DNA of 35,659 bases from Ichthyobacteriaceae bacterium (lineage in GTDB: Bacteria > Bacteroidota > Bacteroidia > Flavobacteriales > JADGDT01): assembly GCA_016744755.1 (NCBI GenBank), contig JADGDT010000024.1, positions 1-35,659 of the forward strand, read 5' to 3'. The position numbers and the translations under genes are program-made. Within the stretch, counting starts at the first letter, position 1. Every line of letters starts with the position of its first letter. This document shows positions 1-35,659 of this stretch, in pieces. The notes below the pieces were generated by a model that saw only the letters and a program-made list of their open reading frames with translations, did not search any database and was not told the DNA's origin.

Positions 1-92
1 TGATTGAGGATTTTTTTTGTTTGTAAAAGTTTATGCTTTGCTGGTTATGATACCTGCGGTATCTGGTGGTGGGGCATTGCACCTACGGTTTA

Positions 93-356
93 TTAAAATC
101 TAATCTCTTTGTTTTCTGTATCCATAATGCTCCACCTTATTTTAATGAGTATTTCTTGAACAGCATCTAGAGCTAATTTTTGTACATGGAATATATCTGT
201 AACAATATCTGTTTTAGGAAAACATTTTTTTGCAATGAGATTTATACCGCTAGCCATATCAACAGTGACCTCCTTAACCATATTACGCCTTTTTATTATT
301 TTATTTTGTAGATGGTTTAATAGTAGCGGGTTTCCACCAGTGATAGTAGCGATAGC
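93..356 (-). pseudogene. ISAon1/ISL3-like transposase fragment
   Basis: The minus-strand frame is open from a stop at 357-359 down to a stop at 93 and encodes about 87 residues. The first ATG is at 281. The central part (VKEVTVDMA, then CFPKTDIVTD, then FHVQKLALDAVQEI, then IRW and DTENKEI) matches what I recall of the DDE-type core of ISAon1-like transposases of the ISL3 kind, common in Bacteroidota. Such transposases run well beyond this segment on both sides. Here the frame is cut by an in-frame stop upstream, and ends in RF-stop where homologs continue with a lysine-rich helix. No flanking terminal inverted repeats were recognised. This is a decayed relic and surely not an active transposase. 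The family name is from memory of the motif, not a search. Confidence 0.75.
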
Positions 357-468
357 TTATTTTTAAGACAAGTATTGAAGCTATTGTTGGTAGAGCGACT
401 TCAGGAGCTCCTACTGACAATGTTTAGCTGAAAACTTGTGTTGAAAATAACTAAAGTGTATAGCACGT

Positions 469-490
469 TACCCAATTTTTTTATTGGGTA
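469..490. other. Perfect 8-bp hairpin with T6 loop
   Basis: TACCCAAT, six T residues, then ATTGGGTA form a perfect inverted repeat in the non-coding DNA between the transposase relic and the outer-membrane protein gene. It lies downstream of the minus-strand gene that ends at 598, but no T-run follows the stem on either strand, so it is not a classical terminator. The rest of 357-597 shows no convincing gene. Confidence 0.5.
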
Positions 491-597
491 GGTGGTATTA
501 ATTTTAGTATTTGCTAAAAAAAACTACTTCACTTTTATGAGTAGGGAGTTATTGGTGTTTTACGTTTTATTAAGTTGTGAATAAGGAGTAGATTATT

Positions 598-1761
598 TTA
601 GAAGATATTAAATCCTAATCCATATTCTACATATTGTGCTTGGCCTATATATTCTGTTTTAAATGAGACCATGGCAAACAAATTATCAGTTATAAAGTAT
701 CTAAATCCAGGTCTAAGATATATATTCATGTCATATTCGTATTGTATCCATACATAATATCCAACTTGAAGTTCTAATTCCAATCTTCCAACTACCAGTG
801 TGTTTGAAACATTAATTCCAGCTGTATAGGCTGAGTTTTTAGGAGCTATTTCACCTTTTGACCCCCAGTACCTGTTAGGGTTACTAGCATCGTACATTAA
901 ATCAACACCTCCACCAATTTTGTAGATGTAGTTTACTTGATACTGATAAGCAACCGTAGCTAATGCAACCCCGTAAAAAGTATCTCCAGTATTATCAGTT
1001 TGCCTTACACCTCCACCTGCTCTAAAGTACCAATTGTGTTTTTTCCAAATGGGATCTGGAACTGACTCAATGAAAGTAGGGTTTATTGCTGGTTCGTATT
1101 CAGGGTATTTATTTTTGGTAAATCTCTTAATAGGATTGAAGCGATATTGCACCCCCACACTTGCATCCAGCATATTTAACCCTAAATTAGGAACTATAGT
1201 TGACGAATTTGAGAAATGAGAAAAGTTAATACCTGGTTTAATTGCCCATCTTTCTCCTATATTCCATTGATAATTAAGTCCTAAACTAAAATATACGTTT
1301 ACTTTAGAACCTATAGCTATATTATCTGGATTCTCAATTTCATCATAATTGTTGAATGCATAAGAAAGACCTACACCTAAGGAAGTATTAAATCTACTAT
1401 TATTCTTCCCTCTAAGCATCGGAAAATCAATAAATCCGAATATAGCACTTGGATTACCAATGCCTTCGCTGTGAAACCATGAAGTATAAGCTCCAATTCC
1501 GTAAGTCGGGTAATCTAGTTTCTGATGAAAATCATCTTCGCCATAAGTTTGCCAACCTACTCTTAGTTCTAATGCTTGGAAAGGTTCTTTTGTTAGGTCT
1601 TGCATTTCGTCGTGGTGAGCCATTATACCACCATAGCGACCAATTGCTTCGAAATGTTGAAACCAACCGTAGTTTTTATCATCTTTAATCTCCTCAATGG
1701 TTAGCTGAGCATACGAGTTAACAGTAGATAGGAGTATAATTGAGAGTAATATTTTTTTCAT
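598..1761 (-). CDS. Outer-membrane beta-barrel protein, PagL-like (acyloxyacyl hydrolase family)
   Basis: A 387-residue protein with a signal peptide (residues 1-18, ending SYA before QLT), then alternating aromatic/polar beta-strands typical of an outer-membrane barrel and a terminal aromatic residue (Phe). Around residues 180-196 it has SHFSN followed by PNLGLN. The His182-x-Ser184-Asn185 pattern matches the His/Ser active-site signature of the PagL lipid A 3-O-deacylase family, and the Bacteroidota branch is usually annotated acyloxyacyl hydrolase. The PagL barrel is about 150-180 residues, so the C-terminal half (about 210-387, with another set of strands starting near HNWYFRAGGG) is extra. 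The position 14 residues after the His, where PagL has its catalytic Glu, is Asn196 here, so deacylase activity is uncertain. The start directly follows the upstream lipoprotein stop (1-bp gap), so the two are co-transcribed. Family call moderate, substrate unknown. Confidence 0.6.
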   Translation of the reverse strand: MKKILLSIILLSTVNSYAQLTIEEIKDDKNYGWFQHFEAIGRYGGIMAHHDEMQDLTKEPFQALELRVGWQTYGEDDFHQKLDYPTYGIGAYTSWFHSEGIGNPSAIFGFIDFPMLRGKNNSRFNTSLGVGLSYAFNNYDEIENPDNIAIGSKVNVYFSLGLNYQWNIGERWAIKPGINFSHFSNSSTIVPNLGLNMLDASVGVQYRFNPIKRFTKNKYPEYEPAINPTFIESVPDPIWKKHNWYFRAGGGVRQTDNTGDTFYGVALATVAYQYQVNYIYKIGGGVDLMYDASNPNRYWGSKGEIAPKNSAYTAGINVSNTLVVGRLELELQVGYYVWIQYEYDMNIYLRPGFRYFITDNLFAMVSFKTEYIGQAQYVEYGLGFNIF

Positions 1762-1762
1762 G

Positions 1763-2146
1763 TTATTTTGATTTGTTTAGCTTGTATTTAATAGTACTTG
1801 GTTTTGGTTTGTATATAGCACCTGTATAATAGTCTACACCTAAACCAACAATTGATATTAAATCAACTATAAAATAGCCAGCATCTGTTTTTAAATCAAG
1901 ATTTATTTTAGCAGTTTCGAAACCTTCGCTTTTTATTTCGATGAGATTGTTTTTATCTAATTTGTGATTTTCTACCCAAATTTCTAAAGGAGCAATACCG
2001 AGAAGCTCATTGTTTAAAAAAATCTCAGCATTTTTCGGATAACCATTGTATATGGTAAGTTTACTTTTGTTGGGAGTGATAATTGTAGCACAACTAGTAA
2101 TTAGAGTAAATCCTAATACAGCAATAAGAGGTAATAATTTTTTCAT
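1763..2146 (-). CDS. Small lipoprotein with PEGA-like domain
   Basis: A 127-residue protein starting MKKLLPLIAVLGFTLITSC, a lipoprotein signal peptide with lipobox LITSC (Cys19 lipidated). The mature part is a small beta-rich domain (residues about 28-80: LTIYNGYPKNAEIFLNN, GIAPLEIWV, IEIKSEGFETAKI) resembling a PEGA domain, that is, an NG-Y-P-x-A-x-I...L...G-x-x-P-L-x pattern followed by GFE-type strands. It is followed by a hydrophobic GYFIVDLISIVGLGVDYYTGAIY stretch (written in parts: GYFIVDLISIV, GLGVDYYTGAIY) and a basic tail. It is the first gene of a two-gene minus-strand unit with the PagL-like protein. A TATATTTG box lies 22 bp upstream of the start. Function unknown. A surface or periplasmic partner of the neighbour is inference only. 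Confidence 0.65.
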   Translation of the reverse strand: MKKLLPLIAVLGFTLITSCATIITPNKSKLTIYNGYPKNAEIFLNNELLGIAPLEIWVENHKLDKNNLIEIKSEGFETAKINLDLKTDAGYFIVDLISIVGLGVDYYTGAIYKPKPSTIKYKLNKSK

Positions 2147-2168
2147 AAGTATAAATTATATATTGTCA

Positions 2169-2176
2169 CAAATATA
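2169..2176 (-). promoter_or_regulatory. Bacteroidota -7 box (TATATTTG) of the lipoprotein/OMP unit
   Basis: On the minus strand this reads TATATTTG, matching the TAnnTTTG consensus, 22 bp upstream of the lipoprotein ATG. No clear -33 TTG element was found. Confidence 0.5.
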
Positions 2177-2198
2177 GTATAAAATCAGAAACAAGCAT

Positions 2199-2208
2199 TT
2201 TATTAGGT
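2199..2208. repeat. Left target-site duplication (TTTATTAGGT)
   Basis: Ten bases identical to 2361-2370. They directly abut the left terminal inverted repeat of the MITE-like element. Confidence 0.85.
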
Positions 2209-2360
2209 CAGGGCAAAAGCATTTAAGAATCATTCTTACAAAATTTAGTTATTTCAATGAATTTTGCCCCAACCCTAGAGGGTGATTCATTGAAAAATAG
2301 ACTTTTTTGCTCCCTTTAGGGAATTTGGGGCAATCAAAAAAGTTAAATGCTTTTGCCCTG
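2209..2360. mobile_element. 152-bp MITE-like element
   Basis: Begins with CAGGGCAAAAGCATTTAA (2209-2226) and ends with its exact reverse complement (2343-2360), an 18-bp perfect terminal inverted repeat. It is flanked by a 10-bp direct repeat, TTTATTAGGT. Inside are two further inverted repeats: an 11-bp stem (2252-2262 with 2285-2295) and a 9-bp stem TTGCCCCAA (2264-2272) with TTGGGGCAA (2325-2333), plus small CCCT..AGGG palindromes at 2273-2282 and 2312-2321. The element has no coding potential. Size, termini and target duplication together indicate a non-autonomous element moved in trans by some transposase. It sits in the divergent spacer between the lipoprotein promoter and the efflux operon promoter. 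Which transposase family mobilises it cannot be told from the window. Confidence 0.85.
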
Positions 2361-2370
2361 TTTATTAGGT
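2361..2370. repeat. Right target-site duplication (TTTATTAGGT)
   Basis: Ten bases identical to 2199-2208, directly after the right terminal inverted repeat. The match supports a single clean insertion event. Confidence 0.85.
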
Positions 2371-2436
2371 TTACATATGATGATAATCAGTGTTTTTTTT
2401 AGTGACTGTTCTAGATTTTTAATCAGTAAATAGTCC

Positions 2437-2459
2437 AAACATTTGAGTGTTAAGTGTTT
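2437..2459. promoter_or_regulatory. Imperfect palindrome upstream of efflux operon, possible operator
   Basis: A 23-bp region starting AAACA and ending TGTTT, with partial symmetry in between (AAACA.TT.A near the left, mirrored on the right). It lies 60 bp upstream of the -7 box of the efflux operon. It could bind a dimeric repressor, but the region is AT-rich and the symmetry is imperfect, so this is weak. Confidence 0.2.
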
Positions 2460-2519
2460 TTGGAGAGTTATTAATGTGAATAATGACTGACAAATATTTT
2501 TTTGTTAGACTTTCTTTCC

Positions 2520-2527
2520 TATTTTTG
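2520..2527 (+). promoter_or_regulatory. -7 box (TATTTTTG) of RND efflux operon
   Basis: TATTTTTG matches TAnnTTTG and lies 34 bp upstream of the adaptor gene ATG. A TTTG at 2501-2504 could serve as the -33 element, but the 15-bp spacer is shorter than usual. Confidence 0.5.
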
Positions 2528-2561
2528 ATTTTAATTAAAATTATAATTAACTCTTTTTATT

Positions 2562-3728
2562 ATGTTGAAAAATCGCACATATAGTATAATGTTATTTTTG
2601 GCAATAAGCCTTGTAATATCATCGTGCAATAGTGAATCTGAAAAAGCAAAAAGTATTCCTGTTTTTAAAATACCTGTGATCGAGGTTATTCAACAAGATA
2701 TACCAGTATATAGCGAGTTTATAGGTCAGACTTATGGTAGAAAGGACATTCCTATTCGTGCAAGGGTAGATGGTTTTTTAGAAGAGATATATTTTAAAGA
2801 AGGAGAAAGAGTTAAGAAAAACCAACTTCTTTATAGGATTGAACCTCAGTCTTTAAATGCTGATTTAGCAGCAGCTATAAGTCAAGTTGAGGAGGCAAAG
2901 ACAAATGTTATTAACGCAAAAAGCGATTTAGATAGAGTTAAGCCTTTGGCCGAAATGGATGCTGTTAGTATGAGTGAATTAGACAACTCTAATGCCCGAT
3001 ACAAATCTGCATTAGCCCAATTAGAATCAGCAAAAGCTAATAAAAAAATAACATCAATTAGTTTAAGTTATTCAAAGGTTAGGTCCCCTATAGATGGCTT
3101 AATTGGTATTACAAAAGCAAAAGTAGGCGAGTATGTAGGTAAAGATCCAAACCCAGTAATCCTAAATAGTGTATCGAAAATTGATACAATTTTAGTGAGA
3201 TTTTACATAACAGAGGAGGTTTACTTAAAGGTAGCTAGGATTTTCAAGAAAGCTCTAAAAGATGGAGCTGAAGGTAGAAAAGTAAGATCAGAGGATAAAG
3301 GAACATTAGATTTGATACTTGCTGATGGATCAACTTTTGCGTATAAAGGAATTGTAGATTTTATAGATAATAAAATTGATGCAGCTACTGGTTCCTTACT
3401 AGCCCAAGCATCTTTCCCTAATCCAGATAAAATACTACGCCCAGGATTGTTTGCTAGAATAAGAACAATAATGGATATACGTAAAGATGCTATCACAGTT
3501 CCTCAACGTGCAATTCAGTTTGTTCAGGGCGAAACAAATGTACTTGTTGTAGATAAAGATAATAAGATAGAATATAGATCTGTTGTAACTGGAGTTAAAT
3601 ACAAAAATTATTGGGAAGTAAAAGAAGGCTTAAAAGCTGGAGATAAAATAGTATTAGAAGGAGCTCAAAAACTAAAAACAGGAATGATTATAGATCCTGT
3701 TATCCAAGAATTAAAAATTTCAGAATAA
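2562..3728 (+). CDS. RND efflux periplasmic adaptor lipoprotein (MFP, AcrA-type)
   Basis: A 388-residue periplasmic adaptor subunit that bridges the inner-membrane pump and the outer-membrane channel. The N-terminus has a lipoprotein signal with VISSC (lipid anchor on Cys22). Then come a lipoyl/barrel-sandwich half (IPIRARVDGFLEEI, EGERVKKNQLLYRIEP), an alpha-helical hairpin rich in Ala, Glu and Lys (about residues 95-165), the second lipoyl half (SYSKVRSPIDGLIG), a beta-barrel domain, and the membrane-proximal domain (VPQRAIQF onwards). Length and domain order match the AcrA/MexA family. It is the first gene of a three-gene operon with the pump 19 bp downstream. No regulator gene lies beside it, so control is from elsewhere or constitutive. 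Substrate cannot be predicted. Confidence 0.93.
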   Translation: MLKNRTYSIMLFLAISLVISSCNSESEKAKSIPVFKIPVIEVIQQDIPVYSEFIGQTYGRKDIPIRARVDGFLEEIYFKEGERVKKNQLLYRIEPQSLNADLAAAISQVEEAKTNVINAKSDLDRVKPLAEMDAVSMSELDNSNARYKSALAQLESAKANKKITSISLSYSKVRSPIDGLIGITKAKVGEYVGKDPNPVILNSVSKIDTILVRFYITEEVYLKVARIFKKALKDGAEGRKVRSEDKGTLDLILADGSTFAYKGIVDFIDNKIDAATGSLLAQASFPNPDKILRPGLFARIRTIMDIRKDAITVPQRAIQFVQGETNVLVVDKDNKIEYRSVVTGVKYKNYWEVKEGLKAGDKIVLEGAQKLKTGMIIDPVIQELKISE

Positions 3729-3747
3729 CAAAAAAGCAACTTATACA

Positions 3748-6700
3748 ATGGAACAACAAGGAGGAAACTTTTTTGTAAAACGACCAATAGTAGCAATGGT
3801 TATTGCTATAGTAATGGTTATAGTGGGAACTATTTCGCTTTTGAGTTTACCAAGTGAACAATATCCAAATATTACCCCCCCAATAGTTCAGGTTCGTACT
3901 ACTTACACAGGAGCAAGTGCATTAACTGTTGAGGAATCTCTAGCCACACCCCTAGAACAGGAAATAAATGGTGTAGAGAACATGCTCTACATGAAAAGTA
4001 CAAATGCCAATGATGGGTCATTAACTATTGACGTTTCGTTTGAAGTAGGTACCGATCCAGACATGAGTACTGTATTTACACAAAATAGAGTAACAGCAGG
4101 TACTCCAAAATTACCTGCAGATGTAAAGCAATACGGGGTTAAAACAGAGAAATCCATGCCCAATATTCTTATGTTGGTAAGTCTTACTGCCGAGGGGAGA
4201 TATGATCAGAATTTTTTAGGTAATTACGCTTTAATTAATATAAAAGATGTACTTGCTAGAATAAAAGGAGTTGGTCGTGTTAATGTTATGGGAGCTAGTG
4301 ATTATTCTATGAGAATTTGGGTTAAACCAGATAGGCTTGCTCAACTAGGAATGACGATAACTGAAATTATTACAGCTGTAAAAACACAAAATGTTACGAT
4401 GCCAGGAGGTAAATTTGGGGCAGAGCCTGCACCGGCAGGTACAGAAATGACCTATACTGTTCGTTTACCCGAAAGATTTAGTACAAAAGAAGAATTTGGA
4501 GATATTGTAGTTAGAACCAATAATGATGGATCGCAAGTAAAAGTAAAAGATGTTGCTAGGGTTGAACTTGGGGTAGAAACATACAATATGTTCCCGAGAA
4601 TGAATAAAAAAGAAGCAGCAATTATTGCTTTATATCAAGCCCCTGGGTCAAATGCTGTTGAACTAGCAAAGGAAGTTAGAAAAGAAATGACAAGGCTTAG
4701 TAAAAACTTTCCTGAAGGTATGAGGTATGATGTTACTCTTGATGGTGCAGCCCCAATAACGGCAGGTATAGAAGAAATTGTGATAACATTGTTTATTGCA
4801 CTTCTGTTGGTAGTACTAGTAGTATTTATATTTATTCAAGATTGGAGAGCTACACTTATACCTACTATTGCAATTCCTGTTTCGTTAATAGGAACATTTA
4901 TGGTTTTTCCTATGTTAGGTTTTACAATTAATGTTCTCTCCCTCTTAGGCCTTGTACTTGCAATTGGTATTGTTGTAGATGATGCCATTGTAGTAGTAGA
5001 GGCTGTACAAGTAAATATTGCCAAAGGCATGAAAGCCAAAGAGGCTACACAAAAAGCTATGGCAGAAGTAACAGCTCCTGTTATTGCAACTACTTTAGTA
5101 TTGGTAGCAGTATTTATTCCTGTTGCAGGTATGGCGGGTATTACGGGTAGTTTATATCAACAATTTGCAATTACTATTGCTATATCAGTTGTTTTCTCTT
5201 CTTTAAATGCACTTTCTTTAACACCAGCTTTATGTGGTGTTTTACTAAAAGAACCAGAACCTTATAAGGGGTTGCTAGGTAAATTTTTCGCATGGTTTAA
5301 TAAAATTTTCGATAAAACAACAGATTCTTATATGAGCTTTACAAACGTTATAGCTCGTAAAACAAAAAGAGGAATGGTGTTTATTGGAATTATTATTGCA
5401 GCTATAGTTGTTATTGGCGAAATCTTGCCAGGAGGATTTATTCCTAGTGAAGATCAGGGTTATTTCTATGTAAATATACAATTGCCAGATGGAGCATCAC
5501 TTCAACGTACTTTAGAAACAGCAAAACAAATTGAAAATATTGTAGAAAAACATCCCGAAGTTGAGTTTGTAACTACTGCAGCAGGATTTAGTATGCTTTC
5601 TGGAGCAATGTCGCCAAATTCTGGATTTATGTTTGCTAGTCTTCACACTTGGGCTGATAGAGAAAAGACTACCAAGATGTTAACAAAAGAATTAAATAAA
5701 CAATTATATTTTGGAGTTAATTCGGCACAAGTTTTTTCGTTCGAGCCTCCAACAATCCCTGGTTTAGGTAGCGGTACTGGATTTACATTCATGCTTCAAG
5801 ATAAAGGTGGTAATACACCAGAATACCTATCAGAGCAAGCTGATGCTTTTCTAGCAAAAGCAAATGCCAGACCTGAAATAGGTAATGCATTCACAACATT
5901 TAAGGCATCGGTTCCTCAAAAATTTTTAGATATAAATAGGGATAAAGCTCTTAAAATGGGAGTTGACCTGAATGATCTTTATGCAACAATAGGAGCATTT
6001 TTAGGAGGATCTTATGTAAATGACTTTAATAAATTCGGACGTTTATACAAAGCATATGTACAAGCAGAACCCGAATATAGAACCGACGAATCTAAACTAT
6101 CATTATTTTACATTAAGAATAAAGATGGAGAAAAAGTTCCTTTGACAACTTTGGTTTCAGTTAAAGAAATAAATGGTCCAGAATATACAAATCGTTTTAA
6201 CTTATTGAGATCGGTTCAAATTCAAGGAGGCCCAGCACCAGGATTCACATCTACCCAAGCAATGGATGCTTTAGAAGAAGTTGCAGGTGAAGTACTTCCT
6301 GATACGATGACTTATTCTTGGTCTGACATGTCTTATCAAGAAAAAGAAGCTTCTGGTGGAGCAGCAGCCATATTCGCCTTATCATTGATTTTTGTGTTTT
6401 TAGTATTGGCAGCTCAATATGAAAGTTGGTCATTGCCCCTAAGTATTCTTATGGGTACACCATTTGCAATTTTTGGTGCTTTGGCAGCTTTGTATATTGC
6501 TAGATTATTTTCAGATAGTTTTGAAATGAATGTTTATGCACAAATTTCGTTAGTAATGCTTATTGCTATGGCAGCAAAGAACGCTATTCTTATTGTTGAA
6601 TTTGCAAATGAGGCATTTGAAAAGGATGGACTATCTCTATATGATTCAGCTATTAAAGCCGCTAAACTACGTTTTAGACCAATATTGATGACTGCATTTT

Positions 6701-6915
6701 CTTTTATATTAGGTGTTTTACCTTTAGTCCTAGCATCAGGAGCAGGAGCAGAATCTCGTAAAGTTATGGGAATGGCATTGCTTGGAGGAATGTCTGTTGC
6801 AACTATACTTGGAGTATTTATGACTCCAATGTTATTTATTGTTGTTGGAAGAATATTTAAATATGAGGATAAACGCGAAGAAAAATTGAAAGAGTTGAAA
6901 GTAGAAAATGATTAG
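3748..6915 (+). CDS. RND multidrug efflux pump, inner-membrane subunit (HAE1, AcrB-type)
   Basis: A 1055-residue proton-driven exporter of hydrophobic and amphiphilic compounds, inner membrane. It starts with the typical FFVKRPIVAMVIAIVMVIVG first membrane segment and the SLPSEQYPNITPP motif. Two periplasmic pore/docking halves and 12 membrane segments follow. The proton-relay residues are present: Asp411-Asp412 in GIVVDDAIVVVE (segment 4) and Lys944 in MAAKNAILIVEFA (segment 10), the counterparts of E. coli AcrB D407, D408 and K940. The full length is intact with no frameshift. It sits between its adaptor (19-bp gap) and the outer-membrane channel (55-bp gap), making a complete tripartite system. 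The AcrB-type class is certain; the drug range is unknown. Confidence 0.96.
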   Translation: MEQQGGNFFVKRPIVAMVIAIVMVIVGTISLLSLPSEQYPNITPPIVQVRTTYTGASALTVEESLATPLEQEINGVENMLYMKSTNANDGSLTIDVSFEVGTDPDMSTVFTQNRVTAGTPKLPADVKQYGVKTEKSMPNILMLVSLTAEGRYDQNFLGNYALINIKDVLARIKGVGRVNVMGASDYSMRIWVKPDRLAQLGMTITEIITAVKTQNVTMPGGKFGAEPAPAGTEMTYTVRLPERFSTKEEFGDIVVRTNNDGSQVKVKDVARVELGVETYNMFPRMNKKEAAIIALYQAPGSNAVELAKEVRKEMTRLSKNFPEGMRYDVTLDGAAPITAGIEEIVITLFIALLLVVLVVFIFIQDWRATLIPTIAIPVSLIGTFMVFPMLGFTINVLSLLGLVLAIGIVVDDAIVVVEAVQVNIAKGMKAKEATQKAMAEVTAPVIATTLVLVAVFIPVAGMAGITGSLYQQFAITIAISVVFSSLNALSLTPALCGVLLKEPEPYKGLLGKFFAWFNKIFDKTTDSYMSFTNVIARKTKRGMVFIGIIIAAIVVIGEILPGGFIPSEDQGYFYVNIQLPDGASLQRTLETAKQIENIVEKHPEVEFVTTAAGFSMLSGAMSPNSGFMFASLHTWADREKTTKMLTKELNKQLYFGVNSAQVFSFEPPTIPGLGSGTGFTFMLQDKGGNTPEYLSEQADAFLAKANARPEIGNAFTTFKASVPQKFLDINRDKALKMGVDLNDLYATIGAFLGGSYVNDFNKFGRLYKAYVQAEPEYRTDESKLSLFYIKNKDGEKVPLTTLVSVKEINGPEYTNRFNLLRSVQIQGGPAPGFTSTQAMDALEEVAGEVLPDTMTYSWSDMSYQEKEASGGAAAIFALSLIFVFLVLAAQYESWSLPLSILMGTPFAIFGALAALYIARLFSDSFEMNVYAQISLVMLIAMAAKNAILIVEFANEAFEKDGLSLYDSAIKAAKLRFRPILMTAFSFILGVLPLVLASGAGAESRKVMGMALLGGMSVATILGVFMTPMLFIVVGRIFKYEDKREEKLKELKVEND

Positions 6916-6970
6916 AATTTGGTATTTAAAGTTTTAGAAACTACAAATAGCAATTCAAAAAAATATAAAT

Positions 6971-8380
6971 ATGAAAAATAAATTTCACATAATACCAGTT
7001 GTAATTTTGACTCTAGTTCTAGGTTTTCAGAGCTGTAAAGTTGGTCCAGATTACAAAAGAACTGAAATAGCCACCATGGAATCGTACAATTACGATTCTC
7101 TAAAACAAGATACAGTAATTAATGTTAAATGGTGGGAATTATTTCAGGACACTACTCTTCAATCTTTAATTAAAGTAGGATTAAAAGAGAACTTAGATGT
7201 TCTTACCGCAACTGCCAGAATAGAAGAGGCAAGAGCGTATCACGGATTTACAAAGGCAGATATCTGGCCTGCTTTTGGATATAATGGCGGAGCTACATCT
7301 GGAAATAATGTTTTTCCAGGTTTAGGCATAGGACAGATAAACAATTATAGTGCTTCGGTTAATGTTTCTTGGGAATTAGATTTTTGGGGTAAATTCCGTA
7401 GAGCTACTGAGTCTGCGAAAGCAGATTTGTTAGGAACTGAATCTTCTAAAAGAACGATCATGATTTCTCTAATTTCAGAGATTGCAGAGAATTATTTTCA
7501 AATGTTAGATTATCAGAAACGACTTGAAGTATCTTACGAAACTTACGACGCAAGAAAGAAATCTGTAGATTTAATGCAGGCAAAGTTCGACCACGGATAC
7601 ATACAATTATTAGATCTTAATCAATCTCAAATTCAATTAGCAATAGCTGAGGCCTCAATACCTAGGTACGAAAGAGAATATATTAAATCTCAACATCAAC
7701 TAAGCTTATTGCTTGGTAAAACGCCTCAAAATATTAAATCGGGTATTAAATTAGATAGTGTACTAACGCCACCTGAAATACCAGTAGGTTTACCATCTCA
7801 CCTAATAGAGAGGAGACCAGATATTATTCAGTCTGAATTTGCTGTAATGTCTGCAAATGCACAAGTAGGAGTTGCTGTAGCCCAACGTTTTCCTTCTATT
7901 AGTCTTACTGGTGGCGGAGGATTGGGAAGTAACGAAGTTAGTAGCCTATTATCTAATGGTTTTGTTTGGAGTGTTGGCGCTGCTTTAACAGGTCCTTTAT
8001 TTAATTTTGGCAAGAATAAAAGAAGAGTAGAAGCAGAAAAGTATAAAACGGAACAGGCTGTTTATGCTTATAGAAAAACTGTACTTAATGCCTTTAGAGG
8101 AGTAGAAGATGCACTGGTTGGTATTAGAACTTTTAAATCGGAGTACGAAGCACGAACTCATCAAGTAGAAGCAGCCGAAAGTGCATTGAATTTATCTGAA
8201 ATGCGTTACAACAAAGGTGTAACAAGTTATTTGGAAGTACTAGAACAGCAGAGACAACAGTTTGAATCTCAATTGGCAGAATCGCAAGCTCATCAAGAAT
8301 ACTTAACCTCTTATGTGAAACTTTATAAAGAACTAGGTGGTGGATGGATTTCTCAAGAAGAAGAGGAAAATAGTAAATAA
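6971..8380 (+). CDS. RND efflux outer-membrane channel lipoprotein (NodT/OprM-type, TolC family)
   Basis: A 469-residue outer-membrane factor. The signal peptide ends in LGFQSC (lipidated Cys22), followed by KVGPDYKRTE, the near-universal start of NodT/OprM proteins. Two repeated OEP halves follow: long helical coiled segments (DVLTATARIEEARAYHG; RYNKGVTSYLEVLEQQRQ) and beta-strands (YSASVNVSWELDFWGKFRRA; FVWSVGAALTGPLFNFGKN). SHLIERRPDI is the conserved hinge between the halves. It is the last gene of the efflux operon and is followed after 2 bp by a strong stem-loop terminator. Family assignment is secure. Confidence 0.94.
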   Translation: MKNKFHIIPVVILTLVLGFQSCKVGPDYKRTEIATMESYNYDSLKQDTVINVKWWELFQDTTLQSLIKVGLKENLDVLTATARIEEARAYHGFTKADIWPAFGYNGGATSGNNVFPGLGIGQINNYSASVNVSWELDFWGKFRRATESAKADLLGTESSKRTIMISLISEIAENYFQMLDYQKRLEVSYETYDARKKSVDLMQAKFDHGYIQLLDLNQSQIQLAIAEASIPRYEREYIKSQHQLSLLLGKTPQNIKSGIKLDSVLTPPEIPVGLPSHLIERRPDIIQSEFAVMSANAQVGVAVAQRFPSISLTGGGGLGSNEVSSLLSNGFVWSVGAALTGPLFNFGKNKRRVEAEKYKTEQAVYAYRKTVLNAFRGVEDALVGIRTFKSEYEARTHQVEAAESALNLSEMRYNKGVTSYLEVLEQQRQQFESQLAESQAHQEYLTSYVKLYKELGGGWISQEEEENSK

Positions 8381-8382
8381 TT

Positions 8383-8422
8383 AAAAAGGTGTTTGAGAAT
8401 ATTATTTTCTAAACACCTTTTT
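8383..8422 (+). terminator. Rho-independent terminator of the efflux operon
   Basis: AAAAAGGTGTTT (8383-8394) pairs with AAACACCTTTTT (8411-8422), 12 bp. The stem is extended by AGAA/TTCT inside the loop and ends in a T-run. It begins 2 bp after the channel gene stop. It separates the operon from the channel-like gene that follows. Confidence 0.85.
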
Positions 8423-8442
8423 TATTGAAAAACAATATAGCT

Positions 8443-9108
8443 ATGGGAGTAAAAACTAAATATTATATGGCATTTGCTTATAGATATAGGTTTCTTATAC
8501 TATGGATAGCATTCTTATTAGAGTTTATTGTACCATCATTTGAAAATAATATCAATTATCACTTTGCTGAATCTATCATATTCACATTTTTAATATTTGC
8601 AGGTTTTAATGTTTTATTGGCTCGCAAGAGGATGCTTTATTTGATTGTGTTTCTAGGAATAACAATAGTTTTAGCAAGATTTATAAATGATGATGTGTTG
8701 CCTTTATGGACAGAATATATCAAAGATGCTGTTTTAATATCATACTACTCTGTTATTATTTATGAAATATTTAAAGAACTAGTAGATCAACAGAAGGTAA
8801 ATTTGAATACAATTGGGGCTGTACTTGCAGGCTTTTTTGTTATTGGGGTTATAGGAGGAGTTATATTCTCGTCAATTGAAACTACCAGTCCTGGTTCTTT
8901 TGTAGGTTTAAACGAAGGAAGAGAAAAAGTACATGACCTAGTGTATTTTAGTTTTATTACACTCACAACTATAGGGTATGGCGATATTTCACCAGTATCT
9001 TATTTTGCTCAAAGAGTTACTGTAATTTTTGGTTTGATAGGTAATTTCTATTCAACAATAATTATAGGTATAATTATTAGTAAGTTCTTATCTAGTAAAT
9101 CAAAATAG
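8443..9108 (+). CDS. Potassium channel family protein (Ion_trans_2 pore)
   Basis: A 221-residue membrane protein with about six hydrophobic segments. The C-terminal pair brackets a pore loop with the K+ selectivity filter TLTTIGYGDISP (GYGD at residues 178-181). The last helix is VTVIFGLIGNFYSTIIIGII and the protein ends soon after, so there is no RCK/TrkA regulatory domain. The first four segments precede the pore unit in a voltage-channel-like layout, but no regular arginine-rich S4 helix is evident. I chose ATG 8443. A TTG at 8425 is in frame but lies in the tail of the upstream terminator. The gene is convergent with nadE. Gating and role are unknown. Confidence 0.8.
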   Translation: MGVKTKYYMAFAYRYRFLILWIAFLLEFIVPSFENNINYHFAESIIFTFLIFAGFNVLLARKRMLYLIVFLGITIVLARFINDDVLPLWTEYIKDAVLISYYSVIIYEIFKELVDQQKVNLNTIGAVLAGFFVIGVIGGVIFSSIETTSPGSFVGLNEGREKVHDLVYFSFITLTTIGYGDISPVSYFAQRVTVIFGLIGNFYSTIIIGIIISKFLSSKSK

Positions 9109-9127
9109 TAAGGCAAAATAGTATTTT

Positions 9128-9229
9128 ATTGAGTGACTATAACAATAGGATTTAGGAGTTGCTATAAAATAACTTCGCCTATTCTCTGTAGCTTATTTAT
9201 TATATCTCCTTATAATATAATCACTCAAT
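9128..9229. repeat. 102-bp inverted-repeat spacer between convergent genes
   Basis: ATTGAGTGA (9128-9136) is mirrored by TCACTCAAT (9221-9229), and imperfect symmetry (TATA, AGGA) continues about 18 bp inwards. The unit fills almost the whole gap between the channel gene stop and the nadE stop. It may act as a bidirectional terminator or be a degenerate small insertion. No target duplication was found. Confidence 0.4.
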
Positions 9230-9233
9230 TATC

Positions 9234-10013
9234 TCATCTCAAATCATCAGGAATTTCACAAACAGGAATAGGGTTTATTTTATGCTGATTGGCTCCATTC
9301 ATCCTTTTGTAAATAGCCAATACTTCTTGTTGCCTTTCATTCAATTCATCCTCCAACATATTGAATTCAATAAACTCCATAGCCCACTCTAGCTCATCGT
9401 AGCTAGCTCCAATTTGGTCTTCGTCGGTTTTATCGTCTCCCCAAAGTCCATCGGTTGGAGCAGCATCAAGAATAGATTCAATTACTCCTAATTCTTCTCC
9501 CAAATCATAAACTTCAGATTTCATAAGATCGGCAATGGGACTTAAATCTACACCACCATCTCCATATTTTGTAAAGAAACCAATGCCAAAATCTTCTACT
9601 TTATTACCTGTTCCAGCTACTAAATAATTATGTAATCCTGCAAAATAGAACAATGTTGTCATTCTAATTCTGGCTCTAGTATTTACCAATGCTAATTCTT
9701 CGCTAGCTAAATCAGAGGAAGGAATAGATTTTCTGAAAGTTTCGTACATATCTGTTAAATCAACTCTTTCTGATTTTACATTAGGATATTTGTCTAGCAA
9801 AAAAGCAATATGATCTTGTGCTCTAGTTATTTGAGATACATGTTGATGTATTGGCATTTCTATTACCAAAACATCTTTACCAGTTTCGGCAACCAAAGTA
9901 GAAGTAACAGCAGAGTCAATACCTCCGCTTACTCCAACTACAAAACCATTTGTTTTAGAGTTTTTACTGTATTCTAATAACCACTCGCTTATATATTCAG
10001 AAATTTCTTGCAT
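9234..10013 (-). CDS. nadE: NH3-dependent NAD(+) synthetase
   Basis: A 259-residue cytoplasmic enzyme that amidates deamido-NAD to NAD using ammonia and ATP, the last step of NAD biosynthesis. The ATP-pyrophosphatase P-loop SGGIDS is at residues 29-34. Other conserved blocks are NTRARIRMTTLFYFA, VAGTGNKVEDFGIGFFTKYG and GDGGVDLSPIADLMKSEVY. There is no N-terminal nitrilase (glutaminase) domain, so this is the short ammonia-dependent type, with length close to E. coli NadE. A TATTTTTG box lies 16 bp upstream of the ATG. It is divergent from gldB, a gene neighbourhood I recall from gliding flavobacteria. Identification is secure. Confidence 0.95.
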   Translation of the reverse strand: MQEISEYISEWLLEYSKNSKTNGFVVGVSGGIDSAVTSTLVAETGKDVLVIEMPIHQHVSQITRAQDHIAFLLDKYPNVKSERVDLTDMYETFRKSIPSSDLASEELALVNTRARIRMTTLFYFAGLHNYLVAGTGNKVEDFGIGFFTKYGDGGVDLSPIADLMKSEVYDLGEELGVIESILDAAPTDGLWGDDKTDEDQIGASYDELEWAMEFIEFNMLEDELNERQQEVLAIYKRMNGANQHKINPIPVCEIPDDLR

Positions 10014-10029
10014 ATTATTTATTTTTCAG

Positions 10030-10037
10030 CAAAAATA
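10030..10037 (-). promoter_or_regulatory. -7 box (TATTTTTG) of nadE
   Basis: The minus strand reads TATTTTTG, 16 bp from the nadE start codon, implying a short leader. Confidence 0.5.
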
Positions 10038-10140
10038 ATTAAAGTAATGAAATAGTGTGCATTGTTATAGCATAGATTATGTCTATCAAAATAAAAAATA
10101 TTATGATGCTATTTATTAGGCTATAAATATGTGATATTAG

Positions 10141-10148
10141 TATTTTTG
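10141..10148 (+). promoter_or_regulatory. -7 box (TATTTTTG) of gldBC
   Basis: TATTTTTG matches the TAnnTTTG consensus and lies 31 bp upstream of the gldB ATG. No TTG at the expected -33 distance is obvious. Confidence 0.5.
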
Positions 10149-10179
10149 ACGGAACAATATTTTGATCTAAATAAATTAC

Positions 10180-11139
10180 ATGAAATATATAGTTTTACTT
10201 TTCTCACTAGCAATATTTACGACATGTTCCAACAACAAGTTCGTAGATGTATCTGATATAAAAATACAATCGGAATTAGTTCGTTTCGATAGCCTTTTTT
10301 ATAATACTGATAATTTAGATAAGCTTACCTCTCTTAAACAATCTTATCCTTTAATGTTTCCGTCCGAAACTAATGACTCTGTTTGGTTGAGCAAAGTTAA
10401 AAGTTTAGAAGAGCAAGAAATATATAAAAAAGCAACAATCGTATTTGGCGATTTTAACAAAGAACATTCAGAAATTATAGATGTATTTAAACATGTAAAA
10501 TATTATTATCCAGAATTTACAGCTCCAAGTATTTTTACAATTATTTCTGACTTTGACTATCAATATCCCGTGCTCTACACACAAGAAAGGTTGTTTGTAT
10601 CGCTAGATATGTATTTAGGAGCAGATGAAAAAGAATATGAAATGTTCCCAAAATACCTTGTGAAAAATATGGTAGAGGAAAGAATTAAAGTAGATGTTGC
10701 TGATGCTATATCTAAAAATATTATTGCTATTGATAGGTATGATAGAACATTGCTTTCGCAAATGATTTACAATGGCAAATTACTTTATTTATCACAAAAA
10801 TTATTGCCTAGTTCAGGCGATAGTTTATTAATAGGTTACACTCAAAAAGAATTAGAGTGGTGCAATAATAATGAGGCTGATATTTGGGCTTACATGGTTA
10901 AGAAGAAGCTTATTTACAGTTCTGATGATAAGTTGCTACAGAGGTTTATTAGTGTAGCTCCATTTACTAAATTCTACTTAGAATTAGATCAACAATCGCC
11001 TGGTAGAGTTGGAGTGTGGTTGGGTTGGCAAATAGTTAAATCATATATGGAAAATAATGATGTGTTGCTTAATGAATTGATGGCTAATAACGATGCGAAG
11101 AATATTTTTATAAAATCTAAATATAAACCGAATAAATAG
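10180..11139 (+). CDS. gldB: Gliding motility lipoprotein GldB
   Basis: A 319-residue lipoprotein with signal peptide MKYIVLLFSLAIFTTC (Cys16 as lipid anchor, a slightly poor lipobox). It has a GldB-type body: an N-terminal RFDSLFY and FPSETNDSVW region, GDFNKEHSEIIDVFKHVKYYYPEF, ERLFVSLDMYLG, and a C-terminal SPGRVGVWLGWQIVKSYMENN. In Flavobacterium johnsoniae GldB is needed for gliding, a process tied to the type IX secretion system. The gene is followed after 23 bp by gldC, the same order as in that species. No other gld genes lie in the window, so gliding itself is inferred. Homologs also occur in non-gliding Bacteroidota. Confidence 0.88.
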   Translation: MKYIVLLFSLAIFTTCSNNKFVDVSDIKIQSELVRFDSLFYNTDNLDKLTSLKQSYPLMFPSETNDSVWLSKVKSLEEQEIYKKATIVFGDFNKEHSEIIDVFKHVKYYYPEFTAPSIFTIISDFDYQYPVLYTQERLFVSLDMYLGADEKEYEMFPKYLVKNMVEERIKVDVADAISKNIIAIDRYDRTLLSQMIYNGKLLYLSQKLLPSSGDSLLIGYTQKELEWCNNNEADIWAYMVKKKLIYSSDDKLLQRFISVAPFTKFYLELDQQSPGRVGVWLGWQIVKSYMENNDVLLNELMANNDAKNIFIKSKYKPNK

Positions 11140-11162
11140 AATAATTAAGAAAAGATATAATT

Positions 11163-11495
11163 ATGAGTACACATAAATCAAAAATAACTTTAGAAATAGA
11201 GTTAGATGAAAATAAAGTACCTGAAAAAATGTACTGGTCAGCACCAGACGGAGGAATAAATAATTCGGAGTCAAAAGCATTTTTGTTATCTGTTTGGGAT
11301 GAAGAATCTAAAGATACTTTACGTATAGATCTTTGGACAAAAGACATGAAAGTAGATGAGATGAAAAGGTTTTTTTATCAAACACTTTTGTCTATGTCCG
11401 ATTCTCTAGAAAAAGCTACAAACGAAGATAAAATGGCTGGAGATCTAAGAGATTTCTGTGAGCATTTTGCTGATAAATTATTGAAAGAAGAGTAG
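11163..11495 (+). CDS. gldC: Gliding motility protein GldC
   Basis: A 110-residue soluble protein without a signal peptide. It begins MSTHKSKITLEIELDENKVP and continues MYWSAPDGG, KAFLLSVWDEESKDTLRIDLWTKDM (in two parts: KAFLLSVWDEE, TLRIDLWTKDM) and a C-terminal helix-rich part ending FCEHFADKLLKEE. This matches GldC, reported to improve gliding efficiency in F. johnsoniae without being strictly essential. Co-transcribed with gldB. It is closed by a stem-loop terminator about 20 bp after the stop. Confidence 0.88.
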   Translation: MSTHKSKITLEIELDENKVPEKMYWSAPDGGINNSESKAFLLSVWDEESKDTLRIDLWTKDMKVDEMKRFFYQTLLSMSDSLEKATNEDKMAGDLRDFCEHFADKLLKEE

Positions 11496-11513
11496 TTTTG
11501 AGAGTTATTTTAA

Positions 11514-11546
11514 AAAAAAAACATCGCAATTAGCGATGTTTTTTTT
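11514..11546. terminator. Bidirectional terminator between gldC and engB
   Basis: AAAAAAAACATCGC (11514-11527), loop AATTA, then GCGATGTTTTTTTT (11533-11546), a 14-bp perfect stem. Flanking A and T runs give a U-tract on both strands, which serves the convergent gldC (plus) and engB (minus). Confidence 0.88.
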
Positions 11547-11569
11547 AATATATAATTCACTATTAAAAG

Positions 11570-12190
11570 TTACATTCTTGGCATGAAACCAGATCCTAAT
11601 TGTTCATTTATTTCATGTATATAATCTAAGATTTCTTCTTTTCCTTCTGCCGTTTCAGCAGACGAAACAAACATTTTAGGTAGTTCGTCCCACACAGTAG
11701 CCATCTCACTTTTATAATGTATTAAGCTCTGAGATAGTTTATATGGATTTAGCTTATCTGATTTAGTGAAAATTATACTAAACGGAATACCAGTTTCTCC
11801 AAGATATTGCATAAACTCCATATCTATTTTCTGAGGAGTATGTCTTACATCGATAAGTACAAAAAGGTTTGTTAGGTTATTTCTGTTTTCAATGTAATCG
11901 CTAATTATTTTACCAAACCCCCTTCTTATAGACTTAGATACTTTAGCAAAACCATATCCTGGTAAATCTACTAAGAACCAGTGCTTATTAATCAAAAAAT
12001 GATTTATTAGCTGAGTTTTACCTGGCTTACCAGAAGTCTTTGCTAAATTTTTATGGTTAGTCAACATATTGATTAAAGAAGACTTACCTACGTTAGAACG
12101 ACCAATAAAAGCATATTCCAACCTGTTTTCTTTTGGACTTTTTTTCCAATCAGTATTACTGATCACAAAAGTTGAAGTATCTATTTTCAT
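11570..12190 (-). CDS. engB: Ribosome biogenesis GTP-binding protein EngB (YihA/YsxC)
   Basis: A 206-residue GTPase needed for large ribosomal subunit assembly and usually essential. The G motifs are all present: G1 GRSNVGKSS (residues 30-38), G3 DLPGYG (75-80), G4 TKSD (142-145), G5 SSAE near residue 175. Length matches the single-domain family. The start is 4 bp after the hydrolase stop, so the two genes form one transcript whose promoter is upstream of the hydrolase. The cell-division cluster lies next to it. Confidence 0.94.
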
Positions 12191-12194
12191 GATT

Positions 12195-12959
12195 TTATTT
12201 GAGATTTTTATTAATCCACTCTTCTAAAATCACATTAAATTCGTAAGGTCTTTCCATCATTGCGGCATGTCCACATTTATCAATCCAATGTAGTTCGGAG
12301 TTAGGAAATAATTCATGAAATTCTTCGGCAACATTAGGAAGGGTTACAGTGTCATTTTTTCCCCAGATTAAGCATACAGGAAGATCCATTTTTTTAACGT
12401 CTTCAGCCATGTTGTGTCTAATAGCACTCTTGGCAATAGAAAGAATTTTTATAACTTTCATTCTGTCATTCACGGTATCGTAAATGTCGTCAATAAGCTC
12501 CTTTGTTGCCATTTTAGGATCGTAAAATACTTCTTCAGCTTTACGCTTCATGTATTCGTAATCACCTCTTTTTGGATAAGATTCTCCCATGGCATTCTCG
12601 TAAAGACCTGAGCTTCCTGTTAAAACAATACCAGCAACTTTATCAGGGTGGAGTTTGTTGTATATCAGGGCTATGTGTCCACCAAGAGAGTTTCCTACAA
12701 GAACAACTTTATCTAAACCAAGGTGAAGAATTAAATTATGGACGTGTAAAGTTAAATTTTTAACATTGGTTTTAAGCAAGGGCAAGTCGTAAATAGGTAG
12801 TATTGGAACTATTACTCTAAATCCATCGGCAGAAAGTTTTTCAACTACCTTATCAAAATTACTTAAACCACCCATTAATCCGTGTAACAGAATTATTGGC
12901 TGACCCTCTCCTTTATCTAAAAAGTTAAAATTATCGTTTTTTTCTCTTTTGAAAATCAT
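12195..12959 (-). CDS. Alpha/beta hydrolase
   Basis: A 254-residue single-domain alpha/beta hydrolase. It has the oxyanion-hole motif ILLHGLMGG (residues 23-31), the nucleophile elbow GNSLGG (Ser91), the acid Asp203 in WGKNDTV and the base His231 in [10 protein letters not shown], a complete catalytic triad. A cap region lies between about 125 and 185. There is no signal peptide, so it is cytoplasmic. Substrate unknown; relatives include esterases and MhpC-like C-C hydrolases. It leads the two-gene unit with engB. The TACTTTTG box is 23 bp upstream of the start. Confidence 0.85.
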
Positions 12960-12982
12960 TTGATCATATTTAAATCAAGCTA

Positions 12983-12990
12983 CAAAAGTA
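12983..12990 (-). promoter_or_regulatory. -7 box (TACTTTTG) of hydrolase-engB unit
   Basis: The minus strand reads TACTTTTG, fitting TAnnTTTG, 23 bp upstream of the hydrolase start. Confidence 0.5.
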
Positions 12991-13300
12991 GCAATATTGT
13001 ATTGAAATGTGTAATTATTTTTATATATCACACGTTTTATTTAATATAACCCTGAAAGTGCGTGATAATCAGATGGTTTACATGATGTTTCTTTTGCCAC
13101 TTCCCATTTTTATTTTTCATAAGTATTGTGATTTTTTTTATTTCAAGTCCATGGTTTTCTACAGGCATATACCCCTCTTTTTTAAATATAAACTACTACT
13201 CAAAACAGTGTTTTTTTATTTTTTTAAATATAAATGTTAATAAACAGAAGAATATTGGTAGCTATATAAGCTAGTAATAATAAGGGTTTTAATGATTGTA
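12991..13300. other. AT-rich spacer upstream of the dcw cluster
   Basis: About 310 bases with no convincing gene. A 77-codon plus-strand frame at 13007-13240 is Phe/Tyr/Lys-rich translation of T-rich DNA and is rejected. A 15-bp direct repeat, TTTTTTAAATATAAA, occurs at 13178-13192 and 13220-13234 (42-bp period). Nothing else was recognised. Confidence 0.5.
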
Positions 13301-13355
13301 GTGGGGAAGTTATCAACATAGTGGTAAAAAGTGGTGAATTGTGTGTAATTGTGTA
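13301..13355 (+). promoter_or_regulatory. Phased GTG-box array, putative MraZ operator
   Basis: GTGGG at 13301, GTGGT at 13321, GTGGT at 13331, GTGTG at 13341 and GTGTA at 13351 all share one 10-bp phase, with 5-bp AT-rich spacers. The slot at 13311 is skipped. MraZ proteins are known to bind direct repeats about 10 bp apart upstream of mraZ (TGGGN with 5-bp spacers in E. coli, AAAGTG-type boxes in Mycoplasma). The last box lies just upstream of the -7 element at 13366, which fits autoregulation of the whole cluster. The skipped slot contains TTATCAACA (13310-13318), one mismatch from a consensus DnaA box. Confidence 0.7.
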
Positions 13356-13365
13356 GTATTACTCT

Positions 13366-13373
13366 TATATTTG
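13366..13373 (+). promoter_or_regulatory. -7 box (TATATTTG) of the dcw cluster
   Basis: TATATTTG matches TAnnTTTG and lies 19 bp upstream of the mraZ ATG. TTG at 13349-13351, inside the operator array, is the nearest possible -33 element (14-bp spacer). Confidence 0.6.
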
Positions 13374-13392
13374 AGATTGTAAATTATATCTA

Positions 13393-13848
13393 ATGGAAAA
13401 TCTATTTGGCACATACGAATGTAAGATTGATGCTAAGGGCCGATTGCTACTTCCTTCTTTGTTAAAGAAGCAGTTAGCTCCGTTTTTAGGTGATGGTTTT
13501 ATTCTGAAAAGGTCAATTTTCGAGGAGTGCCTTGAGTTGTACACCATGGCAGAATGGCGTACTGTTACGGATGAATTACGAGAAAAAAGTAGATTCAAGA
13601 GAAAAAACATGACTTTCTTTCGAAGATTTACTGCTGGAGTAAAACCGATAGATTTAGATGGAACGGGACGAATGTTAATAGCTAAAGATCTTGTTTCGTT
13701 TTCAGGTATTCAAAAAGAAGTTGTGTTGACGGTAACTGTAGGAAACATAATAGAAATATGGGATAAAAAACGTTACGAAGATGTTATTAACGATCCAGAT
13801 GTTGACTTTGGAGATTTAGCAGAAGAAGTAATGGGAGATTTAGATTAG
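13393..13848 (+). CDS. mraZ: Transcriptional regulator MraZ
   Basis: A 151-residue DNA-binding protein of the SpoVT/AbrB fold, first gene of the dcw cluster. Two tandem MraZ motifs are visible: FGTYECKIDAKGRLLLPS near the N-terminus and GVKPIDLDGTGRMLIAKDL in the second half. MraZ oligomerises and represses (E. coli) or activates (Mycoplasma) its own cluster. The phased boxes immediately upstream fit autoregulation. The next gene starts 32 bp downstream. Length is as expected. Confidence 0.95.
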   Translation: MENLFGTYECKIDAKGRLLLPSLLKKQLAPFLGDGFILKRSIFEECLELYTMAEWRTVTDELREKSRFKRKNMTFFRRFTAGVKPIDLDGTGRMLIAKDLVSFSGIQKEVVLTVTVGNIIEIWDKKRYEDVINDPDVDFGDLAEEVMGDLD

Positions 13849-13880
13849 AAAAAGATTAAAGGAATATAAAATCAATAGAA

Positions 13881-14786
13881 ATGGCAGAAGAATACCACAT
13901 ACCAGTTTTGTTCGATCAATGTATCGAAGGTTTGAAGATTAAAGAAGGTGGTATTTATGTAGATGTTACCTTCGGAGGTGGGGGTCATTCTCGTGGAATT
14001 ATTTCTAAGTTAGGAGAAAAAGGTAAGTTGTTTGCTTTTGATCAAGATAAAGATGCAATTGAAAATTCAATTGACGATGAGAGGTTTACTCTTATTAATA
14101 TGAATTTTAAACATATAAAAAATTACTTGCGACTTCACGGTGTAAAAAAAGTAGATGGGATATTGGCTGACTTGGGAGTTTCTTCTCATCAGTTTGATGT
14201 TGCAGAACGTGGATTTTCTACTCGTTTCGATGGTAGATTAGATATGAGAATGAATCAAAGTGCTCCTTTATCGGCATTTGAAGTAGTAAACGAATATGAG
14301 TTAGAAGATCTAACTAGGATACTTCGCGATTATGGAGAGTTGAAAAATGCATGGAAAGTAGCTAACAAAATTGTTGATTCTCGTGAAGAAAATACAATAG
14401 TAACTAACGATGATTTAAAGGCATTAACACTAAGTCTAGCTCCTAGAAATAGAGAGAATAGATTTTTTGCACAATTGTTTCAGGCTATTCGTATAGAGGT
14501 TAATCAAGAGATGGAGGTTTTGAAATCTTTTTTAGAGGCTAGTAATGAAGTATTAAACCCCGATGGTAGATTGGTGGTTATGTCTTATCATTCACTAGAA
14601 GATAGGTTAGTTAAGAGGTATATGAAAACAGGTTTGTTTCATGGCGAACCAGAAAAGGATTTTTACGGAAACATTGATGTTCCTTTTAAGGTAATCACAA
14701 GAAAAGTAATTATTCCTAATGAAGAAGAAATTGCTAGAAATAGTAGAGCTAGGAGTGCCAAACTTAGAATCGCAACAAAACTGTAG
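13881..14786 (+). CDS. rsmH: 16S rRNA (cytosine(1402)-N(4))-methyltransferase RsmH (MraW)
   Basis: A 301-residue S-adenosylmethionine-dependent enzyme that N4-methylates C1402 of 16S rRNA. It starts with the characteristic EEYHIPVLFDQCIEGL, followed by the SAM-binding YVDVTFGGGGHSRGI. ILADLGVSSHQFDVAERGFS, then DMRMNQSAPLSA, then FFAQLFQAIRIEVNQEM and VMSYHSLEDRLVKRYM are family hallmarks, as is the terminal NSRARSAKLRIA. Its stop abuts the ftsL start with no gap, implying translational coupling. Confidence 0.97.
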   Translation: MAEEYHIPVLFDQCIEGLKIKEGGIYVDVTFGGGGHSRGIISKLGEKGKLFAFDQDKDAIENSIDDERFTLINMNFKHIKNYLRLHGVKKVDGILADLGVSSHQFDVAERGFSTRFDGRLDMRMNQSAPLSAFEVVNEYELEDLTRILRDYGELKNAWKVANKIVDSREENTIVTNDDLKALTLSLAPRNRENRFFAQLFQAIRIEVNQEMEVLKSFLEASNEVLNPDGRLVVMSYHSLEDRLVKRYMKTGLFHGEPEKDFYGNIDVPFKVITRKVIIPNEEEIARNSRARSAKLRIATKL

Positions 14787-15113
14787 ATGGATAGTAAAGA
14801 TCAAAATATAGGCTCTATTGTTAAAGGAGGTTTTTTTAACTCTAATTTTCTATTCGATAACTATAAGCTGATTGTATTACTTGTAAGTATCGCTTTGGTA
14901 AGCATAGTTAGTTCTCATTCAACAGATACTAAAATATATAGAATAAGAAAATTAGATTTAGAAGTAAGGGAATTAAAGTCAGAGTTTGTATCGGTTCGTA
15001 CAAATTTAATGAATGCAAGAATGGGATCAAATTTGCAAGAAAAAGTAAAAGCTTTAGGGTTAGAGTCTTCAACAACTCCTCCTTTTGTAATTAAGACAGA
15101 AACGGAAGATTAA
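14787..15113 (+). CDS. ftsL: FtsL-like cell division protein
   Basis: A 108-residue bitopic membrane protein: short cytoplasmic N-terminus, one membrane segment at about residues 27-44 (LIVLLVSIALVSIVSS), then a periplasmic coiled-coil-like stretch rich in Leu, Glu, Lys and Arg (about 48-76). Sequence conservation in this family is very low. The call rests on topology, size and position between rsmH and the FtsI-type protein, where ftsL sits in other Bacteroidota. FtsL works with FtsQ and FtsB to activate FtsWI in the divisome. Confidence 0.8.
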   Translation: MDSKDQNIGSIVKGGFFNSNFLFDNYKLIVLLVSIALVSIVSSHSTDTKIYRIRKLDLEVRELKSEFVSVRTNLMNARMGSNLQEKVKALGLESSTTPPFVIKTETED

Positions 15114-15114
15114 T

Positions 15115-17100
15115 TTGGAACAGGTAAAGAAAAAAATATTAAATAGATTGTATCTAGTAGTAGGTTTACTTCTGGTAGTTTTTGTTGTGATTCTTGGAAC
15201 TGTTTTCAAAATTCAGTTTGTTGAAGGAGACCATTACAGAGCTATTGCTGATAAGCAAACTATAAAACTTCATACCATAAAAGCTAGACGAGGTAATATT
15301 TATACCGAAGATGGAAGCCTTTTAGCAACCTCAGTTACAAAATACGATATTTCTATTGATCCTACAGTAGCTACAAATAAAGTATTCAACGAAAATATTG
15401 ATGCTCTTTCCGATTCTATTTACAGAGTTTTCGGGGCAAAATCAAAATATTATTATGCTGATAAACTAACAGCTTTAAGAAAGAAGGGTAAAAGATATAT
15501 GCGACTCAAAAATAACTTGAGTTATGATGACTATAAGCGTTTCAGAAATTTTCCATTGCTAAATAAAGGGAGATTCAAGGGAGGCATTGTTGTTAGTGAA
15601 AGATTAGTAAGGGAGCACCCATTAGGTAAAGTTGCAGAAAGAACAATTGGAGGAACAAAAGAAATTACTTCTGTTGGGCTCGAAGGTGCTTACTCTAGGT
15701 ATTTAGGAGGAATAGATGGTAGTGTACTAAGTGTAAGACTTCAGAAAAATGCTTGGAAACCACTAGCAGCTAAAAATGAAATTGATCCAAAAGACGGAGC
15801 AGATATTTATTCTACTATAGATGTACATATTCAAGATGTTGCACATTTTGCTTTATTGCGCCAGTTAGAAAAATTTGAAGCCGATCATGGTTCTGTAGTA
15901 GTTATGGAAGTTGAAACCGGTAAGGTTAAGGCAATTGTTAATCTTGCTAGAAACTCAAAAGGAAAATATTACGAAAGATTTAATTACGCAATTTCTGAAG
16001 CAGTAGAGCCAGGATCTACATTTAAATTACCTGTACTAATTGCAGCTTTAGAAGATGGAGTTGTAGATACAAGTCAAGTTGTAGATACAGGAAAAGGTAA
16101 ATTCAAAGTTTACAATCGTACAATTAGAGATTCTCACCACGGCGGTTTCGGAAAAATTTCTTTAGCCGAAGTATTTACAGAATCTTCAAACGTAGGTATG
16201 GCAAAAGTGATTCTAGAAAATTATGTAAAATACCCATCTAAGTTATTAGATAGATTATACTCTATGGGTATTGACAAAAAAGTTAATGTAAGTATTTTAG
16301 GAGAAAAAGCTCCATTTATACCTGTTCCGGGAACTAAAGAATGGTCTGGTTTGAGTTTGCCATGGATGGCTTACGGATATGGGATACACATGACTCCATT
16401 GCAAATTTTGACTTTTTACAATGCCATAGCAAACGATGGTGTGCAGGTGAAACCTTATTTTGTATCAAAAATTAAAGATGAAGATCAGAAGATAAAAACA
16501 GTTCATACACAGGTTATAAATTCTAGAATTTGCTCAGAGGATAATGTCAAAATTGCTCAGGCTTTACTTGAAGATGTTGTAGACCACGGAACAGGAGTAG
16601 GGCTTAAGATGAAGAATTTGAGCATAGCGGGAAAAACAGGTACAACACAAGTAGATTATTGGAAAAATGGAAAAGAAGGAGTTCAGTACAGAGCATCTTT
16701 TGTTGGATATTTCCCTACAGAAAACCCAAAATATTCTGCAATTGTAGTTGTAAACAAGCCTAATAAGAGAAAAGGGTATTACGGAGCACAAGTTGCGGCA
16801 CCTGTTTTCAAAGAAATTGCTGTTAAGATTTATCACGATGGACCAGAGGTTCAAGATAAAAAAGTATTACTAGAAAATCCTGAACTACTAAGGGATATAA
16901 ATAACAGTAAAACAGCAAGTGTATCGCGTAAAGGTTTAATGCCAAACGTAAAAGGTGTACCTGCAAGAGATGCTATTTATTTACTAGAAAACATGGGGTT
17001 AAAAGTAACTATGTCTGGCTCAGGAGTAGTTAGGAAGCAATCTATAGCTCCAGGAAGAAGAGTAAAGAAGAACAACAAAGTTAATTTAGTATTGATGTAA
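15115..17100 (+). CDS. ftsI: Septal peptidoglycan transpeptidase FtsI (PBP3-type) with C-terminal PASTA domain
   Basis: A 661-residue class B penicillin-binding protein that cross-links septal peptidoglycan with FtsW. One N-terminal membrane anchor (about residues 10-32), a pedestal domain (ARRGNIYTEDGSLLATSV) and the transpeptidase domain follow. Its catalytic motifs are STFK (nucleophile Ser301), SSN (357-359) and KTGT (507-510). The C-terminus (about 605-661: LMPNVKGVPARDAIYLLENM and onwards) is a single PASTA domain, unlike E. coli FtsI and like Bacteroidota and Gram-positive relatives. The start is TTG at 15115, 1 bp after the ftsL stop. No ATG lies nearby, so a weak start may tune its level. 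Its stop overlaps the murE ATG by one base. Confidence 0.95.
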   Translation: MEQVKKKILNRLYLVVGLLLVVFVVILGTVFKIQFVEGDHYRAIADKQTIKLHTIKARRGNIYTEDGSLLATSVTKYDISIDPTVATNKVFNENIDALSDSIYRVFGAKSKYYYADKLTALRKKGKRYMRLKNNLSYDDYKRFRNFPLLNKGRFKGGIVVSERLVREHPLGKVAERTIGGTKEITSVGLEGAYSRYLGGIDGSVLSVRLQKNAWKPLAAKNEIDPKDGADIYSTIDVHIQDVAHFALLRQLEKFEADHGSVVVMEVETGKVKAIVNLARNSKGKYYERFNYAISEAVEPGSTFKLPVLIAALEDGVVDTSQVVDTGKGKFKVYNRTIRDSHHGGFGKISLAEVFTESSNVGMAKVILENYVKYPSKLLDRLYSMGIDKKVNVSILGEKAPFIPVPGTKEWSGLSLPWMAYGYGIHMTPLQILTFYNAIANDGVQVKPYFVSKIKDEDQKIKTVHTQVINSRICSEDNVKIAQALLEDVVDHGTGVGLKMKNLSIAGKTGTTQVDYWKNGKEGVQYRASFVGYFPTENPKYSAIVVVNKPNKRKGYYGAQVAAPVFKEIAVKIYHDGPEVQDKKVLLENPELLRDINNSKTASVSRKGLMPNVKGVPARDAIYLLENMGLKVTMSGSGVVRKQSIAPGRRVKKNNKVNLVLM

Positions 17101-18575
17101 TGGAAATGAAGCTGAAAGACATACTAAAAAATATAAAAACTTTAAGTCAGGTTGGAGATGATACTGTTGAGGTCTCATCCATTGAATTTGATTCAAGGAA
17201 AGTAACGAAAGGAAGTGTTTTTGTAGCAATCAACGGCGTTGCTGTAGATGGTCATAAATATATTTATAAAGCAATTGAGTTAGGAGCTAGCGCAATAGTT
17301 TATCAGAATAAAGAGGCAGTTGAAAATTTCAATGATGCAGATGTTTCTTTTGTACAAGTTGATGACTCAAAAGAAGCACTAGGATTAATGGCTTCTAATT
17401 TTTACGATAATCCTTCGTCAAAACTAAAACTTGTAGGAGTAACTGGTACAAATGGTAAAACTACTATTGCTACTCAATTGTACACTTTGTTTGGGTTGCT
17501 TGGATATAAAACAGGATTGTTTTCAACTATAAAAATAATGGCTGGCGAAGAGGAAATTGTTTCTACTCATACAACTCCAGACCCTGTAACACTTAATAAA
17601 TATTTGAATCAAATGCTTGATTCTGGTGTTACACATTGTTTTATGGAAGTTAGTTCTCATGGAGTTGATCAGCGTAGAATTGCTGGATTAGAATTTACAG
17701 GAGGAGCTTTCACAAACATAACCCGCGACCATTTAGATTATCACAATACTTTCAGAGAGTATTTAAATGTAAAGAAGAGATTCTTTGATGAATTACCAAA
17801 ATTAGCATTTGCTATTTCTAATAGTGATGATAAAAATGGTTTTGTGATGTTGCAAAATACAAAAGCCACAAAGTTGACTTACTCAATGAAATCTGTAAGT
17901 GATTATAAAGTTAAACTTATTGAAAGTCATTTCAATGGAATGCTTCTTAAGATTGCAGATAAAGAGATTTGGACAAAACTGATAGGAAAATTCAATGCAT
18001 ATAATTTACTAGCAATTTATGCAGTTGCTATTGAGCTAGGAGAGGATACTGATGAGGTTCTTACGGCAATTAGTAAACTAGAAAATGTTACTGGCAGATT
18101 CGATCATTTCTTGTCAAGTACAGGTGTGATTACGGTTATAGATTACGCTCACACTCCCGATGCACTAAAAAATGTATTGGAAACAATTAACGACATCCGT
18201 ACAGGAAACGAAAAGTTGATAACAGTAGTTGGTTGTGGAGGCGATAGAGATAAAGGTAAACGCCCAGAAATGGCAAGGATTTCTTGCGAGTTGTCTAACA
18301 AAGTTGTTTTGACTTCTGACAACCCACGAACAGAAAAACCAGAAGATATTATTGCCGATATGGAAGCTGGTGTTCCGGGAGAGTATTATAACAAAACTGT
18401 TTCTATTACCGATAGAGAGCAAGGAATAAAATCAGCGTGCCAAGAAGCAAATGCAGGAGATATTATTCTAATTGCAGGTAAAGGACACGAAACATACCAA
18501 GATGTGATGGGAGTAAAACACGATTTTGATGATTTCGAAAAAGCTAAAACAATACTAACCTTACTAAAAAAGTAG
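17100..18575 (+). CDS. murE: UDP-MurNAc-tripeptide ligase MurE (meso-DAP-type)
   Basis: A 491-residue cytoplasmic Mur ligase that adds the third stem-peptide residue to UDP-MurNAc-L-Ala-D-Glu. The N-terminal uridine-binding domain ([20 protein letters not shown]) precedes the ATP-binding P-loop GTNGKTT (residues 116-122), HTTPDPVTL, and [13 protein letters not shown]. The DNPR motif (407-410) is the signature for meso-diaminopimelate rather than lysine, so this organism should have meso-DAP peptidoglycan. The ATG overlaps the ftsI stop by one base (TAATG), a coupled start; a second ATG follows two codons later. MraY begins 1 bp after its stop. Confidence 0.96.
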
Positions 18576-18576
18576 C

Positions 18577-19815
18577 ATGTTATATTATTTATTTAATTAT
18601 TTGAATGGACTGTTTGATTTACCTGGAGCAGGTATGGTCAATTCTATCTCTTTCCGTGCAGCAATGGCGATTATATTTTCTTTGATAATAGCTACACTTT
18701 ACGGTAAGAAAATAATTTTATACATACAGGCAAAGCAAGTTGGCGAAACTGTTAGAGACCTTGGTCTTGAAGGTCAGAACCAAAAAGCAGGTACACCTAC
18801 AATGGGAGGAGTAATAATAATCCTTGCTACAGTTCTGCCAGTTCTACTTTTTGCGAAACTCGAAAATATTTATGTTATCCTTTTATTGATAACTACTTTC
18901 TGGATGGGAACAATTGGGTTCATAGATGATTACATTAAAGTATTTAAAAAAGATAAAGAAGGTTTAAAAGGAAGATTCAAAATAGTAGGTCAGGTAGTAT
19001 TGGGATTAATAGTTGGAGGAATGTTATATTTTAATGAAGATGTAACTATTAAAGAAAAAGTCCAATATTCTACAGAGCAATTATCAGAATTTAAAGCTCA
19101 AGGTATTACACCACCTATTTTTAAAGAAGAACATAAATCGCTTAAAACAACTATCCCTTTTGTAAAAGGAAATGAGTTTAGTTATAAAAGTTTGATTTCT
19201 TGGATGGGAGATGGAGCTGAAGATTATGCTTGGTTAATTTTTATACCAATTGTTATTTTCATTATCACAGCAGTTTCAAACGGGGCAAATCTAACAGACG
19301 GAATAGATGGACTTGCAGCAGGATCATCGGCAATAATGGGAATCACTCTCGCAATTTTAGCATGGGTATCAGGTAATATTATTTTTGCTGATTATCTCAA
19401 TATCATGTACATACCACATTCAGGTGAAATCACAATTTTTATTGCGGCATTTATAGGAGCATTGGTTGGTTTTTTGTGGTTCAACGCTTATCCAGCTCAA
19501 GTTTTTATGGGCGATACAGGTAGTTTAACTATTGGAGGAATTATTGCAGTTATTGCAATTATAATTCGTAAAGAAATGTTGATACCAATTATTAGCGGTG
19601 TTTTCTTAGCAGAGAATCTATCAGTAGTAATTCAGGTGGCTTATTTCAAATACACAAAAAACAAATATGGAGAAGGTAAACGAGTGTTTTTAATGGCACC
19701 ATTACACCATCATTATCAGAAAAAAAATTATCACGAAAGTAAAATAGTCATACGTTTTTGGATTATAGGAATTATGCTAGCAGTAGTATCTGTAGTTACC
19801 TTAAAGGTAAGGTAG
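18577..19815 (+). CDS. mraY: Phospho-MurNAc-pentapeptide translocase MraY
   Basis: A 412-residue polytopic inner-membrane enzyme that transfers phospho-MurNAc-pentapeptide to undecaprenyl phosphate, giving lipid I. Conserved blocks are [32 protein letters not shown] (in parts [18 protein letters not shown]), [23 protein letters not shown] and the cytoplasmic [12 protein letters not shown]. It is about 50 residues longer than E. coli MraY because of a polar insert (about residues 155-210) between two membrane segments, which I recall as typical of Bacteroidota MraY. It is followed by 170 bp of repeat-bearing non-coding DNA before murD, the only sizeable break in the cluster. Confidence 0.97.
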
Positions 19816-19897
19816 TGGATTCCTAGTTTGACCTAGTAGAGTGCGAAGACAATATGAGAGTCAGTTTTTTAATGTAAATGTTGAATTTAAAAATAAC

Positions 19898-19939
19898 AAA
19901 GCTAAAAGCCACAGTCCAATAGCTATAGGCAAATACTTA
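19898..19939 (+). repeat. Degenerate heptad repeat (AAAGCYA type) between mraY and murD
   Basis: Six consecutive 7-bp units: AAAGCTA, AAAGCCA, CAGTCCA, ATAGCTA, TAGGCAA, ATACTTA. The first two are clear and the rest decay. The same unit type occurs at 35514-35562. It is followed at once by a GAGCGGAGCCGAAGG hairpin. Confidence 0.5.
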
Positions 19940-19944
19940 TAAGG

Positions 19945-19966
19945 TTCCTGAGCGGAGCCGAAGGAA
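19945..19966 (+). repeat. REP-like hairpin (TTCCTGAGCGGAGCCGAAGGAA)
   Basis: TTCCT (19945-19949) and AGGAA (19962-19966) bracket a core of GAGCGGAGCCGA. The CCTGAGCGGAG-CGAAGG type of sequence recurs as a dispersed intergenic palindrome in several bacterial groups, from memory. It lies 19 bp upstream of the murD ATG and inside the presumed dcw transcript. Confidence 0.55.
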
Positions 19967-19985
19967 TTAAAACAAATAGAAAAAA

Positions 19986-21338
19986 ATGAATAAAAACATT
20001 TCCATACTAGGAGCAGGCGAAAGCGGAGTTGGTGCAGCTATTTTAGCTCAGAAACTTGGCTACGGAGTTTTTGTTTCTGATATGGGAACTATTAAAAATA
20101 AGTACCTAGAAGAGTTAAAAGAAAATAGTATAAATTTTGAACAAGGAAAACACAGCGAAGAAATTATTCTAGCAAGTGATGTTGTTATAAAAAGCCCTGG
20201 AATTCCAGATACGGTCCCTTTAATTATTGAATTGAACAGAAAAGGAGTTGAGGTTATTTCAGAAATTGAATTTGCTTCGCGATATACCGATGCCAAAATT
20301 ATAGCTATTACTGGAGCAAATGGTAAGACTACAACAGCAATGTTGACTTATTCTATTTTTAAAGATGCTGATTACAACGTTGGCTTAGCAGGAAATATAG
20401 GTAAGAGCTTTGCTAGACAAGTAGCAAGAGAAGATTACGATTACTATGTTTTGGAATTAAGTAGTTTCCAGTTAGATGGAATTAATACTTTCAAACCACA
20501 CATAGCTATTTTACTAAACATCACACCAGATCATTTAGATAGGTATGATTATAAGTTTGAAAACTATAGAGATTCAAAGCTGAGAATTGCAATGAATCAA
20601 ACAGAAGAAGATTACCTAATTTACGATGCAAACGATGAAGGTAATTTGTCAGGATTAGAAAACAATCCTATAAAATCGATTAGAGTTCCTTACGGTGAAA
20701 ATATCATCGAACAAGGGAAAAAAATATACGGAGAATTGAACGAAAAGACTATCGAAATGAGATTTGAAAACGAAACAACAACAATGACTATACAGGATTT
20801 GGCTCTGCAAGGAAACCACAATGTGAGAAATTCTATGGCAGGAGGTATGGCTGCAAAGTTATTGGGTGTACATAACAAAAATATAAGAAATGCCCTTTCT
20901 AATTTTGAAGCTGTAGAACACAGATTAGAAAATGTGGCTCGATTCGAAGGAATCAATTTCATTAATGATTCTAAAGCAACAAATGTTAATGCAACGTTTC
21001 ACGCTTTAAACTCAATGAAGAAAACTACAGTTTGGATAGTTGGCGGTGTAGATAAAGGAAATGACTATTCTGACCTACTTCAATTTGTTAGAGGGAAGGT
21101 AAGAGCTATAGTTTGCTTGGGAGTAAATAATTCTAAAATACTTAATGTATTTGAAAATGAGGTAGATGTAATTACCGAAACACAATCAATGCAAGATGCT
21201 GTAAATACAGCGTATACACTTGCTAAAAATGGTGATAATGTATTACTTTCGCCGGCTTGTGCAAGTTTCGATTTATTCGAAAGTTACGAGGATAGAGGTA
21301 GTCAATTCAAACAAGAAATAAATAAGTTAACGAAGTAG
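19986..21338 (+). CDS. murD: UDP-MurNAc-L-alanine:D-glutamate ligase MurD
   Basis: A 450-residue cytoplasmic Mur ligase that adds D-Glu to UDP-MurNAc-L-Ala. The N-terminal Rossmann-like domain starts ISILGAGESGVGAAILAQKL. The P-loop is GANGKTT (residues 110-116). Other family blocks are LELSSFQLDG, NITPDHLDRYD, GNHNVRNSMA, EHRLENVARFEGINFINDSKATN (in parts EHRLENVA, FINDSKATN) and LLSPACASFDLFESYEDRG (in parts LLSPACASFD, YEDRG). Length is normal. It follows a 170-bp repeat-bearing spacer. FtsW follows after 49 bp. Confidence 0.97.
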   Translation: MNKNISILGAGESGVGAAILAQKLGYGVFVSDMGTIKNKYLEELKENSINFEQGKHSEEIILASDVVIKSPGIPDTVPLIIELNRKGVEVISEIEFASRYTDAKIIAITGANGKTTTAMLTYSIFKDADYNVGLAGNIGKSFARQVAREDYDYYVLELSSFQLDGINTFKPHIAILLNITPDHLDRYDYKFENYRDSKLRIAMNQTEEDYLIYDANDEGNLSGLENNPIKSIRVPYGENIIEQGKKIYGELNEKTIEMRFENETTTMTIQDLALQGNHNVRNSMAGGMAAKLLGVHNKNIRNALSNFEAVEHRLENVARFEGINFINDSKATNVNATFHALNSMKKTTVWIVGGVDKGNDYSDLLQFVRGKVRAIVCLGVNNSKILNVFENEVDVITETQSMQDAVNTAYTLAKNGDNVLLSPACASFDLFESYEDRGSQFKQEINKLTK

Positions 21339-21387
21339 AAAAGGTTTAAGTCAAAGGCAAATAAATCAGCCTAATGCAAAATTAAGT

Positions 21388-22641
21388 ATGAAAGAATTTT
21401 TACAAAATTTAAAGGGAGATAAAGTAATCTGGGGCATCGTTTTTGTTATGGCGATTACTTCGGTTGTTATTGTCTACAGTGCTATCAGTAATCTAGCTTG
21501 GCGTTCGTCAGATGGTGGTAGTGTTTTTATTTTGTTATTTAAACATTCAATATTTTTAGTTTTAGGTTTGGCAACAATGTATGGAGCTTATAAAATTCCA
21601 TACAAATTCTTTTCATCACTGTCTGCATTAATGATTCCAATAGTAGTTGTATTGTTACTATTTACACTAATGCAAGGCAAACAGATTTCAGGAGCTAACG
21701 CAAGTAGATGGATACAGATACCGTATGTTGGAATGGGTATTCAAACCTCTACTATTGCCTCAATTATTTTGTTTACATACGTTGCAAGGTACTTGGCAAA
21801 GATTCAAGATAAAGTAGTAAAATTTAAAGATACATTATTGCCATTATGGTTACCTGTTATTACTATTGCAGGGTTAATATTACCAGCCAATTTTTCTACA
21901 GCAGCATTGTTAGTGCTTAATGTTGGAGTTATACTTCTAGTTGGAAGATACCCTATTAAACATTTAGCAGTAATGGTTTTGGTTGGGTCTATTACTTTAT
22001 CATCTTTTGTAGGTTTAGCAGTTAATTATCCTGATGCATTCCCTAATCGGGTTCATACATGGGCTAGTCGTTTAGGTTACGAAATAAGCAAAGAGGAAGG
22101 ACTTACAAAGTTGCCAGAAAATAAGAAAGAACAATATCAAGTAGAATCAGCAAAAATAGCTGTGGCTATTGGAGGAGTATTCGGACAAGGCCCTGGTAAA
22201 AGTGTTCAGAAAAATCACTTACCACAGTCTTCTTCAGATTTTATTTTCGCAATAATTATAGAAGAATTTGGTTTTATTGGAGCATTAGGACTAATAGTTC
22301 TTTATGTATTTTTCCTTGTTAGAGTAGTAATAGTATCGGGTAAAGCCCCAACAATATTTGGTTCCTTGCTGGTTTTAGCATTAGGAATACCAATAATTTT
22401 ACAAGCATTGGTAAACATGGCTGTAGCTGTTGGATTATTCCCTGTTACTGGTCAACCTTTACCTTTCATTAGTAGTGGAGGTACATCTATTTGGATGGTA
22501 GGTTTTGCTATAGGAATGATTTTAAGTGTGAGTAGAGAAACACAAGAGTTAGAAGAAAAAGAAGCCCTAGGGTTAAATAATATTGAGAAAGAAGAAAATA
22601 CTAACGAATTAATTGGAGCAGAGCTTGAAGAAGTCATATAA
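21388..22641 (+). CDS. ftsW: Septal peptidoglycan glycosyltransferase FtsW (SEDS family)
   Basis: A 417-residue inner-membrane SEDS polymerase that links lipid II disaccharides into septal glycan, paired with FtsI. About ten membrane segments are visible. Family signatures are [64 protein letters not shown] (in parts [29 protein letters not shown]) and [12 protein letters not shown]. The acidic C-terminal tail ([20 protein letters not shown]) is cytoplasmic. Its 3' end overlaps the predicted murG start by 29 bp. Confidence 0.96.
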
Positions 22642-23728
22642 CATAATGTTGAGTGGTGGCGGTACTGGAGGACATATCTATCCTGCTGTTTCTATTGCTA
22701 ACGAATTAAAATTGCGATATCCAGATTCGAAGTTTTTATTTGTTGGTTCGAAAGACAGAATGGAGATGGAGAAAGTGCCACAAGCAGGGTACGAAATTAA
22801 AGGTCTTTGGATTTCGGGAATTCAGCGTAAGTTGACTTTAGATAATCTTTCGTTTCCTTTTAAATTGATGTCTAGTTTGTTTAATTCATGGAAATTAATT
22901 CGTGGATTTAAGCCTGATGTGGTTATTGGCACGGGTGGTTTCGCAAGTGGGCCATTGCTTTATATGGCTACTAAAAAAGGGATTCCAACACTTATTCAAG
23001 AACAGAATTCTTATCCAGGAATTACCAATAAGTTGTTGTCGAAATCTGTAAATAAAATTTGTACTGCTTTCGAAGGTTTAGAAAGATTTTTTCCAAAGAA
23101 TAAAATAGTTCTTACGGGAAATCCTATTCGCCAAGATTTAACTGAAAGTAAAGTTAGTAAACAAGAAGCGTCAACTCATTTTGATTTGAGAGCCGAAAAG
23201 AAAACTATTTTAGTACTTGGTGGAAGTTTAGGGGCAAGAGCAGTTAATGCTCAGGTATCAAAAATATTGAGTTGGGTAAAAGAGAATAATTATCAACTTA
23301 TTTGGCAAACAGGAAAATTGTATATCGATGATTACAAGCATCTACAAGAAGAAATGAATTACGATGGCATCAAAATTCAAGCTTTCTTAAATAGGATGGA
23401 TATGGCTTATGCAATGGCCGATGTAATTTTAACAAGATCGGGAGCTGGTACAATCTCAGAATTGTGCGTTGTGGGTAAACCTACAATCTTTGTTCCATCG
23501 CCAAATGTTGCAGAGGATCATCAGACTTTTAATGCTAAGGCACTTTCTAGTAAAGATGCAGCAGTTTTAATTCCCGAAAAGAACATGGAAGAAGAGCTAA
23601 TACCTAGCTTAGAGAAAATATTGAGAGATGAAGAATTAATAAAAAATTTATCAGAAAATATAAATAAGCTGGCTTTGCCAAATGCTTCTAAAGATATTGT
23701 TAACGAAGTAGAATTATTGTTGAAGTAA
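22613..23728 (+). CDS. murG: UDP-GlcNAc:lipid I N-acetylglucosaminyltransferase MurG
   Basis: A 371-residue peripheral GT28 glycosyltransferase that converts lipid I to lipid II. The N-terminal glycine-rich loop is [67 protein letters not shown] and the acceptor/UDP-binding [12 protein letters not shown] are all typical. ATG 22613 overlaps ftsW by 29 bp. An in-frame TTG at 22625 would give a start closer to homologs (LKKSYNI), so the true start is uncertain by a few codons. The stop abuts murC. Confidence 0.96.
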
Positions 23729-25066
23729 ATGGAGTTGAACAAAATACATAACGTTTATTTTGTAGGTATCGGTGGTATCGGGATGAGTGCACTTGCTAAA
23801 TTTTTTATAGCAAAAGGTGCATCAGTTTCGGGCTACGATAAAACTCCAAGCGCTGTAACCGATAGCCTTTTGAAATTGGGAGTAGAAATTATTTTCAAAG
23901 AGGATAAATCAGCAATAGTTAGTGAAGTTGAAAATGATAAAAATACTCTTGTAGTTTACACACCAGCAATTCCATCAGAAAATAATATTCTTAATTTTTT
24001 TAAGGATAATTCTTATAAGATGATGAAAAGATCGGAAGTATTAGGTGTTATTTCACGTGGTTCTTTCTGTCTTGCTGTTGCAGGTACTCACGGAAAAACA
24101 ACTACATCTGCATTACTTGGTCATATTATGTCCGAATCTAAAACAGGAGCTAGTGCATTTGTTGGTGGAGTAATGACAGGGTATAACTCTAATCTTATCC
24201 TTGGCAATGAGAATGTGATGGTTGTAGAGGCCGATGAGTACGATAGAAGTTTCATGCAATTATCTCCAAATATTGCTTGTATTACATCTACCGATGCCGA
24301 TCATTTAGATATTTATGGCGATTCTAGTATTCTTGAAAAAGCATTTATAGATTTTGCTCAGTTATTACCAACAGATGGGATTTTGATTACTAAAGCTGAG
24401 TTAGAAATTTCAGAAGGACTTAAGTATTCAATCAATCAACCTTGCGATTTTTACGCAAAGGATATTACTGTTAAAGATGGTAAGTTTCATTTTAGTATTC
24501 TTACAGGTAGGGGAGATATTTATTTAGATGTAAAAAGTAATTTACCTGGAAGATATAATATAGAAAATACTTTAGCCGCTTTTGCAATGGCTCATCAATA
24601 TGGTTTGCCAGGAGAAGAAATAGTAAGGGCAATAGATAATTTCGAAGGCATTTACAGAAGATTTAACATGTTTGATTTTGGGTATAAAGTAATTGTAGAC
24701 GATTACGCTCATCATCCATCAGAAGTAGAAGTTGCTTTAGAAGCAGCAAGAGAATTGTTTACTAGTAAAAAGATTGCTGTTGTTTTTCAACCTCATTTGT
24801 ACAGTCGTACTAGAGATTTTGAAAATGAATTTGCTGAGGTTTTATCAAAGTTTGACGAAGTTAATTTACTAGATATTTATCCGGCTAGGGAACTTCCAAT
24901 TTCGGGAGTAACAAGTTTATCCTTATTAGATAAAATTAATAATAAGAGTAAAAAACTGATTGCAAAAGAAGAAATAAGATCAGTATTAAAAAATAGCAAC
25001 TGCGATGTTGTGATGATGCTAGGAGCAGGAGACATAAGTGTAGAAATTGAAAAATTAAAAAAATAG
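23729..25066 (+). CDS. murC: UDP-N-acetylmuramate:L-alanine ligase MurC
   Basis: A 445-residue cytoplasmic ligase that adds L-Ala to UDP-MurNAc, the first stem-peptide step. The N-terminal dinucleotide-like fold reads YFVGIGGIGMSALAKFF. The P-loop is GTHGKTT (residues 119-125). VVEADEYDRSFMQLSP, TSTDADHLDIYGD, GIYRRFNMFD, VIVDDYAHHPSEVE and FQPHLYSRTRDF are family hallmarks. The ATG starts immediately after the murG stop. The ftsQ start follows 2 bp after its own stop. Confidence 0.97.
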   Translation: MELNKIHNVYFVGIGGIGMSALAKFFIAKGASVSGYDKTPSAVTDSLLKLGVEIIFKEDKSAIVSEVENDKNTLVVYTPAIPSENNILNFFKDNSYKMMKRSEVLGVISRGSFCLAVAGTHGKTTTSALLGHIMSESKTGASAFVGGVMTGYNSNLILGNENVMVVEADEYDRSFMQLSPNIACITSTDADHLDIYGDSSILEKAFIDFAQLLPTDGILITKAELEISEGLKYSINQPCDFYAKDITVKDGKFHFSILTGRGDIYLDVKSNLPGRYNIENTLAAFAMAHQYGLPGEEIVRAIDNFEGIYRRFNMFDFGYKVIVDDYAHHPSEVEVALEAARELFTSKKIAVVFQPHLYSRTRDFENEFAEVLSKFDEVNLLDIYPARELPISGVTSLSLLDKINNKSKKLIAKEEIRSVLKNSNCDVVMMLGAGDISVEIEKLKK

Positions 25067-25068
25067 CA

Positions 25069-25797
25069 GTGTTAAAAAAATGGTTAACATATTCTCTTTA
25101 CGTTATCGCAATTGTTGCGGTTGGAGTATTGATGGGTTTTGCTGATGCACGACACGCTAATAAAACTATTTCTGGTTTGAATATTTCTGTAGTAGATTTC
25201 GATACTTTGAAATTTGTAAACGAAGAAATGGTAAGTAAGGTTGTAAGGTCTACTTATGACAGTCTTGAGCATAAGAGTAAAAATGCTGTTGATATTTCGT
25301 TGCTAGAGAAAAAAATTCAGAAAATGAGTTCCGTTGCCAATGCTGAGGTATTTGTAGATATAGAAAATAAATTATCGGTAAAAGTAGAGCAACGTAATCC
25401 AGTAGGTAGAATAATTTCATCTGACTATAATTGTTATTTAGATGTAAATGGTAATAAAATGTCTTTGTCGCCAATGTACACTGCAAATGTTATGTTGATT
25501 GATGGAGAAGTGAATAAAAATAATTTGAATGAAATATATGCTCTGATTACTTACGTTAGAAATAACGAAGTTTTGAAGGCACAATTAGTGAGTATAAGTG
25601 TTGATAAGAATAACGAGTACAGTTTCAGAACCAGAAAAGGAAATCAGGTTATTGAATTTGGAAAGGCAGAAAATATTGAACAAAAATTTGATAAATTATT
25701 AATTTATTATCGCAAAACAGTGTCTGACTTTGGTTGGAGGCGATATAGAAAAATTAATTTAAAATTTGCAAACCAAGTAGTTTGTACCAAAAGATAG
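25069..25797 (+). CDS. ftsQ: FtsQ-type cell division protein
   Basis: A 242-residue bitopic protein: membrane anchor near residues 7-25 (YSLYVIAIVAVGVLMGF), then a periplasmic part with weak POTRA-like and FtsQ-like features (NAEVFVDIENKLSVKVEQRNPVGRII in parts: NAEVFVDIENKLSV, VEQRNPVGRI). It starts with GTG at 25069, 2 bp after the murC stop. Conservation is low, as for FtsQ generally. The assignment leans on topology and on position between murC and ftsA. In the divisome FtsQ recruits FtsL and FtsB. Confidence 0.85.
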   Translation: MLKKWLTYSLYVIAIVAVGVLMGFADARHANKTISGLNISVVDFDTLKFVNEEMVSKVVRSTYDSLEHKSKNAVDISLLEKKIQKMSSVANAEVFVDIENKLSVKVEQRNPVGRIISSDYNCYLDVNGNKMSLSPMYTANVMLIDGEVNKNNLNEIYALITYVRNNEVLKAQLVSISVDKNNEYSFRTRKGNQVIEFGKAENIEQKFDKLLIYYRKTVSDFGWRRYRKINLKFANQVVCTKR

Positions 25798-25800
25798 ATT

Positions 25801-27162
25801 ATGAAAAACTCTGATATAGCTGTAGGTTTAGATATTGGAACAACTAAAATTGTTGCAATTGTAGGTCGTAGAAACGATAGAGGTAAAGTTGAGGTTTTAG
25901 GTGTTGGAAAAACTAAAAGTTTAGGTGTTCACCGTGGCGTAGTGAATAATATTACCAAAACTATGGAGTCGATTCAAGCAGCTATTAGCGAGGCTGAATC
26001 TACATCAGGCGAAGAGATAAAGAGTGTAGTTGTTGGCATTGCTGGTCAGCATATTCGCAGTTTACAGCATACAGATTATATCGATAGAGATAATTTTGAT
26101 GAAGTAATAGAAGAGGAGGATATATTAGAACTAATTAGCCAGGTAAAAAAATTGGTTATGCTTCCTGGCGAAGAAATAATTCATGTTTTACCACAAGAGT
26201 ACAAGATAGACGGACAGAGCGAAATTAAAGAACCCGTAGGTATGTCGGGACGTAGGATAGAATCTAATTTCCATGTTGTTGTTGGTAACGTAGCCTCTAT
26301 CAGAAATATTGGTCGTTGTGTTGTTAACAGTGGTTTAGAATTAGACGATATCACACTAGAACCTATAGCATCTGCCGATTCGGTATTGAGCGAAGAAGAG
26401 AAAGAAGCAGGTGTTGCTTTGATTGATATAGGAGGAGGAACCACAGACCTTGCAATTTTTAAAGATGGAATTATTCGTCACTCGGCAGTTGTTCCTTTTG
26501 GCGGAAACGTAATTACCGAAGATATAAAAGAAGGTTGCTCGATAATTGAGAAACAAGCAGAATTGTTGAAAGTGAAATTCGGTTCGGCTTGGCCAGGAGA
26601 AAATAGCGAAAATGAAATTGTTTCTATTCCGGGTTTAAGAGGTAGAGAACCAAAAGAGGTAACTATGAAAAATCTTTCTAAGATTATTCATGCTAGAGTT
26701 ATTGAAATTGTAGAACACGTCTTTCTTGAGATTAAGAATTACGGTCACGAAGAACCAAAGAAAAAATTAATAGCAGGAATAGTTCTTACAGGTGGAGGTG
26801 CAGAATTAAAGCACATCAGACAAATGGTTGAGTACATAACAGGTATGGACTGTAGAATAGGCTATCCAAACGAGCATTTGGCTAGTGGATCTGATAAACG
26901 TTTAGCATCACCAATATTTGCAACATCAGTAGGCCTTTTAATAAAAGGACTTGATAAAGTTGAGGCTAGAAAAAAATTAGAAGTAGAAGAGGAGGTTGAA
27001 GTAGTAATAGAACCAGAGGTTGTAGTGTTAACCCCAAAAGAGGAAATACCAGAGCCTAATATTGAAGAGAAACCTAAGAAGCCAGAGAAGGTGAAAAAAG
27101 TAAAATCTAATTTCTTAGAAAATTTTGCAACTAAGCTAAGAGAGTTTTTAGAGAATGAATAA
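25801..27162 (+). CDS. ftsA: Cell division protein FtsA
   Basis: A 453-residue actin-like ATPase that tethers FtsZ to the membrane and signals to FtsWI. The phosphate-1 loop is GLDIGTTKIVAIVG (residues 9-22). The SHS2-type 1C domain follows (VVVGIAGQHIRSLQ), then phosphate-2 LIDIGGGTTDLAIF and the adenosine loop LTGGGAELKHI. After about residue 380 there is an acidic, Pro/Glu/Val-rich linker (EVEEEVEVVIEPEVVVL) and a basic segment (KPKKPEKVKKVK). The C-terminus NFLENFATKLREFLENE is a likely amphipathic membrane-targeting helix. The linker is longer than in E. coli FtsA. It precedes ftsZ by 45 bp. Confidence 0.96.
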   Translation: MKNSDIAVGLDIGTTKIVAIVGRRNDRGKVEVLGVGKTKSLGVHRGVVNNITKTMESIQAAISEAESTSGEEIKSVVVGIAGQHIRSLQHTDYIDRDNFDEVIEEEDILELISQVKKLVMLPGEEIIHVLPQEYKIDGQSEIKEPVGMSGRRIESNFHVVVGNVASIRNIGRCVVNSGLELDDITLEPIASADSVLSEEEKEAGVALIDIGGGTTDLAIFKDGIIRHSAVVPFGGNVITEDIKEGCSIIEKQAELLKVKFGSAWPGENSENEIVSIPGLRGREPKEVTMKNLSKIIHARVIEIVEHVFLEIKNYGHEEPKKKLIAGIVLTGGGAELKHIRQMVEYITGMDCRIGYPNEHLASGSDKRLASPIFATSVGLLIKGLDKVEARKKLEVEEEVEVVIEPEVVVLTPKEEIPEPNIEEKPKKPEKVKKVKSNFLENFATKLREFLENE

Positions 27163-27207
27163 GAGATATACAATAGAAGAATTAATAAACCCCAAAATAA
27201 ATTAATT

Positions 27208-29289
27208 ATGAATCAAGACAACATTTCTTTCGATCTACCTAAAAATAGATCCAACGTGATTAAAGTAATCGGTGTTGGTGGAGGAGGTAGTAATGCTGTT
27301 AACTACATGTATAAACAAGGGTTTAAGGGTGTAGATTTTGTAGTTTGTAATACCGATGCACAGGCTTTACACAGTAGTCCTATACCTAACAAAGTTCAAT
27401 TAGGGGTAAATCTTACAGAAGGGCTAGGTGCAGGGGCAAGACCAGAAGTTGGTGGAGAAGCAGCTTTAGAGAGTATTTCTGATCTTGAAACAATGTTAAT
27501 GTCAAGTACTAAAATGCTATTCCTTACAGCCGGAATGGGAGGTGGTACTGGTACGGGTGCTGCACCTGTTATTGCAAAACTTGCGGCTAAACTCGGAATT
27601 CTAACAGTAGGTATAGTTACTATGCCTTTCAAGTTCGAAGGAGCTATAAGAATGAAGCAGGCTCAAACAGGATTAGAAGAGCTTTCTAAATATGTAGATT
27701 CTATGATTGTTATAAACAATAACAAGCTTAGAGACGTGTATGGGAATTTGGGGTTGAAATCTGGTTTTGCAAAAGCGGATGAAGTATTAGCAACTGCAGC
27801 CAAAGGTATATCGGAAGTTATTACAAAAGAATATGGTATGAATATCGATTTACACGATGTTAAAACCGTATTAGAAAAAAGTGGGACAGCAATTATGGGT
27901 GCTGCTATGGCTTCTGGAGAAAACAGAGCTATCAAGGCAATTGTAAAAGCTTTAGATTCGCCATTGCTTAACGATAACAGTATTAAAGGAGCCAAAAATG
28001 TTCTTTTGTTAGTTGTTTCTGGTGAGACAGAAATTACTCTTGACGAAATTGGGGAAATCAATGAGTATATTCAGGATCAAGCAGGTGGTTATGCAAATAT
28101 TATTTTAGGTGCAGGAGATGAAGAAGAAGGAATAGGCGATAATATAAAAATTACAATTATTGCTACTGGTTTTTCTAAAACCCAACAAGATACTATACTA
28201 GATAAGGAACCAGAAAAAACGGTTTATACTTTAGGCGAAAATAATTCTGATGCTACTGAACATAATAGAGTAGAGAGAATTGAAGAAGTTAAAACAGTAA
28301 TAAGAGAAGTAGAGTCTCCAAAAGTATCAACCCCAATTGCAAAGAGAATAGTTCACACACTGGAAGAAGATGTAGTAGATGAGGTGGAATTGCCAATTGC
28401 AGAAAAAGTAGTTGTTACTCCTGTAGAAAATATTGTTGAAGATGTAGAAGAATTAGTAGAATTACCTATTGCTGAAAAGGTAGTTGAGCCAGTTGTAGAG
28501 AATGCTACAAACGAGGTTGAGGTGGAAGCAGTAGATAAAAAGAGTATAATGAACATTTCTGATGACGATATCGTTATTCAGGATATGAGTGATTCTCAAA
28601 CAACTATTGAGTTTGATTTTGGTTCAATAAATAATGCTAATATAGAAGAAGAGAAGGTAGAGCAAGCTCCAGAAAAAAAGATTTTTGATTTAGGTTCAGA
28701 ACTTGATAAAGAGATTGGTGGAGAAGAGAAAGAAGTGAAAACACAGCCTAATGACTTGTACTCCCAAATTGAAGAAACATCGATAAGTAAAGAAATAGAG
28801 CCTCAAACATTTATTGATGGTTCTATTAAGTATAATTTAGAAGATTTCGAGGAACTTGAAAATAAAATTGAAGCTGCAACTCCTACTCAAATTGAAGTAG
28901 TAGAAGAGGTAGAGCCAGAAATGCAAATTCACATTGTAAAAGATGTTGAGCCCCTAGTAGAGAAGGTAGTAGAGAAACAAGTAGTAAATGAGCCTTTGCC
29001 AAAAGAGGATTTTGTAGATCCTACAGATATACCTTTAAGTAAGAGAGAACAAATAGGAAAGGATAGAAGGGAAAGATTAAAGAAATTTAATCACAACTTT
29101 AAAACTAGAAGCATAAATCCATCATCGGTTGATGATTTAGAGAGACAACCTGCTTATCTTAGAGCTGGAATAGATGTAACTTCGTCAGAAAAAAGAAATA
29201 GTGCCTCTAGATATTCTATTGGTAATAATGGTGAAGAAGATGTAGTATTAAGAAAAAATAATTCGTTTTTACACGATAACGTAGATTAG
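27208..29289 (+). CDS. ftsZ: Cell division protein FtsZ with long C-terminal linker
   Basis: A 693-residue tubulin-like GTPase that forms the Z-ring. The globular core spans about residues 15-330: GVGGGGSNAVN (22-32), nucleotide T-loop GGGTGTGAAP (111-120), MIVINNNKLRD. It is followed by a roughly 300-residue acidic, low-complexity linker, far longer than the E. coli linker. The linker holds three degenerate copies of a PIA-E/K-K-V-V motif beginning at Pro376, Pro396 and Pro420. The conserved FtsA-binding peptide appears as QPAYLRAG (647-654), and a further 39-residue tail ends NNSFLHDNVD. The long linker and tail are, from memory, usual for Bacteroidota. YqeY begins 2 bp after its stop. Confidence 0.97.
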   Translation: MNQDNISFDLPKNRSNVIKVIGVGGGGSNAVNYMYKQGFKGVDFVVCNTDAQALHSSPIPNKVQLGVNLTEGLGAGARPEVGGEAALESISDLETMLMSSTKMLFLTAGMGGGTGTGAAPVIAKLAAKLGILTVGIVTMPFKFEGAIRMKQAQTGLEELSKYVDSMIVINNNKLRDVYGNLGLKSGFAKADEVLATAAKGISEVITKEYGMNIDLHDVKTVLEKSGTAIMGAAMASGENRAIKAIVKALDSPLLNDNSIKGAKNVLLLVVSGETEITLDEIGEINEYIQDQAGGYANIILGAGDEEEGIGDNIKITIIATGFSKTQQDTILDKEPEKTVYTLGENNSDATEHNRVERIEEVKTVIREVESPKVSTPIAKRIVHTLEEDVVDEVELPIAEKVVVTPVENIVEDVEELVELPIAEKVVEPVVENATNEVEVEAVDKKSIMNISDDDIVIQDMSDSQTTIEFDFGSINNANIEEEKVEQAPEKKIFDLGSELDKEIGGEEKEVKTQPNDLYSQIEETSISKEIEPQTFIDGSIKYNLEDFEELENKIEAATPTQIEVVEEVEPEMQIHIVKDVEPLVEKVVEKQVVNEPLPKEDFVDPTDIPLSKREQIGKDRRERLKKFNHNFKTRSINPSSVDDLERQPAYLRAGIDVTSSEKRNSASRYSIGNNGEEDVVLRKNNSFLHDNVD

Positions 29290-29291
29290 AT

Positions 29292-29747
29292 ATGAGTTTA
29301 CAAAGTACAATAATGGCTGAAATGAAAACAGCCATGAAAGCAAAAGACAAAGTTGCTCTTGAAGCATTGAGAGCAATAAAAGCGGCTATTTTAATGGCGC
29401 AAACGGAGAGTGGAGCCAAAGAAGAATTAAATGAAGATCAAGAATCTAAAATTCTTCAGCGTTTGGTAAAGCAACGCAAAGATTCGGCTCAACTTTATAA
29501 TGATCAAAACAGAGAAGACCTCGCAGAACCAGAATTGGCACAGGTTGCTGTAATAGAAAAATTCTTACCAGCTCAATTGTCAGAAGATGAATTGAAAGTA
29601 ATTATTTCTGAAATAGTTTCTAAGGTTGGTGCTACTTCTCCTAAAGATATGGGTAAAGTTATGGGAGCAGCTAATAAAGAACTTGCAGGAAAAGCAGAAG
29701 GAAGGTTGATTTCTACAGTTGTTAAAGAGATTTTAGCTTCTATTTAA
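29292..29747 (+). CDS. yqeY: GatB/YqeY domain-containing protein
   Basis: A 151-residue soluble helical protein with the YqeY fold, homologous to the tRNA-binding tail domain of the GatB amidotransferase subunit. Typical blocks are MKTAMKAKDKVALEALRAIKAAI, RLVKQRKDSAQLYNDQNREDLA (in parts RLVKQRKDSA, QNREDLA), EKFLPAQLSEDEL and PKDMGKVMGAANKELAGKAEGRLIS (in parts DMGKVMGA, KAEGRLIS). Biochemical role is unproven; it lacks any GatB catalytic part. It is the last gene of the dcw transcript, placed behind ftsZ as in other Bacteroidota, and is followed by a strong terminator. Confidence 0.93.
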   Translation: MSLQSTIMAEMKTAMKAKDKVALEALRAIKAAILMAQTESGAKEELNEDQESKILQRLVKQRKDSAQLYNDQNREDLAEPELAQVAVIEKFLPAQLSEDELKVIISEIVSKVGATSPKDMGKVMGAANKELAGKAEGRLISTVVKEILASI

Positions 29748-29771
29748 ATAAATAATTTAAAGATCAAGCAT

Positions 29772-29802
29772 AAAAAATCCCTGAGCAATCAGGGATTTTT
29801 TT
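29772..29802. terminator. Bidirectional terminator closing the dcw cluster and trxB
   Basis: AAAAAATCCCTGA (29772-29784), tetraloop GCAA, then TCAGGGATTTTTT (29789-29801), a 13-bp perfect stem with a GNRA-type loop. A-run and T-run sides let it work for yqeY (plus) and trxB (minus). Confidence 0.9.
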
Positions 29803-29822
29803 ATTTTTAAATATTTTATAAT

Positions 29823-30827
29823 CTAGTCGTTTAAAGAAGCTAAATAATGTTCAGCATCAATAGCTGCCATTGATCCGGATCCAGCTGCAGTAATACCTTG
29901 ACGATACTTACTGTCCTGTACATCTCCTGCTGCAAAAACACCTGGCAAATTTGTTCCTTGATCTTTTGCGTTTGTTATAATGAATCCAGTTTCGTCCATA
30001 TCAATCTGACCTTTTACAAAATCAGAGTTAGGTTTATGACCTATAGCTATAAATACACCATCAAGTTTTACTTCTTCTTTAGTACCGTCTTTTTTAACTA
30101 AACGTATACCTTCTACACCATTTTCACCTAAAAATTCATCAATTTGAGAATCCCATTTAACTTCAATGTTAGGAGTATTTAAAACTCTATTTTGCATCAC
30201 CTTTGATGCACGTAACTCATCTCTACGAACAACCAAAGTTACTTTGTTACAAAGATTGGCAAGGTAAGTAGCTTCTTCGGCAGCAGTATCTCCACCACCA
30301 ACTACAGCAACGTCTTTTCCTTTGTAGAAAAATCCATCACAAGTAGCACAAGCCGAAATTCCAAATCCTCTTAAACGAGTTTCAGATTCTAGGCCTAAGT
30401 ATTTAGCAGAAGCACCAGTAGAAATAATTACAGTTTCAGCTTCGATGATTTTACCACCGTCAACTTCAATTTTGTGAATACCTCCTTTTTCTGTTGCTAG
30501 TTCAGCACTTTTTGCTATGCCAAATCTTACATCAGTACCAAAACGCTCAGCCTGCTTTTTAATCTCTTCCATCATGGTAGGACCATCAATTCCATCAGGA
30601 TAACCTGGGAAATTCTCAACTTCAGTAGTTGTAGTTAACTGTCCACCCATTTCCATACCTGTGTATAAAACTGGTTTCAAATCGGCTCTTGAAGCATAAA
30701 TACCTGCGGTGTAACCTGCAGGTCCTGATCCTATAATAAGAACTTTTACTCTTTCTACATTGTTGTCTGTACTTTCTTTACTTGCAGACTCTTTAGTAGA
30801 AACTCCTCCGAAATTAAATTGACTCAT
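29823..30827 (-). CDS. trxB: Thioredoxin-disulfide reductase
   Basis: A 334-residue FAD-dependent enzyme that reduces thioredoxin with NADPH. The FAD motif GSGPAG is at residues 33-38, the redox-active CATC (Cys160, Cys163) lies in SACATCDGFFYKG, the NADPH motif GGGDTAAEEA starts near 177, and the C-terminal FAD-binding GVFAAGDVQD is followed by GSGSMAAIDAEHYL. The first 26 residues (MSQFNFGGVSTKESASKEST and on) form a polar extension absent from E. coli TrxB. No other ATG lies before the FAD motif, so the start appears right. A TATTTTTG box is 43 bp upstream. Confidence 0.96.
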   Translation of the reverse strand: MSQFNFGGVSTKESASKESTDNNVERVKVLIIGSGPAGYTAGIYASRADLKPVLYTGMEMGGQLTTTTEVENFPGYPDGIDGPTMMEEIKKQAERFGTDVRFGIAKSAELATEKGGIHKIEVDGGKIIEAETVIISTGASAKYLGLESETRLRGFGISACATCDGFFYKGKDVAVVGGGDTAAEEATYLANLCNKVTLVVRRDELRASKVMQNRVLNTPNIEVKWDSQIDEFLGENGVEGIRLVKKDGTKEEVKLDGVFIAIGHKPNSDFVKGQIDMDETGFIITNAKDQGTNLPGVFAAGDVQDSKYRQGITAAGSGSMAAIDAEHYLASLND

Positions 30828-30870
30828 ATCTTTATATTTACTAATTGTTATCTATTTGTTTTATCAGCAG

Positions 30871-30878
30871 CAAAAATA
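30871..30878 (-). promoter_or_regulatory. -7 box (TATTTTTG) of trxB
   Basis: The minus strand reads TATTTTTG followed by CTG, the same 11 bases as the nadE promoter. It is 43 bp upstream of the trxB start. Confidence 0.5.
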
Positions 30879-30977
30879 CAATTTTTAATATCTATAAAAA
30901 TGTAATTTTTGATACTTTAAGATTATTTCACGATAAGATTCATCTATGACAATACAATTATATATAGTTAAAAATTA

Positions 30978-31934
30978 TTAAAATTCATATTTGAAACCTA
31001 TACCCAATGTTTGCCTAACCTGAAGTCGAGTCTCCTTTTCTCCAGTAGTACTTTCTTCAACATCAAACAAAATATCTTTCTCATATTTTGTTTGGAATCC
31101 AAAACTAACAGTCATATACCTGCTTAAAGGCATAGATATATCAAGCTGCCAATCAAAATAATCGATTCTTCCAAAGTCTCTAAAGTAGTCGGTATAGAGT
31201 GATAGTTTATTAATTAGATAAAATTTAGAATAGAAATTGTATTTCCAGTAAATATCAACCCAAGGACCTATTTTGTGATAGTAATTTTGTTTATTTTTAT
31301 TGATGTCGCCTTTCAGAGCTAAGGAATCGTTGAGTACAATTGTAGTATTCTCTGTAAAAGGAGACATGTAAATATAGAAATCATCATCTTTAACATATTT
31401 TGCTCCTACACCAATAAATATTTTTCCTGGCGATAAAAATGCAGATTTTAATTCATCGTCATCACTAGTGTCATCAGAATTATAATCATATCCTCTTGCA
31501 AATTGTGTTGTAAATCTAAGTTGGGTAGATGTAAACCATTTTTCACTAGTCTTGTGACTGAAATTTGAATTGAATTCTAGAAGATCGCTAGTTTTACGCA
31601 GACCTTTGTCTTCTTGTATATTCATTCCTAATTCTGACTTTAAAGTATTGTCCCAATTTAGGTTGTCTTTGTTATAAGTTGCTTTCCAGTCGACTTTCAT
31701 CAATAGACTAACGATGTTATCACCCCCTGCATTCCAATCTTTGTAATAATTTTCACTGAAAAGAAGTTCTACTTTTGTCTCAGATTGCCAATAACTAGTA
31801 TCTCTTTTTATAGGTACAATATCTACATTTGGATATCGGGTTAAAAAACTTGTAACACTAGAATCTACAATAATCTGTCCTTCGCTCATTTGAGATAGGA
31901 ATAAGATAAATAGAAGTAGTAGTTTGTTTTTCAT
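30978..31934 (-). CDS. DUF3078 family outer-membrane protein
   Basis: A 318-residue protein with a signal peptide (MKNKLLLLFILFLSQMSEGQ, cut near Gly19/Gln20). A series of amphipathic beta-strands with aromatic girdles follows and the last residue is Phe, as in outer-membrane barrels. KVELLFSENYYKDWNAGGDN, WDNTLKSELGMN, KTSDLLEFNSNFSHK and LRFTTQFARGYDY match my recollection of the DUF3078 family, which is widespread in Bacteroidota and of unknown function. It lies 49 bp downstream of dxs on the same strand. A TATCTTTG box at 31976-31983 suggests it may also have its own promoter. Confidence 0.8.
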   Translation of the reverse strand: MKNKLLLLFILFLSQMSEGQIIVDSSVTSFLTRYPNVDIVPIKRDTSYWQSETKVELLFSENYYKDWNAGGDNIVSLLMKVDWKATYNKDNLNWDNTLKSELGMNIQEDKGLRKTSDLLEFNSNFSHKTSEKWFTSTQLRFTTQFARGYDYNSDDTSDDDELKSAFLSPGKIFIGVGAKYVKDDDFYIYMSPFTENTTIVLNDSLALKGDINKNKQNYYHKIGPWVDIYWKYNFYSKFYLINKLSLYTDYFRDFGRIDYFDWQLDISMPLSRYMTVSFGFQTKYEKDILFDVEESTTGEKETRLQVRQTLGIGFKYEF

Positions 31935-31975
31935 TTTAATATTTGAGAACCTAAAACGGCTTAGAAATTATAAGC

Positions 31976-31983
31976 CAAAGATA
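31976..31983 (-). promoter_or_regulatory. Possible -7 box (TATCTTTG) of the DUF3078 gene
   Basis: The minus strand reads TATCTTTG, directly after the dxs stop codon and 41 bp upstream of the DUF3078 start. Read-through from dxs is equally possible. Confidence 0.4.
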
Positions 31984-33762
31984 TTATTTTTGAATACTAG
32001 ATAAAACATCAAGTAAAGTTTCTTTAATTTTATTTGGAGAAATACCCATCTCTTCGTGAAGTTCTTCTGGTTTACCGTGATCTAAGAAGTAATCACTCAT
32101 TCCTAATATTGTTATTTTATTATTTTTTGAATTCTCATTTGACCATTCTAAAATAGCACTTCCAAAACCTCCTTTTTTCACTCCGTCTTCAATAGTAATA
32201 ATAGTCTTGTAATCATCAAAAACTTTAGTCAACAGATCATTATCCAAAGGTTTAATGAATATCATATTAATATGCCCAACCTTACTTTGAAATTCTACAT
32301 CAAGATTTGAAATAGCTTCAGCAACAAAATTACCAGGATGGCCAATAGATAAAACAGCAACGTCACTACCTTTTTTTATAGTTTCTCCTTTTCCAATTTC
32401 AATTTTGGATATATCATTTTCCCAATTCTCTAAAACACCGTTGCCCCTAGGGTATCTAATCGCAAAGGGTCTGTTGGAATTAATTGCAGTAAACATTAAG
32501 TCACGTAGATTATACTCATTCATAGGAGCAGAAACTATCATGTTTGGTATAGTTCGCAACCAAGCAATATCCATAACTCCGTGATGCGTTGCTCCATCTT
32601 CACCAACAATACCACCTCTATCTATACAAAAGGTTACGGGTAGATTCTGCGTAGCCACATCGTGTACAACTTGGTCGTAGGCTCTTTGCAAGAAAGTAGA
32701 GTAAATTGCTACTACAGGTTTCATGCCTTGTGTAGCTAATCCTGCTGCAAATGTTACAGCATGCTGTTCGGCAATACCCACGTCAAAAGCTCTTTCCGGA
32801 TATTTATCCATCATTGGTTTTAGGGAACTTCCACTAGGCATGGCAGGAGTAATTCCAACAATCTTATCATCACTCTCTGCAAGTTCTACAATAGTTCCTC
32901 CAAAAACATCTTGATATTTCATCAGAGTTTTATCTCCTTGTTTTTTTAAAGAGTTACCTGTTTCTATGTCAAATTTACCTGGAGCGTGAAATCTAACTTG
33001 ATCTTCTTCAGCAATTTTATAGCCCTTTCCTTTTTTTGTAATTACATGAAGGAATTTTGGACCATCGTATTTTGTAATTTCTTCAAATGCTGACAATAAT
33101 TCATTTATGTTATGACCATCTACAGGACCGAAATATTTAAAATTAAAATCTTCAAAAATATTTTTAGAATTAAGTTCTCCTTTTTTTATTGATGAAAGAT
33201 ATTCTTTTAATGCCCCAACATTTGGGTCAATTGCCATTGCATTGTCATTGAGGATTAAAAGCGTGTTGGCATTGGCAACTCCAGCATGGTTTATTCCTTC
33301 GAATGCCATTCCAGAAGCTATGCTTGCATCACCAATAACTGCTATGTGATTTCTGTTTTCTTTTTTTATTTTAGAAGCAATAGCCATTCCTATGATTGCA
33401 GATATGGAAGTTGAAGAGTGTCCTGTTCCGAAATTATCATATTCACTTTCCGCTATTTTAGGAAAACCACTAATTCCACCTTTTTGTCTATTTGTGTCAA
33501 AAATATTTTTTCTTCCAGTAATTATTTTATGAATGTAAGCTTGATGACCAACATCCCAAACTAATTTATCGTTTGGTGTATCAAAAAAATAATGAATAGC
33601 TAGGGTTAACTCAACTACTCCAAGGCTTGCTCCCAAATGACCTTCTTTTGTAGAAACTATTTCTATAACAAATTCACGTAACTCTTTAGCCAAAACTTTG
33701 AGTTCTGTTAAAGAAAGTTTTTTTAAGTCTTTAGGTGAATTAACTGTATCTAATAATGCCAT
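31984..33762 (-). CDS. dxs: 1-deoxy-D-xylulose-5-phosphate synthase
   Basis: A 592-residue thiamine-diphosphate enzyme that condenses pyruvate and glyceraldehyde-3-phosphate, the first step of the MEP isoprenoid pathway. GHLGASLGVVELTLA and WDVGHQAYIHKIITG (His73) form the N-terminal cofactor region. GDASIASG (144-151) with ILNDN is the Mg/ThDP motif. GPVDGHN, IAEQHAVTFAAGLA (catalytic Glu) and GGIVGEDGATHHG follow, then the C-terminal transketolase domain (GVKKGGFGSA, DYFLDHG). It is slightly shorter than E. coli Dxs (620), within the family's range. It supplies isoprenoids including the undecaprenyl carrier used by MraY and MurG. A TACCTTTG box is 20 bp upstream. Confidence 0.96.
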   Translation of the reverse strand: MALLDTVNSPKDLKKLSLTELKVLAKELREFVIEIVSTKEGHLGASLGVVELTLAIHYFFDTPNDKLVWDVGHQAYIHKIITGRKNIFDTNRQKGGISGFPKIAESEYDNFGTGHSSTSISAIIGMAIASKIKKENRNHIAVIGDASIASGMAFEGINHAGVANANTLLILNDNAMAIDPNVGALKEYLSSIKKGELNSKNIFEDFNFKYFGPVDGHNINELLSAFEEITKYDGPKFLHVITKKGKGYKIAEEDQVRFHAPGKFDIETGNSLKKQGDKTLMKYQDVFGGTIVELAESDDKIVGITPAMPSGSSLKPMMDKYPERAFDVGIAEQHAVTFAAGLATQGMKPVVAIYSTFLQRAYDQVVHDVATQNLPVTFCIDRGGIVGEDGATHHGVMDIAWLRTIPNMIVSAPMNEYNLRDLMFTAINSNRPFAIRYPRGNGVLENWENDISKIEIGKGETIKKGSDVAVLSIGHPGNFVAEAISNLDVEFQSKVGHINMIFIKPLDNDLLTKVFDDYKTIITIEDGVKKGGFGSAILEWSNENSKNNKITILGMSDYFLDHGKPEELHEEMGISPNKIKETLLDVLSSIQK

Positions 33763-33782
33763 TTATTAATTTTATAGAAGAG

Positions 33783-33790
33783 CAAAGGTA
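33783..33790 (-). promoter_or_regulatory. -7 box (TACCTTTG) of dxs
   Basis: The minus strand reads TACCTTTG, fitting TAnnTTTG, 20 bp upstream of the dxs ATG. Confidence 0.5.
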
Positions 33791-33824
33791 GTAAAAGGAT
33801 GTTAGTAAATAACGAAATTGTTTT

Positions 33825-33917
33825 GCATGAGGGATAGAGTGGTTACCTCGCAGAGAATGTAAAGACGCAATGCTTTGCGTCTTGAAATGAATGAGGAGTA
33901 TGAACGAAAGCCCGACC
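33825..33917 (+). ncRNA. Structured intergenic element (GAGGGAT ... AGCCCGACC type)
   Basis: Begins GCATGAGGGATAG (33825-33837) and ends AGCCCGACC (33909-33917). From memory this pair of conserved ends recurs in many flavobacterial intergenic regions around a variable stem, and may correspond to the Flavo-1 candidate structured RNA. That link is unverified. Here the outer stem CCTC (33846-33849) pairs with GAGG (33893-33896). The inner stem AAGACGCAA (33862-33870), loop TGCT, TTGCGTCTT (33875-33883) is a perfect 9-bp hairpin of a kind also seen as a dispersed palindrome. It lies between the dxs promoter and the small membrane-protein gene. Strand is a guess. Confidence 0.45.
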
Positions 33918-33956
33918 TTTTAATTTTTGAGTCTTTCACTCAAAAATTAAAAGGTC
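33914..33956. repeat. Perfect 19-bp stem hairpin
   Basis: The arms at 33914-33932 and 33938-33956 are exact reverse complements (GACCTTTTAATTTTTGAGT on the left) around loop CTTTC. The left arm starts inside the AGCCCGACC end of the preceding element. No T-run follows on either strand, so it is not a simple terminator. Confidence 0.75.
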
Positions 33957-33975
33957 ATGCCCCAATAATCAGCAA

Positions 33976-34140
33976 TTATTTTTTATGACTAAAAATCAAA
34001 GCTAAAATAAATACTGTAGAAGCAACTATCCCAATAATGCTTGTAGTGTTTACCCCAATTTCTTGAAAAAACATGATGTCAATATTGTAAGCAATCATTA
34101 CTATACCTGCAAGTATCAGGTAAATCCTCCATTTCTCCAT
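33976..34140 (-). CDS. Small two-segment membrane protein (54 residues)
   Basis: A short minus-strand gene: ATG at 34140, TAA at 33976. The 54 residues start MEKWRIYLILAGIVMIAYNI, continue with a polar loop (FFQEIGVNTTS), a second hydrophobic segment (IIGIVASTVFILALIF) and a basic end, SHKK. Two membrane-spanning helices with positive ends fit a real small membrane protein. Its start is 3 bp after the marC stop, so it should be co-transcribed and perhaps translationally coupled. I do not recognise the family. It could be a MarC accessory protein, but that is inference from position only. Confidence 0.65.
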   Translation of the reverse strand: MEKWRIYLILAGIVMIAYNIDIMFFQEIGVNTTSIIGIVASTVFILALIFSHKK

Positions 34141-34143
34141 CCG

Positions 34144-34722
34144 TTATTGTATTAGACCTTGAATATTTGTAGTGAATAACTTTACAGCAATAGCTAGTAG
34201 TATTATCCCAAAAACCTTACGTATCACGCTTATTCCAGCTTTTCCAAGTACACGTTCTATTACATCAGATTTTTTCAAAACGATATAAACTAATATCAAG
34301 TTTAGTATAATTCCGATAATTATATTTATAGTTTCAAGTTCTGCTTTTAACGATAATATGGATGTTAAGCTTCCAGCACCTGCAATCAATGGGAAAGCAA
34401 GGGGTACAATTGAAGCTGTTTCTGGCTCTTCGTCCTTGAAAAGTGTTATCCCTAGAATCATTTCTAATGCGAAAAAGAAAAATATAAATGAACCCGCTAC
34501 TGCAAATGAGTTTACATCAATTCCTATAAGTTTTAATATTTCTTCACCCACAAATAAGAAGGAAATCATAATAATACCCGAAACAATAGAGGCTTTCTTA
34601 GATTGTATATGTCCTACTTTAGCTTTTAAATTAAGTATTAATGGAATACTACCAATAATATCAATAACAGCAAAAAGTACCATTGTAGCCGTTATTATTT
34701 GTCTAATGTTTATATCTAACAT
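34144..34722 (-). CDS. MarC family integral membrane protein
   Basis: A 192-residue inner-membrane protein with six hydrophobic segments. Family features are VLFAVIDIIGSIPLIL at the N-terminus, ILGITLFKDEEPETASIVPLAFPLIAGAGSLTSIL in the middle (in parts ILGITLFKDEE, VPLAFPLIAGAGSLTSIL) and the terminal KVFGIILLAIAVKLFTTNIQ. The PLAFPLIAGPG-type motif is the MarC/YhgN/YchE signature. Despite the name (multiple antibiotic resistance locus) no drug-resistance function is established; a transporter role is suspected. It heads a unit with the 54-residue membrane protein. A TATATTTG box is 28 bp upstream. Confidence 0.9.
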   Translation of the reverse strand: MLDINIRQIITATMVLFAVIDIIGSIPLILNLKAKVGHIQSKKASIVSGIIMISFLFVGEEILKLIGIDVNSFAVAGSFIFFFFALEMILGITLFKDEEPETASIVPLAFPLIAGAGSLTSILSLKAELETINIIIGIILNLILVYIVLKKSDVIERVLGKAGISVIRKVFGIILLAIAVKLFTTNIQGLIQ

Positions 34723-34750
34723 AACTAAAACATAGTTTGAAAATTTCGTG

Positions 34751-34758
34751 CAAATATA
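34751..34758 (-). promoter_or_regulatory. -7 box (TATATTTG) of marC
   Basis: The minus strand reads TATATTTG, 28 bp upstream of the marC start. Confidence 0.5.
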
Positions 34759-34881
34759 AATTTTAACTTACTAAAATTAACTTTTTAAAGTTAAAAAACT
34801 CTTAAAAGTTTAGCAATTTGATTGTTTGTAATTTTTATTCTATGGTTGTAAATATTTAACTATAAATAGAATATACTTAAT

Positions 34882-34889
34882 TATATTTG
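34882..34889 (+). promoter_or_regulatory. -7 box (TATATTTG) of the DUF3109 gene, very close to its start
   Basis: TATATTTG ends only 4 bp before the ATG at 34894. If it is the true -7 element, transcription would begin at or within a few bases of the start codon, giving a leaderless or nearly leaderless mRNA. Confidence 0.5.
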
Positions 34890-34893
34890 CGGT

Positions 34894-35475
34894 ATGATAC
34901 AAATAGGAAAAACACTTATTTCTGAAAATATTATTGAAGAACAATTTGTGTGTAATATTGCAAAGTGTAAAGGTGAGTGTTGCGTACAAGGTGATGCTGG
35001 AGCACCTTTAGAACAAGGCGAATTAGAAATCCTTGATGATGTTTTCGAAAAAGTAAAACCTTATATTACCGCCAAAGGTATAGAGTCTGTTGAGGAACAC
35101 GGTACGTGGACTAAGGATGAGTTTGATGAATTGGTAACACCGTTAATTGATGGTAAGGAATGTGCCTACACTGTTTTCGATAAAGCAGGTGTAGCAAAAT
35201 GTGGAATTGAAGATGCCTACAACGATGGTGCTATTACTTGGCGAAAACCAGCTTCATGCCATTTATATCCTATTCGAGTAACGGAATATTCAGAATTTTC
35301 GGCAGTAAATTATCACGAGTGGGATATTTGCTCTTCGGCTTGTACGCTAGGCGAAGAACTAAAAGTTCCTGTTTACAAATTCTTGAAAGAACCACTTATT
35401 ACAAAGTTTGGAAAAAATTGGTACAAGGAATTAGAAAAAGTAGCCGATGAATACTTGAAGCAATTTAGTAAGTAA
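34894..35475 (+). CDS. DUF3109 family cysteine-rich protein (YkgJ-like)
   Basis: A 193-residue cytoplasmic protein with nine cysteines: Cys20, 25, 29 and 30 in FVCNIAKCKGECCVQGD, Cys90, Cys103, Cys122 in ASCHLYPIRV, and Cys146 and Cys150 in ICSSACTLG. The C-x4-C-x3-CC block followed by DAGAPLE and the later SCHLYP motif match DUF3109, related to the YkgJ/FliB-type putative zinc- or iron-sulfur-binding family. A metal-binding role is likely, but the reaction is unknown. The N-terminus MIQIGKTLIS aligns with the usual family start, supporting ATG 34894. The next gene is the probable dgt. Confidence 0.82.
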   Translation: MIQIGKTLISENIIEEQFVCNIAKCKGECCVQGDAGAPLEQGELEILDDVFEKVKPYITAKGIESVEEHGTWTKDEFDELVTPLIDGKECAYTVFDKAGVAKCGIEDAYNDGAITWRKPASCHLYPIRVTEYSEFSAVNYHEWDICSSACTLGEELKVPVYKFLKEPLITKFGKNWYKELEKVADEYLKQFSK

Positions 35476-35513
35476 ACTAGTTTTTTAGTTTTCTAATTTA
35501 TATGAATTTTACT

Positions 35514-35562
35514 AAAGCCTATAGCATAAAGCCAATTGCTAAAGGTCAAAAGCAAAAAGCAA
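35514..35562 (+). repeat. Seven tandem heptads (AAAGCYA type) upstream of dgt
   Basis: AAAGCCT, ATAGCAT, AAAGCCA, ATTGCTA, AAGGTCA, AAAGCAA, AAAGCAA run without a gap in a strict 7-bp phase. The array stops 7 bp before the dgt ATG. It is the same unit type as at 19898-19939. CAATTGCT (35533-35540) and AGCAATTG (35558-35565) could also pair as an 8-bp stem. Confidence 0.6.
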
Positions 35563-35569
35563 TTGAGAT

Positions 35570-35659
35570 ATGATGAAATGGGAAGATTTATTATCGTTGA
35601 AAAGACACGGTGATGTAAATAAAAGATTGAGAATAGAACAAGATGAAACTCGTTCGGGT
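35570..35659 (+). CDS. dgt: Deoxyguanosinetriphosphate triphosphohydrolase, N-terminal part (cut by window end)
   Basis: Thirty codons open to the window edge: MMKWEDLLSLKRHGD, then VNKRLRIEQDETRSG. This matches the start of Bacteroidota dGTPases (MNW-x-x-LLS-x-KR-x-G ... E-x-DETR-x-F), HD-domain enzymes that hydrolyse dGTP to deoxyguanosine and triphosphate. The HD motif and catalytic residues lie beyond the window. Two tandem ATG codons (35570 and 35573) are possible starts. A heptad-repeat array ends 7 bp upstream. Confidence 0.75.
   Translation, partial: MMKWEDLLSLKRHGDVNKRLRIEQDETRSG

Follow-up and report, generated by a model that had tools for sequence, protein, structure and literature searches.

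Five GTG triplets stand at multiples of 10 bp in front of mraZ in the stretch of DNA analysed here, 35,659 nucleotides from an Ichthyobacteriaceae bacterium (hereafter the window). This raises the question of whether they form a binding site for MraZ, a protein known to repress its own synthesis along with the cell-division genes, and, if so, whether MraZ acts there alone. An earlier note, made from the letters only, had proposed five boxes in strict phase. Re-reading the window bore out all five GTG starts (13301, 13321, 13331, 13341 and 13351), but only four boxes are contiguous (13321-13360). These are box 1, GTGGTAAAAA (13321..13330), box 2, GTGGTGAATT (13331..13340), box 3, GTGTGTAATT (13341..13350), and box 4, GTGTAGTATT (13351..13360), all on the forward strand. 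Boxes 3 and 4, with GTGTG and GTGTA, are off the GTGGTA consensus. The spacers, described in the note as 5 bp of A and T, are mostly but not wholly A/T. The GTG at 13301 is set off by a different element, the DnaA-box-like 9-mer TTATCAACA (13310..13318, forward strand), which occupies the slot that the note had simply skipped. It is true that no GTG box lies in that slot, but an element conserved in its own right was thereby overlooked. The outlying box GTGGG (13301..13305, forward strand) may be an optional MraZ box beyond the 9-mer, to judge from relatives: in 39 of 130 of them a GTG of this kind precedes box 1 by 21 bp, or two helical turns, with the 9-mer in between, the distance being 20 bp in the window.

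Three GTGs at 10-bp steps occur in the window only at the array, as two overlapping matches where 0.02 would be expected. When the 433-bp intergenic region was subjected to 50,000 dinucleotide shuffles, runs of four never arose and runs of three arose 35 times. The whole 3.64-Mb genome contains 14 matches to the pattern, seven of them in one (GT)n repeat and two in the mraZ array, and outside the repeat the array is the only run of four. Both the shuffles and the whole-genome scan thus indicate that the spacing is not due to chance.

The 10-bp phase is kept in close and distant relatives alike. Runs of three or more GTGs spaced by exactly 10 bp were present in 116 of 134 distinct Flavobacteriales mraZ upstream regions (0.02 in shuffles), and in 130 of 154 when more families were added. 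In the 134 regions 241 pairs of GTGs were 10 bp apart, as against three at 9 bp and four at 11 bp. The consensus reads TTATYAACAAA GTGGTAAAAA GTGGTAAAAA GTGGTAA; the fourth box base is G in 94-100%, and the GTGG positions are nearly invariant among Flavobacteriales arrays. Two or more phased GTGs were also found in 34 of 37 regions from other families of the class and in 21 of 23 from other classes of the phylum, with about one expected in each set. Most relatives have three contiguous boxes, whereas a fourth is shared by the window and L002, its closest relative.

The array also depends on mraZ. Among 60 relatives the pattern GTGG-N6-GTGG-N6-GTGG occurs exactly once in 35 genomes, and in 34 of these 35 it lies at mraZ (G010 is the exception). 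In 16 genomes without detectable mraZ, the rsmH loci had no MraZ reading frame next to rsmH and no array upstream of it, the longest run being 0-1 in 15 genomes and two in the other. In one genome lacking mraZ (G014) a 9-mer with a GTGG was set aside, as it does not lie near rsmH. It might be argued that the phased GTGs reflect chance, composition or A-tract bending without any specific protein, as the region is AT-rich and its A-runs are in helical phase. All shuffle tests, the mraZ dependence, the nearly invariant GTGG positions and the conservation contradict this explanation, to which we give almost no credence. The phase across class and phylum, the absence of the array where mraZ is absent and the resemblance to the 10-bp GTGGG array of Escherichia coli instead make it very likely, as far as sequence can tell, that the array is an MraZ operator of an ordinary kind. 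The proposal of a Bacteroidota MraZ operator has therefore received strong support from the conserved phase, the dependence on mraZ and the single genomic target.

The array is positioned at the promoter of mraZ, the gene heading the dcw cluster. mraZ (13393..13848, forward strand) encodes 151 amino acids, with the PDB entries 1n0e, 9qlg and 9sx6 as MraZ relatives; the protein is 67% identical to that of the nearest named relative, an Ichthyobacteriaceae MAG. The second dcw gene, rsmH/mraW, follows at 13881..14786 on the same strand (TIGR00006, 5.9e-93). The remainder of the cluster (14787..29289, forward strand) comprises an ftsI-like PBP gene, murE, mraY, murD, ftsW, murG, murC, ftsA and ftsZ, together with two open reading frames assigned by their position in the cluster: a candidate at the ftsL position (14787-15113, 108 amino acids) and another at the ftsQ position (25069-25797).

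The -7 promoter element TATATTTG (TAnnTTTG) lies at 13366-13373 on the forward strand, 10 nt past 13355, in agreement with the distance given in the note. In 107 of 130 relatives the last GTG is followed by TANNTTTG at a spacing of 15-16 bp. A TTG at the N18-20 position was found in none of 114 mraZ promoters but in all 28 of the relatives' hup promoters with TANNTTTG. From this spacing and the missing TTG it follows that the array occupies the -33 region, as the note had supposed. Such occupancy fits repression by occlusion, and it suggests that the mraZ promoter may be intrinsically weak or in need of help. A Sigma-70 promoter scan and an Rfam scan added nothing.

What, then, is the element beside the array? 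DnaA, the initiator of replication, has the consensus box TTWTNCACA (as given in PMC7561715), from which the 9-mer TTATCAACA differs by one mismatch, A at position 6. In the window alone it is insignificant without comparison: TTWTNMACA occurs 17 times, with 18.4 expected. Across relatives, TTATNNACA is present in 125 of the 134 Flavobacteriales mraZ upstream regions, as against 3.5 in shuffles, the variants being TTATTAACA (61), TTATCAACA (58), TTATCCACA (3) and single others. Position 6 is A in nearly all Flavobacteriales copies, where the consensus has C. A start 11 bp ahead of box 1 is seen in 107 of 130 cases, and the 9-mer usually ends 2 bp short of the box. In the window and L002, with their fourth box, it still adjoins box 1 and so stands one 10-bp unit farther from the promoter. 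It is missing in one relative of the same genus (L003), and no 9-mer was seen near the array in other classes of the phylum (0/21).

In other families of the class (f1, f2, f5, f17, f18, f21 and f25 are anonymous labels for families of the compared genomes) the element shifts strand and distance yet stays near the array. Exact TTWTNCACA is found beside the array in f17, f18 and f21 and in three Flavobacteriales (L022, L023 and L025). In f17 TGTTGAAAA or TGTGGAAAA lies on the other strand, mostly 16 bp upstream of box 1 (9/9), and in f18 TGTGGATAA, TGTGGAAAA or TGTGCATAA, all exact and on the reverse strand, lie mostly 37 bp before it (11/13); f21 has TTTTCCACA. A canonical TTWTNCACA within 45 bp upstream was found at 16 of 34 non-Flavobacteriales arrays, as against 0.7 in shuffles and 0/34 in a reversed control. 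Two genomes without mraZ (L236 and L239) keep a DnaA-like box without the array. We made no claim for the one copy of TTTTCCACA 244 bp upstream of mraZ in E. coli, which is too far away and too short. By these comparisons the DnaA-like companion of the array can with high confidence be called a conserved element.

The same 9-mer recurs at other genes. Pairs of the form TTATNAACA-N10-12-TTATNAACA gave 40 matches in 29 genomes, as against four for the reversed pattern. These comprised 27 at hup (24 identified by tblastn and three by coordinates), nine at dnaB, one at dprA and three elsewhere. The hup pairs, of the TTATYAACA type, have starts 20-21 bp apart and precede the HU start codon by about 105-165 bp in the majority of the Flavobacteriales examined (L256, L260, most of L289-L307, L310 and L312); in f5 (L314-L317) a 9-mer pair upstream of hup is absent. 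The pairs at dnaB, which encodes the replicative helicase, lie 50-80 bp upstream of the gene and downstream of accA (L320, L323-L325, L327, L328, L337, L347 and L351). Two pairs within coding regions were set aside, one of TTATCAACA inside valS of the window's own genome (L250) and one at L255. Three 9-mers each were observed upstream of dprA in that genome (G000: the canonical TTATCCACA, TTATCAACA and TTATTAACA; L249, 1901-2047) and in G002 (TTATAAACA, TTATTAACA and TTATTAACA; L338, 1501-1650), with nearly the same spacing in both.

In Flavobacteriales the distance between the 9-mer and box 1 is tightly kept, in the window despite the added fourth box, and this might mean that the 9-mer is itself part of the MraZ site, either as a box that has diverged or as flanking sequence that sets the position of the first subunit. 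Its change of strand and distance in f17 and f18 argues against this, as does its presence without GTG boxes at hup, at dnaB and in the two genomes lacking mraZ, and we consider this explanation very improbable. An element separate from the MraZ boxes would have its own reader, and the comparisons point to DnaA, a reading that we hold to be probable but well short of assured. The variable positions of the 9-mer coincide with W3 and N5 of the DnaA consensus, and the genes that it accompanies belong to replication, the nucleoid and division. The DnaA protein itself offers a possible reason for the replacement of C by A at position 6. The recognition helix of DnaA reads the TnCACA half of the box, and the T435M mutant is defective (PMC5742627). 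Where E. coli has RDHTTV, with T435, most of the Flavobacteriales DnaA proteins sampled (dnaA loci L281, L278, L273 and L280) have [RK]DHATV, the exception f5 has KDHSTV, and f18, a clade with exact boxes, has RDHTTV; the DHATV signature could thus have altered the preferred base. This covariation is suggestive only, being confounded by descent and having exceptions: G058 has A with TTATCCACA, and f5 has S with TTATTAACA.

In Flavobacteriales, mraZ, hup and dnaB might nevertheless be controlled by a different regulator that reads TTATYAACA, the array itself still being an MraZ operator. The almost constant A at position 6 speaks for such a protein. So does the behaviour of TTATCCACA, which in three complete Flavobacteriaceae-level genomes is unclustered and rarer than a reversed control. 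The pair spacing at hup and dnaB, with a gap of 11-12 bp, is also unlike that of E. coli DnaA, which prefers boxes 2-3 bp apart (PMC11317965). On the other side are the degeneracy at W3 and N5, which is that of a DnaA box, the canonical boxes beside the array in f17, f18, f21 and the three Flavobacteriales, the replication and nucleoid genes among the targets, and the DHATV helix outside f5. In addition, at dprA a site that is TTATCCACA in G000 is TTATAAACA in G002, at matching spacing. On balance a regulator other than DnaA seems unlikely, though far from negligible. Neither among DnaA-box clusters nor around dnaA did the f1 and f2 genomes show a clear oriC composed of TTATYAACA, and the origin-like clusters of f5 use TTATCCACA. 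An oriC candidate in G441 (f25; L251, 1246-1495) mixes three copies of TTATCCACA with three of TTATCAACA.

How might the two elements work together? From what is known of MraZ, an oligomer would place its subunits one after another on GTG boxes spaced by a single turn of the helix. Because the array fills the -33 space upstream of TAnnTTTG, bound MraZ would be expected to exclude RNA polymerase and so repress its own operon. DnaA at the 9-mer may then act as an activator, an antirepressor or a competitor of MraZ, given a mraZ promoter without the usual -33 TTG, and could tie dcw transcription to replication status. On the whole it appears highly likely that MraZ shuts down the dcw operon by sitting on its promoter, with DnaA as a probable second input. 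To a wider proposal we would give about an even chance: that in Bacteroidia MraZ and DnaA jointly switch the dcw promoter and DnaA directly controls mraZ-dcw, hup and dnaB, in most Flavobacteriales through an altered box (TTWTNAACA) and an altered recognition helix (DHATV), thereby coordinating replication, nucleoid protein and division. The conserved 9-mer, common to hup and dnaB, is in any case an easily mutated candidate for a link from replication initiation to transcription of the whole division cluster. We found no report in the open-access literature of an MraZ array paired with a DnaA-like box or of a regulon of the 9-mer. Since the search covered open-access papers, the novelty of the pairing is provisional.

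DnaA control of division genes has precedents. In Bacillus subtilis DnaA binds the ftsL promoter region, and DnaA control of this gene and of Caulobacter ftsZ (PMC8203912; PMC11019786) resembles the present case in that the promoter carries a DnaA-type box and the operon includes genes of the rsmH/ftsL type. The difference is that here the TTATYAACA variant is fixed beside an MraZ array and DnaA is its presumed reader.

The array itself belongs to a known kind of operator, as its likeness to the sites of E. coli, Mollicutes and Burkholderia cenocepacia indicates. The earlier statement that its boxes differ from those of both E. coli and Mycoplasma was overstated: the E. coli sequence is GTGGGAAATTGTGGGGCAAAGTGGGAATAA, that of mycoplasmas AAAGTG[T/G], and WAAGTGGTAA fits both GTG cores. 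The E. coli operator (Eraso et al. 2014, cited in PMC8475190) likewise has GTGGG three times at 10-bp intervals, and GGGG in addition, before mraZ, and GTGGGAAATTGTGGGGCAAAGTGGGAATAAGGGG lies directly before mraZ in strain MG1655. The E. coli boxes are GTGGG; they precede the start codon by about 10-45 bp and reportedly follow the -10 box (PMC7761207), whereas those of the window are GTGGT or GTGTN, upstream of the -7 element and over -33. In Mollicutes MraZ recognises direct repeats of AAAGTG[T/G] (Fisunov et al. 2016, via PMC8475190); boxes of the AAAGTGG/AAAGTGT type likewise precede mraZ, and Mycoplasma genitalium has a single genomic site (PMC8475190). The promoter context is different there, and an adjoining DnaA-like 9-mer is not mentioned in the accounts consulted. 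The B. cenocepacia site has four 7-nt GTG repeats with 3-nt spacers, again a 10-bp period, and MraZ binds it in gel shifts; it overlaps the transcription start, while the array of the window lies over the -33 region (PMC7761207). Repeated GTG has already been called a conserved feature of MraZ sites in distant bacteria (PMC7761207), and the array described here would extend this known operator to the Bacteroidota.
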